In this document: in pieces, positions 1 through 64,000 of the stretch | Layout: each line of letters begins with the position of its first letter | Numbering within the stretch: position 1 is the first letter of the stretch | NCBI GenBank assembly: GCA_947449255.1 | Contig: CANFQX010000001.1 | Location: 186,001-250,000 of the forward strand | Direction: 5' to 3' | Length of the DNA stretch: 64,000 bases | Source of the DNA: Pseudobdellovibrionaceae bacterium | Lineage (GTDB): Bacteria; Bdellovibrionota; Bdellovibrionia; Bdellovibrionales; Bdellovibrionaceae | Made by a program: the position numbers and the translations under genes | Notes under the pieces: model-generated | Databases searched by the model: none | What the model saw: the letters and a program-made list of their open reading frames with translations, nothing else | Told to the model about the DNA's origin: nothing

Positions 1-357
1 CTTGAGAGCCTGACGAACCAAGGGAGCTTCAAAGTGGACCTGTACAAAGGCTTTGGTTGAAAGCTCTTCATGACTCACTAAGAAATCTTCCGTCACTTGC
101 CCTAAAAGCTTAAGATTCATTTCGCCTGCAGACAATGCTGCTTGTGCTAACAAATACAGCCTCGACATATGAATGCCGCGAGCTGCTTTTTTATCCAAAC
201 TCACTTTAGCATCGACTTTTGCAGGAATCCGGAAAGTTTCTGCTCCAAGGTCCAAAACTATTGGCAATTCAATAGCAGACATTCCAACCCAATCAATAGG
301 GGTCAGAGAGTTGGAACGAACTTCTAATGCAACATCGGGCAGGTTTTTCTTTGTCAT
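1..357 (-). CDS. folE2: GTP cyclohydrolase FolE2 (type IB), 3' end outside window
   Basis: The first 119 codons of a minus-strand gene run off the left window edge. The translation starts MTKKNLPDV and contains the FolE2 hallmarks: an early LPDV, then a stretch ending in WVGM..IELPIVLD, then RGIHMSRLY and SHEELSTKAFVQVHFEAP. FolE2 converts GTP to 7,8-dihydroneopterin triphosphate for folate or queuosine synthesis. I chose the ATG at 357 because GAGG lies about 10 bases upstream. An in-frame GTG further upstream would add a basic tail of about 16 residues. A second, unrelated GTP cyclohydrolase (folE) lies at 56600-57331. The gene is divergent from the Maf gene at 427. Family assignment is confident; the C-terminal half is not visible. 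Confidence 0.85.
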   Translation of the reverse strand, partial: MTKKNLPDVALEVRSNSLTPIDWVGMSAIELPIVLDLGAETFRIPAKVDAKVSLDKKAARGIHMSRLYLLAQAALSAGEMNLKLLGQVTEDFLVSHEELSTKAFVQVHFEAPLVRQALK

Positions 358-426
358 AACTTTAGAGCCTCGAGATGGCCTTTTCTTTGGTGGTTTTTCA
401 TGCACTTTTCAAATATAACCGATGAC

Positions 427-996
427 ATGAAAAAGCAACTGATCCTCGCCAGCACTTCAAAATACAGAAAAGAACTTCTGCACCGCCTCGCAATAAACTT
501 TATGGCCATGAGCCCCTTGATTGATGAGGAAAAAGAAAAAAACCCAACCTTGCCCCCCCGGGCTTTAGCTGAAAATTTAGCCTATTTGAAGGCCCACAGT
601 CTTCAGCGAGCGGACCGCATTGTTATCGGAGGCGACCAACTGGTGTCCTTTGAAGGCCACATCATTGGCAAAGCCCACACCCAGGAAAGGGCTATTGAGC
701 AGCTCCTTTCAATGCAGGGAAAAATCCATGAATTAATCACGGCAATTTGTGTGATTGATGGTGACAAGGTTCATCCCTACACCGACATCACTCGCATGCA
801 CATGAAAACGCTCACCAAAGTCCAGATTGAAAAGTACGTCAATTTAGATCAAGTGACGGATTGCGCTGGCAGTTATAAAATCGAAGAGCACGGCATCATG
901 CTTTTTAATAAAATTGAAAGCGAAGATTTTACAGCCATCCAAGGCCTGCCTCTGATCGCTTTAAATAAAATTCTAGAAACTTGTGATTGGGAATAG
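427..996 (+). CDS. yceF: Maf-family nucleotide pyrophosphatase, YceF type
   Basis: Predicted cytosolic nucleoside triphosphate pyrophosphatase of 189 residues that hydrolyses modified nucleotides; the YceF branch prefers 7-methyl-GTP. Visible Maf motifs are STSKYR at residues 9-14, GGDQ at 68-71, DCAGSYKIEEHG at 145-156 and IQGLPLIAL near the end. The AGSYK.E..G and GLPLIAL wording resembles E. coli YceF more than the dTTP/UTP-specific Maf branch. The reading frame is open from an ATG at 400, but MKKQLILAST at 427 fits the family N-terminus, so I chose 427. It is followed 12 bases later by cdd on the same strand, giving a small nucleotide-metabolism unit. Confidence 0.88.
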   Translation: MKKQLILASTSKYRKELLHRLAINFMAMSPLIDEEKEKNPTLPPRALAENLAYLKAHSLQRADRIVIGGDQLVSFEGHIIGKAHTQERAIEQLLSMQGKIHELITAICVIDGDKVHPYTDITRMHMKTLTKVQIEKYVNLDQVTDCAGSYKIEEHGIMLFNKIESEDFTAIQGLPLIALNKILETCDWE

Positions 997-1008
997 GAAA
1001 CACACTTC

Positions 1009-1422
1009 ATGACAGAGAATCAAAATAAACTTTTTGCGGCTGCGAGCCTCGTACAAAAAAGGGCTCATGCCCCTTACTCTAAGGCCTTTATTGGCTCTGC
1101 AGTCCTCATGAGTGATGGTCATATTTATTCAGGCTGCAATATTGAAAATGCTTCCTATGGTGGCACTGTTTGTGCTGAGCGAGTTGCCATATTTAAGGCG
1201 ATTAGCGAAGGCGCCATGACACCAATAAAAGAAATCTTGGTTGTGAGCGATGCAGACAAACCATGGCCACCCTGCGGATTCTGCCGCCAAATCATCGCTG
1301 AGTTTGCAACTGAGGGGACCCTAATACACACGGCGAATTTAAGTGGAAAAATAAAAACTTTTAGTTTTTTAGAAATCTTCCCGGAAGCTTTTACACCATC
1401 CAATTTAGATGATGTAAAATAA
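1009..1422 (+). CDS. cdd: Cytidine deaminase
   Basis: Zinc-dependent hydrolytic deaminase of cytidine and deoxycytidine to uridine forms, in pyrimidine salvage. At 137 residues it has the length of the short homotetrameric class. The zinc and catalytic residues are seen in TVCAER (Cys55, Glu57) and PPCGFCRQ (Cys89, Cys92); NIENASYGG (residues 44-52) is the substrate loop. It lies just after the Maf gene, probably co-transcribed, and converges on the PpiD-like gene with only 15 bases between the stop codons. Confidence 0.95.
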   Translation: MTENQNKLFAAASLVQKRAHAPYSKAFIGSAVLMSDGHIYSGCNIENASYGGTVCAERVAIFKAISEGAMTPIKEILVVSDADKPWPPCGFCRQIIAEFATEGTLIHTANLSGKIKTFSFLEIFPEAFTPSNLDDVK

Positions 1423-1437
1423 CTTCCGAAAAAGACT

Positions 1438-2472
1438 TTATTGCATTTTTAATGCTTGAGGATTCATACTGACATGAGACTTGGCTCTAAAATTATTGAG
1501 CCATTTTTCAAATAGGGCGTCACCATGGCGTTTCTGCATCATCTCAATCGTTTTGGCGTCAAGACTTGCCATATCCGTCACTTTAAAATCTTTGAATTTC
1601 AGAATATACTTAAAATTGCCGTCTCTCACCAAGCGCTTTAAAAGCGGCTGAGACTTAGACAATTCAGAAATAGCCTCTGTAGCAACTGAACTTGAAATTT
1701 TTGGAAAAGAATCAGCTGCAAAATCAACCAAACCTGTTTCCTCCCAAGTCGCCTTCATCTCCTTCATCAGAGCATTGACGGCGGATTCATCCCCTTTGTT
1801 TAAGGCGTCATCTAAAGACTTCAAGGCAACCTCTGCCTTTTCTTTAGTCATCGACTTAACAATAGACTCTTGGTCAATCTTCACAAAGAGCACATTCAAC
1901 TTATGACTGCGAAGCTCCTGGTTTTTTTTGATCCCTAGATCAGATGGACGTCCGACCAACTCAAAAAGATGGCGAAGTCGAATATTTGAGATATCTTTTC
2001 GAAGGCGCCCCTCCAATTGACCTGCGGTCAAATGAGCTGCCTCTAGATACCTAAAGTAAAAATCTTTTTCAAATTGGCCACTTTGTTGAAAGGAAGGCTC
2101 ACTCACAATAAAATCTCGGACTTCTGAATCCGTTGCTAGAATTCCCTCATTTTGAGCAGCTTGAGAAACCAGCTCATTTCTGACCAAAGTTTCAATGGCC
2201 TGCTGCTGCAGCAGTTGACGCTGAGAGCTAAGATCAACTGAGGCGCCCATCATCTTTTGATAGTACTGAAGAATCTTATTTTCTTCTTGCTGGAAATCAG
2301 AAATTGCAATGAGAGAATTATTCACTCTTGCCACTGAGCCGACACCAGCTCCTAGCTTCCCTGGCAAACCAAAAAACACAAAAACCAGAATAATCGCACC
2401 AAAGACAATCCATGCTGTGACTTTCTTTGCGACGAGCTTCCTTTTCATTTTATCTGCCATATTTTCGCTCAT
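1438..2472 (-). CDS. PpiD/SurA-like periplasmic chaperone without a PPIase domain
   Basis: A 344-residue membrane-anchored periplasmic protein. A basic N-terminus is followed by one membrane segment (about residues 20-37) and a SurA-N-like helical region starting ARVNNSLIAISDF. This is the PpiD arrangement: a single anchor plus a chaperone domain that handles unfolded outer-membrane proteins. I do not see a parvulin domain, and at 344 residues the protein is much shorter than E. coli PpiD (about 620). The C-terminal 150 residues are unassigned and may be a degenerate PPIase-like fold. An AAGGAAGG Shine-Dalgarno lies upstream of the ATG. It is divergent from the mre operon. Confidence 0.7.
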   Translation of the reverse strand: MSENMADKMKRKLVAKKVTAWIVFGAIILVFVFFGLPGKLGAGVGSVARVNNSLIAISDFQQEENKILQYYQKMMGASVDLSSQRQLLQQQAIETLVRNELVSQAAQNEGILATDSEVRDFIVSEPSFQQSGQFEKDFYFRYLEAAHLTAGQLEGRLRKDISNIRLRHLFELVGRPSDLGIKKNQELRSHKLNVLFVKIDQESIVKSMTKEKAEVALKSLDDALNKGDESAVNALMKEMKATWEETGLVDFAADSFPKISSSVATEAISELSKSQPLLKRLVRDGNFKYILKFKDFKVTDMASLDAKTIEMMQKRHGDALFEKWLNNFRAKSHVSMNPQALKMQ

Positions 2473-2561
2473 ATTTTAAGATCCTTCCTTATAGCTGACG
2501 AATGCTCATTTCCTTGAGCCTGTTCATTAAGTTACGATTTTTATTTTTTTTCAAGTGGAAA

Positions 2562-2590
2562 TTGTTGAATTCCTTAACTCTTTTTAATAG
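2562..2590 (+). promoter_or_regulatory. Candidate sigma70 promoter of the mreC operon
   Basis: TTGTTG (2562-2567), a 17-base spacer and TAATAG (2585-2590), placing transcription start about 17 bases before the mreC TTG codon. It sits in the 142-base divergent gap between the PpiD-like gene and mreC. It is read by eye and there is no experimental support. Confidence 0.4.
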
Positions 2591-2614
2591 CTTTTAGATG
2601 TAGGTAGGTGATCT

Positions 2615-3715
2615 TTGAACTTTTTCAACTTTGACTTCAAAAAATTAGTGCTCATCGGGGTTGTCTTAACTTTACCCCTTTTATCGATAAACATGCAGCA
2701 AAGCCCCCAGGATTCACATTGGCTAGTGAAGCCCTTCAGTCTTTTGGGTAGCACTGTGTCCGAAATATTCTATAAATTTAGCCACGGAATTAAAGGCACG
2801 ACGGCCCTCTATGTGGATCTCATCAATATCAAAAAACAGAGCGAAGACCTCCACAGCTTCAACAACGAATTGCGATCGCGCCTTGAAAAAATGAACGAGC
2901 TTAATCTTGAAAACAACCGACTTCGTGAGTTGTTAAACTTCAAGCAGCAAACAAAAATGAACCTGACCGCGGCCCAGGTTATTGGACGCGATCTCGTGCT
3001 TGATCATAATTCTTTGACAATAAACAAAGGAACTCGTGATGGCCTAAAATCTGGCCAGGCCGTGATCACCATCAATGGGGTTCTGGGCTACATATTTAAA
3101 CCAGAACCATTCACCGCGCACATCATGCTTGTCACCGATCGCTACGCTGTTGTTGACGGCATAGTTCAAAGAACTAGAGCTCATGGCATTGTCGAAGGCA
3201 AAAGCCAGAGCAGCTGCGCACTGAAGTATGTTGAAAGAACTGAAGACGTCAAAGCAGGTGACCTTGTTGTTACAGGTGGCCTAGACAATATTTTCCCGAA
3301 GGGTTTCCCCGTCGCCATCGTTCAAAGTGTCGAGCGAAAAACATTCAGTGTCTCTTTAAAAGTGGATTTGCGACCCGTCGTTGACCCCCACAGTGTTGAA
3401 GAAGTTTTTGTTGTTGTTGATGCCTCAAAGGAAGACCTTATTGAGATGTTCCTTCCTCAAAGCAAAGAAAAAAAGACTGATCAAGTTTTGCATGAAGGCA
3501 CTCTTACAGAAAGTGCAGTCAGCATGACCCCAGAAGTAGCTGCTTCACCCGCGGCCGTCTTAGCACCCAGCTTATCTAAACCAGAAAAGCACCTTGAAAA
3601 ATCACCAACGAAGGTCTCTGAGAATATATCAGAAAAAAGTTCAGGGAAAGCTTCCACCAAGCCCCGAGCTGAAAACCCCTCCGGCAGCAAAAATAAAGAG
3701 GAGTCCCAACTGTGA
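2615..3715 (+). CDS. mreC: Rod shape-determining protein MreC
   Basis: Elongasome scaffold of 366 residues. It is an inner-membrane protein with one N-terminal membrane segment (about residues 10-28), a coiled coil (about 70-105, rich in Leu/Asn/Glu) and a periplasmic beta domain (about 110-280), ending in a low-complexity Ser/Lys/Glu tail. It links MreB filaments to PBP2 and RodA. The start is TTG at 2615 with AGGTAGGTG just upstream; no nearby ATG fits the hydrophobic N-terminus. It is first in an operon mreC-mreD-mrdA-rodA. The stop overlaps the mreD GTG by four bases. mreB, often immediately upstream, is not here. Confidence 0.93.
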   Translation: MNFFNFDFKKLVLIGVVLTLPLLSINMQQSPQDSHWLVKPFSLLGSTVSEIFYKFSHGIKGTTALYVDLINIKKQSEDLHSFNNELRSRLEKMNELNLENNRLRELLNFKQQTKMNLTAAQVIGRDLVLDHNSLTINKGTRDGLKSGQAVITINGVLGYIFKPEPFTAHIMLVTDRYAVVDGIVQRTRAHGIVEGKSQSSCALKYVERTEDVKAGDLVVTGGLDNIFPKGFPVAIVQSVERKTFSVSLKVDLRPVVDPHSVEEVFVVVDASKEDLIEMFLPQSKEKKTDQVLHEGTLTESAVSMTPEVAASPAAVLAPSLSKPEKHLEKSPTKVSENISEKSSGKASTKPRAENPSGSKNKEESQL

Positions 3716-4245
3716 AGTTACGATGGAAATTCCTTCTCAACTTTCTCATCTTGATTCTTGCCCTCTTAATACTTGTGGGCCTTCAAACGACGTTTTGGTT
3801 TCAAATATTTGGGAACATCTCAGCCCCGATGTTATGGCTCAATCTTGTTGTCTATATTGTTCTTTACCAAAAACCCGCTCCGGCAATTTTAACGATCTAT
3901 AGTATGGGATTTATTCTAACCTCTTTCACCAGTATGCCTCTTAAATTAATGTGGATCACACTCTTGGTTTTATTCATGATCATTTACGGCCTAAAAAGTC
4001 GCATTTTTTGGTCTGGCTCGGGTTATTACGTTATCATGTGCGGTGTCTCTGCCGTAACTTTTCATTTGGCTTATTTTTTAATATCTTTAGCCTTAGAAAA
4101 AACACCAGCAAGCTATGAGGTTGCAGATCGATTGGTGCAAATCATTTTAACGCCTCTCTTTGCGCTGCCAATGTATCGGATGATTTCAAGTTTAGATATC
4201 CTCACACATGATGAATTGAACGACTCAGGAGGGCTAAACCTATGA
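3712..4245 (+). CDS. mreD: Rod shape-determining protein MreD
   Basis: A 177-residue polytopic inner-membrane protein with about five hydrophobic segments, of MreD size. Sequence identity in this family is low, so the call leans on position between mreC and mrdA. It starts at a GTG that overlaps the mreC stop (GTGA) and is preceded by AAAGAGGAG. Its own stop overlaps the mrdA start (ATGA). MreD belongs to the elongasome and stabilises MreC/PBP2 in the membrane. Confidence 0.85.
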   Translation: MKLRWKFLLNFLILILALLILVGLQTTFWFQIFGNISAPMLWLNLVVYIVLYQKPAPAILTIYSMGFILTSFTSMPLKLMWITLLVLFMIIYGLKSRIFWSGSGYYVIMCGVSAVTFHLAYFLISLALEKTPASYEVADRLVQIILTPLFALPMYRMISSLDILTHDELNDSGGLNL

Positions 4246-6233
4246 GCACCTACGTCAGTAATCCTGATGAAGCCAAGGAATATCAAAACCGCTACAGAGT
4301 TTTCTATATAGTCATTGCTATAACTTTCACTATATTTTCAATGCGGTTATGGTTTCTGCAAATCATATCAGGCAATGAGCTGCGCGAATTCAGCGAGAAG
4401 AATCGTATCAAGCAAAATAAGATTCCTGCGCCCCGTGGATTAATGCTCGACCGCGATGGAAAAGTCTTAGTTGAAAATTTACCAGGCTTTGAAGCCATAC
4501 TCAGTCCCCAGTACATCGAGGATCTTGATCAAATGGCCAAAACTGTGGGTTCTGTTCTAGACATCAATCCAGATAAAATTATTCAAAAGGTCCAAAAAAG
4601 CCGCAAGCAAAACGGCCCCTTCACACAGATACGGCTCAAAGAAAACCTCAGTCGTGAGGAGGTCTTTCGTTTAAAGCGAATGCGGCTTGATACTCCAGGA
4701 CTTGAAATTCGTGAGTCCATTGTTCGCTATTATCCGTTGCACGAAAACGGCGCTCAGCTTTTCGGATACGTCAGTGAAATCTCAAAAAGACAGATTCCAG
4801 TCTTGAATGAACTTTACAAAGGGTCCTTGAAATTTGACCAAGGCGATATCATTGGTAAAAGTGGGCTCGAAGAAACTTTGGAGCGAGACATTCGTGGCTC
4901 CGACGGCATCAGTTTTATTCAAGTCGACGCCCACGGTCGCGAAGCTGTCACACAAACGCCAAATATCTATGGCGAGCAAATCAAAGACCAAACAGCCATT
5001 CATGGAAACAATGCGATACTCACCATTGACCGTGACATTCAAGAAGCAGCCCACACAGCCTTCCTTAAAAGTGGCACAGATGCTCGGGGACATATAGGCG
5101 CTATTTTTGTGATGAAGACCAATGGTGAAGTGTTGGCTTGGGTCAGCACACCTTCCTTTGATCCTAATGAGTTCTCGACAGGCATCTCTCCACAGACATG
5201 GTCAAAACTCATCAATGATCCATTTAAGCCTTTGCGTAATAAAATCATCCAAGATCACAATGCACCGGGCTCCACTTTTAAACCCCTTGTTGCCGTTGCA
5301 GCACTAGGCGAAAAGGTGATCACACCGACGACCATAGTCAGTGCTCCTGGAGTCTTTTTCTTTGGCCGACGCCCCTACCATGACAGCTTAAAACAAGGAC
5401 ATGGAAACATCACAATTTATCAAGCCATCGAAGAATCCTCTAATGTCTTTTTCTACAAAATGGGGATCGCTCTGGGCGTTGATAAAATGTATGATTATAT
5501 TCACAACATGGGGATTGGCCAAAAAACGGGCATTGAACTTTCTCGCGAAGTTTCCGGAACAATGCCAAACTCTGCTTGGAAAAAAGCCAATATCGGCGAG
5601 GAGTGGCAAGGTGGTGAAAACCTCAGCACCGCCATCGGACAGGGTTTTGTGACTGTGACACCGATTTCAATGGCTGTAGCTTACAATTCCATTGCTACAG
5701 AGGGAAAGGTTGTGAAGCCTTTTGTTATTCGCAAAGTTTTAGATCAAGATGGAAAAGTTTTGCGTGAAAACTTCCCGCAAGTGGTTCGAGATCTTCAGCA
5801 GACTCAGCCTAACGGAGTTAAAATTTTGCCTGAGACATTTAAAGTGGTCAAAGAAGGCATGAGACTTGTGGCCAATGGCACTCACGGAACGGCTCGATAT
5901 TGGAAGGTTCCTGGAGTCGAATTTGCCGGAAAAACAGGAACAGCTCAAGTGATGGGTTTCTCTGCCGATCAAATTTACACGAGCTGCACTTTGAGGCCTA
6001 TGCACATGCGCCATCACGGGTGGTTTGTATCCTACGCTCCAGCCAATAATCCTGAAATCGTCATCTCTATTTTGGCCGAGCATTCCTGCCATGGAAACAC
6101 CGGAGCGGCTCCTATTGCGCGTGATATTTATCAAAAATATTTTGAAAAATACCACCCTGAAATCATTGCGAATGCTTTAAAAAATAAAGGCTTAAAAAAA
6201 TCTGAGTCCGCTGCAACGAGCGAGGGAGAATAA
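4242..6233 (+). CDS. mrdA: Penicillin-binding protein 2 (peptidoglycan D,D-transpeptidase)
   Basis: A 663-residue class B PBP that cross-links peptidoglycan during lateral wall growth, partner of RodA. One N-terminal membrane segment (about residues 20-42) is followed by the PBP dimerisation domain and a transpeptidase domain. The catalytic motifs are complete: SxxK at Ser344 (APGSTFK), SxN at 399-401 (SSN) and KTG at 564-566. The start is ATGA overlapping the mreD stop, with AGGAGGG upstream. It ends overlapping the rodA ATG by one base. Confidence 0.95.
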   Translation: MSTYVSNPDEAKEYQNRYRVFYIVIAITFTIFSMRLWFLQIISGNELREFSEKNRIKQNKIPAPRGLMLDRDGKVLVENLPGFEAILSPQYIEDLDQMAKTVGSVLDINPDKIIQKVQKSRKQNGPFTQIRLKENLSREEVFRLKRMRLDTPGLEIRESIVRYYPLHENGAQLFGYVSEISKRQIPVLNELYKGSLKFDQGDIIGKSGLEETLERDIRGSDGISFIQVDAHGREAVTQTPNIYGEQIKDQTAIHGNNAILTIDRDIQEAAHTAFLKSGTDARGHIGAIFVMKTNGEVLAWVSTPSFDPNEFSTGISPQTWSKLINDPFKPLRNKIIQDHNAPGSTFKPLVAVAALGEKVITPTTIVSAPGVFFFGRRPYHDSLKQGHGNITIYQAIEESSNVFFYKMGIALGVDKMYDYIHNMGIGQKTGIELSREVSGTMPNSAWKKANIGEEWQGGENLSTAIGQGFVTVTPISMAVAYNSIATEGKVVKPFVIRKVLDQDGKVLRENFPQVVRDLQQTQPNGVKILPETFKVVKEGMRLVANGTHGTARYWKVPGVEFAGKTGTAQVMGFSADQIYTSCTLRPMHMRHHGWFVSYAPANNPEIVISILAEHSCHGNTGAAPIARDIYQKYFEKYHPEIIANALKNKGLKKSESAATSEGE

Positions 6234-7357
6234 TGTTTAATTCACTTCAAGTTGAGGAAAGAACATTCTTCAAAAAAATCGATATCAACTTAATTGTTGT
6301 CATCCTAGCCCTCAATATCATTGGGCTCATCAATCTCTATAGCGCAACCCATGGCCCCACCTCTGCAGCGGTTTCGGGCTTATTCATATCTCAAATTGTC
6401 TGGCTTTTCGTTGGCTGGTCGATTTTTATGATCTTCACACTGATTGATTACAGCATCATTAGCCGACTTGCCATCTTCGTCTATCTGCTTAACCTTGGCG
6501 CTATTGTTTTTACAACCTTCTATGGCAAGGTGGCCTTAGGAGCCCAACGCTGGATAGACCTTGGTTTTTTTCGCTATCAGCCCTCTGAAACCATGAAACT
6601 AGCCCTGATCATGATGATGGCTAAAATTTTATCCAATCGAAATACTCATGGGCCAGGGATGGGACTCAAGGAGATGATTGTGCCCTTGCTGATCTTAGGT
6701 GTTCCCTTTGTCTTTGTTGTGGAGCAGCCTGACTTGGGAACGGCCATGATGCTGGCTGCAATTGGTGGCACCATGCTGTTGTTCGCAAAAGTTAAAAAAT
6801 GGATTCTGGCAACCGCTATCATTGCGGGAATCATTGCTCTTCCAGCCGCTTGGAAATTTGTTCTTCATGATTATCAAAAAAATCGGGTTTTAACTTTTCT
6901 TTCACCAGCCAATGATCCACGAGGCACCGGTTATAACAGCATTCAATCAAAAATTGCTGTGGGCTCAGGTCGTTTTTTTGGGAAAGGGTTTATGAAGGGA
7001 ACTCAATCCCAACTTGAATTTCTGCCAGAGAGACACACTGACTTTATTTACTCAGTGCTCAGCGAAGAACATGGGTTTGTGGGATCCATTGCAGCCATGG
7101 GTTTATTTTGCTTTCTGTTCATTACTGGAATCAGAATAGCCTCCAATGCGCGCGATAAGTTTGGAGCCCTTCTCACGGTCGGAATACTCTGTTATATTTT
7201 CTGGCATATGTTTATCAACATGGGAATGGTTATTGGTCTGCTTCCTATCGTCGGCGTTCCTTTACCACTGTTGTCTTACGGTGGATCAAGCATGCTGACC
7301 ACGATGGCGGGCCTAGGACTGGCTTCCAGTGTTGCCTACCGCAGGTATCTTTTCTAG
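6233..7357 (+). CDS. rodA: Peptidoglycan glycosyltransferase RodA (SEDS family)
   Basis: SEDS-family glycan polymerase of 374 residues with about ten membrane segments. Family features include GAQRWIDLGFFRYQPSE near the first third, VVEQPDLGTAM (with the catalytic-type Asp) and the C-terminal GVPLPLLSYGGSSM. It acts with PBP2 to extend glycan strands from lipid II. The ATG shares its A with the mrdA stop codon, so the two are translationally coupled. The operon ends at the hairpin around 7417-7455. Confidence 0.95.
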   Translation: MFNSLQVEERTFFKKIDINLIVVILALNIIGLINLYSATHGPTSAAVSGLFISQIVWLFVGWSIFMIFTLIDYSIISRLAIFVYLLNLGAIVFTTFYGKVALGAQRWIDLGFFRYQPSETMKLALIMMMAKILSNRNTHGPGMGLKEMIVPLLILGVPFVFVVEQPDLGTAMMLAAIGGTMLLFAKVKKWILATAIIAGIIALPAAWKFVLHDYQKNRVLTFLSPANDPRGTGYNSIQSKIAVGSGRFFGKGFMKGTQSQLEFLPERHTDFIYSVLSEEHGFVGSIAAMGLFCFLFITGIRIASNARDKFGALLTVGILCYIFWHMFINMGMVIGLLPIVGVPLPLLSYGGSSMLTTMAGLGLASSVAYRRYLF

Positions 7358-7416
7358 ATCCGGGCGAGGCTTAATAAGTGAAGAAATACGCAAATCTTGA
7401 ACATTTCAGGTTATAG

Positions 7417-7455
7417 ATAAAAAAATAGAGGGTGGTTCAACCCTCTATTTTTTAT
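7417..7455. terminator. Bidirectional intrinsic terminator between rodA and trxA
   Basis: A near-perfect hairpin of about 14 bp, flanked by A-run and T-run, with a loop GGTTC. Its arms are around 7420-7433 and 7440-7453 (TAGAGGG against CCCTCTA at the core). The layout serves rodA on the plus strand and trxA on the minus strand. Confidence 0.85.
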
Positions 7456-7475
7456 CTGAGTATTAACTTTATTTT

Positions 7476-7802
7476 TTAAGAATTTTTATTTAAAAATTCG
7501 ACGATAGCTTCTTTAGGATGATTGCCAACAAGTTGACCCACTTCTGCGCCACCTTTAAAAAGCAACATGGCAGGAATGCCTCGGACACCATATTTTCCCG
7601 GTGTGCCTGGATTTTCATCCACGTTCACTTTGACAATTTTTACTTTAGCGCTGAGCTCTTGAGCCACTTCTTCCAATTTAGGAGCTAAAGCTCTACAAGG
7701 ACCACACCACTCAGCCCAAAAATCAACCAAAACAGGGGTTGAAGAATTTAAAACTTCTGCCTCAAAAGAACTATCGGTGACTGCCTTTGTGAATGTTGCC
7801 AA
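7476..7802 (-). CDS. trxA: Thioredoxin
   Basis: Cytosolic disulfide reductase with the WCGPC active site (Cys33, Cys36), the FWAEWCGPC context and the cis-Pro motif GIPAM. From the TTG at 7802 the protein is 108 residues, the classic thioredoxin length. That TTG follows GAGGGAGG by five bases. The frame also opens at a TTG at 7817, but that one would sit on top of the Shine-Dalgarno, so I reject it. The gene is single and ends at the shared terminator with rodA. Confidence 0.95.
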   Translation of the reverse strand: MATFTKAVTDSSFEAEVLNSSTPVLVDFWAEWCGPCRALAPKLEEVAQELSAKVKIVKVNVDENPGTPGKYGVRGIPAMLLFKGGAEVGQLVGNHPKEAIVEFLNKNS

Positions 7803-7909
7803 GTTGGCCTCCCTCAAAATAATAATGCGATGAATTAACTTTTCTCGACTCAGTATCCACTTCTCAATATGTAAAGGGTCTACATATAATCAAGACGAAA
7901 AGCGAGCAA

Positions 7910-8887
7910 TTATTTCTTTACTAGCGCCACCGCAAACTCACGGCGCAATTCATCAAGTTCTTTTTGCTTTTCGGTATCCCAATCTTCAGAAAGTTCTTTT
8001 TGACGCCTTCTGATTTCGACCAAATTCATGGTGCTTGTCGGATCCATCGTCACGTCTTGGACAAACTCAGCATATTTTTGCATTTTAACAGAGATTTGAT
8101 CTTGAGCTTTTTTTAGTTCATTGCGGGCAGATTCCTGCGCAAGAGATAACCCTGGATCAACCAAAGGCGGCGTTGATTGTGAAAGAGGTTCAATTTGATC
8201 ACTTTGAGGCTGGCCTCCCCCAATGAGTTCCTTTTCAACAGCAGCTAAATCGAGTGAAGTTTGTGGGCTTGGATATTTTCCGGTAACAAAAAAAAATTCT
8301 TTTGCTTTTTGAGAAAGAGGACTGGTGCTTCCCGCAAAATGACCTACTTTTTTAGAGACCGCCCGCTCTGGTATTGCCGGATGATTGAATCGTCCCAGGA
8401 GGTCCCTTTCATTGTGACCCAAAAGATTTGCTAAGACCTGCACGATTCTGACATTGTCCACTGTTGAATCAAAAATGAGATCGACTCTAATCTTGACTAA
8501 ATCTTGCGGAATGGGCTTAAAATTTTCTGGAAACAAGAGAATACTCTTGCCCTGCCACCAGGTGAGCTCTTTGAGACGCTTTCCTACTGACAGCGGACTA
8601 ACACGCCCACCTTCACCAGAGCAAATAACTGCATCAGGATAAAATGCCAACATTTGATCCGATAACATATTTTCACTGGAAAGTGCGATAACGTCAAATC
8701 CCACTTGCTTGAGTACACTCTCTATATTCATAAGCTCTTGATATTTTTCATAGAGGAGTAAGATTTTGTTCATGGATTTATTGTCAATGAAGGACAGTTT
8801 TTGGTCAATAGGCATCGACTGGACGAAGGGCGCGATGACTCTTTGGAATTGATGATTTATAGTCAAATTGAACTCAGATAAAATCAT
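7910..8887 (-). CDS. Uncharacterised protein with receiver-like domain lacking phosphoacceptor
   Basis: A 325-residue cytosolic protein, not recognised by name. From residue 39 it reads like the first half of a response-regulator receiver domain (KILLLYEKYQ, then YPDAVICSG), but the position of the phosphorylated Asp is Cys/Ser, so it would be a pseudo-receiver. A low-complexity middle follows (about 190-250), then a charged C-terminal helical region with many Glu, Lys and Arg. Start choice is open: the longest frame begins at 8887, while the ATG at 8773 begins directly at the receiver-like part. Neither has a clear Shine-Dalgarno. It is divergent from the LptF/LptG gene. Confidence 0.6.
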   Translation of the reverse strand: MILSEFNLTINHQFQRVIAPFVQSMPIDQKLSFIDNKSMNKILLLYEKYQELMNIESVLKQVGFDVIALSSENMLSDQMLAFYPDAVICSGEGGRVSPLSVGKRLKELTWWQGKSILLFPENFKPIPQDLVKIRVDLIFDSTVDNVRIVQVLANLLGHNERDLLGRFNHPAIPERAVSKKVGHFAGSTSPLSQKAKEFFFVTGKYPSPQTSLDLAAVEKELIGGGQPQSDQIEPLSQSTPPLVDPGLSLAQESARNELKKAQDQISVKMQKYAEFVQDVTMDPTSTMNLVEIRRRQKELSEDWDTEKQKELDELRREFAVALVKK

Positions 8888-8911
8888 CGTTTGTCGATCG
8901 CAAGGGGAATC

Positions 8912-10018
8912 ATGCTCGGTATTTTTAGCGGCAAAAAAGCAATAAAATATATATTCTTTGAGATGCTCCCCAGCTTCATCCTTGGCATTTTGGTTTTTAT
9001 GTCAATCATTCTCATGTTCCAAGTCCTAAGATTGACGGAGTTCGCTTTGGTACATGGGGTTTCACTTAAAATTATTGGTGAAATTCTTGGGTACATCATT
9101 ATCTCACTCTTGCCCGCATTGCTCCCCATGGCCTTGCTTTTTTCCGTCGTATTGACCTACGGCAGACTCAGTCAAGACTCAGAGATTGTGGCCATGAAAG
9201 CTAGTGGCATAAGCATGGCCACTTTGCTTTCTCCAGCTCTTATTCTGGCACTTCTTGTCGGGGTTATTTCAGCGCAGACCTCATTCATTATTGGGCCCTG
9301 GGGAAATCGCCAATTTGAAGTTCTCTTTACTCGCCTTGCGGACGCGAAAGTTAGCGCCGTCATCAAGGAAGGCACCTTTGCTGAGGGCTTTTTTGATATG
9401 GTTGTCTATGCCAACGAAGTGGATTCAAAGTCTGGAGTATTAAAAAAAGTATTTATTTATGACGAAAAAAACAGCGATGTCCCTCTGACTATCATTGCAA
9501 AAAGTGGCTCCATCATTTCCGACCCTGATCGCCCTGGGCAGCGGGTGTTGCTGCGCTTGAATAACGGCGAAATCCACCGCCAAGAGCTGACTCACACCAA
9601 AATCAGCTTTGACTCCTACGATGTTCATTTTTCTGAGCCTGATGTCATTTCAGAAAGAGCAAAATCACCTCAATCACTTACACTTCATGAAATTCGCGAG
9701 CGCTTGAAAGAAAAAATCAAGGATCCCGAGGAGCGTTATGTTCTTCAGACTGAATTTCACAAGCGTTGGGCCATTTCTATTCTCTGCGTGGTCTTTGCAG
9801 CTATCGGTGTTGGACTTGGAACGACAACCAACCGCCGAGCCGCTAAGGCTGGTGGAATGGTGCTTTGTATTGGTATCATCGTTCTGTATTGGATTCTTTA
9901 TATCGCGGCCGAAGGAGCTGCACGCAGTGGATCTATTCCAGCATCGCTGGCTATTTGGACACCTAATTTAATTTTTGGAATATTTGGATTTGAATCTTTG
10001 AGAAGGAATTGGAACTAA
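8912..10018 (+). CDS. LptF/LptG-family lipopolysaccharide export permease
   Basis: A 368-residue YjgP/YjgQ-family permease. Three membrane segments at each end flank a periplasmic jellyroll-like region (about residues 105-265). The family pattern is clear in the N-terminal LRLTEFALVHGVSL region and the C-terminal GTTTNRRAAKAGGMVL. In the LptB2FG complex it pulls lipopolysaccharide out of the inner membrane. I chose the ATG at 8912, preceded by AAGGGG; a TTG at 8891 would add seven residues. Only one permease gene is here; its usual partner is not adjacent. LptF and LptG are hard to tell apart by eye, so no symbol is given. Confidence 0.9.
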   Translation: MLGIFSGKKAIKYIFFEMLPSFILGILVFMSIILMFQVLRLTEFALVHGVSLKIIGEILGYIIISLLPALLPMALLFSVVLTYGRLSQDSEIVAMKASGISMATLLSPALILALLVGVISAQTSFIIGPWGNRQFEVLFTRLADAKVSAVIKEGTFAEGFFDMVVYANEVDSKSGVLKKVFIYDEKNSDVPLTIIAKSGSIISDPDRPGQRVLLRLNNGEIHRQELTHTKISFDSYDVHFSEPDVISERAKSPQSLTLHEIRERLKEKIKDPEERYVLQTEFHKRWAISILCVVFAAIGVGLGTTTNRRAAKAGGMVLCIGIIVLYWILYIAAEGAARSGSIPASLAIWTPNLIFGIFGFESLRRNWN

Positions 10019-10028
10019 ATCAAATAGA

Positions 10029-10077
10029 GCGATGTAGCAGCATCCTTACTACTACGGTCATCCCTGACCACATCGCC
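10029..10077 (-). other. Structured intergenic element, possible three-way RNA junction
   Basis: In the gap between the convergent permease and dprA genes, an outer stem (GCGAT 10029-10033 with ATCGC 10072-10076, extendable by two pairs) encloses two hairpins. One is 10034-10055 (7 pairs around an 8-base loop), the other 10056-10069 (GGTCA/TGACC around four bases). One pair in the first hairpin is a mismatch on the plus strand but G-U on the minus strand, so minus-strand RNA is favoured. There is no clear T-run, so it is not a standard terminator. Confidence 0.4.
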
Positions 10078-10218
10078 CCTCCCTGAATTCAGATGTTAAG
10101 AGCATTTACCCGCCACAGGCAAAAGAAATTTTCAGAACATTTCACTTTTTTTATTAATTAAATTATTGATTGAGCTCATATTCTTAATCTCTCTAGATAT
10201 AGTGCTAAAAATAATATT

Positions 10219-11184
10219 TCACACAATATACGGAGAAAAATCACCTTTACTAAAAACTTCACCCCTAAAAAAAGTGGATAAATCTTGGGCATCCCGAATC
10301 ATTGTCGCACCCTCGCTCAACAAATCCAGACAACCTGCAAAGTGAGGATCATAAGGATGCCCTGGCACAACTCCCACCGGACGCCCGAGTTGAGCGGCCT
10401 GCTGTGCTGTAATCAAAGTGCCACTTTTTCTTTTTCCTTCAACAAGAAGAGTCACAAGCCCCAAGGCTGCAATGAGACGATTGCGATGATGAAATAAATA
10501 TTTGTGCATTTTTTGTGAATAATCATATTCACTCAAGATGCAACCACCACTGGCTAGCACTGGATTTAGCCACTCTTGCAGAGAGGAGGGGTAGATTTGC
10601 CCCAAGCCCGACGGAAGAACAATAATTGTTGGGCAAGCACTCCTCAGCGCAATAGCGTGTGCTTTTTGATCTATCCCGCGTGCGCCACCGCTCACGATCA
10701 ATGGTTTTTCTGTCCTACAGAACTCTGACAGGTCTTTTTCCAACCACTTTAAAGAATCCTGACTGGGCTCACGACTGCCCACAACAGCAAGACTTTTTTC
10801 CATCAGCCACACGGGAGAGCCCTGAAAACTTAAGGTCAGTGGTGGATCTCCCATGAGATAGCAATGCCGAGGAAATAGATCTGTCCCATAAACAGCAAAT
10901 TGAACGCCCTGCTGCGCGAGCAAAATATTTTCTGCACATATTTTTTTAAATTCAATTTGATGTTGATCCAACTCATGAAAAAACACCCCAGAATTCATTC
11001 CAGGTAAAAATCCCTGCAAAAGTGGAAGCCTTTCTCGACAGGCTTCTCGAAGATTATCTACATTGAGGGCGCCGCTTTTTCCAAGTTGAAAATAAATGAG
11101 ATGAATTTCATCGCGGTGATTTTTATATAGCTGCAGTTTTTTGATGATTTGCGAAAAAGAAAATAGCTCTATTAATTCTATCAT
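10219..11184 (-). CDS. dprA: DNA-processing protein DprA
   Basis: A DprA/Smf Rossmann-fold protein of 321 residues that loads RecA on incoming single-stranded DNA during natural transformation. Typical motifs are AVVGSREPS, IVSGGARGIDQKAH, VLPSGLGQIYP and KSGTLITAQQAAQLGR. The frame opens at a GTG at 11214, but the ATG at 11184 (MIELIEL) has AGGTC upstream and fits better. It is last in a minus-strand run of three genes (YbgF-like, LysM, dprA). With the split comEC gene at 13640 it points to a DNA-uptake capacity. Confidence 0.92.
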   Translation of the reverse strand: MIELIELFSFSQIIKKLQLYKNHRDEIHLIYFQLGKSGALNVDNLREACRERLPLLQGFLPGMNSGVFFHELDQHQIEFKKICAENILLAQQGVQFAVYGTDLFPRHCYLMGDPPLTLSFQGSPVWLMEKSLAVVGSREPSQDSLKWLEKDLSEFCRTEKPLIVSGGARGIDQKAHAIALRSACPTIIVLPSGLGQIYPSSLQEWLNPVLASGGCILSEYDYSQKMHKYLFHHRNRLIAALGLVTLLVEGKRKSGTLITAQQAAQLGRPVGVVPGHPYDPHFAGCLDLLSEGATMIRDAQDLSTFFRGEVFSKGDFSPYIV

Positions 11185-11225
11185 ATAAAACTGACCTGCA
11201 TAAACGCAGGCCACGTCTATTCTAA

Positions 11226-12755
11226 CTAAAGATCAAGATTATCAGAATCTGATCCGGACCCCGGCGGCGCTTCATCAGTCTCTTTTTCCTTAGGCACTGA
11301 AGTTGCCTCGTCACTCAACATCGTGCGATCAGAAATCAAGGCCTCAGAAGCCTTCGGGGCACTTCCGACAAAATCCCCTTTTAAAATTTTATCAGTCGCT
11401 CTGGTGATGAAGCCAGTAGAGAAATTTTCTGTGGCTTTAACTATTTTAACTTCCCCTATTTTACGACTATTGAATTCAACATCAGCCCCTGGATTCCTTG
11501 ACTGTTCATCGGCAATAATAGGAAAGCTTTTTCCATCAGTAAAACCCTTCGTGATCCCTGCATCTAAAAAAATCAGAGAATGAGAGCCGAACAATGATCG
11601 CCCCGACCCATACTGTCCGCCAATAACGTGGGCTTCCACTCCTGGGCTTGCTGGCGTCAATGAAGTATCGATCATTGGTAAATCCCCTGGAACTAAGATG
11701 GATCCCACCTCAACTAAATTTAAACTCTTTTTTACCATAGCGCGGTATCTTTTCTTATTCACATTCACAGGCTCCAAGACTTCAATTTGACCCTGCACCT
11801 CAACAATGTTGGCTCCAGTATTTCGAGATTCATTATTTTGACCGGGAAGCCCTTCTATTTCAGCAATGTTTTTTACGACAATTAAATTTTTGGCGGAACC
11901 TGATTCAAGGTTTATATAGACATAAGCAAACTCACCTATGGCCTGCAAATCCAATTCTGCACCGACAATTTTACCCACGCCAGTCACTGGTGATTCACTT
12001 AGAAAATATCCAAGGTACTCCCGATTTTCAAGGCGAGGAGGTGGTTCCAATTCCATCTCAACTTTCGTTGATCGATCAACATAAAGCCCCACTCGTCCAG
12101 AAGGAAGACTGCTTGGAATATTTTTTAATACTGGCGTGTAATGCCTACGGCTTGGGGGTAATTTCCTAGCCTTATCTTCAAGTGGAACAGAAGCAAGAGT
12201 CTGAGATTTAGCCTCTGGCTGAGACTCTTGGCCCAATTCCAAGGTTGGCGCATCCGTAGCATTTCCAGAGTAAAAACGGATCGGCAAAGCTGGAACAATT
12301 TCATGTGGATTTTCAATGGTTCCATTGTTAAAGGACCAAATCTTGGGCCAGAAGTTGGGGTCTCCAAAAAAAGTATTAGAAATATCAGACAGGGTATCAC
12401 CCTTTTGAATTTGGTAGTTTTCAAATTTTCTTTGGCTGACAGCTTTTTCCCAAGACTCTATCGGAGTGGGCTGCTGATTATAGTTTTTATAGACAGCATT
12501 AAATCTCTGCTCTTTTTCAAAGTCCGGCTCGCTGCCCGATACACTGGATGCCCCAGCCTGTTTTGACTTGTTCTTTTTTTTTCGCTTAGTAATTTTATTT
12601 TCTGAGGACGGCTTTTTGTTCACTAAGTCCAAATTCTCAGAAGACTTATTTTCCTGACTGACCTCAGGCGCTGGAATTTCTTGTCCTCGCGCGGCTGGGA
12701 ATACTAAGGTACAAAATAACATCATCAATAACACTATTGCATTCTTACTCTTCAC
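11226..12755 (-). CDS. Secreted LysM-domain protein
   Basis: A 509-residue exported protein: signal peptide (about residues 1-25, ending near AARGQ), a Lys/Ser-rich linker, and a LysM domain around residue 115 (YQIQKGDTLSDISNTFFGD, with FWPKIWSFN after it). A long beta-rich remainder has no family I recognise and ends in an acidic Ser/Asp tail. LysM binds peptidoglycan, so a cell-wall-associated envelope role is likely. It starts at a GTG with AAGGA upstream. It lies 22 bases after the YbgF-like gene and just before dprA. Confidence 0.8.
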   Translation of the reverse strand: MKSKNAIVLLMMLFCTLVFPAARGQEIPAPEVSQENKSSENLDLVNKKPSSENKITKRKKKNKSKQAGASSVSGSEPDFEKEQRFNAVYKNYNQQPTPIESWEKAVSQRKFENYQIQKGDTLSDISNTFFGDPNFWPKIWSFNNGTIENPHEIVPALPIRFYSGNATDAPTLELGQESQPEAKSQTLASVPLEDKARKLPPSRRHYTPVLKNIPSSLPSGRVGLYVDRSTKVEMELEPPPRLENREYLGYFLSESPVTGVGKIVGAELDLQAIGEFAYVYINLESGSAKNLIVVKNIAEIEGLPGQNNESRNTGANIVEVQGQIEVLEPVNVNKKRYRAMVKKSLNLVEVGSILVPGDLPMIDTSLTPASPGVEAHVIGGQYGSGRSLFGSHSLIFLDAGITKGFTDGKSFPIIADEQSRNPGADVEFNSRKIGEVKIVKATENFSTGFITRATDKILKGDFVGSAPKASEALISDRTMLSDEATSVPKEKETDEAPPGSGSDSDNLDL

Positions 12756-12777
12756 TTCAGCATCCTTGCTAAATAAG

Positions 12778-13305
12778 CTATTTGATCATCTTAAGTTCGG
12801 ATTCGGCCCTAAATGATTCTGGACTGCCGGGAAATTTTGTTTTCACCTCAACAAGCAGTCTTTTTGAAAAAGGACCAAGATTTATTTTTTTATAAGTCAT
12901 CGCTCTTGCGAAAATAGCGGAGTTCACCTTATCCCCAGTCGCATATTCTTTCTCAACTTTTGAAAAATACCGAATGGCCTCTGGATAGTTTTTTGCATTT
13001 ACAGCCATCAAACCAGCTAGGTACAAAGTATTGTCCGCATAAGGACTCTGTGGAAATCGTTTAAGAAAGCTTTGCATTCGACTCTTAAATCCAACCTCAT
13101 CGCCGCGATCATAGGCGCTTACTATTTGAGCATAGAGATCAAGATCACTCACTTTACTGACATCATGGCCCGTCAATTCCACAAGCAGTTGTTGCTGTTT
13201 AGTCTGCCTTTCAAGCGCTCTGCGACTTTCAAGTGGAGACTTAGAATAACCCACTACCGATACACTCAAGACTAAGATTACCATAAAAAAATTAAACTGC
13301 TTCAT
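12778..13305 (-). CDS. Periplasmic TPR protein, YbgF/CpoB-like
   Basis: A 175-residue protein with a signal peptide (about 1-22) and tetratricopeptide-like helices: FLKRFPQSPYADNTLYLAG, then AIRYFSKVEKEYATGDKVNSA, then KFPGSPESFRAESEL. This is the repeat style of YbgF/CpoB, which coordinates outer-membrane constriction with wall synthesis, but it lacks the N-terminal coiled coil and no tol-pal genes are nearby. The start has GAGGTGG upstream. It is first in the operon with the LysM protein and dprA. Confidence 0.75.
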   Translation of the reverse strand: MKQFNFFMVILVLSVSVVGYSKSPLESRRALERQTKQQQLLVELTGHDVSKVSDLDLYAQIVSAYDRGDEVGFKSRMQSFLKRFPQSPYADNTLYLAGLMAVNAKNYPEAIRYFSKVEKEYATGDKVNSAIFARAMTYKKINLGPFSKRLLVEVKTKFPGSPESFRAESELKMIK

Positions 13306-13639
13306 TTCTCACCACCTCGAGATATTTGTTTATTATGACACAGCAAGTGAAGCAGGAACAAGCAGTAGTTCTTCAACGCTGTCCCAAGTTATCCACATAA
13401 AATGTTGAGATATTTATTTACTAGACCTTAGACCTGTTGGTGCGTAAGGGTTTCAGCGGAATGCTATCTATTTGTGCATTCATTAAACTCCTGTTATGAT
13501 GGAGTTTTTTTAATTTTACGCCGCATTATTAGGCTAGTATTTTTCAGATCTTAAAATCCGACATCCGAAGCAAAATAAGTTCATGACAGAATATGGATGA
13601 TTACAAGGCGTTCACTAATTTTGCTAAGCAATTGATTAT
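13306..13639. other. Intergenic region between divergent YbgF-like gene and comEC
   Basis: A 334-base gap that should hold the promoters of two divergent units. I see no ORF. The only distinct element is the hairpin plus T-run at 13485-13512 on the plus strand, listed separately. No convincing -35/-10 pair was found by eye. Confidence 0.5.
13485..13512 (+). terminator. Orphan intrinsic terminator-like hairpin
   Basis: AAACTCC (13485-13491), a nine-base loop, GGAGTTT (13501-13507) and continuing T's to 13511. It faces the plus direction, yet no plus-strand gene lies upstream, since the YbgF-like gene reads away. It could end a short untranslated RNA that begins after about 13310. Confidence 0.4.
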
Positions 13640-14545
13640 ATGATTATAATTTTACTTTCTGCTCTTTTTTTAAACGCTCCCTTTGCTCCATCATTGCTGA
13701 AAAAAACATCAGATACCGCAACTGTTTTTCAACAAAAATGTGTACAGATTCTTCCAATGCATTCGAAAAGTCGGGATTTATTAGAATCACTGATCTGCGG
13801 ACAGAACATCAAGAGTCCCGAACTCAAAGAAAATTTAGTTAAAACTTCATTGATCCATGTCTTTATTATTTCTGGATCTCATCTGATTCTTTTAGATGAA
13901 TTGCTGGGGCTCCTGGGAATTCCAGTCTTTGTAAGAATTGTTTTTTTAGCTTTATATGCCCTGATCGTGGGCTGGCAGCCGCCTGCTGTTCGAGCTCTTA
14001 TTGCATTGTCCCTACGCAGTTTTTTAAAAAACTTAAACTTAAAATTCCCTGCCGACTTAACGGTCCTGATCGCTGGAATGTTCACACTCACTCTTTTCCC
14101 TGCATGGTGGGATTCGACCTCACTGGCTATGAGCTGGAGTGCTGCGCTGGCTTTATGCTGGGTTCCGACCCTAAAAGTGAGGGAAAAAATATCAGGACTC
14201 CTTTTCTCTCACTTGGCCGTGTTTATTTTTATGAGTGTGCCACTCTGGGGCATCGGAAATCTGCACCCGCTAAGCCTCATTTATAATCTTTTTCTTGGGC
14301 CTGTTATCTCATTTCTATTACTACCCTTGGCCTTCATCTCAGTGCTTATTCATCCCTTGCTCCCCCTTCTAGACGAAGCTCTGCTCCTGTTTGCTCGGAT
14401 CTTAAAACTTGCCTCAGAACCTATTGTCATGAGCCGCAGCACCACACCCCCTCTAGCATATCTTTGGATTTGGATTTTCTGCTGGCACATTTTTTTTCAT
14501 TTCCTGCGACTTCATCTCTATCAGGGTAAGGATTTATCAAGATGA
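13640..14545 (+). CDS. ComEC/Rec2 competence channel domain (membrane half of a split ComEC)
   Basis: A 301-residue polytopic membrane protein matching only the ComEC competence domain. It has a short lead, then the signature HVFIISGSHLILL (residues about 74-86), WQPPAVRALIALSLR and several hydrophobic segments to the C-terminus. ComEC carries single-stranded DNA across the inner membrane. The OB-fold-like N-terminal domain of full ComEC (about 700-800 residues) is missing. The stop overlaps the ATG of the next gene by four bases; that gene encodes the metallo-beta-lactamase half. No clear Shine-Dalgarno precedes the ATG at 13640. Confidence 0.85.
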   Translation: MIIILLSALFLNAPFAPSLLKKTSDTATVFQQKCVQILPMHSKSRDLLESLICGQNIKSPELKENLVKTSLIHVFIISGSHLILLDELLGLLGIPVFVRIVFLALYALIVGWQPPAVRALIALSLRSFLKNLNLKFPADLTVLIAGMFTLTLFPAWWDSTSLAMSWSAALALCWVPTLKVREKISGLLFSHLAVFIFMSVPLWGIGNLHPLSLIYNLFLGPVISFLLLPLAFISVLIHPLLPLLDEALLLFARILKLASEPIVMSRSTTPPLAYLWIWIFCWHIFFHFLRLHLYQGKDLSR

Positions 14546-15273
14546 ACTTTTGCGTCGCGATTTTTCTAATCATCACTTTGAGTGCAAGCCCAATCAAAAA
14601 CAATGCACTTCGCAATTTTACAATCGTTTGGAATGTGGGTCAGGGTCAGTGGGTGACGGCCCTTTTTGGAGATGAGTGCCTGCACTTTGATGCTGGCGGA
14701 GAATTTTTCCCGTGGAAAAAAATCTCACAAGTTTGCAGTCGAAACAGGAATAAACTCTTTCTAAGTCATTGGGACTGGGACCATATTGGAGCACTTTCAC
14801 ATTGGCCCAAATGGCCAAGCTGCATCGCTTTGCATCCTCTCGGACAGACCACAAAAAGGAAAGCTGCAATTTTAGATTTAATTCCTGAATGCTCAAGCTC
14901 GAAAGGAAAACAAAAGGTTGGACCGGCTGTATGGACCCCAGGTTCCAACGCGGACGAATCAAACGCCAAGAGCCACGTGGTCCTTTTTAAAAATTTTTTA
15001 ATGCCCGGCGATTCGCCCAAGGAGCAGGAATTGCATTGGAAAAATCAGCCTTGGATACAAAGCACCCGAGTGCTCGTGCTGGGCCACCATGGGAGTCACA
15101 CAAGCACCTCTCCGCAGCTCCTCAGCCAACTTCCTCACCTTAAAATGGCGATTGCCTCAGCACGTTGGAAAAGGTATCATCACCCCCATGCGGACATTGA
15201 ATCCTTGCTAAAGCAAAGACACATTCCGATGATCCGCACAGAAGATTGGGGAAATATCTGGTTTGAAAATTAA
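14542..15273 (+). CDS. ComEC-type metallo-beta-lactamase domain protein (second half of a split ComEC)
   Basis: A 243-residue exported metallo-beta-lactamase-fold protein. A short hydrophobic N-terminus is followed by NVGQGQWVTALFG, the metal motif SHWDWDHIGA and VLGHHGSHTSTSPQLL, which are the landmarks of the ComEC C-terminal domain thought to degrade the non-transported DNA strand. The motif is HWDWDH where the textbook form is HxHxDH: the second His is Asp, which occurs in ComEC-type domains. Overlap with the preceding gene is ATGA, so the halves are translated together. Confidence 0.85.
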   Translation: MNFCVAIFLIITLSASPIKNNALRNFTIVWNVGQGQWVTALFGDECLHFDAGGEFFPWKKISQVCSRNRNKLFLSHWDWDHIGALSHWPKWPSCIALHPLGQTTKRKAAILDLIPECSSSKGKQKVGPAVWTPGSNADESNAKSHVVLFKNFLMPGDSPKEQELHWKNQPWIQSTRVLVLGHHGSHTSTSPQLLSQLPHLKMAIASARWKRYHHPHADIESLLKQRHIPMIRTEDWGNIWFEN

Positions 15274-15295
15274 GGGTCACAAGCCAGTTGAAAAA

Positions 15296-15850
15296 CTATT
15301 TCAATTCTTTTTCAATGCTCTTGATAATGCTATCCGAAGTTGGGCTCGTCACTGAACTCCATCGCTCAACAACCTCACCTTTACGATTGATCAAGAATTT
15401 TTCAAAATTCCAGGCTACTTCTTTAAAAATAAATCCTGATTTCTTATTGATCAAAAAATCAAAAACAGGCTGTTTTTGTTTTCCTGAGACAGCTCCTTTT
15501 TCAAACAGTTGAAAAGTAATTCCGTACTCTTTCGCCGCAAATTTTTGAACCTCTGCGGGATCCGCGGACTCCTGTTTAAAATCATTAGAAGGAAAGCCTA
15601 AGACGACCAATCCTTGAGCTGCATACTTTTTATTTAAAGTTTCCAAATCTTTAAGTTGCGGCGTGAACCCACATTGCGAGGCGGTGTTGACTACAAGGAC
15701 AACTTTTCCACGAAAATTTGAAAAAAGAACTTGATGCCCAGCTATATCATTGGCTTTCAAATCATAAAATGATTCCGAAGGAGGGCCTGCATAACTAGCG
15801 GTCGATCCAAAGATCGACATCAATAATAAGAAAAAAACTTGGCTTCGCAT
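15296..15850 (-). CDS. Exported glutathione peroxidase family protein
   Basis: A thiol peroxidase of 184 residues with a signal peptide (about 1-21), placing it in the periplasm, where glutathione-family peroxidases are often thioredoxin-dependent. Catalytic residues: Cys60 in NTASQCGFT (Cys, not selenocysteine), Gln93 in FPSNDFKQE and Trp147-Asn148 in AWNFEKFLI. It reduces hydrogen peroxide and lipid hydroperoxides. It lies downstream of ald on the same strand, separated by a large inverted repeat at 15871-15941, and converges on the comEC unit. Confidence 0.92.
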   Translation of the reverse strand: MRSQVFFLLLMSIFGSTASYAGPPSESFYDLKANDIAGHQVLFSNFRGKVVLVVNTASQCGFTPQLKDLETLNKKYAAQGLVVLGFPSNDFKQESADPAEVQKFAAKEYGITFQLFEKGAVSGKQKQPVFDFLINKKSGFIFKEVAWNFEKFLINRKGEVVERWSSVTSPTSDSIIKSIEKELK

Positions 15851-15870
15851 TTTTTTGGCTCCTGTATTTT

Positions 15871-15941
15871 AGAGTGCTTTCTTTAAAATTGGATTCAATT
15901 GCTTACATTTGAAGACCTTGAATCCAATCATGATGCACTCT
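15871..15941 (-). terminator. Nested inverted repeat after ald
   Basis: Two nested stems: an outer AGAGTGC (15871-15877) with GCACTCT (15935-15941), and an inner 11-bp stem ATTGGATTCAA (15888-15898) with TTGAATCCAAT (15918-15928). It begins directly after the ald stop codon on the minus strand. The inner stem is followed by TTTAAAG, so it may act as an ald terminator or as a processing/stability element before the glutathione peroxidase gene. Confidence 0.6.
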
Positions 15942-15942
15942 T

Positions 15943-17052
15943 TTACTTGCCTTGGTAAGGCTTATATTCCATATGAAGGTCTCGTGCTACAGGCTCATAC
16001 ACAACGTGCCCGCCATAGACATTAAGCCCCTTCATAAGGTGAGGATTCTTTGCAACAGCCTCTTCTACGCCAAGCCCTGCCAGCATAAGACCATATTTGG
16101 TTGTGACATTAGTCAAAGCATAAGTGGACGTGCGTGGAGCGACACCCGGCATATTAGGGACACAATAATGGATAACCCCATCCACTTCATAGGTGGGCGT
16201 CGTGTGCGAGGTCGGACGACAAGTTTCGATGCAACCACCTTGATCCACGGCCACATCGACAACGACCGAACCCTTAGACATTGAAGTGATCATTTCCTTT
16301 GAAACCAACGTGGGAGCTTTCTGACCGGTGATAAGAACTCCACCGACAACGAGGTCAGATTCTCTGACAGACTCTTCAATATTTTTTGGATTGGAAAATA
16401 AAGTCATACAGCGACCTTGAAAAATATCGTCAAGATATTCTAAGCGAGCAGTGCTCACATCCAAAATTGTCACGGAAGCACCGAGCCCCACAGCCATTTT
16501 TGCCGCATTTGTTCCGACAACACCGCCTCCGATGATGGTGACTTTGCCAGGCTTAACACCCGTCACACCACCCAACAAAATACCTTTTCCACCATGATCC
16601 TTTTGAAGATAAAAAGCCCCTATTTGCGTGGCCATTCGGCCTGCGACCTCAGACATGGGTGTCAACAAAGGCAAAGAACCATTGTCCAACTGGATTGTTT
16701 CATAAGCAATCGCCTTAACCTTGCGTTCACAAAGAACTTTAGTCAGTTTGGGCTCTGCTGCCAAATGAAGATAAGTGTAAATGATTTGATTTTCTTTCAT
16801 CAGCTCGTACTCTTCAGGAAGGGGTTCTTTCACCTTCTGAATCATATCTGACTTGGCATAGACCTCTTTTTTTGTATCAAGTATCTGTGCGCCAGCTTTC
16901 TCATACTGTTCATTGGTAATTCCAGATCCCACACCAGCGTCTTTTTCAACAAACACGGTGTGACCTTCTTTGATGTATTGACGAACACCAGCTTCAGTCA
17001 TGCCCACGCGATTTTCAGAAATTTTAATTTCTTTTGGAACTCCGATAATCAT
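15943..17052 (-). CDS. ald: Alanine dehydrogenase
   Basis: NAD-dependent oxidative deamination of L-alanine to pyruvate and ammonia. At 369 residues it has the normal family length. It begins [23 protein letters not shown] and carries the nucleotide-binding [18 protein letters not shown] and the C-terminal [21 protein letters not shown] role in using amino acids as carbon source fits an organism living on protein. The ATG has AGGAG upstream. Transcription appears monocistronic or extends weakly into the peroxidase gene through the inverted repeat. Confidence 0.96.
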
Positions 17053-17363
17053 GTATTACTCCTCGAAAAAAGTATGGCCCTCAAATCACAGACCAATTGG
17101 TTAAAACGATCTCAACCATAAAACTATGCCAGATCGTCTAAAAAATGCAACTTTGCTCCCATCTGCCGCGAATTTGTCTCCGCTTTTGAGCAATTTTGCG
17201 TCATGGCCAGATTTTCAAAATGGGAGATTGTCAGCCCTTAAATACAAAACGACTAAGTTATAGGCAGTTTCTGTAATAAATTCTATCCTCGTTAGATAGA
17301 AAGACCTTTTCATTTTTTTTAAGCTATATTCCTGCGATGAATCGATCCTAGCTAGAGGTGCCT
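17053..17363. promoter_or_regulatory. Divergent control region between ald and a secreted-protein gene
   Basis: A 311-base gap with no ORF. It holds a 7-bp inverted repeat TTCTATC (17281-17287) and GATAGAA (17295-17301), followed by a T-rich stretch. TATATT at 17325-17330 is a possible -10 element for the plus-strand gene at 17364; I see no good -35. The repeat could be an operator or a hairpin in the leader. Confidence 0.35.
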
Positions 17364-19019
17364 ATGAAAAAGTTGATACTCATTATAATTTGCATATTGA
17401 TCAATTTTGCCATTGAAAATTCAATGGCTGCAAGCCCGTCCTCTTGGAAGATCACTCAGCCAGCTTGGAATGAACAGCATGAGACTTTGTTTGGTGAATT
17501 TGTCACGCGAATAGCCACTGCAGTTGAAAATCGACAATGCAGTTCAGTCCTGACTTGCTTAAAAAGTCCTGCAAATATGTATTTTGGGTCAGACCCCTCG
17601 GGCCTTAGATATTATGCTGATTGCGCTGACTTTCCCTATTATTTGCGTGCCTATTTTGCATGGAAAAATGGCCTGCCCTTTTCCTTTGAAAATCAACTAG
17701 CCCCCCAGATCTCAACCTCTGGAACAACTATTTCTGATATTCGCTACACCACAGATGGAAACATCGTCACCGGAAGAAGCGATATCATCACCAGCAGCTA
17801 TATCTTTAAAAAAAGCTTCCCGAATGCAGTAGAAATTCTCAATCAAACTTTCTCTGATTATATCTCAACAGCCTCCTACAGAATGAGTGGGATTCTAGAG
17901 GGAGGCAAATTCAGCGATTTTTATCCCACCCGAATCAGTCGCGATGCCATTCGCCCCGGCACTGTCATTTACGACACCAATGGGCACGTGGCCATCATTT
18001 ATAAAATCACTGATGAAGGGCGAATTTTTTATATCGATGCCCATCCTGATAATTCAGTCACAACCGGAATGTTCACACCTAAATTCGCACGTTCTCGACC
18101 TGAACAAGGGGCTGGATTTAAAAATTTCCGACCGTTAATTTTAACAGACGCTCACCAAGATCCGGATGGAACTTTTATCGGCGGAAAGATTGTAGGATTG
18201 ACCAACGGACAACTTCGCACCTTTGGAGTTGAGCAATTTTATGGCACCAACAGGGACCCCGTAATATGGAGCAAAGGAACCTTTGTAATCAACAATCAAA
18301 CTGTTGATTTTTATGATTACGTCAGACTTAAACTGACCCAAGGAGCGCAACATCTCAATCCCACTGAGGACCTCAGAAATCTTGTCACCGATCTTTGCGT
18401 CAGTTTAAAAGACCGCGTGGCTGCGGTTGATGCGGCACGAACTTCTGGCATCCAACTTCAACCTCATCCCGACAGACTGCCCATGAACATCTATGGAACC
18501 AGTGGTGAATGGGAAGATTTTGCGACGCCATCTCGGGATGCGCGCCTAAAAATTGCTTTTGCTGATCTTTTAAGTCAGGCCAAAAACTCCATGAAAAAGT
18601 ACAGGTCCCAGGATCCTGCTTTGGTGTATCAAGGGGAAAATCTGGCCAAGGATCTTTTCCAGGTTTATGCAACAGAAGCGACAGCTTGCCAATTTTCTTA
18701 CCTCACCTCCAGTGGCAAAAAAGTTGTGCTCAATCTTGAGTCTGCTCGGCAAAGGCTTTTTAATATGAGCTTTGATCCCTATCATTGTGTTGAACTCCGC
18801 TGGGGTGCGCGAATTCCTGAAGAAATGGCCTCTTGCACGAGTGATGAAAATAAAAAGCAATGGTACGCCCGCGAACAATGGCTGCGCAACCAAACTGAAC
18901 GTCGCTATGATGTGCGCATGGATTTCAGCCTTTATGACCTCACCGGCCCAATGAGGGGTGCTGGGGTAGCCGCGCCACCAGACGTCGACATCGTGACTTA
19001 TTTAAGATCTGAAATTTAA
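17364..19019 (+). CDS. Large secreted protein with NlpC/P60-like (papain-fold) motifs
   Basis: A 551-residue exported protein of unknown function. Signal peptide about 1-22. Residues 80-100 contain YYADCADFPYYLRAYFAW with Cys87, and residues 200-227 contain PGTVIYDTNGHVAII with His208 followed by YIDAHPDN. A Cys at the start of a helix, then G-H-V at a beta strand, then a polar third residue is the layout of NlpC/P60 and CHAP cysteine amidases, which cut peptidoglycan peptides. The C-terminal 300 residues are unassigned. I chose the ATG at 17364 (AGAGG upstream) over a GTG two codons earlier. A strong terminator follows. Confidence 0.75.
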   Translation: MKKLILIIICILINFAIENSMAASPSSWKITQPAWNEQHETLFGEFVTRIATAVENRQCSSVLTCLKSPANMYFGSDPSGLRYYADCADFPYYLRAYFAWKNGLPFSFENQLAPQISTSGTTISDIRYTTDGNIVTGRSDIITSSYIFKKSFPNAVEILNQTFSDYISTASYRMSGILEGGKFSDFYPTRISRDAIRPGTVIYDTNGHVAIIYKITDEGRIFYIDAHPDNSVTTGMFTPKFARSRPEQGAGFKNFRPLILTDAHQDPDGTFIGGKIVGLTNGQLRTFGVEQFYGTNRDPVIWSKGTFVINNQTVDFYDYVRLKLTQGAQHLNPTEDLRNLVTDLCVSLKDRVAAVDAARTSGIQLQPHPDRLPMNIYGTSGEWEDFATPSRDARLKIAFADLLSQAKNSMKKYRSQDPALVYQGENLAKDLFQVYATEATACQFSYLTSSGKKVVLNLESARQRLFNMSFDPYHCVELRWGARIPEEMASCTSDENKKQWYAREQWLRNQTERRYDVRMDFSLYDLTGPMRGAGVAAPPDVDIVTYLRSEI

Positions 19020-19051
19020 GTTCAAATTCAAATAAAAATATTTGTGTTTAT

Positions 19052-19082
19052 AAAAGAGCTGAGACAAAAACTCAGCTCTTTT
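19052..19082. terminator. Intrinsic terminator after the secreted-protein gene
   Basis: A perfect 12-bp stem, AAAAGAGCTGAG (19052-19063) with CTCAGCTCTTTT (19071-19082), around a seven-base loop. A-rich and T-rich ends allow action in both directions. Confidence 0.85.
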
Positions 19083-19104
19083 ACGTTTTAATAAAAGAAT
19101 CCAC

Positions 19105-19386
19105 TTGCAATGGTTGGATGGACTGACTCTCAGCCAGGACTGCTTGCAGAAAGGGGCTCAGCCAAAATGTTTAGCGTTGGCGGCAAGCCTCACAGAGACT
19201 CCACCGCAGGTTTCTAAATTCAACGGAAGTCCAGCTTCGCAGAATTGCGATAATTTCAAGGGAGCAAATCTCATTGCCTTCAATAACCAGAAGCAAGAAG
19301 TCAATTATTGTCAATTTGGAGATGGCTCGATGGTTAATTCTTGGGATCTCTATTATAAGCAACACCCGGCACCGTATATAAAATAG
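19105..19386 (+). pseudogene. DUF333-like cysteine-containing fragment without a clear start
   Basis: A 93-codon open frame with no ATG or GTG at its beginning; the only usable start is TTG at 19105, without a Shine-Dalgarno, and a stop lies in frame at about 19063 inside the preceding terminator. It encodes two Cys-bearing halves; the second (GANLIAFNNQKQEVNYCQF then DGSMVNSWDLYY) resembles the DUF333 pattern (...YC.LPDG....W..Y). DUF333 proteins are normally exported with a signal peptide, which is absent here. I read it as a decayed or truncated gene, but a genuine TTG-started small protein is possible. Confidence 0.4.
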
Positions 19387-19429
19387 GCTTTATAAACTGG
19401 CCCCTTAAACTGATGGTTATTGATACCGC

Positions 19430-19454
19430 CCTCAAGCGCACGGTGCGCTTGAGG
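19430..19454. repeat. 25-base near-perfect palindrome
   Basis: CCTCAAGCGCAC followed by one central base and GTGCGCTTGAGG. It is GC-richer than its surroundings and has no T-run on either side. It lies between two convergent small genes, downstream of the lpxC unit on the minus strand. It could be a transcript end stabilised by a hairpin or a protein-binding site. Confidence 0.6.
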
Positions 19455-19477
19455 CAAAGCCGTACGGGAAGGCCAGA

Positions 19478-19669
19478 TTATGAAATACCTAGAGCAGTTG
19501 TTCTAAAATCTGCCTTTAATTCACAATCATAATGAGGACGAGGTCGGGGGATGCGTGGAGGCTTCATCCTATTGCCAACTTCAATATCAATCGAATTAAA
19601 TACTATTAATATTAAAATTGCGAGAATTAGAATTGGATTAAAAAATACTCTCTGAAAACTTGTTTGCAT
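19478..19669 (-). CDS. Small single-pass membrane protein
   Basis: A 63-residue protein starting at an ATG with an excellent Shine-Dalgarno (AAGGGGAG six bases upstream). Residues about 9-28 form one strongly hydrophobic segment (FFNPILILAILILIVF), followed by an acidic bend and a Pro/Arg-rich stretch (KPPRIPRPRPHY). It begins 41 bases after the lpxC stop on the same strand, so it is probably the last gene of that transcript. I do not recognise the family. Confidence 0.55.
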   Translation of the reverse strand: MQTSFQRVFFNPILILAILILIVFNSIDIEVGNRMKPPRIPRPRPHYDCELKADFRTTALGIS

Positions 19670-19710
19670 TGAGCTCCCCTTGTTTGGAGTGAAAATCTAA
19701 ATGTAAAAAT

Positions 19711-20619
19711 TTAATTTGGAACCGACCAGCCTGAAAATCGTTTTACAACTTCTGTGATATCTGCGCCCAACTCCACATACCTGAATGAGCCCGGCGAATC
19801 CCAAATTTTTCGAACCAATTTATTCATAATGTCGTGCCCAGCTTTGTACAGGACCACATGCCCCATCAAGGGCATCTCCAAGGTGACTAAATCACCCAGG
19901 GCATCTAAGGCCTTATGGCGAACAAACTCGTTCTCCCAACGCAGTCCTTCAGGATTCACAACTCTCTCGGCATCCAGAACAATGCAGTTTTCAAGACTGC
20001 CCCCTTTAGCAAGACCACGAGCCTGCAGAGCTTCGACATCCTTTAAAAAACCAAAGGTGCGAGCACCGGCGATTTCTCGTGCGAAGGATTGCTCATTCAC
20101 ATCCAAATCGATGACTTGATTGCCAATCATCGGGTGCCTAAAATCGATGGTCGCGGTGACACGAAGTCCATGGTAAGGGACCACATAGGCATGTTTTTCG
20201 CCTTCGCTAAAATAAACGGGCTCGGTGATATAGCAATATTTTCTCGGCTGATCTTGTTCAACCATTCCGACAGCTAAAAGAGCATTTAAAAACACTTGAG
20301 CACTGCCATCACAAATAGGAATTTCGGGACCATCAAGCTCAATAAAAATATTATCAATTCGAAGTGCTGAGAGGGCCGACACGCAATGCTCGATCGTTGC
20401 AACAGAAAAAACGTCGCCACCGATTGTTGTCTGATGAGAAGTGGCTTGAACATTCTTGGCACTGACTTTTAACGAAGGTCGCCCTGGCAAATCGGAGCGA
20501 ATAAAGTAAACACCCGAGTTCGCCGGGGCCGGTTTAAAGATCAAGGTGCAAGGATTACCAGAGTGAATCCCTATTCCTTTAACTTCTGTTTTTTTTCGAA
20601 TAGTCTTTTGTAAAAACAT
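19711..20619 (-). CDS. lpxC: UDP-3-O-acyl-N-acetylglucosamine deacetylase
   Basis: Catalyses the committed zinc-dependent step of lipid A synthesis, in the cytosol. Of 302 residues; zinc ligands His78 (IEHCVSAL), His235 and Asp239 (FVRHKALDALGDL), acid His262, general base Glu77. It begins with FLQKTIRKKTEVKGIGIHSG, typical for the family. It starts six bases after the ruvB stop, an unusual pairing of DNA repair with lipid A synthesis in one transcript. Its Shine-Dalgarno must lie within the end of ruvB and is weak. Confidence 0.96.
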   Translation of the reverse strand: MFLQKTIRKKTEVKGIGIHSGNPCTLIFKPAPANSGVYFIRSDLPGRPSLKVSAKNVQATSHQTTIGGDVFSVATIEHCVSALSALRIDNIFIELDGPEIPICDGSAQVFLNALLAVGMVEQDQPRKYCYITEPVYFSEGEKHAYVVPYHGLRVTATIDFRHPMIGNQVIDLDVNEQSFAREIAGARTFGFLKDVEALQARGLAKGGSLENCIVLDAERVVNPEGLRWENEFVRHKALDALGDLVTLEMPLMGHVVLYKAGHDIMNKLVRKIWDSPGSFRYVELGADITEVVKRFSGWSVPN

Positions 20620-20625
20620 AATAAT

Positions 20626-21627
20626 TTATTTTTCCAACTGCATGTGTGGCAGGATGAGGTTTTTAGCATACTCCGTGATCACTCGACCACGCTGAGTTTT
20701 CTGAATAAATCCCTCTTGAATTAAAAAAGGCTCGTAAACATCTTCAAGCGTGTCTCGCTCTTCGCTCAGAGCCGCAGCCAAAGTGTCAATACCGACCGGG
20801 CCACCATTGTAGCGTTCTAGGATCAAGCTTAAAATACGACGATCCATCAAATCCAAACCAAATTGATCCACGCCCAATTGATCCAAGGCATAGATCGCGA
20901 TCTCTTTAGAAATCACTCCATCCCCTTTCACTTGAGCGTAGTCACGGACTCGCTTTAACAGCCGATTGGCAACCCTTGGAGTTCCTCGCGACCGGCGCGC
21001 CACTTCCACAGCACCCTCTTCATTCATTTCAACTTTAAAAATTTCAGCCGATCTCATCAAAATCTTTTCTAAGGCTTTTCGATCATAAAATTGCAGGCGC
21101 TCAACAATTCCAAAGCGATCTCGAAAGGGTGGATTTAAAAGTCCTGCACGAGTGGTTGCCCCCACCAGCGTAAACGGAGCCAACTGAAATTTCATGGACC
21201 TCGCCCCTAAGCCATCTCCAGTAACTATATCGATGTAATAATCTTCCATGGCCGTGTAAAGGTACTCTTCAACGTGGCGGCTCAAGCGATGAATCTCGTC
21301 AATAAAAAGGACGGAGTTTGGTTTGAGTGAAGTCAACACCGCTGCCAGATCCCCTTTTTTATCAATGGCCGGAGCTGATGTCGTTTTAATTTCAGCTCCC
21401 ATATCATTGGCAATAATTTTAGCCAATGTGGTTTTCCCCAAACCCGGAGGCCCACTTAAAAGAACATGATCTAAAGGCTCTCCGCGCTGTTTTGCTGCGG
21501 CGACAAAGACCTTTATTTTTTCTTTCACATTTTCTTGACCAGGAAAATCTTCAAACCGCTGTGGGCGCAATTCATTTTCCCAGGGCTTTTCACCTTCAAC
21601 AATATCACCTTCTAAAATGCGACTCAT
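20626..21627 (-). CDS. ruvB: Holliday junction branch migration ATPase RuvB
   Basis: A hexameric AAA+ motor of 333 residues that drives branch migration with RuvA. Walker [10 protein letters not shown] (59-67), Walker B with FIDEIHRL (about 108-115), sensor GATTRAG and the C-terminal winged helix ([18 protein letters not shown]). The start overlaps the ruvA stop by four bases. It belongs to the order ruvC-ruvA-ruvB-lpxC. Confidence 0.97.
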
Positions 21628-22205
21628 GATAAAGCCCCAGATAATGTCTGAAAGCCTCTGCGAACGCCTTCTTCCAGCTCAACTTCAACGGGCAAGGTCG
21701 CTACAAATTGATCGACCAATTGAGATTTATAACCTAAATTGAGCAGGGCCGATGTGATTTGAGTGAGTGTTTCAGATTTGGTTTTTGAACCCTCATCGAT
21801 AGAAACCAATTTGCCCTTTAAGGTCAAAATGATTTGCTCTGCTGTTTTTTTGCCAACTTTTGGCAGGGCTGAAAGTCCTTTTGCATTGCCCGCCTCAATC
21901 AACTCATGAATTTGAGCTGGGCGGCCACCAGACAGGATACTTAAAGCCATCTTAGGACCTACGCCATTCACTTTTAAAAGGGATAAAAATAATCTTTTTT
22001 CCTCTTTGGAATGAAAGCCAAATAAAATCAGCGCATCTTCTCGAACATGAGTGTGAATCCAAACAATGATTTCATTTCCAAGCAAAGTCTGGAAATCCTC
22101 AAGGGTGTGTATCGAGGCATTGATTTCATAGCCAACACCATGAACATCGATGAGCGCTGATTCATTCATCACTTCAATAATTTTTCCACGCAAATATCCG
22201 ATCAT
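21624..22205 (-). CDS. ruvA: Holliday junction DNA helicase subunit RuvA
   Basis: A tetrameric junction-binding protein of 193 residues. The N-terminal OB domain ([27 protein letters not shown]) is followed by two helix-hairpin-helix motifs ([16 protein letters not shown] and [17 protein letters not shown]) and a small C-terminal domain that contacts RuvB. It overlaps ruvC and ruvB by four bases each. Confidence 0.96.
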
Positions 22206-22744
22206 AATTCCACCGCTCTCTTGAGTACTGACTCTTTTTTCATTTCGAAGGCATAATAGCAGGCCATAGCTAAGGCATCCGACGCATCAATCCTGTTGAT
22301 TGTCTTTATATTTAACATCATCTTGAGCATCACTTGGACTTCTTCTTTACTAGAACCGCCATTGCCAGTGATGCCTTTTTTTACAGAACGTGTGGCATAC
22401 TCTTGAACGGAGGCTTTGCCTCGCCCCGCCTCACACATAATCACACCTCGGGCATGCCCGAGCTTGAACGCGCTGTCAGCATTTTTTCCTAAAAATATTT
22501 TTTCTATCACCACATGTTGAGGCTGATACTTTTCCATCACCTCTTGGAAGCCTAGCCCTAGCTCTGTCATCCTTTGCGGAAAAGGAAGATCCCCACCCAA
22601 CAATATAACACCATGATTTACATGTTCAATTTTTCCATTGTGAACACGAACGACTCCAAAACCTGTTATGCGCGAACCGGGGTCAACCCCAAGAATTGTG
22701 ATACTCATGGGACTAATTTCACGCCTAAGGTATTGCTTAGTCAA
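22202..22744 (-). CDS. ruvC: Holliday junction resolvase RuvC
   Basis: Endonuclease that cuts Holliday junctions symmetrically. The N-terminal acidic motif ILGVDPGSRITGFG, VVIEKIFLGKN and the C-terminal INRIDASDALAMACYYA supply the four metal-binding acidic residues. The start is uncertain: TTG at 22744 has AAGG eight bases upstream and gives 180 residues, while ATG at 22708 starts right at the family N-terminus (MSITILGVDPG) but lacks a Shine-Dalgarno. It is first in the ruvC-ruvA-ruvB-lpxC unit and is divergent from a TPR gene 23 bases away. Confidence 0.93.
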   Translation of the reverse strand: MTKQYLRREISPMSITILGVDPGSRITGFGVVRVHNGKIEHVNHGVILLGGDLPFPQRMTELGLGFQEVMEKYQPQHVVIEKIFLGKNADSAFKLGHARGVIMCEAGRGKASVQEYATRSVKKGITGNGGSSKEEVQVMLKMMLNIKTINRIDASDALAMACYYAFEMKKESVLKRAVEL

Positions 22745-22767
22745 TGAATCTACCTTAGAATTTTTTT

Positions 22768-23595
22768 ATGGCCAAACTTGAACCGAGTGTGATCGAAAAA
22801 TATCAATCTATTTTAGCTAAAGATCCTTCATCTCAGGTCTTTGCCCCTCTGGCAGAGGCCTACCGAGAAATGGGGATGCTCAAAGAAGCTTCGCAAATTG
22901 TGACTGCTGGCGTTCAACGCCATCCGCAATTTGTGGGAGGTTTAATCACATTTGCCAAAATTTTACGCGAAGCTCAACAAATTGAAAAAGCGCTAGAATC
23001 CTTAAAAAAAGCCACAGAACTTGCACCTGAAAACATCTTGGCCCATCGGCTGACTGCAGAAATTCAGCTTGAATTAAAAAATCCTAAGGATGCCTTAAAG
23101 TCCTTTAAAATGATTCTTTTTCTAAATCCCACCTCACATTCGGCACAAAGGGCAATTCAAAAACTAGAAGCTCTAACGGCTGACGAATACGAAGACGAAG
23201 TGTTTTCCATGAAGCGCCTTCCGGATATAAATTGGGAAACACCTAAACCTTCATCGGAGCGACCCGACGGTGTAGCCTCTCTCGAATCCAGTTACAGGGT
23301 CACCCCACCCACTCGAGACAAGGCTTTTGAAAGAATGCTTTCGCTGATTGATGCCTTCATTGTTCGCAACGACCTTGATAAAGCTCAGGCTTTACTCAAT
23401 GACACGGCGAAAGAGTTTGGCGAGCAGCCTGAACTTGAAAAAAGGCGAAAAAGTCTAAAAATTCGCAACAATGAAAGCGATGAACCCGTGAATCTGAAGC
23501 CCCTGAGAAAGCGTGAGGATCTCATCCAAGAGCAAAAACTCATCACGCTCCGATTGATGCTTCGCAATATTCAAGAGTATAGCGCCCAAGGTTGA
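22768..23595 (+). CDS. Cytosolic tetratricopeptide-repeat protein
   Basis: A 275-residue protein with at least three TPR units in the first 130 residues (PLAEAYREMGMLKEASQI, AKILREAQQIEKALESLKKA, LELKNPKDALKSFKMIL), a linker, then a second helical part (LDKAQALLNDTAKEF) and a basic C-terminus. No signal peptide. TPR proteins act as binding scaffolds; the partner is unknown. The start has no strong Shine-Dalgarno. It lies directly upstream of efp, separated by a structured leader. Confidence 0.7.
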   Translation: MAKLEPSVIEKYQSILAKDPSSQVFAPLAEAYREMGMLKEASQIVTAGVQRHPQFVGGLITFAKILREAQQIEKALESLKKATELAPENILAHRLTAEIQLELKNPKDALKSFKMILFLNPTSHSAQRAIQKLEALTADEYEDEVFSMKRLPDINWETPKPSSERPDGVASLESSYRVTPPTRDKAFERMLSLIDAFIVRNDLDKAQALLNDTAKEFGEQPELEKRRKSLKIRNNESDEPVNLKPLRKREDLIQEQKLITLRLMLRNIQEYSAQG

Positions 23596-23631
23596 CCTCA
23601 CCCCGCCCTATGAGTTTATATTGGCCACTTC

Positions 23632-23677
23632 GGTATCTGAGAACCCAAATCCTGGGCTCAATTTTACCTCTGATACC
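23632..23677 (+). promoter_or_regulatory. Stem-loop in the efp leader
   Basis: GGTATC (23632-23637) pairs with GATACC (23672-23677), and inside it TGAG and CCCA (23638-23647) pair with TGGG and CTCA (23653-23660). The inner hairpin is followed by ATTTTA. It ends four bases before the efp Shine-Dalgarno (AGAGGA). It may terminate the TPR transcript weakly or regulate efp translation. Confidence 0.45.
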
Positions 23678-23694
23678 TTACGAGAGGATGAGTT

Positions 23695-24261
23695 ATGTAT
23701 GAAACATCGGACTTTAAAAAGAATCTTAAATTAATGGTTGAAGGCAAGCCTTACGTTGTCGTGGACTTCCAACACGTCAAGCCAGGAAAAGGCAATCAAT
23801 TTACACGCACTAAATTGAGAAATATGCTCACCGGACAAAATCTTGAAGTGACCTTCAAATCTGGTGAAAAATTCGAAGTGCCAAACGTTGAAAACAAAGA
23901 GATGTCATTTCTTTATAAAGATGACTCTGGATTTAATTTTATGTCACAAGAGACTTTTGAACAAATCGCAATGAGTGAAGAAGATCTTGGTGAATCTCGA
24001 TATTACCTCACAGAAAATCTCAAAGTTGTGGTCTTATTCTACAATGAAAAAGCTGTAGCGGTCGATGTTCCTAAAGCAGTCAACCTTAAAGTTGCTAAAG
24101 CTGATCCTGGCATCAAAGGGGACCGCGTCAGTGGAGCCACAAAGCCTGCCACCATGGAAACAGGTCTGACTGTGAATGTTCCTTTGCATATCAATGAAGG
24201 CGATGTCTTGCGAATTGACTCGTCAACAGGTGACTATGTTGAGCGCGTTAGCCAAAAGTAA
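23695..24261 (+). CDS. efp: Translation elongation factor P
   Basis: Relieves ribosome stalling at polyproline stretches. A 188-residue, three-domain protein of normal length. The modified loop HVKPGKGNQF carries Lys32, equivalent to E. coli Lys34 that receives beta-lysine, so the EpmA/EpmB-type modification is expected; neither gene is in this window. The C-terminal domain has DPGIKGDRVSGATKPATMETG and ends with GDYVERV. A good Shine-Dalgarno (GAGAGGATG) precedes the ATG. Confidence 0.96.
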   Translation: MYETSDFKKNLKLMVEGKPYVVVDFQHVKPGKGNQFTRTKLRNMLTGQNLEVTFKSGEKFEVPNVENKEMSFLYKDDSGFNFMSQETFEQIAMSEEDLGESRYYLTENLKVVVLFYNEKAVAVDVPKAVNLKVAKADPGIKGDRVSGATKPATMETGLTVNVPLHINEGDVLRIDSSTGDYVERVSQK

Positions 24262-24293
24262 TTAAAATACTTTTACAACGCAAAATGTTAAGT

Positions 24294-24344
24294 CTCCGCA
24301 AACACTGAATTTTATCGCAAAATAAAGAGCAGTAATAGCGGAGG
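24294..24344 (+). promoter_or_regulatory. Inverted repeat that can mask the Shine-Dalgarno of the next gene
   Basis: CTCCGC (24294-24299) is complementary to GCGGAG (24338-24343), and the latter contains the Shine-Dalgarno core GGAGG of the TTG-started gene at 24352. The loop is 38 bases. If the two pair, translation of the TamB/TamA operon's first gene would be lowered. Confidence 0.3.
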
Positions 24345-24351
24345 CTTATTT

Positions 24352-25404
24352 TTGTCTCATTTTATCGAATTAGAAATTCAAAAATTAATAAATGAACTCC
24401 CTGACCTCGACGACGTGGCCGAACGCCTTATTCAAACTATCGAATCTTCTCCCACGCATTTCAATGAAGAAGATATCACTTCAGTCGCGCAGTTCCTGTT
24501 CAACGCCGGAAAAAATCAAAAACTAATTCAGTTTGTCCTTCGCCATGTTGGAGAAAATAAGTTTTTTGTGCCATGGCCTTTTTTCTTGGAGGCACTGGGA
24601 CGCTCGCAGATTCAACTGGGTGATATCGAAATAAAATCGATCTTTGAAGGAATTCAAAAGTCCAAAGCACAAGCAGAGGCTTCACGCTCAAAATCTCTTG
24701 ATTCTTACATTCCCATCCTCAGAGAATGGAGAGCCCATAGAAAATATAAAATACAAAAAAACTATTTAAGTAAAAAATCAGCTTTGATTGATGAACTTTT
24801 TATGCTTCGAACAGAACAATTGATCGATGAGGAAAAAAAAGTTCTCAAGCGATTGCAACTCCTATTTCCTGGCGACAAAGATGTGGCTCATGAAATAAGT
24901 GAGCATCAACAGCGACACGCCCTGGATATCCTTGCGCGACACTCTCCCAAGCCTCGAGCGATTGAATCCACACACACCACGGTTGTGGATCTGCAATCTG
25001 AATTGGCGCTCAATTTATTATCCGCAGAGCTGTTGACGATTGCTAAAGTTGATCCAAGAATGGCCTTTGAGCTTGCTGTTGCTGCTTTTATGCTTGAAGC
25101 CTACGATTTGGCTATGGATGTTTTGCAGTACTCTGAACAGACCGAATCTGCAATATGGCTGCGACTGGAGCTGTTGCTGCATTGTAGACACTTTGCTGAA
25201 CTCTTATCAGAGTTGGCCCAAGTTGAAATTCTATTGGCTGGCGATCCTGAAACTTTTTTCGCTAGCACCTATTTGCGAGCTCAAGCCCTTTGGGGTCTGG
25301 GGCAAAAACACTCTGCAATAGAGCTCCTTCTTGGAGTGATCAACTTGCGGCCAAATTATAGAGCTGCAAGCACGCTCCTCAGCGTTTGGAGTGATCAACA
25401 ATGA
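24352..25404 (+). CDS. TPR-like helical protein, first gene of the tam operon
   Basis: A 350-residue, mostly helical cytosolic protein; no family recognised. The C-terminal third has TPR-like spacing (AFMLEAYDLAMDVLQ, LRAQALWGLGQKHSAIELLL), the middle is basic and rich in Lys. It starts at TTG with GGAGG eight bases upstream. Its stop overlaps the TamB ATG by four bases, so it is probably made together with TamB and TamA; a role in envelope assembly is inferred only from position. Confidence 0.7.
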   Translation: MSHFIELEIQKLINELPDLDDVAERLIQTIESSPTHFNEEDITSVAQFLFNAGKNQKLIQFVLRHVGENKFFVPWPFFLEALGRSQIQLGDIEIKSIFEGIQKSKAQAEASRSKSLDSYIPILREWRAHRKYKIQKNYLSKKSALIDELFMLRTEQLIDEEKKVLKRLQLLFPGDKDVAHEISEHQQRHALDILARHSPKPRAIESTHTTVVDLQSELALNLLSAELLTIAKVDPRMAFELAVAAFMLEAYDLAMDVLQYSEQTESAIWLRLELLLHCRHFAELLSELAQVEILLAGDPETFFASTYLRAQALWGLGQKHSAIELLLGVINLRPNYRAASTLLSVWSDQQ

Positions 25405-28400
25405 AACGTATCTTTTGGATTTTAATCACCCCCATTCTAGTTTTTTTAATCCTATGGAATATTGGCTCATGGATAGTTTTACCACGGGTTGAACGTTGGG
25501 CGCTTGAAAAAATTCAGAAGTACTCTCAATCAGAACTTCCTTTCAATATCACTGCTGACAATATTAAAATACGGGTGCTCCGCCCCTCAGTGACAATTGA
25601 AAACATAAAAATCACCGCAAATAAAAATTCCCCAGAAAATATTGTTAAAATAATTTATAAGACAGAACTCAAAAGCCTCCGCGTGCAACTGGATGTCTTC
25701 CAACTCCTCAGCGGTCGATTGAGTTTTTCAACCATGCTCGCTGAAAATCCAGAATTAGAACTCAATATTGATCCTCTCCTTGAAGATGAATCGCCAGCAC
25801 GAGAGCTTCCCTTAGATGACCTCTTTGCTATCACCGAAAAATTGCCCCTACCAAAAATTCTTTTTCAAAATATTCATATTATTCTGAATTCCAATAAGGG
25901 AATTTCAAGGTTTGAAATTCAAAATGGAAATATTCTTTTAACCAATATGGGAAGGAATTTGACTGCTAAGGTTAATCTGCCAAGCTTATTTATTGAATCA
26001 AAAAAATATGGCAGCATTAATTCCGACGTAGAAAGTCATCTCTATCTCAATCGCCAAGCCTTGAAGATACTTCATTTTTCGGCCCATCTAGATCAAAAAA
26101 GATTTCCAGGGTCTGAGCTATCGGTACAGGGAGAACTCACACCTGTAAAACTTTTAACAGTCCGACCTTCCGGTGTTTTCAACATTGAAGCCAACGGATC
26201 CTTGGAAGACCTTTTTAACGAGTTCAAAAAGGCACAGCCACAGTTTGAAATTCCAAAAATAGCTGGGACCGTCCACTCTGAAATCGAAGCACACTTTAAA
26301 GGAAAAAATGATTTTCAAGGCAAAGCCGTCATCAACACTCATGGCATGTCGGTCGACAAATGGGAGCTTGGCGAGGCGCGAGTCCAGGGGCAATTTAACA
26401 ATCATCTGGTTTCTTTTTCAGAAATTCGATTAAAGCACCCCGCCGGAATGGCCACTCTGAATAAATCTGAAATTGAATTTGATCACGACTTTAACTTTAA
26501 GTCGCAAATCAAACTCAACCAACTGGATCTGCAAAAGTTATTTGTCAGCCTGGATCTGAACGAAATCCCCGTGGGATTGAATCTTGAGGGAGACCTCCCC
26601 TGCACTGGAAAACTCAATCCAGACGTGTTCAACATCACTTGTAATAATGCCAAACTTATAGCCACGGACCTTTGGGTCAAATCCAGAATAAACCAACCAA
26701 GCAGCGCCATATTGGATCTAAAAAACCTGACGGCCGAAGGCAAAATCGAAATCACGCCTCATGCAGTCAGTTATAAGTCTGAATTGTTTGTCAGCGACAA
26801 AAACGCTGGGGTTGCAACCACCCAAGGCGTCAGTGACGGAATTATTGATTTTAAAAAAGGGTTTAATATCAACTTTAAAACCAACAATTTAGACTTTAGA
26901 AATATAAAAAATCTAGCGCAATTAAAGATGACCGGCCTAGTGTCCCTTGAAGGACACACGGAAGGAAATGCAGACACAGCGACCTTTTCGTTACAAATGA
27001 ATGCTCAAAATTTTATTTTTGAGCAATTTAATCTGGGCAATCTTAGCACCCACTTAAATTTTAAAAAAGGGCATTTGGTTTTTGGAGATATCTTAGGTAT
27101 TCAAAATAAAACAAAATATTTAGGATATTTAGATATCAACCTTACAGAAAATCAACTGGTCTGTGATGTCGTGGCACCCACAGCAGAACTTTCTGATATT
27201 TCAACTCTTCTTGAGCCATTTTATCATTTACCGTTAAACCCCCAAGGTCTAGGCACCCTTAAAGCTCACGTTGATGGTCCACTGGATTTTTGGAAATTAA
27301 ATTATAAGCTTGAATCGCAATTCAAAAAAGTGTCTCTAAACCAAGAAAGCTTCGACCAACTGACTTTCAATGTTTCTGCTCAGAACGGCCAACTTGAAAC
27401 GCAAAAAGTTCAACTGCAAAAAAATTCATCTTTAATACAGCTCTCCGGTGGTATCCATGCAAATAAAGAATTGGACTTTATTTTAGATGGAAAAAATTTA
27501 AAATTAGAAGAGATAGATACAGTTAATCGATTTAATTCCGAAATTTATGGAAATATAAATTTTAATTCTGAAATTAAGGGCACAGTTGCAAATCCACTGG
27601 TTCTACTCAAAGGGCAAATTACAAATTCAATTCTAGGCGACCAAGAGATACCCTCGTCTGAATTCAATATTCGAACTGACAAACGTATTTTTTCAACTCA
27701 AGTCAATTTATTCGGAGGCGCGGTTAAGGGCGAAATTCAGCTCCCCTTAGAAAAAGCTTCCGGCGACAGGATTTCAGTCCCATTGCTCATCAAGGCAAAA
27801 ACTGACAACTGGAAGTTTTCAAATCTTTTAGCCTTAGCTGGTGGAGCCTCACTTGCAGCGGACTATGATTCAGCACTAACAGCAAGTATTGATCTGCACT
27901 CTGAAAATGGAGACTTGCTCAAATCAACAGGGAAAATCCAAATAGAAAAAATATTTTTAATGCGCGAGGTGATGAGCCTCTCCAATCCTTCCCCAGTGCA
28001 AATTACAATCAATCGCGGCCTCATGGAAATAAAGAACTTTTTTCTGCAAGGACCAAAAAATTCAATTTCGATTGCGGGCCGAAACTTTACCGCTGACCGA
28101 CTGAATGTGACCATAGATGCAAAGGCTGATTTACACCTCCTGCAAATGTTTGCCCCTTTTTTAGAAGATGTTGGTGGGCCTATAGAAATATCAGCTTCAA
28201 TCGCAGGACCCTTCACCAAACCTGAAATCATAGGCACCGCTAATATTTCTGAAACCTATGTGAAAATAAAAGGATTTCCTCACTTAATTGAAAAAATTTC
28301 AACCGATATTTCATTTTCACAAAGTAAAATCTTGGTGAATGAAATTGATGGCCAGATGGCAGGAGGTACGATCTCTGGCGAGGGAAGCCTGATCATCAGA

Positions 28401-29438
28401 GGAATCCGTAATTTGCAGACTTCAATTCAAGCTCATCTCGAAAATATTTCTCTAAATATTCCAGATAAGGTTCGCTCGGTTGGTGATGCTGAGCTGATCT
28501 TTAGTGGAAGTTGGTTTCCCTTTACTTTGTCGGGAACTTATCATGTCCACCAAGGACTCTTCGAAAAAGAATTCACAGAAAACACAGGAGGTGTAGCCGA
28601 TGTTAAGCAGAGTCACTATCTTCCAAAAGTTCTCAGAGCAGGACACTTCGACCCCGTCTTGTTGGATTTAAACATCAATCTAGATCGACCCTTTGCAATT
28701 AAAAACTCCATGTTTGATGGCTCAGTCACTGGCGACCTCCAGGTGAAAGGTCCTCCCACTGGACCTTTACTTTTTGGTAAACTTACTGCAGAGCGGAAAT
28801 CAAAATTAATATTCAAAGACAAACTTTTCGATGTTCAAAATGCTGTTGTAGAATTCAATACTCCAGATGAGATCAATCCCCAGATTTTTGCCACAGCCAC
28901 TTCTCGAATCAATGAATATGACATCACACTCATTGCCCAGGGACAGGCAAAGAATTTGAATATCAAAACCAGCTCTGTGCCACCTTTAAGTGACCAAGAT
29001 ATCATTTCACTGATCGCCCTAGGGGTTACTTCAACAAGTCTTAGTCGAACAGCAGGTCAACAAAAAGCAGTCGCAGAACAAACGGGCTTAGAAATTGGTG
29101 GGGCAGTATTAGCTAAACCCATAAATAAACAACTAGAAAGTACCATTGGGTTTAACCTAGCTGTTACATCTCAATATGATTCTACTAGAAACATCAGTAT
29201 CTCAAAGATCACTCTAAGCAAAAAAATCTCTGACAAACTCAAAGTTTCTGGCAGTCGTCCAGTCGGTGATATGGAAGGCTATGATGTTAAGCTAGAATAT
29301 TTACTCAACAATAATATCACTGCCGTTGGATCTTTTGAAAATAAAAATCTTTATGACAACACCACCTTGCAAAATACTCCTCAAGAGACCCAAAGTATCT
29401 TTGGGCTCGATATAGAATTCAAACGGGAGTTCAAATGA
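25401..29438 (+). CDS. tamB: TamB/AsmA-like translocation and assembly module protein
   Basis: A 1345-residue envelope-spanning protein. One N-terminal membrane anchor (about residues 4-27) is followed by a very long beta-rich region of repeated strands (the lipid-carrying groove type) and a C-terminal TamB (DUF490) domain that includes SVPPLSDQDIISLIALGVTS and IGFNLAVTSQYD. Length matches E. coli TamB (about 1260). TamB works with TamA or BamA in outer-membrane protein insertion and phospholipid transport to the outer membrane. It overlaps both neighbours by four bases. Confidence 0.9.
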   Translation: MKRIFWILITPILVFLILWNIGSWIVLPRVERWALEKIQKYSQSELPFNITADNIKIRVLRPSVTIENIKITANKNSPENIVKIIYKTELKSLRVQLDVFQLLSGRLSFSTMLAENPELELNIDPLLEDESPARELPLDDLFAITEKLPLPKILFQNIHIILNSNKGISRFEIQNGNILLTNMGRNLTAKVNLPSLFIESKKYGSINSDVESHLYLNRQALKILHFSAHLDQKRFPGSELSVQGELTPVKLLTVRPSGVFNIEANGSLEDLFNEFKKAQPQFEIPKIAGTVHSEIEAHFKGKNDFQGKAVINTHGMSVDKWELGEARVQGQFNNHLVSFSEIRLKHPAGMATLNKSEIEFDHDFNFKSQIKLNQLDLQKLFVSLDLNEIPVGLNLEGDLPCTGKLNPDVFNITCNNAKLIATDLWVKSRINQPSSAILDLKNLTAEGKIEITPHAVSYKSELFVSDKNAGVATTQGVSDGIIDFKKGFNINFKTNNLDFRNIKNLAQLKMTGLVSLEGHTEGNADTATFSLQMNAQNFIFEQFNLGNLSTHLNFKKGHLVFGDILGIQNKTKYLGYLDINLTENQLVCDVVAPTAELSDISTLLEPFYHLPLNPQGLGTLKAHVDGPLDFWKLNYKLESQFKKVSLNQESFDQLTFNVSAQNGQLETQKVQLQKNSSLIQLSGGIHANKELDFILDGKNLKLEEIDTVNRFNSEIYGNINFNSEIKGTVANPLVLLKGQITNSILGDQEIPSSEFNIRTDKRIFSTQVNLFGGAVKGEIQLPLEKASGDRISVPLLIKAKTDNWKFSNLLALAGGASLAADYDSALTASIDLHSENGDLLKSTGKIQIEKIFLMREVMSLSNPSPVQITINRGLMEIKNFFLQGPKNSISIAGRNFTADRLNVTIDAKADLHLLQMFAPFLEDVGGPIEISASIAGPFTKPEIIGTANISETYVKIKGFPHLIEKISTDISFSQSKILVNEIDGQMAGGTISGEGSLIIRGIRNLQTSIQAHLENISLNIPDKVRSVGDAELIFSGSWFPFTLSGTYHVHQGLFEKEFTENTGGVADVKQSHYLPKVLRAGHFDPVLLDLNINLDRPFAIKNSMFDGSVTGDLQVKGPPTGPLLFGKLTAERKSKLIFKDKLFDVQNAVVEFNTPDEINPQIFATATSRINEYDITLIAQGQAKNLNIKTSSVPPLSDQDIISLIALGVTSTSLSRTAGQQKAVAEQTGLEIGGAVLAKPINKQLESTIGFNLAVTSQYDSTRNISISKITLSKKISDKLKVSGSRPVGDMEGYDVKLEYLLNNNITAVGSFENKNLYDNTTLQNTPQETQSIFGLDIEFKREFK

Positions 29439-32260
29439 GGATCCTAAATTCAACCCCCTCTGTACTTTTAAGGTCCCTAAATATATTGCTTTTTTTGGTC
29501 ATTATATTTTCTTTTGGATCTAGCTGGGCTAAGAAAAAAATCGATCTGAGCAATTTTTCTTTAAAAATCCAAAATGAAATATATCAGGCCTTCCCTAATG
29601 TAAAAAACGAGGCGGTCTCTCTGAGCGTTGTTGATGACATAATGAGATTCCTGCAGTCTAAAAGTGAATTTGACCGCATTCAAGCTTTCGATATTGATTC
29701 AACCTACAAAATCACATACTTTCGATCTAAAAAAATTGGCGAGATTCATTTTTTTGGTTCTAGTTTTTTGTCAAAGAGCGATTTAGAAAAAATATTTTCG
29801 ATTCAATCTTCAGAACCTTTTGATCAAACCAAAATTATTGAAGAAGCTGAAAAACTGCGACAATTTTACAAAGATAAAGGTTTTTTCAATTGCCTGATTG
29901 ATATTGAATTACCTCCAAACCAACAAAACTTAGAAGACATTGATGTCGACACAAAAATCACCGAGGGCAAACGCAGCTTAGTTCATAAAATAAATATTCA
30001 AAGTTCAAACATTGAACTGAATAAAAAACTCACTTCTTTGCTCGAATATAAAATTGGCGAACCTCTAATTGATAAGACTCTTGCAGATATCAACAGAAAA
30101 TTGCGAGACTATCTAACAGATGAGCGCTACGTCAGAGCCGAAATCCTAGGCCCTAATCTGACCTACAACAGCGACCAATCCGAAGTCACCCTCAACTATC
30201 GCATCGAAAAAGCGGAAAATTATATTTTTGAATTTAATGGGATAAAAATTCAACGCAGTCTGGACTTAAAAAATGCATTGGCCTTAGATAACTATTACAC
30301 CAACAGCTCCAGTGTAGGCACTGATCTTTCTCAAAAAATTAAAAATTATTGTGTTGGAGAAGGATATGCCCAGGCTGAAGTCACTTTCGAAGAAAAAGAC
30401 TTCAGACCTCCTTTTCAAAAAACAATCGCTTTCAAAATCAATGAAGGCCCGCGCATCAAAATTGAAAACGTCATCATCAATGGAAACTTAAGCCGAAAAC
30501 CCTCTTATTATATCAATTTTATCAAAGATCACAGTTCACCCATCATAGCTGATGGCTTTTTCAACAAAGAGGATATTGAGACGGGCCTTCGAAATCTCAA
30601 TCTTCAGCTTCAAAATGAGGGCTACCTTCAATCTAAAATCACCTCCACGCGAATTCAATACAATCGTGAAAAAACAAAAATAACCCTCTTCATCAACATG
30701 GAAGAGGGTCCACTCACGATCATCAAAAAAATTGAATTTAGTGGAAACGTGACCTACTCACAGGATGAGCTTCTGAAGGTTACAGAAATACGGCCAGGCC
30801 CACTCAAACTCAATCAAATTGAAACTGCTGTATTGAATATTAAAAGCCATTACCGCGAGAATGGTTATATTGAAATGCTTTTGTTGAATGAGAAAGAGGA
30901 TCTCGTCACCTACGACGAAAGTAGCACTCAGGCCCTTTTACATTTCAAAATTTTAGAAGGTCCCCAGGTGCGCACCGCCAGTATTATTATTGAGGGCAAT
31001 AACTTCACAAAAAACTATGTCGTTTTAAATGAAATAGAGCTTCATCCAGGCGAACTGATCACTCCACAAAAAATTGAAAACTCTATTCTTCACTTACAAA
31101 GAAGCGGTTTGTTTAGCGCAGTTGAGGTTCGCACTCTGGAAGACAAAACCAATGTTGCAAACAGAACTGTCTTGGTGAAAGTGACAGAACGAGACCCTGG
31201 CCTTTTTACGGTGGGACTCGGTGCAACGAATGAGCGAAAGCTGACGCTTCGCGGATCAACAAGTGTCGCCTATCGAAATTTATGGGGAACGGGGCGAGGT
31301 CTTTCTCTAAGACTTGAAGGCAATTACAATGTCGCTGAATTTCAATATCTTGAGAGTAAAGTTGTCCTGGGATATCTTGAACCCTATTTATTTAATTCTC
31401 GGATGCGGGGGCGAGCCAACATCACTCTCTCAAGCTTGATTTCAAACTATCAAATCAAACAGGTGACTGATATCAATTCCTATACTTATTCGTTTGAAAA
31501 TGACCTTTCAAACCATATTCTGGGAACTTGGGATGTCTGGTCCCTCGCTCAAGTTAAAGATTCTGGCTTAGATTCCTCCTACCCCTATGCTCCAGAACAA
31601 CAAGACATTGCCACAACAGGTCCAAACATTGATATCGATTATAGGGACAATCCCTTCAATCCAACCTCAGGACATTTTACAAGGATAAATGCTGAATATG
31701 CAGATCCTAGCATTGGATCATCCGCAACAATAAATTATTGGAAAGCCGTGGTAAGCTTCAGCCATTATAAAAATATTGGCTCATTTTTTAAGCAACCCAT
31801 GATTTGGGCCAACCAAATTCGTGGTGCTTATCTAAAAAATCTATCAAACTTGCCCGACAGCAACAATGGTGTTCCCTGGGAAAAAAAAGGTTTTAGCTTA
31901 GGTGGAACATCAACAGTTCGCGGCTACGAAGCCGGTACTGAATACTTTCCCAACAACAAAGACCTCGGTATTGCAGGCAGTAATAAGAAATACTATCTGG
32001 AATCAAGCTCTTCCATGTTTTTAGTCAAATCCGAGCTTCGAATTCCGATCAAAGGAAGCTTGGGAACGGCCTTGTTTTATGATGGAGGCCAAGTCTTGAT
32101 TGAGGGCTTAGACATCAAAGAGTCTTACCGAGCCAGTGCCGGATTAGGCCTTCGCTACAACACACCTGTAGGCCCATTGAGTTTTGATTTAGCATGGAAA
32201 TTAAACATGCAAGCTGATGAAAGTCCGTGGAGATTGCATATTTCTATTGGAACATACTAA
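29435..32260 (+). CDS. Omp85-family outer membrane assembly protein (TamA/BamA-like)
   Basis: A 941-residue outer-membrane protein: signal peptide (about 1-33), a long series of POTRA-type repeats (for example RKSYYINFIKDH-like and KIEFSGNVTYSQDELLKVTEI regions, about residues 95-580), and a 16-strand barrel with the Omp85 marks FSLGGTSTVRGYE (about 825-837) and GLGLRYNTPVGPLSFDLAWKL near the end. The 5-7 POTRA units exceed the three of E. coli TamA, so BamA-like is possible; coupling to tamB favours TamA. It is the last gene of the operon and is followed by a terminator. Confidence 0.88.
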   Translation: MRILNSTPSVLLRSLNILLFLVIIFSFGSSWAKKKIDLSNFSLKIQNEIYQAFPNVKNEAVSLSVVDDIMRFLQSKSEFDRIQAFDIDSTYKITYFRSKKIGEIHFFGSSFLSKSDLEKIFSIQSSEPFDQTKIIEEAEKLRQFYKDKGFFNCLIDIELPPNQQNLEDIDVDTKITEGKRSLVHKINIQSSNIELNKKLTSLLEYKIGEPLIDKTLADINRKLRDYLTDERYVRAEILGPNLTYNSDQSEVTLNYRIEKAENYIFEFNGIKIQRSLDLKNALALDNYYTNSSSVGTDLSQKIKNYCVGEGYAQAEVTFEEKDFRPPFQKTIAFKINEGPRIKIENVIINGNLSRKPSYYINFIKDHSSPIIADGFFNKEDIETGLRNLNLQLQNEGYLQSKITSTRIQYNREKTKITLFINMEEGPLTIIKKIEFSGNVTYSQDELLKVTEIRPGPLKLNQIETAVLNIKSHYRENGYIEMLLLNEKEDLVTYDESSTQALLHFKILEGPQVRTASIIIEGNNFTKNYVVLNEIELHPGELITPQKIENSILHLQRSGLFSAVEVRTLEDKTNVANRTVLVKVTERDPGLFTVGLGATNERKLTLRGSTSVAYRNLWGTGRGLSLRLEGNYNVAEFQYLESKVVLGYLEPYLFNSRMRGRANITLSSLISNYQIKQVTDINSYTYSFENDLSNHILGTWDVWSLAQVKDSGLDSSYPYAPEQQDIATTGPNIDIDYRDNPFNPTSGHFTRINAEYADPSIGSSATINYWKAVVSFSHYKNIGSFFKQPMIWANQIRGAYLKNLSNLPDSNNGVPWEKKGFSLGGTSTVRGYEAGTEYFPNNKDLGIAGSNKKYYLESSSSMFLVKSELRIPIKGSLGTALFYDGGQVLIEGLDIKESYRASAGLGLRYNTPVGPLSFDLAWKLNMQADESPWRLHISIGTY

Positions 32261-32283
32261 CGGGATGTAGCAAATTTGAATTG

Positions 32284-32315
32284 AAAAAAACCCGTATCAA
32301 CAACGGGTTTTTTTA
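32284..32315 (+). terminator. Intrinsic terminator of the tam operon
   Basis: AAAAAACCCGT with ACGGGTTTTTTT around a seven-base loop, 24 bases after the stop codon of the Omp85 gene. The flanking A-run also allows use in the opposite direction. Confidence 0.85.
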
Positions 32316-32433
32316 TTCAATTTAAATTTTAGACTTTTAAACAATAAGAAATTCCACCTATAAAAGATAGAATTCTGAAGCAGCAAGACTCAAAATAAAG
32401 ATCTCAGACAGACCTTCTCACGCACTTGCCTTA

Positions 32434-32465
32434 TAAAAAACCTCTATCGAGCTCGGCTCGATAGA
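32434..32465 (-). terminator. Intrinsic terminator overlapping the XRE gene stop
   Basis: Read on the minus strand: a 10-bp stem (TCTATCGAGC with GCTCGATAGA, arms 32456-32465 and 32443-32452) with a three-base loop, then GG and TTTTTT. The gene's stop codon lies inside the hairpin, so the last codons form the stem. Confidence 0.85.
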
Positions 32466-32722
32466 AACTTTCGACGAAGATCCTGAGTGACCTCTTGAAT
32501 TGTCGTTGTCAGTGTCACCTCAAAAAGTTCATCTGCTGAAATTTTGTAAAGTTCGCCTAATTTTTTAATCGCATTAATTGGAGGATGAGAAACGCCTCGC
32601 TCCCAATTAGACACAAATTGTGGAGTTGTGTAGCCAAGCTTGTCAGAAACTTCTCGTTGTGACAATCCCGCAGCTACTCTCTTTTGCTTTAAAAATTCTG
32701 CTAACATATTTTTTTGTTTCAT
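32444..32722 (-). CDS. XRE-family helix-turn-helix regulator
   Basis: A 92-residue DNA-binding protein. The HTH is AEFLKQKRVAAGLSQREVSD then LGYTTPQFVSNWERGVSHPP (about residues 6-45), a Cro/CI-type domain, followed by a short helical tail ending in basic residues. I chose the ATG at 32722 because AGGCGGA sits five bases upstream; the longer frame from 32749 has none. The target is not known. It stands alone with an AT-rich upstream region. Confidence 0.88.
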   Translation of the reverse strand: MKQKNMLAEFLKQKRVAAGLSQREVSDKLGYTTPQFVSNWERGVSHPPINAIKKLGELYKISADELFEVTLTTTIQEVTQDLRRKFLSSRAR

Positions 32723-33170
32723 AAAAATCCGCCTAAAATATTTTTGCACTTACACATCGTTTATACAATATTACAAATTAGCAATCATCCGTCCAACAAA
32801 ATTATAAACTGTTCCAAAGATAGTCTTATTTTAATTTCAACCGCACGGCAAGACTCTAAGCTATTAAAACAACTCATAAAATTTATTGTTGGAACTTGAA
32901 TTTAATAATTATAAAGTCCAAATCAACCCATTCATATTGGATTCATTTCTAGATAAAGGCCTAGTTGTTAATTTCAATTTTCTCCCTGTCTTCATATTCG
33001 ACCTGAGAGTTCCCCAAGGCAATAAATTTGTTCTTGTTTTAAAACACAGGCAACCCCGACTTGCAGACGACGAAAATGGCGACCGATCTCTTCAACTTCA
33101 CTGAATCCTAAATGACTGCGTGATGAAAATTCTTTTTTACTCTCCGAACTCTTTCGGTCAGAATGTCCTT
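32723..33170. other. AT-rich region upstream of the XRE gene, no supported gene
   Basis: About 450 bases. The first part (to about 32880) is AT-rich and must contain the XRE promoter. A 72-codon plus-strand frame from a TTG (32886-33104) and an antisense frame of similar length exist, but neither has a Shine-Dalgarno at a good start, and neither product is recognisable. Confidence 0.4.
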
Positions 33171-33707
33171 ATGATGCATCTTTATCCATTTCAAGAAAGC
33201 CCATGGACTGACCTTTTAAAGTTCTCTGCCTCGGCAGTCAGAGTGAATTCAAATGAAATTGAATGTGAATTTATCATCGCTGGTTCGACTGAACTCATTG
33301 AACTTTCAGCACCCGCTCAAAATCCCAGCAAACAAAGGCTCCGCAAGGATGACTTATGGAAGCACACTTGCTTTGAAGCTTTTTTATCTGAAGACAGGAA
33401 GGACTCATCCCCCTACTTTGAAATGAACTGCGCTCCCAGTGGCGATTGGAATGTCTATGCTCTTGACAGTTACCGCCAAGGATTGCGACCAGCGGCTCTT
33501 TCAGCAACTCTCTTAGTTTTTCAAGCAACCACAGGACAGCTGCATCTAAAAATTGGAATGACTGGCGAAGACCTCTCTCGAATTAAACATTTGAGCCTAG
33601 CCGCAGTGATTGAATTTTCTGATTCTTCAAAGAGTTATTTTGCAGCAAAGCACGCTGGAACTGTCGCCGACTTTCACCTGAAGGAATCCTTCACTATTTC
33701 GCTCTGA
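33171..33707 (+). CDS. DOMON-like domain protein
   Basis: About 178 residues with the bacterial DOMON-like pattern: RKDDLWKHTCFEAFLSED, then PYFEMNCAPSGDWNVYALDSY and RQGLRPAAL. DOMON-type beta sandwiches bind heme or sugars; no signal peptide is visible, so this one may be cytosolic and its ligand is unknown. The frame is open from a GTG at 33120, but ATG codons at 33171/33174 begin just before the conserved core and are preferred. It is a single gene in front of the methylcitrate operon. Confidence 0.7.
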   Translation: MMHLYPFQESPWTDLLKFSASAVRVNSNEIECEFIIAGSTELIELSAPAQNPSKQRLRKDDLWKHTCFEAFLSEDRKDSSPYFEMNCAPSGDWNVYALDSYRQGLRPAALSATLLVFQATTGQLHLKIGMTGEDLSRIKHLSLAAVIEFSDSSKSYFAAKHAGTVADFHLKESFTISL

Positions 33708-33810
33708 ATCAAGAGTTGTCACTCTTGACCCCATACTAAGGCCAAGTTAGCTTGGGCTTTTATAGACTTTAAATAACGCGCTCATACTTGAAAGCCTTTT
33801 CGATCCTTAT

Positions 33811-33838
33811 CCTCGGGTTTTGCCTCGCAAAACCTCGG
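33811..33838. promoter_or_regulatory. Inverted repeat with CCTCG repeats upstream of prpD
   Basis: An 8-bp perfect stem GGTTTTGC (33816-33823) with GCAAAACC (33827-33834), loop CTC. The pentamer CCTCG occurs three times (33811, 33823, 33833). No T-run follows on either strand, so a terminator is unlikely. The position 65-90 bases before the prpD start would suit an operator for a methylcitrate-pathway regulator. Confidence 0.4.
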
Positions 33839-33901
33839 TGATAAAAAATCCGTAAATGGCCTCAACAAGCTGAGCTGGCTCTTTTTCACGAAAGGATTCC
33901 C

Positions 33902-35410
33902 ATGAAAAAGCATATCGTCCGCGTCTATCCATCTAAAGAAAAATTAGAACGTCAAGATCAACTGGCTTGGAAGATGGCGCAAGTTGCCTCTGACAATACA
34001 CCCATCAAAGCTGACGTGGCTGACATGATTATCAATCGTATCATCGACAATGCCTCTGTCGCTATTGCTGCGGCCAATCGCCGCCCCGTGGCCTCTGCGC
34101 GAGCGATGGCTATCGCTCATCCTCGCCAAGGCGGCGCGACTGTTTTTGGTATGCCTATCGATCAAAAATTTGACTGTGAATGGGCGGCTTGGGCCAATGG
34201 CACGGCTGTGCGCGAATTGGATTTCCATGACACTTTCCTAGCTGCAGATTATTCACATCCAGGTGACAACATTCCACCCATATTAGCGGTGGCACAACAG
34301 ATGAATAAATCTGGACAAGACCTTCTAAAAGGCCTTGTCACTGGGTATGAATTGCATGTGGACCTTGTGAAAGCCATCTGTTTGCATGAATACAAAAAAG
34401 ATCATATTGCCCATCTCTGCCCGGCACAAGCTGCTGGCATCGGCACTTTATTGGGCCTCTCCACAGAGACTATTTATCAATCCATTCAGCAGGCCGTTCA
34501 TGTTTCTTTCACAACTCGGCAATCTCGTAAGGGTGAAATCTCTTCGTGGAAAGCTTATGCTCCAGCTCACTCTGGAAAATTGGCCATTGAGGCTGTAGAC
34601 CGTGTGATGCGTGGAGAAGGTGCACCTTCGCCAATCTATGAAGGGGAAGATTCGGTCATCGCCTATATGCTTTCTGGAAAAAATGGAAAATACGAAGTTC
34701 CACTTCCAGAGATGGGCGAAGAAAAACGTGCCATCCTTGAAACTTACACGAAAGAGCATTCTGCTGAATATCAATCTCAAGCTCTGATTGATCTAGCCCG
34801 CAAAATGAAATCAAAAATCACAAACTTTGACGATATTGCAAACATCGTGATTCACACCTCCCACCACACTCACTATGTGATTGGCACCGGAGCTAACGAT
34901 CCGCAAAAAATGGATCCAACAGCTTCCCGTGAAACTCTAGATCATTCCATCATGTATATTTTTGCAGTCGCACTTCAAGATGGAACTTGGCACCATGTGA
35001 ACTCCTACGCTCCGGAACGCGCGCAGCGCGCTGACACTGTGGCTTTATGGCACAAAATCTCTACGGTTGAAGAAGCACAATGGACAGCTTGGTACCACGA
35101 ACAAGATCCAAATAAAAAACGTTTCGGTGGCCGCGTTGAAATCACCTTTAAAAATGGTGAAAAACTAGTGGATGAATTGGGTGTTGCTGATGCTCATCCC
35201 GCAGGAGCTCGTCCCTTTAAACGTGCTGACTACATCAGAAAGTTTGACACTCTGACCGAGGGAATTATTTCTAAAGATGAAAGAAATCGCTTTATTTCCT
35301 TGTCTGAAAGTCTTTTGGATTTAAGCGCTGAACAGCTGCAACAATTGAATGTGCAAATTCCAATCGATAAATTGATCAACAACAAGCGCGATACAAAAGG
35401 GATTTTCTAA
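33902..35410 (+). CDS. prpD: 2-methylcitrate dehydratase
   Basis: MmgE/PrpD-family enzyme of 502 residues that dehydrates 2-methylcitrate in the propionate-degrading methylcitrate cycle. The N-terminal [20 protein letters not shown] and [19 protein letters not shown], the [19 protein letters not shown] segment and the C-terminal domain ([19 protein letters not shown]) match family features. A good Shine-Dalgarno (GAAAGGA) precedes the ATG. It is first in prpD-prpB-prpC. Confidence 0.95.
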
Positions 35411-35414
35411 TTTT

Positions 35415-36314
35415 ATGTTGTTTCCAGAATTAACCCCCGCACAAAAGCGCGCTCATTTTAGAGCCACTTTAAAAAGTGGCAAGTTGATGCAATTCCCTGG
35501 AGCTTGGTCGCCATTGGTTTCTATGGCCATTGAAAAAGCAGGCTTTGATGGAGTTTACATTTCAGGATCCGTGCTCTCCAATGAATTGGGATATCCCGAC
35601 ATTGGTTTAACTTCACTCACTGAAGTGGCGCTTCGCGGTCGACAAATTGCGCGCACAACAACTTTGCCAACAATCATTGATATTGACACTGGTTTTGGCG
35701 AGCCGATGAGTGCCACTCGCACCGTTCAAGAGATGATTGAAATGGGTCTGGCGGGCTGTCACATTGAAGACCAAGTCAACCCCAAACGTTGCGGTCATCT
35801 TGATGGAAAATCTCTAGTCAGCCATGAAGAAGCTGCGCGCAAAGTCGCGGCAGCCGCTCGCGGTAAAAAACTTGATGATAATTTTTTATTGATTGCACGC
35901 ACGGATGCTCGCGCCTCTGAAGGACTTGCTGCAGCCATCGACCGCGCTAAGGCCTATATAGATGCTGGTGCTGACTGTATTTTTACAGAAGCTTTAGAAA
36001 ATGAAAAGGAATTTGAAACTTTCCGAAAGGCTGTTTCAGTTCCTCTGCTTGCGAATATGACGGAGTTTGGAAAGGGTCGGCTGTTCACTTATGAAGAGCT
36101 CTCAAATCTGGGCTACAACATTGTGATTTATCCGGTGACCACATTCCGTCTCGCCATGGGAGCCACTGTGGATGGACTGGCTGAAATCAAAGCCCGCGGG
36201 ACACAGGAAGGCTTGCTGGGTAAAATGCAGACCCGAAAAGATCTGTATGCCCTCACAAGATATGACGAGTACAACAGTTTTGATCAAAATATTTTTAATT
36301 TTACTTTAAAGTAA
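35415..36314 (+). CDS. prpB: Methylisocitrate lyase
   Basis: Cleaves 2-methylisocitrate to pyruvate and succinate. A 299-residue member of the isocitrate-lyase/PEP-mutase superfamily. The catalytic loop KRCGHLDGK (about residues 118-126) contains the general-acid Cys; the metal site is in DIDTGFGEP and CHIEDQVNPKRC. It begins five bases after prpD. Confidence 0.95.
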   Translation: MLFPELTPAQKRAHFRATLKSGKLMQFPGAWSPLVSMAIEKAGFDGVYISGSVLSNELGYPDIGLTSLTEVALRGRQIARTTTLPTIIDIDTGFGEPMSATRTVQEMIEMGLAGCHIEDQVNPKRCGHLDGKSLVSHEEAARKVAAAARGKKLDDNFLLIARTDARASEGLAAAIDRAKAYIDAGADCIFTEALENEKEFETFRKAVSVPLLANMTEFGKGRLFTYEELSNLGYNIVIYPVTTFRLAMGATVDGLAEIKARGTQEGLLGKMQTRKDLYALTRYDEYNSFDQNIFNFTLK

Positions 36315-36366
36315 AAAAAATCAAGGCGCGCTCCGAGCAAAGAATGCGCCCGTAAAAGGAAATAAA

Positions 36367-37533
36367 ATGGCTGAATATATCAATCCAGACTATGTCCCTG
36401 AACCAGAGAAGATGAATGTCAAAAAAGGTCTTGATGGCGTGGTCATGGACACCTCCTCAGTTTCTAAAGTGAACCCGCACACCAATTCTTTGATCTACCG
36501 TGGCTACCCGGTTCAAGACTTGGCTGAGAATTGCTCTTTTGAAGAAGTTGCATTCTTGATGTACAATGGTGAATTGCCAAACACAGCGCAGTTGGCTGAT
36601 TTCACAAAAAAAGAAAAAAGCTACCGCGATATTTCTGCGACTTTGCTCAATGTAATTAAGTCCCTACCACAAAAGTGTCACCCTATGGATTCCATCCGCA
36701 CCGCGGTTTCCTTCCTAGGTGCTGAGGATGCTCGCATTTGGGATTCAAGCCCTGCAACGAACCTTGATAAAGCCATGATGTTGCTAGCAAAGATCCCCAC
36801 AATGGTGGCAGCTGATTATCGCTTTAAAAAAGGCCTTGACTTTATTGCTCCAAAATCAGAGCTGACAATAGCTGAAAACTTTTTCCATATGTGTTTCGGC
36901 AAAGTGCCACAAAAAGAAGTCGTTAAAGCATTTGATGTGTCTTTGATCCTTTATGCAGAACACAGCTTCAATGCATCAACGTTCACAGCTCGAGTTGTGA
37001 CCTCTACCCAATCTGACATTTACTCGGCAACAACTGCAGGCATCGGTGCCTTAAAAGGCCCTTTGCACGGTGGAGCCAATGAAATGGTCATGCACATGAT
37101 GAAAGAAATTGCTGATCCTGCAAAAGCTGAACAGTGGATGATTGATGCTTTGGCACAAAAGAAAAAAGTCATGGGCTTTGGCCACCGCGTTTATCGTTCT
37201 GGTGATTCTCGTGTGCCGACAATGAAAAAATATGCACAAATCATGGCTGATGTCACCGGCGAGCAAAAATGGATGCAAATGTATGCATCGCTAGAAAAAG
37301 TGATGGTTGAAAAGAAAAAAATCTATCCAAACTTAGATTTCCCAGCCGGTCCAGCCTACTACATGATGGGCTTTGAAATTGATTTCTTTACACCAATCTT
37401 TGTCATGGCGCGCACCACGGGTTGGTCAGCTCACATCATGGAACAAACTGCAGACAACCGCATTATTCGTCCCTTGAGCGAATACGTCGGCAAAGAACAA
37501 CGCCAGGTTGTCCCTTTGTCTGAAAGAAATTAA
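36367..37533 (+). CDS. prpC: 2-methylcitrate synthase / citrate synthase family
   Basis: Condenses propionyl-CoA with oxaloacetate. At 388 residues it has the short bacterial type II citrate synthase length. Family motifs: ILYAEHSFNASTFTARV, GPLHGGANEMVM (catalytic His) and MGFGHRVYRSGDSRVP (His, Arg). The order D-B-C in one operon supports the methylcitrate role over a TCA-cycle role. It is preceded by a 52-base gap with a good Shine-Dalgarno (AAAGGA) and followed by a terminator. Confidence 0.92.
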   Translation: MAEYINPDYVPEPEKMNVKKGLDGVVMDTSSVSKVNPHTNSLIYRGYPVQDLAENCSFEEVAFLMYNGELPNTAQLADFTKKEKSYRDISATLLNVIKSLPQKCHPMDSIRTAVSFLGAEDARIWDSSPATNLDKAMMLLAKIPTMVAADYRFKKGLDFIAPKSELTIAENFFHMCFGKVPQKEVVKAFDVSLILYAEHSFNASTFTARVVTSTQSDIYSATTAGIGALKGPLHGGANEMVMHMMKEIADPAKAEQWMIDALAQKKKVMGFGHRVYRSGDSRVPTMKKYAQIMADVTGEQKWMQMYASLEKVMVEKKKIYPNLDFPAGPAYYMMGFEIDFFTPIFVMARTTGWSAHIMEQTADNRIIRPLSEYVGKEQRQVVPLSERN

Positions 37534-37570
37534 TCGTCTTTGCTGAACGGCATGAAAACCGTGAACATCA

Positions 37571-37611
37571 AAGCCAAGGACCTCACTTCAAGGGGTGCTT
37601 GGCTTTTTTTT
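37571..37611 (+). terminator. Intrinsic terminator of the prp operon
   Basis: AAGCCAAG (37571-37578) pairs with CTTGGCTT (37598-37605); inside the loop CCTC and GGGG partly pair. It is followed by a run of seven T. Confidence 0.8.
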
Positions 37612-37618
37612 GGTTTAG

Positions 37619-38191
37619 TTAATTATTGAGCGCAAATTCAAATTTTAGATTCTTTTGATCCAACCGCACACGCTCAGTATTATAATCTGTTACAATATTT
37701 TTAGCTCTCTCTGAAAAATATTTTTCCTTCGAAGCACTTTCAATACTTCGTTGGGTGACTGACAGCGATAAAAGATAATCACTTTTAAGAAGCAGGTTTT
37801 GAAATTCAAATTCCCTAAATCTTGGAAACATTCCAAATTTGCGATGACTCCGAAAGAGTGCACTCATGCGGGACAAGTGCAGCATCAAATCATCTGCATA
37901 CTCTTGCTTCAATCGATCATCATCAATATGGTCCAGCCATTTTTTGAGTGGACTCAAGGACATCATATGAAGCAGCTTACCCGACTTCTTATCCAGGCGA
38001 TCTGCGATATCGGTCGCCGCTTGAATGTCGCTCTGAACTTCAACATCGGTGGCCATCCTTTGAATAGCGGAGACAATCTGGGGCTGCGTCATATTGAGAT
38101 TTTTAACAGCCTTAGCTGCAAAGGCCATTTTCATATCCATCAAACTTGCTAAAAGCGAGATGACAAACAATATAAGAATAAACTTTCTCAT
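37619..38191 (-). CDS. Secreted helical protein of unknown function
   Basis: A 190-residue exported protein. From the ATG at 38191, which has AGGAG seven bases upstream, it starts MRKFILILFVISLLASLM, a signal peptide, then a helical, charged domain (DIQAATDIADRLDKKSGKLL, DRLKQEYADDLMLHLSRMSA). A longer frame from 38251 lacks a Shine-Dalgarno. No family recognised. It converges on prpC and is divergent from the large secreted protein at 38416. Confidence 0.65.
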   Translation of the reverse strand: MRKFILILFVISLLASLMDMKMAFAAKAVKNLNMTQPQIVSAIQRMATDVEVQSDIQAATDIADRLDKKSGKLLHMMSLSPLKKWLDHIDDDRLKQEYADDLMLHLSRMSALFRSHRKFGMFPRFREFEFQNLLLKSDYLLSLSVTQRSIESASKEKYFSERAKNIVTDYNTERVRLDQKNLKFEFALNN

Positions 38192-38415
38192 CAATAAACT
38201 CCTGAATGAACTTATAAGATTCAAAATGCTTCCTGATAACTCCATATTCAAAGTTCGTGCCTGATGGACTATTTAAAACTTTTCAATTTTCTTTACACAG
38301 CACTGACAATAATTGGCAAAGCACAGCCTCTCGTCTCATTTTAATACGATCATAACGAACTCATTGGTTTTGGCTGGCTTCAATCTTGAAGATCAATTGA
38401 ATTGAGGAGATCTTC

Positions 38416-41295
38416 ATGAAAAACACTCTCTTAAAATTAGGTATGGCTTTTATCCTGACCTCTAACTATGCTAGCGCGCAGACCTTCACTCCCCAATCTC
38501 CAGCGGGAAGGACTGGTCCAGGCCTTGATCTTGAGGCCTATGAAGTCTTCTATAGCATGTTAGATCAAAGCATCGACCTCACCGCCCGAGAAATCAATGT
38601 CCTCGGAACAAACCGCCAGGTGCCTGTCAGCTTTGGCGCTGAAAAAGAAGGCTCATCATCAAAAATTCTGAGAGTCATGTCGCCATCTAAAAATTATTTT
38701 CGTCAGCAATTGTCATCTGGGCCTATTGAACTGACAACTTGGCTTATGAAAGGTCTTTCTAATGGCAGCGTCTTGATTCAAACACCCATCAAGGACAGCG
38801 ACGGCAACCTGATCAAATTGAATCATGAGGCCTTATTAAAAATAAAACAAATCGACTGGACAAAGTTTGAAAATCAACCCATCGACAGATGGGGACGCAT
38901 TGAAGACAGCGCCCTATGCAATGAGTTCTTAATTGGCATCAAAATCTTAGATGAGCTCTTTCCAGAATCCCCCTTTTCCTTTTTGAAAAAGGAAGTTCGC
39001 AAAGAACTGTGGAGTCGCCAGGACAAATATAACGATAAAATGTTTGGCAGCTACGACAGCTGGGTTCCGCTTTATGGTGATCCGCAAAAATACATTGAAC
39101 ACGGCCACAAAGAGCTCAACAAAGGCTGGGAAGTGATATTTAAGCCCCAAAACTCCTATGCTGATTTTGAAAATCAGATGAAATGGTTTCAAACTCTCAT
39201 GGGCACAAAGACTGAACTGTTTGAGGCTCCAGGACATCAACGAGTCGTGATGCCGATGATTAAGCTTTTACCGGAAGAAGAAAAAATTTATAAAGGTAAA
39301 GTCGGCGAAGTCAGCCGAATGATATTAGCCTATTTGGTTCTTCGTGGATTAAAAGGTGAAACAGGCCTTTTAGGCGGAAAACATAAAAAAATTCCGACGG
39401 AATACGCGCTCGCGGAACTTTCATCAGGACGAGGGCCTATTCGACTTGAAAAAAATCGCTTTTATAAAAACAGCCTGGGAGTCGAATTTAGAACAGGTAT
39501 GAAAGATGAAGTTGTACGAAGATTTGTTCACGCCGTTTATGTCTCAAGACTGGCGACAAATGATATGAAAGACATCAAAAGCATCTCTGATTGGAAATTG
39601 ATTCCTGCCAATTTTTATGGGCTTAAAGGCGCTGACTTTTTAGTCTCAGATGAAACACTAAAAAAAGCTCTAGCCAATTGGACAACTGTCACAGTTGGGA
39701 AACAAAATGATAGTCGCCAACTAGGTTATGAATATCTTTTGCCACTCTGGCATTGGCAAAATGCCCCCTTCACACAAGGCAAAAAAGAGGAATTGCAGCG
39801 CTTAAGTAAAGAGTTTATTGAAAAGCTCTCAAGCATGGAGAATCCTTCTTACAGATCTATTTCAAAATTGATGAGCAGCTGGGTGACCGGTTCAAATCTA
39901 ATCGCTGACATCGAAAATTATATTACGCCCAAAAAGTCTTTTGATCGTGTCAGCTCACCTTTGACTGTCGATATTAAAGGCGGAGGCATCGATGTGAACA
40001 AGATCGATTTAGGAAATGAATTTACGGCTCGAATGCCTCTCAAATTAAAGGCTGAGCACAATTCACAAGGTCAATGGACCCAAACGACCTTTGATATGAC
40101 GCCCATTGAGCGTGAAGCTCGGATTAAGGCTGTTGCCGAAACTCTGCAAGAGCAGTTCACAGGTTCAAGAGAAAATGTCACACGCTTAGACTCTGGCTCT
40201 CACGGGCATAACCTCAGCATTGCCTATGAGCTTAAAGATCATTTAGCAAGAACCTGGAGAGTCGAATGGGACGGCGTCGGTCGTGATTACGATGCCGACG
40301 GAAACATTCTGGAAAACACCGCCCGTGGTGGACATATAGAAATCGTTTCGCCAAAATACAATCCAGGACTTGAAGAGATCAAAGCTGTTTACAACATGAT
40401 GGAATTGGAATCCCTGGTTCCGGATTATAAAATGGGCGGATCACATATCAATATTGATTTTGAGGTCTTTGAACAAAATCCCAAAGCTTTAGCAAGATTT
40501 TTGACCCTTTTTCATCAGCATCGCGGCATGATCTCTTTCATGTTTCAGCACATCAATCGACTTCGCTCGGCTGAACCTGTTGAGGTTTCAAAAAATTTGG
40601 ATTTGCGATTAAGAAACTTTGATGGCAATCAAGCTGAACTTTCTCAACTGCTTTACAATGAAAAATATTTTAACTCGCGACAAAACAGAAAGACCAGATA
40701 CACGCAAATAGATGTTTCAAATTATATGGGACAAGTTATCCCAGAACAATTTGTGAAGCCCGATTTCGATGTGGTCAAATCACGATTCACTGGTGGGGAT
40801 GGTTGGTCCAAACAATTCCGCGTGACTAAGCACAAGAAATTAGAATTTAGACTTTTTGATGCCGCCAAGGATTCTCTTGAGGCCGCTTTGCAGATAAAAA
40901 TTGTTAGAGGTCTTTTGAATAAAGCCTTAAATGAAACCGATGGTTTGCAACTTCCCGTTCAAGCCGTTGATCACGAGGCCTATGTGAAGAATCCACAAAA
41001 AGCTTACCGTGACCTGACAACCTTAGTGAATGAGTTGGGACTGAATTATGCGGACTACAGTCCTTACGTGACAAACAAGCTCGTCATCAATGGGGCCTTT
41101 ATGCAGGGGAAATACTATGTGAATTGGTTAACTCGAGCTAATAAAGAATTCCCTAAAACTGAAGGCTGGGGAAAAGCCCTTTCACAAGAAAGAACCGGCC
41201 AAGATATTTGGTATTCAGACTCAGTCAAAACATCTAAGATCTCTGCACCGGTTGTGGGTGGAAGGTGTGAGCGGGTGTTTACTTTGGGGATGTAG
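38416..41295 (+). CDS. Large secreted amidoligase-like protein
   Basis: A 959-residue exported protein (signal peptide about 1-21, cleavage near ASAQ). The last 400 residues have the layout of the amidoligase (COOH-NH2 ligase) family: W-R-V-E-W-D (about residue 614), GGHIEIVSPKYN (about 638-649), GGSHINIDFEVF (about 674-685) and KKLEFRLFDAAKD (about 807-819). The N-terminal 550 residues are unassigned. Amidoligases form amide bonds using ATP, which makes an exported copy odd; it may instead bind peptides. Shine-Dalgarno GAGGAGAT. The stop is five bases from the convergent lipoprotein gene. Confidence 0.65.
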   Translation: MKNTLLKLGMAFILTSNYASAQTFTPQSPAGRTGPGLDLEAYEVFYSMLDQSIDLTAREINVLGTNRQVPVSFGAEKEGSSSKILRVMSPSKNYFRQQLSSGPIELTTWLMKGLSNGSVLIQTPIKDSDGNLIKLNHEALLKIKQIDWTKFENQPIDRWGRIEDSALCNEFLIGIKILDELFPESPFSFLKKEVRKELWSRQDKYNDKMFGSYDSWVPLYGDPQKYIEHGHKELNKGWEVIFKPQNSYADFENQMKWFQTLMGTKTELFEAPGHQRVVMPMIKLLPEEEKIYKGKVGEVSRMILAYLVLRGLKGETGLLGGKHKKIPTEYALAELSSGRGPIRLEKNRFYKNSLGVEFRTGMKDEVVRRFVHAVYVSRLATNDMKDIKSISDWKLIPANFYGLKGADFLVSDETLKKALANWTTVTVGKQNDSRQLGYEYLLPLWHWQNAPFTQGKKEELQRLSKEFIEKLSSMENPSYRSISKLMSSWVTGSNLIADIENYITPKKSFDRVSSPLTVDIKGGGIDVNKIDLGNEFTARMPLKLKAEHNSQGQWTQTTFDMTPIEREARIKAVAETLQEQFTGSRENVTRLDSGSHGHNLSIAYELKDHLARTWRVEWDGVGRDYDADGNILENTARGGHIEIVSPKYNPGLEEIKAVYNMMELESLVPDYKMGGSHINIDFEVFEQNPKALARFLTLFHQHRGMISFMFQHINRLRSAEPVEVSKNLDLRLRNFDGNQAELSQLLYNEKYFNSRQNRKTRYTQIDVSNYMGQVIPEQFVKPDFDVVKSRFTGGDGWSKQFRVTKHKKLEFRLFDAAKDSLEAALQIKIVRGLLNKALNETDGLQLPVQAVDHEAYVKNPQKAYRDLTTLVNELGLNYADYSPYVTNKLVINGAFMQGKYYVNWLTRANKEFPKTEGWGKALSQERTGQDIWYSDSVKTSKISAPVVGGRCERVFTLGM

Positions 41296-41299
41296 ATTT

Positions 41300-42148
41300 T
41301 CACGGGCAAGAAATGAGATGCTTTGAAAAGCCTGCTTCTGGCGCACCAATGTAGGTATTTACTGTCGTTCCACAGGTATATTTGATGACATAGTCTTTGC
41401 CGCACCCACCTGCAGGATCACCAATATCCAACGGACAGGATTCACAACTGACTTTGCCATTGCATAAGTCTCCCAACCATAGAGTGCGATTATCTTGCTG
41501 GCCACAGTTTTGCCCATAAGTGGCTGACACAATATTTATTGTCTTTATACAAGACACACCAAGGGGACATCCATCACTTGATACAGAAAAATTTAGATCA
41601 GTGCCTCGACATTGATCTAACCAGTTGTTTGAATCAAAACTGATGGGGACATTGATCTCTGCACTTTGGTCACTGGATAAATTGACTTGATTCACTTCAC
41701 CTAAAAAATAAAAACGGCTTAAGCCTTCGCCGGTATTGTTTTTATTAAAATCGACACAGGAGCCATTTTGCGCATAAAAGCCACCAATCATGACAGTCCT
41801 GTCGCTGCCGGCTGGAATGTCTAAATTGAGTGTTTGTCCCTCGGATAGACCACCTGACCAAACCCCCACTTTTCGCGGCACGATCGTGGTGTCATTTTTT
41901 CTTTCGCACACATTTTTCTGCATCTCGAGCTCAGGACCTGAAACCATGGCCACATAACAATTGATCGGATAGGTTCCAGCAAAGCCTGAGGATGTTGGAC
42001 TGTACAATGGATTCACAACTGCAGTTGCTGCGAGAGATTTTGGAAATTGTAATTTTATTGAAGCGGTTGTTACTTCAGATCGATGGCACGCACCTAAACT
42101 CATGAAAAACATGCCGATAATGAGACGGATGCAAAAGTTAATAATCAT
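41300..42148 (-). CDS. Lipoprotein with SUEL-type (rhamnose/galactose-binding) lectin domain
   Basis: A 282-residue lipoprotein: hydrophobic N-terminus with lipobox LGAC (Cys21), a central beta region, and a Cys-rich C-terminal part (about 205-270) reading INIVSATYGQNCGQ, then DLCNGKVSCESCP, then IGDPAGGCGKDYVIKYTCG. That Cys order and the GDP..G..K....Y.C ending match the SUEL/Gal_Lectin domain, known mainly from animals and plants and rarely in bacteria. It may display a sugar-binding module on the cell surface. The gene converges on the amidoligase-like gene. Confidence 0.65.
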   Translation of the reverse strand: MIINFCIRLIIGMFFMSLGACHRSEVTTASIKLQFPKSLAATAVVNPLYSPTSSGFAGTYPINCYVAMVSGPELEMQKNVCERKNDTTIVPRKVGVWSGGLSEGQTLNLDIPAGSDRTVMIGGFYAQNGSCVDFNKNNTGEGLSRFYFLGEVNQVNLSSDQSAEINVPISFDSNNWLDQCRGTDLNFSVSSDGCPLGVSCIKTINIVSATYGQNCGQQDNRTLWLGDLCNGKVSCESCPLDIGDPAGGCGKDYVIKYTCGTTVNTYIGAPEAGFSKHLISCP

Positions 42149-42299
42149 GCAATATTTTCGGCTGAAATTTGCTTTTAGTTAAATCATTTCTCTGGTCAGT
42201 TCTCATTGCGCATTTGTTGAGGCCTCCTGGTTTTTTTCCCACAATGAGACCCCACCCAAGTTGGCGCCTTCTCTATTTTGAGAAGGGACGCTGACTTTT

Positions 42300-42824
42300 T
42301 TAATTCCCGCGCGCTGGCAAGCTCTCAATATATTCTTCAGGTAAACAAGCCTGTTTTGCTCCTCGCACGAGGGCCTTGATATAATCTTCACTCACGGGTC
42401 CCAAAAGGCTGGCCCGTGCAGGAGCGGTCGTGAAAGCAATCGCTTCAATTTCTCTGTCGCCAGACTTCACTTTAACCACACGTTCAATCGACATTCCAGT
42501 CACAACACCTTCTTTGTGTTGCACCACGGGCCAATCCTTGACTGGTATTTCAAACAACAAGCCAAAGACGGAACTTCCTGGTTTGTCCACCAAGCCGGCC
42601 ACTCGACCTCCCCACCAACGAGAAGGAAAATCAAAGATAAGATCGATGCCTTCAGCACTGACAACTTGGCCTTCGGGCAGTTTGAAAAACTCATAGGAAT
42701 GCTCCAACCGCCACTGATTGAATGCCTCTGTATCTAAGACGCCTGAATAAGCAAAGTAGAGTTTTGTTCCCTGCTCCGTCACGTCTTCTCTTGCTTTCAT
42801 CACTTTGGAATAATGTGCATCCAT
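42300..42824 (-). CDS. Gamma-glutamylcyclotransferase-like (GGCT) family protein
   Basis: A 174-residue cytosolic protein. LYFAYSGVLDTEAFNQW (about residues 22-38) corresponds to the substrate loop (YFAYGSNL in most members), and VVQHKEGVVTGM holds the likely catalytic Glu. Such enzymes release 5-oxoproline from gamma-glutamyl amines or peptides. The loop differs from consensus, so the substrate is open. It follows phnA by nine bases on the same strand, with a GGAG Shine-Dalgarno (AAGGAGA) before the ATG. Confidence 0.75.
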   Translation of the reverse strand: MDAHYSKVMKAREDVTEQGTKLYFAYSGVLDTEAFNQWRLEHSYEFFKLPEGQVVSAEGIDLIFDFPSRWWGGRVAGLVDKPGSSVFGLLFEIPVKDWPVVQHKEGVVTGMSIERVVKVKSGDREIEAIAFTTAPARASLLGPVSEDYIKALVRGAKQACLPEEYIESLPARGN

Positions 42825-42833
42825 AAATTCTCC

Positions 42834-43190
42834 TTAAGCTTTTTTTACAAATTCAGATTTTAAATTGATAGCCCCAATGCCTTCGATTTTGCAGGCAATG
42901 TCATGGCCATCGCCACCATCAGAAAGTCGAATATTTCTGACCTTGGTTCCACCTTTAACAACCGAAGAGGAGCCCTTGATTTTTAGATCTTTGATCACGA
43001 TCACGGAGTCTCCATCGGCAAGCGCATTACCATTGGCATCGCGAATGGTGTTATCTTGGGGAGCTGCAGAGCTTTCGCTGCCAGCTTTTGCTGGCGTCCA
43101 TTCATGAGAACATTCAGGGCAAATCCAAAGATTTCCATCCTGATAAATATTTTCAGAATTGCATTGAGGGCATTTTGTTTCATTTTCCAT
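42834..43190 (-). CDS. phnA: PhnA/YjdM-family zinc-ribbon protein
   Basis: A 118-residue protein. The N-terminal zinc ribbon has [21 protein letters not shown] (two CxxC pairs, residues 7-27). The C-terminal PhnA domain reads [20 protein letters not shown] and [15 protein letters not shown]. Function is not firmly known despite the historical phosphonoacetate name. Shine-Dalgarno AAGAGGAAG. First gene of a pair with the GGCT-like gene. Confidence 0.92.
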
Positions 43191-43387
43191 GGTCTTCCTC
43201 TTGGATCTTCCGCCTAGGCTATTATTTCAGTAAAAATGCTTTATAACATGTTTTGACCACCTTTGTCTAATCTTGTTCCATAAGCCGAAGGATACACTCA
43301 GCTTTCTCATTTCTTGAAATCCCCCACTCTTTTGTTTGACGACACTGGATCTATTTAAAATTCAAGTTCTGCCTCTAAACTTCAAAC

Positions 43388-44497
43388 ATGTACTTAAATA
43401 ACTTTCACTCAATCCAACCGCCGTACCAACAAAACCAAGCTGAAAGCCTCAGTTGGCTGGCCTCCATCTATAAAGCGGCCCAACAAGGCCAATCCAGTAC
43501 GGAGGCTGAATACAATAAGCTGCTTCAGCGTGTTGCTTGTTCTGCTAAGCAAATAGCGACGCGCCATTTTTTTATTCCGGATCCCGAGCTGGTGGATCTC
43601 GATCAGCATCTTGTTTATCCCGTGAAGGACAGCCCGCGTGGGATCACAATGCTGGAAAGACATCAGTTTTACGGTAAAGCCGTCAAAAAAATATTCGATG
43701 AAATTTATGAGTCTCGAAAATTCCCTGATGATCTCATCCATGTCAGCTGCACCGGGTATATTTCCCCCAGTGCGGCACAAATGGCGGCTCTGCGAGCACC
43801 TCACAATGTCACTGTGACTCATTCCTATCACATGGGCTGTTATGGGGCCTTTCCGGCTCTGCGCATGGCCTCGGGTTTTTTATCCAACAAAGACATCCTA
43901 GGCCCAAAAAAAACCGTAGACCTAGTCCACACAGAACTCTGCAGTTTGCATATGGACCCTCAAGATCCCAGCCTTGAACAGATGGTCATTCAAAGTCTTT
44001 TTGCAGACGGGGCCATTGCCTATTCAATGACTTCTGAAAAGCCAACACAAGGCTATCAATTAAAATCGCTCTATGAAGAGCTGGTGCCAGGGACTGAGGA
44101 TGCCATGGAGTGGATGGTCTCTGATTGGGGAATGAAAATGACATTATCAAAAGATGTCCCCACGATGGTGGGTCAGAAAATTTTTGATTTCACTCAACGG
44201 TGGTTGGAATCACGAAATGAAAGTTTTGAGAAGCTTCTTGAAAAAGCCATCTTCGCGGTCCACCCCGGGGGACCAAAGATCATTGATCAAGTTGCAAAAC
44301 AGCTGGGCCTTCGGGAAGATCAAGTGAGTGGCAGTCGTGCACTCCTCAAAGATCGCGGCAATATGTCCTCTGCAACTCTGCCTCACTTATGGGAGCGTAT
44401 TCTTCTCGATGACACGGTTTTATCGGGAACCCCTATTCTTAGTTTTGCCTTTGGCCCTGGATTAACAATTTGCGGAAGTCTTATGGAGAAGTTATGA
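43388..44497 (+). CDS. Type III polyketide synthase (chalcone synthase-like)
   Basis: A 369-residue thiolase-fold enzyme. The catalytic triad is complete: Cys151 in HSYHMGCYGAFPALRMA, His292 in FAVHPGGPKIID and Asn325 in DRGNMSSATLPHLW. C-terminal GPGLTICGSLM is the usual GPGLT loop. It would extend an acyl-CoA starter with malonyl-CoA to make an alkylresorcinol, alkylpyrone or similar phenolic lipid. The stop overlaps the ATG of a membrane-protein gene by four bases. No Shine-Dalgarno is obvious at the ATG chosen. Confidence 0.93.
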   Translation: MYLNNFHSIQPPYQQNQAESLSWLASIYKAAQQGQSSTEAEYNKLLQRVACSAKQIATRHFFIPDPELVDLDQHLVYPVKDSPRGITMLERHQFYGKAVKKIFDEIYESRKFPDDLIHVSCTGYISPSAAQMAALRAPHNVTVTHSYHMGCYGAFPALRMASGFLSNKDILGPKKTVDLVHTELCSLHMDPQDPSLEQMVIQSLFADGAIAYSMTSEKPTQGYQLKSLYEELVPGTEDAMEWMVSDWGMKMTLSKDVPTMVGQKIFDFTQRWLESRNESFEKLLEKAIFAVHPGGPKIIDQVAKQLGLREDQVSGSRALLKDRGNMSSATLPHLWERILLDDTVLSGTPILSFAFGPGLTICGSLMEKL

Positions 44498-44949
44498 GCC
44501 CCTTCTTATTCGCTGTCGGCCTTCAAGGATTGGTGATTTTCATTGATGAGTTTTATTTTCACCATCAGCGAGGCCTGCCGCGCTGGGAGCGCATTGGCCA
44601 CCCGGTGGATTCTTTTTCAACATTTATTGCGCTCTTTTTTTTGGCAATGGCGCCAAGATCACCATCGAATGAAATTATTTTTATTGGATTGGCCATTGCC
44701 TCAAGCCTTTGTGTGACAAAAGATGAATGGGTGCACAGCAAAATATGCGGGCCTGCTGAAATGTGGTTGCACGCTGTTCTTTTTGTGCTTCATCCCGTGG
44801 TCCTGATCACGGCCATGAATGAGCGGGAGAATCAGCCCTTGTTGATTTTAGGGGCTTCCAGCGCAATTTTTATTTTTATGATTTACCAAATTGTCTACTG
44901 GAACTTTATTGCAAGTCAAATTCCAGTGCCAATTGAGATTAAAACTTAA
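44494..44949 (+). CDS. Small His-rich membrane protein coupled to the type III PKS
   Basis: A 151-residue protein with four to five membrane segments. Conserved-looking polar motifs face the segment ends: DEFYFHHQRGLPRWERIGHP (about residues 18-37), CVTKDEWVHSKICGPAEMWLH and FVLHP. Several His, Asp and Glu near membranes recall metal-dependent membrane oxidases, but that is only a resemblance. The start at 44494 gives an ATGA overlap with the PKS; a longer in-frame start at 44470 is inside the PKS. It probably acts on the PKS lipid product or transports it. Confidence 0.75.
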   Translation: MSPFLFAVGLQGLVIFIDEFYFHHQRGLPRWERIGHPVDSFSTFIALFFLAMAPRSPSNEIIFIGLAIASSLCVTKDEWVHSKICGPAEMWLHAVLFVLHPVVLITAMNERENQPLLILGASSAIFIFMIYQIVYWNFIASQIPVPIEIKT

Positions 44950-44963
44950 GGTTAAACCTTAAG
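44945..44963. repeat. 19-base perfect palindrome between convergent genes
   Basis: CTTAAGGTT, one central A, AACCTTAAG. It overlaps the end of the PKS partner gene and lies 19 bases before the decarboxylase stop. There is no T-run; it may still act as a transcript end. Confidence 0.45.
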
Positions 44964-44981
44964 AACACAGCAGGGCTTTCT

Positions 44982-47231
44982 TCAACAAAGTAAACAATCC
45001 ACAAAATAACGCCGCGATTCAGCATGCCCCTCCGCCACCAAGCCATGTATATCCGTCTCAAAACCAGGGAATTTTTTATTAAAGTCTCTGGCAAATTTCA
45101 GGTATTTCACAATGGGTTGATTAAACCTTTCCCCCGGTATCAAAAGTGGAATTCCCGGCGGGTAAGGAGTCAACAGCACAGCCGTGACTCGCCCTTCGAG
45201 ATGATCTAAATCCACCCTTTCAATTTTTTCATGGGCCATCATCGCGAAGGCCTCTGAGGGTTTCATCGCTGGCTGCATATTTGATAAATACATCTCTGTG
45301 GTCATCTTGGCCACATTTTGCAATTTGTATTCATCATGAATTTGCTGACAGAGATCTTTTAATCCCATCCTGTCATAGCGAGAATTGGCCGCAGAAAATT
45401 TTGGCATCACTTTCCACATCGGTTGGTTTTTATCAAAATCATCTTTAAATTGTTGCAGTGCCGTCACCAAAGAGTTCCATCTCCCCTTGGTGATGCCAAT
45501 GGTGAACATAATAAAAAATGAATAAAGGCCGCATTTTTCAACGATCACACCATGCTCTGCAAGATACTTGGTCACAATCGCCGCAGGAATCCCAAAAGAG
45601 TCAAACTCCCCGTCCACATTCAGCCCCGGCGTGATGACTGTCGCCTTGATGGGATCAAGCATATTAAAGTTTTCGGTGACAGGCCCAAATCCGTGCCACT
45701 CTTCATTGGGTTTTAAAATCCAATCTTCGCGAGAGCCGATGCCCTCATCCGAAAGCACATCGGGCCCCCAAACCTTGAACCACCAATTTTTCCCCCACTC
45801 CTGATCCACCTTGGCCATGGCCCGTCTGAAATCAAGGGCTTCAGCGATGCTTTCTTCAACCAGGGCTGTTCCTCCAGGCTGTTCCATCATCGCGGCCGCC
45901 ACATCGCAGGAAGCGATGATCGAGTATTGAGGACTTGTTGATGTGTGCATCATATAGGCTTCATTGAAGATGTGATGATTGAGTTTTTTATTTTCTGGCT
46001 CACTCACTAAAATTTGCGAAGCCTGACTGAGCCCTGCTAAAAGTTTATGGGTGGATTGCGTTGAAAAAATCATAGAGTGTCTTGTGCGCGGACGATTTGC
46101 ACCGATGGCATGCATGTCTCTATAAAATTCATGAAAAGCCGCGTGGGGCAACCAAGCTTCATCAAAGTGCAGATTATCGACTCGGCCATCCAGGGCTTTT
46201 TTAATCGTCTCGACGTTGTACACAATGCCATCATAGGTGCTTTGGGTGATGGTGAGGACTCGAGGCTTTTTATTTTTATCTTTGATAAAGGGATTTTGCG
46301 CGATCTTAGCCTGGATGCTGGCTTCACTAAATTCACTTTCAGGAATGGGACCAATCAATCCATAGTGATTTCGTGTCGGAGTCAGAAACACGGGAATCGC
46401 CCCCGTCATCATAATAGCGTGAAGCACGGATTTATGACAATTCCGATCCACCAACACAATGTCATCGGCTCCAACGATCGAGTGCCAGACAATTTTATTT
46501 GAGGTCGAAGTTCCATTGGTCACAAAAAACAAATGATCCGAATTAAAAATACGAGCCGCATTTCTTTCAGACGCCGCCACCGGTCCCGTATGATCGAGCA
46601 GTTGCCCCAATTCTTCAACCGCATTGCAGACATCGGCTCTGAGCATATTTTCACCAAAAAATTGGTGAAACATCTGTCCCACCGGGGATTTTAAAAAAGC
46701 CACTCCACCCGAGTGCCCAGGACAATGCCAAGAGTAAGAGCCATCTTGGGCGTAATTTAAAAGCGCTCTAAAAAAAGGCGGAGCCAAAGTGTCAAGATAG
46801 GACTTGGCTTCGCGAATAATGTGACGAGCTACGAATTCAGGAGTATCCTCATGCATGTGAATAAATCCATGCAGTTCCCTCAAAATATCATTGGGGATAT
46901 GGCGAGAGGTTCTGGTCTCTCCATAGAAATAAATTGGGATTTCAGCATTCTTAAAGCGAATTTCTTCAATAAACCGGCGAATATTTTTTAAGGCTTTTTC
47001 AGACTCATATTCGCTGCCCTCCCCGAACTCTTCGTCATCGATGGATAAAATAAAGGCTGAAGCCCTGCTCTGTTGTTGTGCAAAAGAACTGAGGTCTCCA
47101 AAGCTTGTCACTCCTAAAATCTCCATGCCTTCTCTTTCAATGGCCGAAGCTAGAGCTCGAACTCCAAGCCCGCTGGCATTTTCAGAGCGAAAATCCTCGT
47201 CGATAATAATGATGGGAAAGCGGAATTTCAT
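44982..47231 (-). CDS. Orn/Lys/Arg decarboxylase (AdiA/CadA-type fold)
   Basis: A 749-residue PLP decarboxylase of the large fold type I class: an N-terminal wing domain (1-130), a PLP domain with TNGTSTSNK (phosphate contacts), NLHFDEAW (Asp357) and STQSTHKLLAG with PLP-Lys396, and a C-terminal domain. Substrate (arginine, lysine or ornithine) cannot be settled by eye; the neighbouring arginine operon and the homospermidine synthase at 52174 suggest a polyamine role via arginine or ornithine. Shine-Dalgarno AAAGGAG. Divergent from argC across 168 bases. Confidence 0.9.
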   Translation of the reverse strand: MKFRFPIIIIDEDFRSENASGLGVRALASAIEREGMEILGVTSFGDLSSFAQQQSRASAFILSIDDEEFGEGSEYESEKALKNIRRFIEEIRFKNAEIPIYFYGETRTSRHIPNDILRELHGFIHMHEDTPEFVARHIIREAKSYLDTLAPPFFRALLNYAQDGSYSWHCPGHSGGVAFLKSPVGQMFHQFFGENMLRADVCNAVEELGQLLDHTGPVAASERNAARIFNSDHLFFVTNGTSTSNKIVWHSIVGADDIVLVDRNCHKSVLHAIMMTGAIPVFLTPTRNHYGLIGPIPESEFSEASIQAKIAQNPFIKDKNKKPRVLTITQSTYDGIVYNVETIKKALDGRVDNLHFDEAWLPHAAFHEFYRDMHAIGANRPRTRHSMIFSTQSTHKLLAGLSQASQILVSEPENKKLNHHIFNEAYMMHTSTSPQYSIIASCDVAAAMMEQPGGTALVEESIAEALDFRRAMAKVDQEWGKNWWFKVWGPDVLSDEGIGSREDWILKPNEEWHGFGPVTENFNMLDPIKATVITPGLNVDGEFDSFGIPAAIVTKYLAEHGVIVEKCGLYSFFIMFTIGITKGRWNSLVTALQQFKDDFDKNQPMWKVMPKFSAANSRYDRMGLKDLCQQIHDEYKLQNVAKMTTEMYLSNMQPAMKPSEAFAMMAHEKIERVDLDHLEGRVTAVLLTPYPPGIPLLIPGERFNQPIVKYLKFARDFNKKFPGFETDIHGLVAEGHAESRRYFVDCLLC

Positions 47232-47360
47232 AGGTAGCTCCTTTGGTGCACATTCAACATGCTAATTCTGAATGCAAATAGACAACCCTAAACCTGTCAT
47301 TGTCTGTCATTTCAAGACCAATATTTATGCGCGAAAAAAGCTTCAAATGCAATTTAAACG

Positions 47361-47389
47361 TTGACATAAGCAAATCATATTAATAATTA
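47361..47389 (+). promoter_or_regulatory. Promoter of the arg operon
   Basis: Consensus -35 TTGACA (47361-47366), a 17-base spacer, -10 TAATTA (47384-47389). The expected transcription start (47395-47397) is only a few bases before the argC ATG at 47400. Confidence 0.65.
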
Positions 47390-47416
47390 TGCGTACCACA
47401 TGCATAAATATACAAA
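47378..47416 (+). promoter_or_regulatory. Tandem ARG boxes (ArgR operator)
   Basis: Two matches to the ARG-box core TGAATwwwwATTCA: TTAATAATTATGCG at 47380-47393 (11 of 14) and TGCATAAATATACA at 47401-47414 (12 of 14). Their starts are 21 bp apart, which is exactly the 18-bp-box plus 3-bp-gap layout of known ArgR operators. The first covers the -10 element, the second the start codon region of argC. The regulator gene argR is the last gene of this operon. Confidence 0.7.
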
Positions 47417-48506
47417 CTCAATCGACACAAAAACAGACCTAGGGCTCACCAAAAAAATCACCTGCTCTATTGTTGGAGCCAGGGGATATACGGGCCTTGA
47501 AACGGCACGCTTGCTTTTGCAGCATCCCTTTGCCGATCTGATCTCTTGTTTTGCGACGAGTGGGTTTAAGTTAGACTCTTACCTTGCAAATCCCAAGGCC
47601 TCTCAAGTTCAATGTCATGCTGATGCAGAGATGTTATCCCATTTAGCGGCGCATCCGACGGAGGTTGTTTTTTTAGCGACTCCGGCCGAAGTTTCCATGA
47701 AACTGACTCCTGAATTAGTTAAAATGGGAAAAAAAGTCATCGATTTAAGTGGGGCTTTTAGACTCAAAAAAAATGACTATCAAAAATGGTACGGTTTTGA
47801 ACACACTGAAGCCAATTTACTGAATCAAGCCAACTATGGTTTGCTTCCTTGGGCTGGACCTTTCAATTCAAGTTCAGCAAATTCTTCGGCCCTGATCGCA
47901 AATCCTGGCTGTTATGCCACAGCCATTTCCATGGCCCTGATTCCACTTTTGAAAGACAAAATAGTTTCTCCAAAAAATCTGGTGATCGATGCTAAATCTG
48001 GCACTTCAGGAGCTGGAAAAAAAGCGACGGAAAACCTGCTCTTCACGGAAGTCGATGGCGAATGCCTGCCTTACAAAGTGGGCAAACATCAACATCTTCC
48101 AGAAATTATTGAGGCCGTCGAGGCTTTTTCAGGACAAGTCATTGATGCGCATTTTTCGACCTCACTCTTAGCAACCCGCAGGGGAATCATTGCGAGCATT
48201 TTTGCACAACTGAATGAAGGCTTTAAAATTTCAGATCTTGAAAAATGCTACGCAAAATTTTATGGGGACTGTGAGCTCGTCAGCCACAGCGCTCTCAAGA
48301 ACAACTCAGGCCTGCTTTCTCTTAAAAAAGTTCTTGGCACAGCAAAAACCCATATCAGCTATGAAGTTGTCGACAACAAAGTCTATCTTTTCTCCTGCAT
48401 CGACAATCTGATGAAGGGTGCTGCCAGCCAAGCCATTGAAAATTTTAATCGCATTTCGGATTTACCCACCTCAACAGGTCTAAGCCATTTGGAGGCCATC
48501 ATATGA
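47400..48506 (+). CDS. argC: N-acetyl-gamma-glutamyl-phosphate reductase
   Basis: NADPH-dependent third step of arginine synthesis. Catalytic Cys171 in ANPGCYATA; nucleotide motif VGARGYTGLE (about 25-34). The protein is 368 residues, with about 18 extra residues before the usual start at KKITCSIVGA. No other ATG, GTG or TTG lies in that extension, so the ATG at 47400 is the only candidate. It has no Shine-Dalgarno and sits just after the predicted transcription start, so the message would be nearly leaderless. The stop overlaps argJ. Confidence 0.93.
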   Translation: MHKYTNSIDTKTDLGLTKKITCSIVGARGYTGLETARLLLQHPFADLISCFATSGFKLDSYLANPKASQVQCHADAEMLSHLAAHPTEVVFLATPAEVSMKLTPELVKMGKKVIDLSGAFRLKKNDYQKWYGFEHTEANLLNQANYGLLPWAGPFNSSSANSSALIANPGCYATAISMALIPLLKDKIVSPKNLVIDAKSGTSGAGKKATENLLFTEVDGECLPYKVGKHQHLPEIIEAVEAFSGQVIDAHFSTSLLATRRGIIASIFAQLNEGFKISDLEKCYAKFYGDCELVSHSALKNNSGLLSLKKVLGTAKTHISYEVVDNKVYLFSCIDNLMKGAASQAIENFNRISDLPTSTGLSHLEAII

Positions 48507-49699
48507 CACCTGGTCCTGGGATTCACAGAACGCCATTGCCTAAGGGTTTTCTTGCTAGCGGAGTGAACTGTGGAGTCAGACGTTATCGTCCTGACATTGG
48601 TCTTTTAATTTCCGAAACACCAGCGGTGGCAGCGGGTGTCTTCACACTCAATGAGTGCAAGGCAGCCCCAGTGCTTTACTCTCAAAAACAACTTCCCGCT
48701 GACAATATCCGGGCGATTCTAACAAATTCAGGTCAAGCCAATGCGGCTACAGGCTCTGAAGGCATCGAAAAAAATCTGATGATGGTGTCTGCGGCAGCAA
48801 AAAGTTTAAACTGCGACTTGAACCAAGTCTTAGTCGCCAGCACCGGTGTTATTGGAGTTCAACTCGACACTGATAAAATTTTGCCTTCAATCCCCGATCT
48901 TGTGGCTCGCGCTAACGATGCTGCTGAAAGCTTTGCCCTTGCGATCTTAACAACGGATCTGGTGCCAAAAACAGTGACAACTGTTTTACAACTTTCTGGT
49001 GGACCTATTCGTATCACGGGAATCAGCAAAGGCTCTGGAATGATTCATCCCAATATGGCCACGATGCTTGGTTATATTTTGACGGACGTGAAAATCACCA
49101 AAGAGTACGCAGCGACCTTGGTTAAGCAAACGGCCGACCTGAGCTTTAATATGATCAGCGTTGATGGCGACTCCTCGACAAATGACTGCAGTTTTTTGAT
49201 GGCTAATGGTGCCACTGGTGTTGAACTTAAAACAGATCAAGATTTCATTTTATTTGAAAAAGCCATCACTGACGTCTCGATCTTTCTTGCAAAGTCCATT
49301 GCCGCCGACGGTGAAGGGGCTACAAAACTCATTGAAGTTGTCATTAAGGGTTCTGACAATTTAGCCCTTGCCAGAAAAGCAGCTCGCGGCATCACCCTGT
49401 CCCCACTTATAAAAACTGCTGTTCATGGCGAAGACCCCAACTGGGGCCGCATACTTGCCCGCCTAGGAGCCGAACAAGTTCCAGCTCAGCAGCTTGCTCT
49501 GATGACTTTGAAACTTCAAGACACTGTTCTTTATGAAAATGGCAACCCTGTCTCTTTCGTGAAAGAGGACGTCAAAGCCTTACTAAGACAAGTGCAAGTA
49601 AAAATTGAAATTGATTTAAAGTCAGGTCCTTTTTCTGCCACGGCCTGGGGCTGTGACCTTTCCAGAAAATATGTCGATATCAATACGGAGTATTCTTAA
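48503..49699 (+). CDS. argJ: Ornithine acetyltransferase (glutamate N-acetyltransferase)
   Basis: Recycles the acetyl group from N-acetylornithine to glutamate. The 398-residue precursor self-cleaves between Ala186 and Thr187 in KGSGMIHPNMATMLG; Thr187 becomes the nucleophile of the beta chain. HGEDPNWGRI is another family mark. Its presence implies the cyclic arginine pathway and ornithine output, which fits the polyamine genes nearby. Starts with an ATGA overlap to argC and ends overlapping the argB ATG by one base. Confidence 0.96.
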   Translation: MTPGPGIHRTPLPKGFLASGVNCGVRRYRPDIGLLISETPAVAAGVFTLNECKAAPVLYSQKQLPADNIRAILTNSGQANAATGSEGIEKNLMMVSAAAKSLNCDLNQVLVASTGVIGVQLDTDKILPSIPDLVARANDAAESFALAILTTDLVPKTVTTVLQLSGGPIRITGISKGSGMIHPNMATMLGYILTDVKITKEYAATLVKQTADLSFNMISVDGDSSTNDCSFLMANGATGVELKTDQDFILFEKAITDVSIFLAKSIAADGEGATKLIEVVIKGSDNLALARKAARGITLSPLIKTAVHGEDPNWGRILARLGAEQVPAQQLALMTLKLQDTVLYENGNPVSFVKEDVKALLRQVQVKIEIDLKSGPFSATAWGCDLSRKYVDINTEYS

Positions 49700-50523
49700 T
49701 GTCCATCGTCGTTATTAAACTGGGTGGTTCCTCTCTGCAAAACCCGGACACCCTGAATAAGCTTTCTGCTTTGGTAAATCAGCTGATCCAGCAAGGTGAA
49801 CAGCCGGTTCTTATTCATGGCGGAGGCCCTGCGATCAATCAGGAGCTCACACGTCTTGGTATCACCTGGCAGTTTATTAATGGCCAACGTCAAACGACTT
49901 CCGAAATGATTTCTGTGATTGAAAAAGTTCTGGGTCAACAGATCAATTCACAACTTGTTGAACAGCTCAAACAAGCAAATATTCCTGCCGTTGGAATTTC
50001 AGGTGCAGATCAAAATATGCTTTTCTGCACTCAGGCCGATGTTGAACTTCAACAGGTTGGCCAAATTCAACAGGTGAACACAGATCAAATCAAAGCTCTG
50101 TTAGAGCTTAATCCTCCACAAGTTCCCGTGATTGCTCCTATTGGAATTGGTGCCGAAGGTGAAAAATACAATATCAATGCTGACTGGGCTGCTACAAAAA
50201 TTGCCATAGCCCTTCGTGCTGAAAAGTTGATTTTCCTGACAGATCAAAGCGGAATTTTAGATCAAAACAGTGATCTTGTTCCCCTTGTGTCTCCGGATAT
50301 CCTCCATGAAATGATCCGTGCTGGAATCATTCATGGTGGAATGTACACAAAAGTAATGACGATGATGATGGCTTTGCAACAGGGCGTTTCAGAGGTGCAA
50401 GTTATGCACGCCAGCCAAGCTAGCGACTATGGAAATCGTCCACTTGGAACCCGATTGGTCCCCTTTTTAGAAACAAGAATTCAAGCCAATGAATTCAACA
50501 ACATGCCTAAATGCACTCAATAG
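49699..50523 (+). CDS. argB: Acetylglutamate kinase
   Basis: Phosphorylates N-acetylglutamate, second step of arginine synthesis. A 274-residue amino-acid-kinase-fold protein: VVIKLGGSSL, LIHGGGPAINQEL and INADWAATKIAIAL are the phosphate and substrate loops. The C-terminal part (GIIHGGMYTKVMTMMMAL) is the usual Lys-containing end. It shares one base with the argJ stop and precedes argR by 12 bases. Confidence 0.95.
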   Translation: MSIVVIKLGGSSLQNPDTLNKLSALVNQLIQQGEQPVLIHGGGPAINQELTRLGITWQFINGQRQTTSEMISVIEKVLGQQINSQLVEQLKQANIPAVGISGADQNMLFCTQADVELQQVGQIQQVNTDQIKALLELNPPQVPVIAPIGIGAEGEKYNINADWAATKIAIALRAEKLIFLTDQSGILDQNSDLVPLVSPDILHEMIRAGIIHGGMYTKVMTMMMALQQGVSEVQVMHASQASDYGNRPLGTRLVPFLETRIQANEFNNMPKCTQ

Positions 50524-50535
50524 GGAAGTTATAAA

Positions 50536-51009
50536 ATGGATCTGCGACCAGAAGCAAGAAGTGACTTTCAATTAAGGCTTGAGGCCTTGCGCAAGCTTCT
50601 CCGAGAAGGCGAAGCGAACACTCAAGAAGATTTATGCAAAGCCTTATTTGAAAAAAAATTTGATGTCACTCAAAGCACCATCTCTCGGGATCTCAGACGC
50701 ATTGGCGCGATTAAAGCCACTGATGGCGAAGGACAAACAGTCTACCGCTTGCCTGATGAGCATTATGGACTGCCTTCGATTGTCAGCCACAATCTGGGTG
50801 GTTTGCTGATTGATATTCAATCCAATGAAAGCATGATTGTTTTGCACACCTCACCGGGCTCGGCCAGCTTGGTTGCGAGGCAATTGGACAACCTTCGCAG
50901 TTCTATTGGAATTCTTGGAACGATTGCGGGAGATGACACCATTTTTATTGCACCAATCTCAACTCGTAAGATGGTTGCCATTATAAAAAAAATTCGCGAA
51001 GAGCTCTAA
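50536..51009 (+). CDS. argR: Arginine repressor ArgR
   Basis: Hexameric arginine-responsive regulator of 157 residues. N-terminal winged helix with the recognition helix VTQSTISRDLRRIGAIK, C-terminal arginine-binding domain with GTIAGDDTIFIAP (Asp-Asp contacts to arginine). It is the last gene of the operon that carries tandem ARG boxes in its own promoter, which predicts autorepression. A strong terminator follows. Confidence 0.95.
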   Translation: MDLRPEARSDFQLRLEALRKLLREGEANTQEDLCKALFEKKFDVTQSTISRDLRRIGAIKATDGEGQTVYRLPDEHYGLPSIVSHNLGGLLIDIQSNESMIVLHTSPGSASLVARQLDNLRSSIGILGTIAGDDTIFIAPISTRKMVAIIKKIREEL

Positions 51010-51033
51010 TTGATTCAGACAAGAAGATTCAAT

Positions 51034-51076
51034 TAAAAAAAAGAGGATTCTAACAATAGAATCCTCTTTCCTTTTT
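51034..51076. terminator. Intrinsic terminator after argR
   Basis: A perfect 12-bp stem AAGAGGATTCTA (51041-51052), loop ACAA, TAGAATCCTCTT (51057-51068), then T-rich sequence. Eight A's precede it, so it can also serve the convergent minus-strand gene at 51144. Confidence 0.88.
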
Positions 51077-51143
51077 CAAGTTTTGACATCCTTGAACTGC
51101 TTTGACCTTTCTTCGAAAGTCAGCAGTTCACAGCCAACTCGAA

Positions 51144-51857
51144 TTAATTTTTAAACGGAACTGGTGTTGCCGGATTGAATCTTGAATAAATCTCATCAGA
51201 AATTCGTGGCGCTACATATTCACCCACGACAGATCTAAATTTCTCTAAAGAATTAGAGCAAATGCTGGAGGCAACGGATTTCACAAATCTTTTGCAAACA
51301 ACTTTTCCTGTCCAAAATGACACTGCAGTTGCAAAGGGTACAAAATGTTCTCCATATTCAGCCATTCCCCAAGCTAGGCCCGTTGCTGGGTCTCCTTTAG
51401 GATGGATAACCACTGGAAAACCAAAGTTAATGTTTTTGATGTCCTCCAAATGAGTGCTTGCACATCTCTCTTGGCCTAAAGAACCTTCAACGATATTGTA
51501 TACATCAGCCAACCATTGATTCAGTGGTGTATGATCCCCTAATTTCAAAAACCCCTGAGGTCCATGGAAGTAGATGTTTGACAAATTTTTCCATTCCCCT
51601 TTGATTTTTTCTGCTTCTTGATTGAAGCCTTTTTCTTGAAGTCCGAGCGCAGCAGCATCCAAGACCTGGTCGATGGCTTGCTCGAAAGAAGCAAGATTTT
51701 CAACATCGCTATTGAGTTCATCCATAGTCTCTTCAGCTCTGATACGGCCAGCGTTCGTTTCGGTTTTTAGACTTCCAGCAAATACCGGCGCTGAAACCAC
51801 CAACGAAAAAAGAACAGTGAATACAGTAGAGCAAACATATACAGACTTTTTTTCCAT
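51144..51857 (-). CDS. Secreted protein of unknown function
   Basis: A 237-residue exported protein: signal peptide (about 1-27, cleavage near VFAG), then a helical acidic part (EETMDELNSDVENLASFEQA) and a globular half with WGMAEYGEHFVPFATAVSF and three Cys residues that could form disulfides. No family recognised. A strong Shine-Dalgarno (GAGGGG) precedes the ATG. Alone between the argR terminator and the homospermidine synthase terminator. Confidence 0.7.
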   Translation of the reverse strand: MEKKSVYVCSTVFTVLFSLVVSAPVFAGSLKTETNAGRIRAEETMDELNSDVENLASFEQAIDQVLDAAALGLQEKGFNQEAEKIKGEWKNLSNIYFHGPQGFLKLGDHTPLNQWLADVYNIVEGSLGQERCASTHLEDIKNINFGFPVVIHPKGDPATGLAWGMAEYGEHFVPFATAVSFWTGKVVCKRFVKSVASSICSNSLEKFRSVVGEYVAPRISDEIYSRFNPATPVPFKN

Positions 51858-52173
51858 TTTTTTCCCCTCATCTATGAAATAATGCGTTTATAAAATACTC
51901 TTTTTTAAGCACATCATAGATTTTTAAAGAAGGAAACTTTTTTTCTTTGCCAAAAAGGCCACAAAGTTCCGTTTGACAAAAAAAAATATGTCAGAATTTT
52001 TGGGGTTGGCTTTGTAAAAAGATGAAGAACCGATAAAACTTAAATAAGACGCTTTCACTTTTAGACAAAAAAAACGGCCAAAGTATTTTTTGGCCGTTTC
52101 AAGATACAATATTTTAGAAATGTATTTTCAACTCAATGCTGATTTCCGTTGAGTCTGGGATCCAATTTAAAAA
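51858..52173. other. Intergenic region with promoter of the secreted-protein gene and hss terminator
   Basis: A 316-base AT-rich gap. It holds the terminator at 52066-52099 and an imperfect stem around 51935-51975 (GGAAACTTT against AAAGTTCC with an internal GCC/GGC pair). A minus-strand TATAAA near 51893 could be the -10 of the gene at 51857. A 61-codon frame across it is not supported. Confidence 0.4.
52066..52099 (-). terminator. Intrinsic terminator of the homospermidine synthase gene
   Basis: On the minus strand the stem AACGGCCAAA with TTTGGCCGTT, seven-base loop, is followed by eight T. It lies about 75 bases after the stop codon of the gene at 52174. Confidence 0.85.
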
Positions 52174-53685
52174 TTAACCTCTGACTAAGATATTTTTAAA
52201 CTGCCAAGGATCTTGTTGATCTAAATCCTCTGGAAAGAAGCCCGGACGATCTTGCAGAGGATTCCAGTCCGTGTAATAGCCCTTCACTGGCCCCAGGTAT
52301 GGCAACTGAAATTCAAGGCATCTTTTGTAATCCATTTCATCGGCTTCAACGATCCCCGCATTTGGATTTTCTAGTGCCCAAGCCATGCCTGCGATCACTG
52401 CCGAACTGACTTGTAAGCCCGTTGCATTTTGATAAGGAGCCAGTGCACGAGTTTCTTCAATGCTCAATTGAGAGCCATACCAGAACGCATTTTTCGCATG
52501 ACCGTAGAGCAAAATTCCCAGCTCATCCATACCATCTACGATTTCATTTTCATCAAGAATGTAATGCTCAGGTTGGCGTTCCCCATTAGCACCGAACAAC
52601 TCTTCCAGAGAAAGGATCGCATCATTTGCTGGATGATAAGCATAATGGCAAGTTGGACGATATTCAGCTTGAGCGCCATTTCCGACTGTAAAGTAATCAG
52701 CGATCGAAATGGCTTCATTGTGAGTCACCAAGCGTCCATATTGAGGTCCCGGAGTTGGACACCAGCTGCGCACTTTGGTGTTTGCACCCGGTTGATTTAA
52801 ATAAATCGCAGCCTGACATCCAGCATTATGTTTTGCTGCAGTTTGCGGCATCCACTTTTCATGAGTTCCCCAGCCCAATTCAGACGGCTGCATCCCTTCG
52901 CAAATAAAACCTTCAACAGACCAAGTGTTCACAAAGTTATTCATTGGTTTCGGCATTTTTGCGCGCTGCGTGTCGCGCTCTGCAATATGAATTCCTTTGA
53001 CTTCTGTTTTTTGCATCAGGAGAGCCCACTGCTCGCGGTTTTTTGGGATCTCGTAAGAAATCTTCAAGTCATTTGCAAGGTGAATCAAGGCCTGCTTTAC
53101 AAACCAAGAAACCATGCCCGGATTTGCTCCACAGCAAGAAACTGCGGTCATGCCGCCTGGATTTTTCACTCTTTCGGCAAGAACTGTTTCACGAAGGGCA
53201 TAATTTGAACGCCCAGAAGCTTCAATCTTGGTGTCAAAATAAAATCCAGCCCAAGGCTCAACAACCGTATCGATGTAATTGACACCGATCTCTTGGCAAA
53301 ACTTCATCACATCCAAAGAGGACACGTCGACAGAAAGGTTCACACAAAAGCCAACACCCTCGCCATTTTTCAAGAGTGGTTTTAAAAGCTCACGATAATT
53401 TTCAGCAGTGACACTGGCTTGGACGTACTGAATGCCATGTTGATCCAATAATTTTTTATCGCGATTGCTCGGATCAATCACCACCATGCGATTTTGATCA
53501 AATTTAAAATGCCGCTTCAATAAAGGAAGAGTGCCTTTTCCAATCGAACCAAACCCAATCATCACCACGGGGCCCGTGATTTCACCATAATTTTGCGTTG
53601 GAGGAGTGAAGGAAGCCTCTTGAGTGATATGGTGAGCCTTCACTTTTCTAGAGCTAGTTTCAGACTTTGGATCTTGAGAAGTCAT
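52174..53685 (-). CDS. hss: Homospermidine synthase
   Basis: NAD-dependent enzyme joining two putrescine units (or putrescine and spermidine) into sym-homospermidine. A 503-residue protein from ATG at 53685. Family marks: GPVVMIGFGSIGKGTLPLL (Rossmann motif), NYIDTVVEPWAGFYFD, VSCCGANPGMVSWFVKQAL and LGWGTHEKWMP. A longer frame from ATG 53745 would add 20 residues without clear Shine-Dalgarno, so the start is uncertain. Together with the decarboxylase at 44982 and the arg operon it forms a polyamine-related neighbourhood. Confidence 0.92.
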   Translation of the reverse strand: MTSQDPKSETSSRKVKAHHITQEASFTPPTQNYGEITGPVVMIGFGSIGKGTLPLLKRHFKFDQNRMVVIDPSNRDKKLLDQHGIQYVQASVTAENYRELLKPLLKNGEGVGFCVNLSVDVSSLDVMKFCQEIGVNYIDTVVEPWAGFYFDTKIEASGRSNYALRETVLAERVKNPGGMTAVSCCGANPGMVSWFVKQALIHLANDLKISYEIPKNREQWALLMQKTEVKGIHIAERDTQRAKMPKPMNNFVNTWSVEGFICEGMQPSELGWGTHEKWMPQTAAKHNAGCQAAIYLNQPGANTKVRSWCPTPGPQYGRLVTHNEAISIADYFTVGNGAQAEYRPTCHYAYHPANDAILSLEELFGANGERQPEHYILDENEIVDGMDELGILLYGHAKNAFWYGSQLSIEETRALAPYQNATGLQVSSAVIAGMAWALENPNAGIVEADEMDYKRCLEFQLPYLGPVKGYYTDWNPLQDRPGFFPEDLDQQDPWQFKNILVRG

Positions 53686-53881
53686 ATTGATCTCGCTTAT
53701 GTATGGTTGGTTTTTTTTAGGGTGATTTCTTAAAGACGGATGCATGTACCACAGGGCCTGCTGGAATGGAAATGCTAAATAAAGAAAATTGCCCTAAAAC
53801 CCCTTCTCATTCTCCATTTTTTGGATTTTGTTTCCTAGAAACGACAGCCTTACTGTGCTAGTGTGGCCTCAAAGAGGCTGT

Positions 53882-56506
53882 ATGGAACAAGAAAAAATTT
53901 ACCTTAAAGATTATCAACGCCCTAGTTTTAATGTTCACTCTTTAAATCTAGATTTCAACCTGAATGAAACCTCCTGCAGAGTCTTGGCTCGCAGCGAATT
54001 CACAACTTTAAAAGCGGATTCTGTTTTGGTTCTTAATGGCGAAGATTTTAAATTGATCTCAATCAAACTCAACAATGAGACGCTTTCGCCAGAGCAATAT
54101 AAATTAAGCTCTGACAAGTTGATTCTCTCTCATCTTCCAGCTCAGTTTACCCTTGAAATTGAAACTGAAATTGAGCCTCAAAACAACACCTCCCTCGAAG
54201 GGGTCTATAAATCCAATGGCATTTTCTGCACTCAATGTGAAGCCGAAGGTTTTAGAAAAATAACCTATTTCTTAGATCGCCCGGATGTCATGACTGTTTA
54301 TTCAGTGACTATTGAGGCCGACAAAAAAAAGTATCCTGTTTTACTTTCTAATGGGGATCGCATCAAAATAGAGACCCTGCCTGAGGGCCGCCACAAAGCT
54401 TACTGGCAAGATCCACATAAAAAACCCTGCTATCTGTTTGCCCTAGTGGCGGGCGACTTGGGTGTGATCAGGGATCAGTTCACAACTGCATCTGGACGAA
54501 AAGTGAATCTTGAAGTCTATGCCGCCCATGGCAAGCAGCAACGCTGCTTGCATGCGATGGACTCCTTAAAAAAATCCATGAAATGGGATGAAGAAGTTTA
54601 TGGCCGCGAATACGATCTCAATGATTATATGATCGTCGCCATCGATGACTTTAATGCGGGAGCGATGGAAAACAAAGGTCTTAACATTTTCAATTCCCGC
54701 TTAGTTCTGGCTGATTCTGAATCAGCCACTGACGATGATTTCCATAATATTGAATCTGTCGTGGCCCATGAATACTTTCACAATTGGACAGGAAACAGAG
54801 TCACGGTGGCCAATTGGTTCCAACTGTCACTCAAAGAAGGTTTGACCGTTTTTAGAGATCAAGAATTTTCAGCCGATATGACCGAAAGAGCCGTGCAAAG
54901 AATCAATGATGTCGATGGACTGCGCTCTGGACAGTTTGCAGAAGACGCTGGCCCCAACGCACATCCTGTTCGTCCTGAATCTTGTCTGGCTGTTGACAAT
55001 TTTTTTACCATGACAATTTACGAAAAAGGCTCTGAGCTGATTCGCATGATGCAAACCATTGTGGGCCGCAAAGGCTTCCGCAAAGGGATGGATGAGTACT
55101 TTAAACGCCATGATGGTCAAGCCGTCACGACTGAAGATTTTGCGGCCGCCATTTCTGAATCAAACGGCAAAGACTTCACTCAATTTAAACGTTGGTACAA
55201 TCAAGCTGGAACGCCACAGGTAAAAATCACAGAAAAATATGATGATAAAAATTTTGAATTCCACCTTACACTTGAGCAAAGCTGTAAACCCACGGCTCAA
55301 CAGCCCACCAAGGAAGCTTTCTATATTCCTTTAATGATCGCCTTATTAGATAAAAATGGCCAAGAGCTCTCCTTGAACTGTGACAAAATCACAATCAATT
55401 CAGATGGAAAACATTTGATTGAACTGAAGGATACAAAAGAGACCTACATATTTAAAAATCTCGAGGAAAGACCCATTCTTTCAATTCTGCGCGAATTCTC
55501 TGCACCCATTCATTTGCATTGGGAAGCCACCGAGGCCGATCTTTATTTCTTAATGGAAAAAGACACGGACTCTTTTAATCGCCGAGAAATGACTCAAAAA
55601 ATGGCCTTGCGAGTCTTAGGTGAATTGATTGCACAGTCCGCCGAGGGCCGTGACCTGCAAATCAATGAGCGCTTCATCAAGGCCTTCAGTACAATCATTC
55701 AAGACCAGCAATTGGCCCCGGCATTTAAAGCGACCATGATGGAACTGCCCAGCTATTCCATTTTGGCGCAAGTGCAACCCGTCTTGGATGCACCAGCCTT
55801 CCATCATGCAAAATCCACTTTGGAAAAAGCGCTGGCAAAGGCCAATAAATCTTCGTTGCTAGAAATTTATCAAAAATACCATGGCGTCGAGCCCGAAAGT
55901 CGTGATCCAAAGATCTTTGGTCAACGCCATCTTAAAAATATAGCCTTGAGCTATTTGGCAGAACTTGAAGAGCCCGAAATCCTTGATCTTGTTTCTGCTC
56001 AGTATTTTCAAGCAAAAAACATGACCGATCGTATGGTGGCCCTTTCACTTTTAGCGGATTCAAATTCACCACAAAGAGAGCAGGCTTTAAATCACTTCCA
56101 CAACCAGTGGAAAAATGATTCCGTCGTGATCAACAAATGGTTTACCGTACAAGCAAACACAATCTCAAGGCCACTCCTTCTTGAAGATATTAAAATGTTA
56201 ACCAAAGATGTGACTTTCAATATCAACAATCCAAACAATGTCTATTCATTGCTAAGGACCTTTGGATCAAACTTAGTGCGTTTTCACGACCCCAAGATCA
56301 ATGCCTATGAATTTTACGCTGAGCGAATTCTTGAGATTGACGAAAAAAATCCTCAAGTCGCGGCAAGACTCTGTGCTGCTTTTAATTTTGTAAATAAACT
56401 GGATGCAAAAATGAAAGACAGGGCCTTGACGCAAATTCGACGCCTGGTCGCAGCACCAAATCTATCGAAAAATTCTAGAGAATTGCTGGAGTCAGCACTC
56501 AAATAA
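53882..56506 (+). CDS. pepN: Aminopeptidase N (M1 family)
   Basis: Zinc exopeptidase of 874 residues that removes N-terminal amino acids from peptides. GAMEN at 260-264 binds the substrate N-terminus; the zinc motif is HEYFH (His296, His300) with Glu319 in SLKEGL. The C-terminal ERAP1-like superhelix (AFSTIIQDQQLAPAFKATMM onward) is the E. coli PepN type. I chose the ATG at 53882 (GAGG upstream); the frame opens 18 codons earlier but without a Shine-Dalgarno. Protein turnover of this kind suits a protein-eating lifestyle. Confidence 0.96.
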   Translation: MEQEKIYLKDYQRPSFNVHSLNLDFNLNETSCRVLARSEFTTLKADSVLVLNGEDFKLISIKLNNETLSPEQYKLSSDKLILSHLPAQFTLEIETEIEPQNNTSLEGVYKSNGIFCTQCEAEGFRKITYFLDRPDVMTVYSVTIEADKKKYPVLLSNGDRIKIETLPEGRHKAYWQDPHKKPCYLFALVAGDLGVIRDQFTTASGRKVNLEVYAAHGKQQRCLHAMDSLKKSMKWDEEVYGREYDLNDYMIVAIDDFNAGAMENKGLNIFNSRLVLADSESATDDDFHNIESVVAHEYFHNWTGNRVTVANWFQLSLKEGLTVFRDQEFSADMTERAVQRINDVDGLRSGQFAEDAGPNAHPVRPESCLAVDNFFTMTIYEKGSELIRMMQTIVGRKGFRKGMDEYFKRHDGQAVTTEDFAAAISESNGKDFTQFKRWYNQAGTPQVKITEKYDDKNFEFHLTLEQSCKPTAQQPTKEAFYIPLMIALLDKNGQELSLNCDKITINSDGKHLIELKDTKETYIFKNLEERPILSILREFSAPIHLHWEATEADLYFLMEKDTDSFNRREMTQKMALRVLGELIAQSAEGRDLQINERFIKAFSTIIQDQQLAPAFKATMMELPSYSILAQVQPVLDAPAFHHAKSTLEKALAKANKSSLLEIYQKYHGVEPESRDPKIFGQRHLKNIALSYLAELEEPEILDLVSAQYFQAKNMTDRMVALSLLADSNSPQREQALNHFHNQWKNDSVVINKWFTVQANTISRPLLLEDIKMLTKDVTFNINNPNNVYSLLRTFGSNLVRFHDPKINAYEFYAERILEIDEKNPQVAARLCAAFNFVNKLDAKMKDRALTQIRRLVAAPNLSKNSRELLESALK

Positions 56507-56520
56507 AATTACAGAAAAAT

Positions 56521-56566
56521 AAAAAAAAGGGGATTCACTTAATAAGTGTGAATCCCCTTTTTTTAT
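56521..56566. terminator. Bidirectional terminator between pepN and folE
   Basis: Stem GGGGATTCAC (56529-56538) with GTGAATCCCC (56548-56557) between an A-run and a T-run of about eight each. It serves the convergent pepN and folE genes. Confidence 0.88.
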
Positions 56567-56599
56567 TGGCTAATAAAGTAGGATTATCCTTGAATTCAA

Positions 56600-57331
56600 C
56601 TAAAAACTGGATTTGCAATGCTGCAAGAATTCCTGCCGGGTCTCTGGCAGAGTCTTAAAATGCCCTCTGAGATCAGAAGTGGCCGTGGATGAGTGCGTAT
56701 CCTCTATTCCGCGCATCATCACGCAATAATGTTTGGCGTTGATATGAACTGCCACGTCTTCAGTTTCCAAAACATACTGAAGGCAATCAGCAATCTGCTT
56801 AGTCAAACGCTCTTGAACTTGGGGCCTGCGAGCAAAGTATTGAACGATGCGATTGATTTTAGAAAGTCCAATCACCTTTTTGTTGGGTATATAGGCCACG
56901 GTTGCAAACCCATCAATAGGCAAAAAATGATGCTCGCAAAAAGACAAACAGCCTATGGCTTGCACGACGATCATTTGATCGTATTTCATCGAATTATCGA
57001 TCACGGTTATTTTTGGAAACTTACTTGGATCAAGACCGCCAAAAACCTCATTGACATACATTTTTGCGATGCGATGAGGGGTTTGAATCAAACTGTCGTC
57101 TTTTAAATCCAAACCCAGAATATTTAAAATTTCAGTGAACTTTTCTGTGATCTTTTCAATTTTTTCATCATTCGTGAAGTCATTGTGAATCATCGGCGTT
57201 GGGCGAACGTTCTTGAGAATCTTAGAAACATTCAGGGCATTTTCCTGTGTGAAATCTGCTTTTTTCTTGGTTGTTTTCTCTATTGTTTTTTCTTTGGAGA
57301 TTTTTTTCTTTGTGGTTATATTTTTGGGCAT
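56600..57331 (-). CDS. folE: GTP cyclohydrolase I (FolE, type IA)
   Basis: A zinc enzyme producing 7,8-dihydroneopterin triphosphate from GTP. The core (about 60-240) has LSFCEHHFLP (zinc Cys and His), GLSKINRIVQYFARRPQVQERLT and KHYCVMMRGIEDTHSSTATS. The first 45 residues are a Lys/Thr/Glu-rich extension (KKKISKEKTIEKTTKKK) absent from most bacterial FolE proteins. A second, unrelated enzyme for the same reaction (folE2) is at the left edge of the window. The long A/T-rich tail may be a nucleic-acid or membrane contact. Confidence 0.95.
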   Translation of the reverse strand: MPKNITTKKKISKEKTIEKTTKKKADFTQENALNVSKILKNVRPTPMIHNDFTNDEKIEKITEKFTEILNILGLDLKDDSLIQTPHRIAKMYVNEVFGGLDPSKFPKITVIDNSMKYDQMIVVQAIGCLSFCEHHFLPIDGFATVAYIPNKKVIGLSKINRIVQYFARRPQVQERLTKQIADCLQYVLETEDVAVHINAKHYCVMMRGIEDTHSSTATSDLRGHFKTLPETRQEFLQHCKSSF

Positions 57332-57609
57332 TTCAAACCTTCATTTCCAACTTCTATTAAAAGCTAATAAGCACGGTGCCAAATTCATTGACACCTCTCC
57401 TTTATGCCTCAGCCCTGGAATGAATGCAATTTTTTTGAGTTCCAATATTCAGCTCGTTTATACAAACGTCTTCCTTTGAGATTTTTATTCCCGGGTTGAT
57501 ACAACCGCAGAGCGAGCACAACCCTATTTCATTGAAATCAATAGAGATTATAATCTATAATGAAGTGCGAGGCCCTTCATCTTTCTTATTTTCACCTGCG
57601 AGGTCGATC

Positions 57610-58545
57610 TTGATTTCACCCAAGGAAATTTTAATCTTTTTGTTTGTTCTATTATCCTCAGTCACACTAATTTTAAAAATTGTTCAACGAAAAAAAAAGG
57701 ACCTGGAACTGTTGATAAAGATTTTAAATATAGTCAGAGGTTGGTGGATGATTTTCGGCATACTGACTGTGGCTTCTTTGATCGGACCCTGGGGCATTTG
57801 GGGATTGTTTTTAATCTTAAGTCTTTTTGGTGTTTGGGAGTATCTGGGAATCTCAAAGCTTTGCGACACAAACAAAAAAACCATCCGCATCTTTTATAGC
57901 CTAGGCACCTTGGCTTTCTATTTAATGCTGTCCTTTTCATCAACCATTTTGGCCTATATGTTTGCCCTTGTTTTTCAATTGTTAATTTCTGGAATTTTAT
58001 TACTGCAGAATAAGAAGCAGGATATGATTGCCCTGACTATCGCAGGTGGAATCGGAATCTTCACTTTGATTGTGGCCTTGGGCAGTGTCCCTCAGGTGGC
58101 TTTCTTAGGCGAAGGCATCTGGCACACTGAGGCCGCTGGAGTTTCAGCACTGCTCTTTTTGATTACAATAACCAGCTTGAATGATGTCTTTCAGTTTATC
58201 GGCGGCAAATTATTCGGTAAAAATAAGTTGGTCCCTCACTTAAGCCCAAATAAAACTGAGGCTGGCTTTATCGCCGGCATTTTTGGGACGACATTGCTGG
58301 GTGGATTTGTCTTTCATCAATTTTTAGGAACCGAGATTCTAAGTGCACTGGTGCTGGGATTGAGTATCGGTGTCAGTGGAATATTTGGCGATTTATTTTT
58401 ATCAGCAGTCAAACGATCGAATCAGGTCAAAGATTTTAGTGACCTCATTCCCGGCCACGGTGGAATTTTAGATCGCATTGACAGTCTGATTTTCACGGCT
58501 CCAGTTTTTTTATTTACTTTATACGCTCTCAACTTGGTGAAATAA
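57610..58545 (+). CDS. CdsA-like phosphatidate cytidylyltransferase (first copy)
   Basis: About 311 residues with eight or so membrane segments. The CdsA signature is intact: SAVKRSNQVKDFSDLIPGHGG then ILDRIDSL near the end, and DVFQFIGGKLFGKN with LSPNKTEAGFIAG before it. CdsA makes CDP-diacylglycerol from phosphatidate and CTP. I chose the TTG at 57610 (GAGGTCGATC upstream) because the hydrophobic part begins there; the frame is open from a TTG at 57496. First of five closely spaced genes. Confidence 0.85.
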   Translation: MISPKEILIFLFVLLSSVTLILKIVQRKKKDLELLIKILNIVRGWWMIFGILTVASLIGPWGIWGLFLILSLFGVWEYLGISKLCDTNKKTIRIFYSLGTLAFYLMLSFSSTILAYMFALVFQLLISGILLLQNKKQDMIALTIAGGIGIFTLIVALGSVPQVAFLGEGIWHTEAAGVSALLFLITITSLNDVFQFIGGKLFGKNKLVPHLSPNKTEAGFIAGIFGTTLLGGFVFHQFLGTEILSALVLGLSIGVSGIFGDLFLSAVKRSNQVKDFSDLIPGHGGILDRIDSLIFTAPVFLFTLYALNLVK

Positions 58546-58551
58546 ATTTAT

Positions 58552-59193
58552 ATGCTCTATAAAATAAAAGGCCCTTTTCAGAAAATCTCTGAAAAATTTC
58601 TGACCTCTGGCATGACCGCCAATCAAGCCTCCGGCTGGGGGGTGATTTTTATAATTTTGATTTGCTGTGTGTTTTACATTCCGACGGCTTTGCCTAAATA
58701 TTCATGGCTGTCTGGGCTTGCGCCCTTGTTTATTTTTCTGCGCTTGATCATGAATGCGCTGGATGGTTTGCTGGCTCGCAGACTCAATACAGCTTCTCCT
58801 GCGGGAGAAGTGTTCAATGAACTTTCCGATGTGATTGGCGATTCCCTCTGCTATGGATTTTTGGGCTTTGCCTTTCCTGAATTATTTAAGTCTTTGATTT
58901 TTGTTATTGTGGGCATTTGGTTTTGCGAGTTTGTGGCTGTCTTGGGAAAGTCATTGCCCCATGGAGTCCGCAGGCAAGATTCGTTGGCGGGAGGAAAACC
59001 TGAAAGGGCCGTCTATTTAGGATTGATAGCTATTCTGATGGCCACCACTGCGGATCAACTGGAAAGAAAAGTTGAAATCATCCTTATTCTTGTTGGAATT
59101 TTGGTGTTTATGACTGGAGTTTATAGAGTCATAAAAGCACTGAAAGGATCCAAAGGTGCACCCTATGAATCAAAGACTCTTTATGGACGTTAA
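58552..59193 (+). CDS. CDP-alcohol phosphatidyltransferase-like protein with altered motif
   Basis: A 213-residue polytopic protein with the CDP-alcohol phosphotransferase region NALDGLLARRLNTASPAGEV (residues 68-87) then FNELSD. The family motif D1xxD2GxxAR(x8)GxxxD3xxxD4 reads Asn68, Asp71, Asn89, Asp93: D1 and D3 are Asn. These residues bind the catalytic metals, so activity is reduced, altered or lost. It starts six bases after CdsA-like copy 1, and sits between the two CdsA-like genes. Confidence 0.85.
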   Translation: MLYKIKGPFQKISEKFLTSGMTANQASGWGVIFIILICCVFYIPTALPKYSWLSGLAPLFIFLRLIMNALDGLLARRLNTASPAGEVFNELSDVIGDSLCYGFLGFAFPELFKSLIFVIVGIWFCEFVAVLGKSLPHGVRRQDSLAGGKPERAVYLGLIAILMATTADQLERKVEIILILVGILVFMTGVYRVIKALKGSKGAPYESKTLYGR

Positions 59194-59196
59194 CCT

Positions 59197-60231
59197 ATGA
59201 ACAAAATTTTACTGCCATTGCTGATCATTCCACTTTTTATCAAATTGCTTTTCACTGAAGCTCATGGGGCGGATCATAATTTATCTGTTTTGTTTTCAGT
59301 CAGCATTTTAGTGTTAAGTTTTTTCACGGTACTGATTTTAAAAATGCTTAAAGCAGGAAAACATTCTGCGACAGAACTGATGGCAAGGACTCTGACCTTT
59401 TGGTGGATGCTGGGTCTTTTTTTGGTTGCTGTGACCACGCCCACGGTCATTTCTTATGTCTTGATTGGCCTCTTTTCAGGCCTAGCTTTTTTGGAGTATT
59501 TTGAATTTCAAAAAAACGAGAAAAAGGTTTTACTGCCTCAAGGAATTATTTATTGCTCCTTGCTGTTTATCCCTATCAATCTAGGTCTGCATTATTTTGG
59601 ACATTCAAGATTAAGTCTTGGGCTTTTTTTTATTTGTGTGACTTTAATCATTCCTTCGGTCCTGGTTTTAATGAATGAAGTTGAATCCGTCATGTTGAGA
59701 TTTGGCTATTGGGCTTCGGCCGTCGTGTTTTTTATTTTTGCGCTGGGATACGGAGCGGCTATTGCTGGCCAAAGCCTTTTGCTGCTGCTCTTTTGTTTCT
59801 TTTTCACGGAGCTGCGTGATCTTATTTCCTATTGGCTGGGTAAATTTTTGGCCAAGGCTTACCTAAAACATCAAGATTCTTTGGTGTTAAAATTCTTAAA
59901 TCAAAAAATTGCCAACAAAGTCAGTCCAAATAAATCCTGGGGTGTGGGCTTAATAACATTGGTGATATTGCTTGCCCTAGCTTTTTTGATGCGTGATTTT
60001 CTGCCTGAAATTGCTGGTAAGAAAATGTCAGAGGCCTTGATTTTTGTTTGGATCTTTTCGATTGGCTTTTTTGGCTTATTAGGTGATTTGGTTTTCTCTA
60101 TGTTCAAAAGGCAATTTGGCCTGAAAGATTCCGGATCATTACTGCCTGGAGGAACGGGAATCATAGATCGTATCGACAGCTTAATTTTAACAATACCGGC
60201 AACTTATTTTATTTTCTTTTACTTGAATTAA
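59197..60231 (+). CDS. CdsA-like cytidylyltransferase (second copy, divergent motif)
   Basis: A 344-residue polytopic protein. The C-terminal CdsA signature is recognisable but altered: FKRQFGLKDSGSLLPGG then TGIIDRIDSLIL, where the usual PGHGG has become PGGTG. Upstream ELRDLISYWLGKFLAKA and NKVSPNKSWGVGL correspond to the substrate loop. It begins 3 bases after the preceding stop. Copy 1 shows the standard His; this one may have a different substrate or be a partner subunit. Confidence 0.8.
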   Translation: MNKILLPLLIIPLFIKLLFTEAHGADHNLSVLFSVSILVLSFFTVLILKMLKAGKHSATELMARTLTFWWMLGLFLVAVTTPTVISYVLIGLFSGLAFLEYFEFQKNEKKVLLPQGIIYCSLLFIPINLGLHYFGHSRLSLGLFFICVTLIIPSVLVLMNEVESVMLRFGYWASAVVFFIFALGYGAAIAGQSLLLLLFCFFFTELRDLISYWLGKFLAKAYLKHQDSLVLKFLNQKIANKVSPNKSWGVGLITLVILLALAFLMRDFLPEIAGKKMSEALIFVWIFSIGFFGLLGDLVFSMFKRQFGLKDSGSLLPGGTGIIDRIDSLILTIPATYFIFFYLN

Positions 60232-60243
60232 TCAGGAGTAAAA

Positions 60244-60879
60244 ATGGATTTAGGACTGTACTTATTAAAAATGCCATTTAGAAAAATCATCGGCTTTCTT
60301 GTGCCACTTTTTAAAAACACCAATCCAAATTGGATCAGCCTTGCCCTCCTTCCTGTGGGAATTTTAATGGCCTGGACCTACTGGATGGCATTGAAACAAG
60401 GCCACGAAGGGTATCTATTGATCGCAATCATTCTGGGCTTTTTCAGGATGGTCGTCGCCACCTTAGACGGACTAGTGGCTGTGACCTATGAAAAGTCCAC
60501 GGCAGTTGGAGACATACTCAATAGAGTCACCCCCGAGCTGTGCGATATGATTCTCTATCCAGTCCTTATTCTGAGCCTAGGTCCATTAAACAATCTAGGT
60601 TTGGGCGTATTGATGGTTTCTTGGGCTGTCACTTTTTTTGGACTGCTTGGAGCCCCCAGCTCTTGCCCTGTGCAAAGCGTCGGACCCTGTGGGCAAACAG
60701 ATCGTTTGGCGGCCCTGATGCTATTTTCTTTTCTTCAGTATTTTAGTTTATCCTTTAACTGGGGATTGCACTTTTTTAGGTATTTTTTCTTATGGCTTGT
60801 CATCGGCGGCAGCCTCACTGTCGTGCTGCGCTTTTATCGCACATTAAAAGCAGCCCATGAAAAGGATCAAAGTGTCTAA
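60244..60879 (+). CDS. CDP-alcohol phosphatidyltransferase-like protein with almost lost motif
   Basis: A 211-residue polytopic protein that aligns with the first transferase around MVVATLDGLVAVTYEKSTAV (69-88) then GDILNRVTPELCD. The motif positions read Ala72, Asp75, Asn93, Pro97, and the conserved AR is Ala-Val. Only D2 and the Gly residues remain, so ordinary phosphatidyl transfer is unlikely. It may have become a non-catalytic partner or act on another substrate. A clear Shine-Dalgarno (CAGGAG) precedes the ATG. The stop lies beyond the start of the fusion gene. Confidence 0.75.
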   Translation: MDLGLYLLKMPFRKIIGFLVPLFKNTNPNWISLALLPVGILMAWTYWMALKQGHEGYLLIAIILGFFRMVVATLDGLVAVTYEKSTAVGDILNRVTPELCDMILYPVLILSLGPLNNLGLGVLMVSWAVTFFGLLGAPSSCPVQSVGPCGQTDRLAALMLFSFLQYFSLSFNWGLHFFRYFFLWLVIGGSLTVVLRFYRTLKAAHEKDQSV

Positions 60880-62929
60880 AACGGCGTTTTCAAAAGATCG
60901 AAAATCCATAACTGCGTTTTCAAACTATCGAAAGTCATTGTCCGTCCTGGTTGAGGGACTCTTTCTTAACTATGCAGCCACGGCTCCGCTATCTAGGCGT
61001 AGCATCGAAAAGATTAAAGCAGAAGCCGAGGATATGAAAACTCCCTTGGGACAAAGATTTTATTTGGCATTGAATAAGCTTGAAAATGCTCGTCGATCTT
61101 TTGCAGAGTTGATTCATGCTAAAGGCAACGAAATCGCTTTCACCCAAAACACCTCTATGGCCATCAGCACCATCGCCGGGGGACTTTCCTTTAAGCCTGG
61201 CGATCGCATCCTTGTGCCCAACAATGAATTCCCTTCAAACTATTATCCTTGGATGAATTTAAAATCACAAGGGGTTGTGTGTGAGAAAATCAATCCACAA
61301 AAAAATGTTTCCATTGTTGAAACAATAAAAAATATGGACCTTAAAAATGTGAAGTTGATCAGTTTAAGTGCTGTCAGCTATCACACGGGTCGACTTTATG
61401 AGCTGCAGGAGTTTGTAGATTTTTGCAAAAACAATAACATCCTCACCTGCTTAGATTCAATTCAAGCCATCGGTGCTGTAAAATTTGATGTGCAGAAACT
61501 GCCCGTGGACTTTGTCTGCAGCGGAGCTCAAAAGTGGCTGATGGGACCCGTGGGCTGTGGAATTATTTATTGCCGTGAAGAACATTTGGAAAGATTAAAT
61601 GTTCCCTACACAGGCTGGACCAGCGTGATGTATCCCGAAAATTTGGATTTGGGAGACTTGGAGTTTTCGAAGGAAATGACGCGCTTTGAACCGGGTCTGC
61701 CAAATTATCTAGCTTTAATGGGAATGGCAGAATCGCTATTAGAACTAAAAAATATTGGCTGGGAAAATATTTTTAATGCCGTCCAAGAAAATACACAATA
61801 TCTGCAGAGCAACTTAAAAAACCTTGGCTTTTCACTTTTGACTGGGGAAAATGACCAGTCCGCTGGGATCACATCTTTCTTTGTTCCAGAAGGCATTGAT
61901 CACCGCTCGGTGGAAGCCTTATATTTATCGCACAAAATTAAAATTACAGCTAGAAATGATTATGTTCGAGTTTCACCCCATTTTTTTAATAAAAGCTCAG
62001 AACTGGATCAGTTTTTAAATGTGACGGAAAAAATATTTAAAAAAACGAAGCTAAAAAATATCAGTCCGAATATAGAATCGATAAGACCTTCCATCAAGGA
62101 TTCAAAGAAGTTTTCACAGCAAACACTTTCCCCAAAAATTCTCCTGACCGGTGCCACGGGTCACCTCGGCTCGGAGATCGCAAAGCAGCTCTTGCCGCTG
62201 GGCTTTTCATTGCATCTTGTGGATTTTCAACATGATAAACTAGCCGCGCTAAAAAAATCTTTAGAAGAAATCATTGCTCAATCTAAAATTGACAACATCA
62301 CTCTTCAAATTGATGTTGTGGACTACCTCAATAAAAAAATGTTCCATGACTGGCTCTGCACTTTAAAACAGGACAATTCGAATTCCTTTGCTGGACTCAT
62401 TCACTGTGCTGGTGTGGTCGAGACCTCCTTGTTTGAAGATCTCTCCACTAAAAAAATCGAGGAGCTGTTCGAGGTCAATGTGGAAGGTCCTCTGCTTTTA
62501 ACTCATGCTTTTTTAACGGACCTCAAAAGTCCTAGCGCCTTGGGGGTTTTAAATGTGGTGTCCTCCACAGGACGCTGCGGTTCGCCTCTGCTTGCTGTTT
62601 ATTCAGCCACCCATGGAGCCATGTGGAGCCTTGGAGAGTCCTTGGCTCGGGAATATCAAGATCAAAACTTAACCATCACAACTTATGTGGCGCCAGCCAT
62701 GCATTCTCCTATGCAAAAACGCATGGGACGAGTCAGTCTGAGGTTTTTTAGAATGAGTGGCACTTTTGACTATGAAGTCGTAGAGCATGTCGCGGCCGAA
62801 GCCCTTGCCGTTTTTTTAGGGAAGAAGAATTTTTACTTGTCAAAAATGAATCGTTTAAAAATTATAATGAATTCGATCTATCCCCATTTTATCGATAAAA
62901 AAATATCCAAAGTGTGGCGGAAGGATTAA
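60857..62929 (+). CDS. Class V aminotransferase fused to a short-chain dehydrogenase
   Basis: A 690-residue two-domain protein. Residues about 35-395 are a SufS/NifS-like PLP domain: NYAATAPLSRRS, Asp200 in LDSIQAIGA, PLP-Lys226 in CSGAQKWLMGPVG and RFEPGLPNYLALMG. Residues about 427-690 are an SDR: TGATGHLGSE (431-440), HCAGV, NVVSSTGRCG and Y582SATH586, where the YxxxK lysine is His. A linker of about 30 residues joins them. It starts within the previous gene (23-base overlap). The N-terminal 35 residues include a duplicated segment. The likely substrate is a lipid-linked amine or ketone; not known. Confidence 0.8.
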   Translation: MKRIKVSKTAFSKDRKSITAFSNYRKSLSVLVEGLFLNYAATAPLSRRSIEKIKAEAEDMKTPLGQRFYLALNKLENARRSFAELIHAKGNEIAFTQNTSMAISTIAGGLSFKPGDRILVPNNEFPSNYYPWMNLKSQGVVCEKINPQKNVSIVETIKNMDLKNVKLISLSAVSYHTGRLYELQEFVDFCKNNNILTCLDSIQAIGAVKFDVQKLPVDFVCSGAQKWLMGPVGCGIIYCREEHLERLNVPYTGWTSVMYPENLDLGDLEFSKEMTRFEPGLPNYLALMGMAESLLELKNIGWENIFNAVQENTQYLQSNLKNLGFSLLTGENDQSAGITSFFVPEGIDHRSVEALYLSHKIKITARNDYVRVSPHFFNKSSELDQFLNVTEKIFKKTKLKNISPNIESIRPSIKDSKKFSQQTLSPKILLTGATGHLGSEIAKQLLPLGFSLHLVDFQHDKLAALKKSLEEIIAQSKIDNITLQIDVVDYLNKKMFHDWLCTLKQDNSNSFAGLIHCAGVVETSLFEDLSTKKIEELFEVNVEGPLLLTHAFLTDLKSPSALGVLNVVSSTGRCGSPLLAVYSATHGAMWSLGESLAREYQDQNLTITTYVAPAMHSPMQKRMGRVSLRFFRMSGTFDYEVVEHVAAEALAVFLGKKNFYLSKMNRLKIIMNSIYPHFIDKKISKVWRKD
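60884..60943 (+). repeat. 30-base tandem imperfect duplication at the start of the fusion gene
   Basis: Two 30-base units (60884-60913 and 60914-60943) share GCGTTTTCAAA, then ATCGAAA at the same offset. They encode the repeated peptide AFSKDRKS/AFSNYRKS in frame, before the aminotransferase domain. Confidence 0.7.
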
Positions 62930-62963
62930 AAAAAATCTTATTGATTCCTCCACAGAGTCACTT

Positions 62964-64000
62964 ATGATCATTATCGTGAAAAATATTAAATTGCCCCCTA
63001 AAAAAGCTTCCTTTGTATTGATCATATTTGCTTCAGTGAGCCTTTTCTTTGCAGCTCAAAAAAGCTCGGCTTACCCTGATTTTATTGGCTATGGATATTC
63101 ATCTTGCATCACCTGCCATTATAATGGACTGGGGGGCGGAGCTCTGAATGACTATGGCCGAGCCCTCTTTGCAACGGAAATCACAGCCCGGGATATTTAT
63201 CCAAGCAGCACAGACGATGAAGAAATCGGCGCGCAATCTGGTTTTTTTGGCAAAAGTCCACTCCCGTGGTGGATTCGTCCTGGAATTAAATACCGAGGTC
63301 TTTGGTTCCAAACCAATCCCGGCAGCGAGCTAAGAAAAGAAAAATATGTCAATATGCAAGAAGAGGTGAACTTAAACCTCTTTGCTGACAAAAAGCAAAA
63401 TCTATCGCTTATCTCGACCTTTTCCTATGCCGACAAATACCCTCCTCATGCGGACAACAAAGAATGGAGCTGGTATATCAAGGAAAGTTACTTGCGCTGG
63501 AAGGCCAATAACAATCTGTGGTTTTACTTAGGGCAAATGGACAAGGCCTTTGGCCTTCGCAATATCGACCACACTGCAGCGAACAGATCCATCAATCAAA
63601 GCACAGTGCTCAGTCAATTCGACCAATCTGTAGGAGCGATTGTCCATCTGACTTATTCGAGTTGGGACTTTGCTGGAAATCTTTTTCTGGGCAACGCCTA
63701 TGAACTTGATTCTGAAAAACAAAAGGGCCTAGCTTTCACCGGAGAATATCAACTTGAAGAGAAATTTAAAATGGGGGGCTCAGTCCTTGCCTCTGAAAAC
63801 GATCTGACACAATGGAAACTGGCGTCGGTCACATCACGCCTAGGCCTCACCAAGGGCAGTTCTTTGATTGCGGAATTGGGTCTTAAAGAGGAAAAAAATA
63901 AAACAACATCAACCAGACTGCTGGGCAACTATATTTGGATTGAGTCACTGATTTCTTTACGACGAGGATACAATCTGATTTCATCCATCGAGACCAGCAA
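62964..64000 (+). CDS. Exported protein with a c-type heme motif, 3' end outside window
   Basis: The first 345 codons of a gene that runs off the right edge. A signal segment (about residues 12-36, LIIFASVSLFFAAQKSSA) is followed by YGYSSCITCHYNGLGGGALN, with a CxxCH heme-binding motif (Cys48, Cys51, His52), then a long region of alternating aromatic/polar residues (KYRGLWFQTNPGSEL, WFYLGQMDKAFGLRNID) typical of an outer-membrane beta barrel. It may be a cytochrome-linked porin or a heme-binding outer-membrane protein in electron transfer. I chose the ATG at 62964; the Shine-Dalgarno is weak. Confidence 0.7.
   Translation, partial: MIIIVKNIKLPPKKASFVLIIFASVSLFFAAQKSSAYPDFIGYGYSSCITCHYNGLGGGALNDYGRALFATEITARDIYPSSTDDEEIGAQSGFFGKSPLPWWIRPGIKYRGLWFQTNPGSELRKEKYVNMQEEVNLNLFADKKQNLSLISTFSYADKYPPHADNKEWSWYIKESYLRWKANNNLWFYLGQMDKAFGLRNIDHTAANRSINQSTVLSQFDQSVGAIVHLTYSSWDFAGNLFLGNAYELDSEKQKGLAFTGEYQLEEKFKMGGSVLASENDLTQWKLASVTSRLGLTKGSSLIAELGLKEEKNKTTSTRLLGNYIWIESLISLRRGYNLISSIETS

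Follow-up and report, generated by a model that had tools for sequence, protein, structure and literature searches.

Ligases of the glutamine synthetase (GS) type normally need ATP and work inside the cell, and one would look for ATP-dependent ligases only in places that hold ATP. Among the described systems closest to the gene analysed here are clusters in phages, for instance LUZ24-like phages, in which an amidoligase gene occurs together with amidotransferase and ATP-grasp genes. For UFV-P2, ORFs with PF12224, GATase_6, ATP-grasp and AIG2 are listed (PMC3890496), and a role in cell-wall modification has been suggested for genes of this kind (PMC10580990, citing Iyer et al. 2009).

The window, a stretch of 64,000 nucleotides, is part of C1 (positions 186001-250000) in the 3.21 Mb assembly of a Pseudobdellovibrionaceae bacterium. 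One of its genes encodes a protein that seems to combine an amidoligase domain with a second GS-type domain and a signal for export (Table 1). Its composition is ordinary (42.4% GC, against 42.5% for the window).

Table 1. Features of the gene, with positions in the window and the basis of each assignment
Feature	Position	Strand	Basis
Whole gene: amidoligase-like protein of 959 aa, putatively exported and tandem GS-fold, ATG start	38416..41295	+	ORF list, Pfam PF12224, model
Ribosome-binding-site-like GAGGAG, 6 bases 5' of ATG	38404..38409	+	read directly
Predicted signal peptide of the Sec type, residues 1-21 (ASA, then Q)	38416..38478	+	sequence, crude rule, relatives' N-termini
Predicted N-terminal GS-type domain, residues 36-514	38521..39957	+	own model; VIA-align rows GS-fold
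E76-K77-E78, first-strand E-x-E	38641..38649	+	alignment (invariant, 45/45)
E239	39130..39132	+	45/45 in N-half alignment A4; 38/45 in full-length alignment A2 (divergent rows aligned differently)
G273-H274-Q275	39232..39240	+	alignment A4 (G and H invariant, Q 41/45)
E357-x-R359	39484..39492	+	alignment (invariant, 45/45)
C-terminal GS-fold / Amidoligase_2 domain, residues 515-902	39958..41121	+	Pfam, model, structure comparison
G533-N-E535, first-strand motif with single Glu	40012..40020	+	E535 in 45/45; position 537 S in 32, T in 13
H596-G-H598, low-confidence loop (595-597 pLDDT <50)	40201..40209	+	model and alignment (invariant)
WRVEWDG, residues 614-620	40255..40275	+	alignment (E617, D619 invariant)
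GGHIE	40327..40341	+	alignment (E642 invariant)
GGSHIN	40435..40452	+	alignment (H677 45/45, N679 44/45)
E810-x-R812	40843..40851	+	alignment (44/44)

Export signal and distribution of the family

Read by eye, the signal peptide would be cleaved between MKNTLLKLGMAFILTSNYASA and the following Q. A clear signal peptide had been claimed in the earlier note, and a Sec signal peptide is indeed recognised both by eye and by a crude and permissive rule for hydropathy and cleavage, which the protein passes narrowly (1.93, with a threshold of 1.9); most of its relatives carry a signal peptide or a lipobox too. Four of the 51 family members are open at the 5' end, and 38 of the other 47 pass the same rule (32 as signal peptides, six with a lipobox), a rule that is loose, as it also scores 219 of 444 control ORFs from these loci as signal or lipobox. 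Of the nine members that fail, six (L084, L087, L091, L092, L094 and L106) have a lipobox-like Cys by eye, L124 is a narrow miss, and L098 and L118 show no signal or lipobox. When nine typical amidoligases were put through the rule, the outcome was 'none' for eight and 'TM?' for one. Export of the window protein is supported by its sequence, and what strength the claim has comes from N-termini that are consistent across a divergent family, not from the rule.

Relatives of the full-length protein are found in 59 of the 368 genomes of the phylum, its own genome included. The other 23 genomes of its genus all lack the family, so that the gene is accessory in the genus and not core to predation. 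In three neighbourhoods from the same genus (L161-L163), the flanking genes, for citrate synthase and for a protein of 210 aa, are near each other, and no tandem gene is present. The 210-aa protein itself, encoded beside the window gene at 37619-38251 (- strand) and apparently exported, has relatives in 23 of the 24 genomes of the genus, its own included.

A scan of the contigs of 84,980 species gave 51 family loci, and their titles, where informative, name Bacteriovoracales, Bdellovibrionales, Oligoflexia and Silvanigrellales; a locus titled Lysobacteraceae (L120) seems to come from a genome that is placed in the phylum (G319). In the scans made, the family is limited to Bdellovibrionota, and the contig scan, which relies on a pair of short peptide patterns, may miss remoter relatives. 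No relative of the protein was found in a scan of viral contigs, NCBIfam and PHROGs gave no family for it, and a sequence search of the PDB returned nothing useful.

The family is diverse in sequence as well as in length. Its 45 aligned members diverge down to 23% identity, keeping the catalytic-type residues of both halves. Some members reach 1800-2127 aa through a helical C-terminal extension, which HEAT_2 matches in one case, below the cut-off (E 4e-4), and the member in L081/L045 has an exported N-terminal extension of ~440 aa (L081:6624-7940, + strand) with no Pfam match over the cut-off. The motif HSQN...FRDLGD in this extension is perhaps reminiscent of siderophore-synthetase-like ligases. 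As a separate observation from another genome of the genus, a 1078-aa protein with a predicted export signal (L180:7818-11051, + strand) carries a weak Amidoligase_2 match (E 2.7e-4, just under the cut-off) and HEAT_2, and would be one more type of exported amidoligase-like protein.

The two halves of the protein

The earlier note had quoted the series W-x-V-E-W-D...GGHIEIVSP...GGSHINID...KLEFRLFD as amidoligase-like, and had suggested a profile search and a structure prediction to follow it up. All of these motifs are present in the order quoted (GGHIEIVSP at residues 638-646, GGSHINID at 674-681 and KLEFRLFD at 808-815), and their invariance argues against chance. E617, W618, D619, G620, E642, G674, G675, H677 and D681 are identical in 45 of 45 aligned family members, as are E535 and R715, and R758, K759, E810 and R812 are kept in all 44 members with a residue there. 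Over the whole C-terminal half, 34 of the 353 scored columns are invariant, those of E535, E617, E642, H677, R715, R758, E810 and R812 included.

Both of the suggested approaches point the same way. The Pfam family Amidoligase_2 (PF12224) matches residues 570-710 with 27.7 bits, above the curated cut-off of 22 (E 3.2e-6; profile positions 16-146 of 245), it is found at E 0.01 in 34 of the 45 family members, and hhalign of the C half with the Amidoligase_2 profile agrees (probability 86%, E 5e-6). Amidoligase_2 is also the only family that appears in a Pfam scan of the window protein to E 10, with no match to the glutamine synthetase or Dop-PafA profiles. The model of the full-length protein has high confidence (pLDDT 88.6, pTM 0.87), and VIA-align finds GS, YbdK and Dop for its C half at Z 12.5-14.6, with 246-276 residues aligned at 7-16% identity and the rows of YbdK and Dop falling within residues 528-902. 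At the top Z of 14.6 (265 residues aligned, 4.3 A), the C half of the model has the GS-type fold of COOH-NH2 ligases; Foldseek finds a GS-family enzyme at E 5.9e-4, and the top BFVD matches are phage or viral amidoligases (E 1e-6). I consider the GS-type fold of the C half practically certain.

One feature of the typical Amidoligase_2 members of the phylum, which is not a curated requirement of the family, is absent from the C half: instead of E-x-E, the first strand has E535-x-T/S537 in 45 of 45 members. Because Thr or Ser replaces the second Glu, the C half may lack one metal ligand, if the residues map as I infer from the sequences. The loop with H596-G-H598 could, to judge from the model, be a mobile lid.

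What the earlier note had described as an N-terminal part of 550 residues of unknown nature is not a separate add-on, since the whole stretch from about residue 40 to 925 is conserved across the family, and to judge from its model and residue set it is probably a second GS-type domain. Modelled alone (residues 36-514, 45 sequences), it reaches pLDDT 93.2 and pTM 0.91, and all 50 rows listed by VIA-align are GS-fold proteins, Dop and YbdK among them, over a span of 8-478 of 479 residues. The best Z is only 7.1, and the tool warns that values <8 may mean merely a common arrangement; in Foldseek, GlnA is best at E 0.014, with HMG-CoA reductases, many of which are listed, close behind. In the N half, 12 of the 387 scored columns are invariant (E76, K77, E78, E239, G273, H274, E357, R359, G361, R378, W447 and P505). 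Six of these, E76, E78, E239, H274, E357 and R359, fit a GS-type site: invariant in 45 of 45 members, they follow each other on successive strands (E76/E78 on 72-79, E239 on 238-242, H274 on 274-280, E357 on 353-358, with R359 just after). As I take it, the residues that bind metal and nucleotide in GS (E129/E131, E212/E220, H269, E357 and R359) follow one another in the same order.

Comparison by hhalign gives no link between the profiles of the N half and the C half (probability 0.2-0.3%) or between the N half and the Amidoligase_2 profile of the phylum (0.1%), and a Pfam scan of all 45 N halves to E 10 returned scattered weak matches only. As none of the sequence-profile methods detects it, the GS-type assignment of the N half is drawn from structure and residue pattern, which make a GS-type domain, though a very diverged one, quite likely. 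The window protein is probably a two-domain enzyme, as its N-terminal part most likely forms another GS-type domain, with catalytic-type residues of its own.

Gene neighbourhoods

In 15 loci, mostly from Bacteriovoracaceae, the family gene comes after a gene for an exported protein of ~300-370 aa. An exported Cys/His protein is encoded near the family gene in 15 loci, divergently at -2 in 14 of the 15. This neighbour (L075:5492-6619, - strand, with its relatives in alignment A3) has the motifs QENAGSC, WH and YVRDS and looks papain-like by eye, its best PDB profile match being falcipain at an E of only 0.1. A Peptidase_C1-type protein lies at +1 to +3 in six loci (PF00112, checked on L089), and in six loci of a divergent clade the gene that comes next encodes a subtilase (PF00082, checked on L117 and L121).

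An exported BPL_N gene, class-I-amidotransferase-like, adjoins two of the 51 family loci, convergently in L081 and downstream in L113. As relatives of BPL_N occur in 72 of the 368 genomes, it seems unlikely that it neighbours two of 51 loci by chance. The same type of gene is directly beside four of the six exported genes of the Amidoligase_2-R2K ATP-grasp type (L034, L164, L166 and L170); it is not beside L168, and L165 ends at the contig end. This shared partner suggests a tie between the family of the window gene and a group of exported proteins of ligase type. The window's own genome has one gene of this group, its second amidoligase (L034:7143-9605, + strand, on C15), whose product has a signal-like N-terminus, Amidoligase_2 and R2K ATP-grasp; it is followed by genes for an exported BPL_N protein and for Amidase_3, an N-acetylmuramoyl-L-alanine amidase (Pfam checked on L034). 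For the action on wall peptides that the earlier note suggested, the one link is this amidase neighbour, which accompanies another exported amidoligase of the genome and not the window gene.

Two further genes of the own genome may be mentioned here. A second BPL_N relative (G000:C1:72211-72876, - strand) has 46% identity and one in-frame TAA. An AIG2_2 gene (gamma-glutamylcyclotransferase-like) is found near the tandem gene at 42300-42824 of the window (- strand); it was considered as a partner, since AIG2 genes are found in phage amidoligase clusters, and rejected, as one gene intervenes and no export signal is seen by eye.

Proposed function and comparison with known systems

The reading that I favour is a Sec-exported chain of two GS-fold domains (COOH-NH2 ligase superfamily), each with its own set of metal and nucleotide residues, in which ATP would activate a carboxylate that would then be joined to an amine or to ammonia, forming an amide or isopeptide bond. 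Its substrates would be peptides of the predator envelope, or of the prey envelope when the predator occupies the prey periplasm, where it may meet prey nucleotide, and the nucleotide would be taken from the prey. Computation establishes the export signal, the family and the predicted GS fold of the C half, and it supports, short of proof, a GS fold of the N half; beyond this I infer two active sites, ligase chemistry, a peptide or wall substrate and the use of prey nucleotide; that the protein is an exported two-domain amidoligase making amide or isopeptide bonds on envelope or prey peptides is, in my estimate, an evenly balanced proposition. I know of no ATP source outside the cytoplasm here. 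The NTT nucleotide transporter (PF03219), searched for as a marker of external ATP, is not found in the own genome, and most of the NTT matches from other families are weak and partial, so that the idea of external ATP gains no support from them. A very strong NTT match in an incomplete assembly (G078:C221:3-1418, L154; E 3.9e-180) is unlike the rest of the phylum and possibly a contamination.

Alternatively, the protein could be an exported GS-fold hydrolase similar to Dop, which would use a nucleotide cofactor and cleave isopeptide or amide bonds, dismantling modified or cross-linked peptides. This is the strongest of the rival readings, though I hold it to be unlikely. Dop is described as a GS-fold deamidase and depupylase working with ADP and Pi (PMC7947786), and both halves match it in structure (the C half 5lrt at Z 12.5, the N half 4b0r at Z 6.4); the exported proteases that neighbour many family loci (the Peptidase_C1-type protein, the subtilase and the Cys/His protein) are also consistent with such a role. 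However, nothing in its sequence links the protein to the Pup ligase/depupylase family, Amidoligase_2 being its sole Pfam family, and a hydrolase of this kind would likewise need a nucleotide outside the cytoplasm.

Two other explanations appear to be less probable still. The 'derived peptide-binding domain' considered in the earlier note would imply a former enzyme that no longer catalyses and now serves on the surface in peptide binding or as a structural protein. This would be in line with a periplasm that is not expected to hold ATP, with the lack of the second Glu of E-x-E in the C half and with the helical, HEAT-like solenoid extensions of some members. What speaks against this reading is that the catalytic-type residues, in both halves, are (near-)invariant across the 45 members, beyond what binding alone would require. 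I give a similarly low weight to the possibility that the C half alone is a genuine enzyme of the GS fold, the N half being an accessory domain, unrelated to it, that merely resembles the GS arrangement. The Z of 7.1 is within the range that the tool reports for models without a clear match, and profile comparison links the N half with neither the C half nor PF12224. Against this, the 50 rows listed are without exception GS-fold, Dop and YbdK included, even though Foldseek listed many HMG-CoA reductases, and half of the few invariant residues are the GS-type set in GS order.

An exported two-domain ligase remains the preferred reading. In these scans the family is confined to a phylum in which predators are known to live in the periplasm of other bacteria, and as apparently exported proteins that retain their catalytic-type residues despite large divergence, its members offer a definite starting point for asking whether ligase chemistry is carried out by predators on prey material, outside the predator cell. 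It may also bear on how prey wall material changes during intraperiplasmic growth, for which L,D-transpeptidases are an existing explanation. In a far-reaching version, which I regard as speculative and improbable, predatory Bdellovibrionota would secrete a class of ATP-using peptide ligases, comprising two-headed GS-fold proteins, amidoligase-ATP-grasp fusions and exported amidotransferase partners, that would remodel prey peptidoglycan or proteins with nucleotide from dying prey. If true, this would mean ligase chemistry performed outside the producing cell.

With respect to known systems, the C half resembles Amidoligase_2 (PF12224) in its match over the gathering cut-off, in the EIVSP motif and the His/Asn strand after it, and in the GS fold of the model. 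In contrast, the 11 strongest Amidoligase_2 members of the phylum are single-domain frames of 314-365 aa, nearly all without a signal peptide, whereas the window protein is apparently exported and has a probable second GS-type half. The Amidoligase_2-R2K ATP-grasp protein of the own genome is similar in that it, too, has a putative export signal and combines PF12224 with a second domain of an ATP-dependent ligase type, and a BPL_N partner is common to it and to two tandem-GS loci; its second domain, however, is ATP-grasp and not GS-type, and a phmmer search with it against the fetched loci listed no tandem-GS protein. Glutamine synthetase, YbdK and PafA/Dop share the fold, as judged by structure comparison with predicted models, but identity is 7-16% and the window protein has no Pfam match to their families. 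In the literature on amidoligases in Bdellovibrio, on PF12224 and on exported or secreted ligases, as far as the searched sources extend (subscription papers being mostly outside them), no exported or two-domain form is described. The genes of the phage clusters are listed as separate ORFs, whereas the window protein seems to unite two GS-type domains in one exported chain; clusters of amidoligase, amidotransferase and ATP-grasp genes are known from phages, and what is new here, within the literature searched, is the apparently exported and probably two-domain form.

Follow-up and report, generated by a model that had tools for sequence, protein, structure and literature searches.

The window, by which we mean the whole 64,000-nucleotide stretch of DNA analysed here, carries at 57610-62929 of its plus strand five adjoining genes that we read as an accessory phospholipid pathway, acquired horizontally and of YnbA/YnbB type, in which a fusion of an aminotransferase and a short-chain dehydrogenase (SDR) would interconvert amine and alcohol in the lipid head group via a keto intermediate (probability roughly 0.55). 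This reading draws on the enzyme families and their active-site residues, on one four-gene order shared by six genomes of two phyla, on the fact that close relatives of the second transferase (PT2) and the full fusion co-occur there and in no other genomes searched of the two phyla, and on the YnbA/YnbB pairs that E. coli, plasmids and relatives carry alongside other tailoring enzymes. The YnbA/YnbB core is of an already known kind; what is new is the variant PT1-CdsA2-PT2-fusion.

Results

A tight cluster of lipid genes

All five open reading frames that a first-pass annotation had placed here were recovered with the same coordinates, and the Pfam matches agreed with the families it had named, that of PT2 lying just under threshold (Table 1). 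The first four genes are separated by 6, 3 and 12 bases, and PT2 and the fusion then overlap by 23 bases. CdsA1 starts with TTG and has GAGG six bases upstream. Promoter-like sites were equally common in shuffles of the region, and the sigma-70-like site upstream of CdsA1 is therefore weak evidence. Within the fusion, the aminotransferase extends over approximately residues 30-395 and the SDR over approximately residues 425-690.

Table 1 Coordinates of the cluster genes and of other features mentioned in the text (G000, window genome; C1 and C3, contigs; L, loci)
Feature	Location	Coordinates	Strand	Remarks
Sigma-70-like site TTGAAA-18-TATAAT	Window	57532..57561	+	Upstream of CdsA1; 11/12 in consensus scan; possible operon promoter
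CdsA1, YnbB-like CDP-lipid synthase	Window	57610..58545	+	Pfam PF01148 CTP_transf_1, 177 bits
PT1, YnbA-like CDP-alcohol phosphatidyltransferase	Window	58552..59193	+	Pfam PF01066 CDP-OH_P_transf, 34.4 bits, cut-off 22
CdsA2, diverged CdsA-like protein	Window	59197..60231	+	Pfam PF01148 CTP_transf_1, 105 bits
PT2, strongly diverged CDP-alcohol transferase-like protein	Window	60244..60879	+	Pfam PF01066, 20.2 bits, just under cut-off 22
Class V aminotransferase-SDR fusion	Window	60857..62929	+	Pfam Aminotran_5 1e-51, adh_short 8e-26
PT1 of L046	L046	7790-8419		Completes four-gene unit there
Cytochrome-like CxxCH protein	Window	62964-63998 and on		No Pfam match
prpD-prpB-prpC-like methylcitrate cycle cluster	Window	33902-37533		
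PrpB	Window	35415-36314		
Orphan YnbA-like transferase	L042 (G000 C1, ~83.2-83.9 kb)	9742-10401		
Degenerate CdsA-like protein	L044 (G000 C3)	8699-10509		Beside acyltransferase-like gene
Methyltransferase-like/aminotransferase I/II-like open frame	L111 (G000 C3)	~5-9 kb		~1048 codons
Two-gene insertion between M1 peptidase and folE	L176 (G212)	3321-5155		Similar spacing in G177

Four of the five genes form a conserved unit

A search of other genomes for the same gene order, which the first-pass annotation had proposed, showed that relatives retain four of the genes as neighbours. PT1-CdsA2-PT2-fusion occurred in identical order in 6/6 genomes found, which belong to two phyla: three of the 24 congeneric genomes searched and three of ~149 Vulcanimicrobiota. 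The congeneric carriers of the fusion and PT2 are the window genome, G130 and G148, and in the latter two the unit directly follows a TonB-like gene and has no CdsA1. Two Eremiobacterota (now Vulcanimicrobiota) assemblies with the fusion came from a scan of species genomes and the third from a phylum search. The species-genome scan did not return the carrier G506, and the distribution is to be read as a lower bound. The full fusion was not seen outside the six cluster genomes among 291 genomes of the own phylum and ~149 Vulcanimicrobiota, nor were close PT2 relatives among up to 369 and ~149, respectively; a PT2 query against plasmids gave no match. With five further genomes, from two phyla, sharing the order of the four genes, the arrangement does not reflect chance.

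CdsA1 was restricted to the G000 copy and absent from all five other clusters, and it thus lies outside the conserved unit; the five genes are not conserved as a set. Its absence elsewhere also speaks against the earlier proposal of two pairs arisen by a paired duplication, which we rejected since CdsA1 is closer to YnbB-type proteins than to CdsA2, and PT1 closer to YnbA-type proteins than to PT2. The companion claim that the second copies have diverged held, in that CdsA2 and PT2 both carry changed active-site residues. In one Vulcanimicrobiota pair, each of the four core genes had a dN/dS within 0.08-0.15 (for three of the genes, dS was saturated in the other pair). All four are under purifying selection, and these values indicate that the odd active-site residues are not a sign of decay.

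Active-site residues of the CdsA-like proteins and transferases

CDS proteins bear the signature KDx5PGHGGx2DRxD (PMC7018664). CdsA1 has it in full (KDFSDLIPGHGGILDRID); its nearest relatives were YnbB-type CdsA proteins of other operons (33-34%), and it matched E. coli YnbB at 31% over 314 aa. CdsA2 departs from the signature (KDSGSLLPGGTGIIDRID): in the alignments of all six copies GHGG is replaced by G[GSA][ST]G, and the signature His is absent. CdsA2 matched the TmCdsA structures 4q2e/4q2g with E ~1e-15.

Two further genes of these families were seen in the window genome. One, on contig C1, encodes an orphan YnbA-like transferase, whose G148 orthologue (61% identical) adjoins CdsA-like and EmrE-like genes; neither adjoins the orphan in G000. 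That CdsA1 is the lost partner of this gene, at 83 kb, is unlikely, as CdsA1 is 33% identical to the G148 CdsA versus 61% for the transferase. The other encodes a degenerate CdsA-like protein with GRGDFLHRVD for GHGG..DRxD.

The CDP-alcohol transferase motif is DxxDGxxAR(x8)GxxxDxxxD; all four Asp residues matter in M. jannaschii PSS (PMC8633023), and D4N nearly abolishes the activity of a PIP synthase (PMC4634129). Neither PT1 nor PT2 carries this motif. PT1, conserved in all six clusters, reads NxxDGxxAR...GxxxNxxxD with Asn at D1 and D3, as in E. coli YnbA, which it matched at 35% over 144 aa. In all six copies of PT2 we found AxxDGxxA[VT]...GxxxNxxxPE, in which D1, D3 and D4 are replaced by Ala, Asn and Pro, respectively, together with an invariant Glu98 beside the lost Asp, Asp101 one turn on, and a retained PNxxS that resembles the family's cytidine-binding P(D/N)xx(T/S). 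PDB profile matches of PT2 to designed Pizza propeller proteins were discarded as short repeat artefacts, and structure predictions from three-row alignments (mean pLDDT 48 for PT2 and 51 for the fusion) were too poor for active-site inspection.

The aminotransferase-SDR fusion

The N-terminal part is a class V aminotransferase (Aminotran_5, PF00266, 176 bits) in which the PLP residues Lys226, Asp200, Gln203 and Arg371 are invariant. Its best match among solved structures was 5b7s (E 1e-33). A cysteine desulfurase was rejected because, when aligned with 5b7s, the domain lacks the loop with the catalytic Cys that precedes the C-terminal Arg. The C-terminal part matched the short-chain dehydrogenase model adh_short (PF00106) at 91 bits (cut-off 26.6), but its triad is incomplete: Ser570 and Tyr582 are kept and YxxxK has become YxxxH586, both in the five aligned copies and in comparison with 3wtc and 1geg.

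One possible interpretation of these replacements is that CdsA2, PT2 and the SDR domain have no catalytic activity and serve as partners in a membrane complex that would bind liponucleotide and control or scaffold PT1 and the aminotransferase. Key residues are consistently lost (Ala for D1 and Pro for D4 in PT2, the GHGG change in all six CdsA2 copies, His for Lys in the five aligned SDR domains), which, like the cytidine-site-like PNxxS of PT2, would fit such a complex. However, the invariant Glu98 and Asp101 of PT2 could replace the lost Asp, and Asn at D1 and D3 is already found throughout the YnbA branch, and we consider this interpretation unlikely.

Horizontal transfer between two phyla

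Every congener retains the M1 peptidase gene (67-75% identical), with the cytochrome-like gene no more than a few kilobases away in 19/23 of them. At the four loci read, the interval between the two contains folE and a small minus-strand gene, which in G148 encodes a PilZ-domain protein. The neighbourhood in G000 is otherwise conserved and has the five-gene cluster in place of the small gene; in G130 and G148, the unit is found at a different genomic site. The window copy of the fusion is 43% identical to those of the congeners versus 56-59% to those of Vulcanimicrobiota, and PT2, which differs least of the set between G000 and its congeners, gave 59-61% versus 62-70%. The tree of the aminotransferase domain (FastTree, with outside homologues included) was ((G130,G148),(window,(three Vulcanimicrobiota))), with a support of 0.995 for the group of the window and Vulcanimicrobiota copies. 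From this grouping with the other phylum and from the replacement of the small gene in a conserved neighbourhood, we infer that the unit moved horizontally between two distant phyla, in either direction. The G+C content of the cluster genes (38-45%) is like that of the window and unlike the 59-60% of the other phylum, and the transfer was therefore not recent.

A further two-gene insertion was seen between the M1 peptidase gene and folE in two congeners, G212 and G177, and the M1 peptidase-folE neighbourhood may be a site of gene gain. Relatives of the CxxCH cytochrome-like protein that follows the cluster were present in 23/24 congeneric genomes, several of which have more than one copy.

Discussion

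A proposed pathway and its alternatives

The window genome encodes PgsA-, PssA- and CdsA-like proteins outside this cluster as well. The cluster is therefore accessory and probably yields an extra phospholipid. The earlier view of a cluster of lipid genes that probably serves a specialised product is supported. In the scheme that we propose, CdsA1 and possibly CdsA2 would form a CDP-lipid from a lipid phosphate (probably phosphatidic acid); in the genomes without CdsA1, the CDP-lipid could be supplied by the housekeeping CdsA or by CdsA2. The lipid phosphate would then be passed on to a hydroxyl group on a small acceptor by PT1 and perhaps by PT2, with its changed active site. The fusion would make or mature the head group by amine/ketone/alcohol interconversion, with the keto intermediate handed between its domains; it might turn an amino acid into a hydroxy acid that serves as the acceptor, or an alcohol into an amine on the head group. 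All these steps would presumably act on one lipid. What counts against the pathway is that CdsA2 lacks the signature His, PT2 the fourth Asp and the SDR the catalytic Lys, and three of the six domains may accordingly not carry out the textbook reaction.

We put forward only tentatively, as somewhat improbable, the stronger proposal that a new class of phospholipid is made by a CDP-lipid synthase that lacks the signature His, a transferase that lacks the canonical Asp centre and an SDR whose catalytic Lys has become His, and that this pathway is portable and has passed between Bdellovibrionota-like bacteria and Vulcanimicrobiota.

The presence of two synthases and two transferases, the second of each with differing active-site residues, could also mean that CdsA1/PT1 make one phospholipid and CdsA2/PT2 another, and that the fusion tailors only one of them. 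We regard such parallel products as improbable, for in the five other clusters, which have no CdsA1, PT1 still shares one operon with CdsA2 and PT2.

In E. coli, the CdsA paralogue YnbB is non-essential and cannot substitute for CdsA in bulk phospholipid synthesis, and its overproduction raises MPIase (PMC6362211). A glycolipid of the MPIase type, with sugar phosphate on diacylglycerol, would be a product in keeping with that effect; however, the effect in E. coli is auxiliary and the unit contains no glycosyltransferase or sugar-nucleotide gene in any of the six genomes, and we think such a product very improbable. Inositol lipids are disfavoured because the gene for inositol-1-phosphate synthase is missing (no PF01658 match in the genome).

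The first-pass annotation had guessed at an amino-lipid, which is possible but unproven, and had hinted at sphingo- or phosphonolipids. Such lipids are known from a predatory relative, and Bdellovibrio is named together with sphingophosphonolipids in several papers. Such a pathway is scarcely to be expected here, as key genes are missing: the only member of the PEP mutase family (PF13714) in the genome is PrpB, within a prpDBC-like cluster, the fusion reached 59 bits with the 2-aminoethylphosphonate aminotransferase model, whose cut-off is 361, and no alpha-oxoamine synthase of the serine palmitoyltransferase type was recognised among nine PF00155 matches in the genome (judged by reading sequences, 5/9 read), where the strong Aminotran_1_2 members resemble AspC, HisC and a methyltransferase-aminotransferase fusion. 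Separately, the long open frame with methyltransferase-like and aminotransferase I/II-like parts on contig C3 (Table 1) gave the impression of a layout like that of plant methionine S-methyltransferase.

Comparison with known systems

Our literature search found no paper describing the five-gene arrangement, and the earlier statement that it is not known stands to that extent; it does not stand for the YnbA/YnbB core. YnbA/YnbB-type operons are widespread, and no identified product of them was found in the literature. Own orthologues aside, the transferases and CdsA-like proteins of the cluster are nearest to this kind, and PT1 and CdsA2, which adjoin in all six clusters, have significant similarity to YnbA and YnbB. 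E. coli ynbABCD likewise has homologous adjoining genes for a transferase (YnbA) and a CdsA paralogue (YnbB); PT1 has the Asn-containing motif of YnbA, and CdsA1 the complete CDS signature that is also seen in YnbB. Whereas ynbABCD adds the hydrolase/methyltransferase YnbC and the phosphatase YnbD, partners absent from all six clusters, the cluster has instead a second, diverged transferase and the aminotransferase-SDR fusion. YnbA/YnbB-type pairs on plasmids are accompanied by an acyltransferase and a hydrolase/methyltransferase as in E. coli. Operons of the own phylum (L056, L058 and L060, with variants L057 and L059) combine the same two core families just as tightly, but with an acyltransferase and a small EmrE-like protein, so named from reading the sequence, and with no PLP or SDR enzyme. 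The variant described here links YnbA/YnbB-type operons to a PLP/redox fusion and gives a chemical handle on the head group.

The aminotransferase domain resembles SufS-like class V PLP enzymes, to which its best structure match belongs, but differs from them in the missing desulfurase Cys loop, in the attached SDR and in the Gln that precedes the PLP Lys. PT1 belongs, by Pfam and by weak profile matches to solved members, to the same family as PssA, PgsA and PIP synthase. Compared with these enzymes, Asp residues of the catalytic motif are changed to Asn, Ala or Pro in PT1 and PT2, and the cluster offers a natural setting in which to test if CDP-alcohol transferases and CdsA remain functional without residues thought to be essential.
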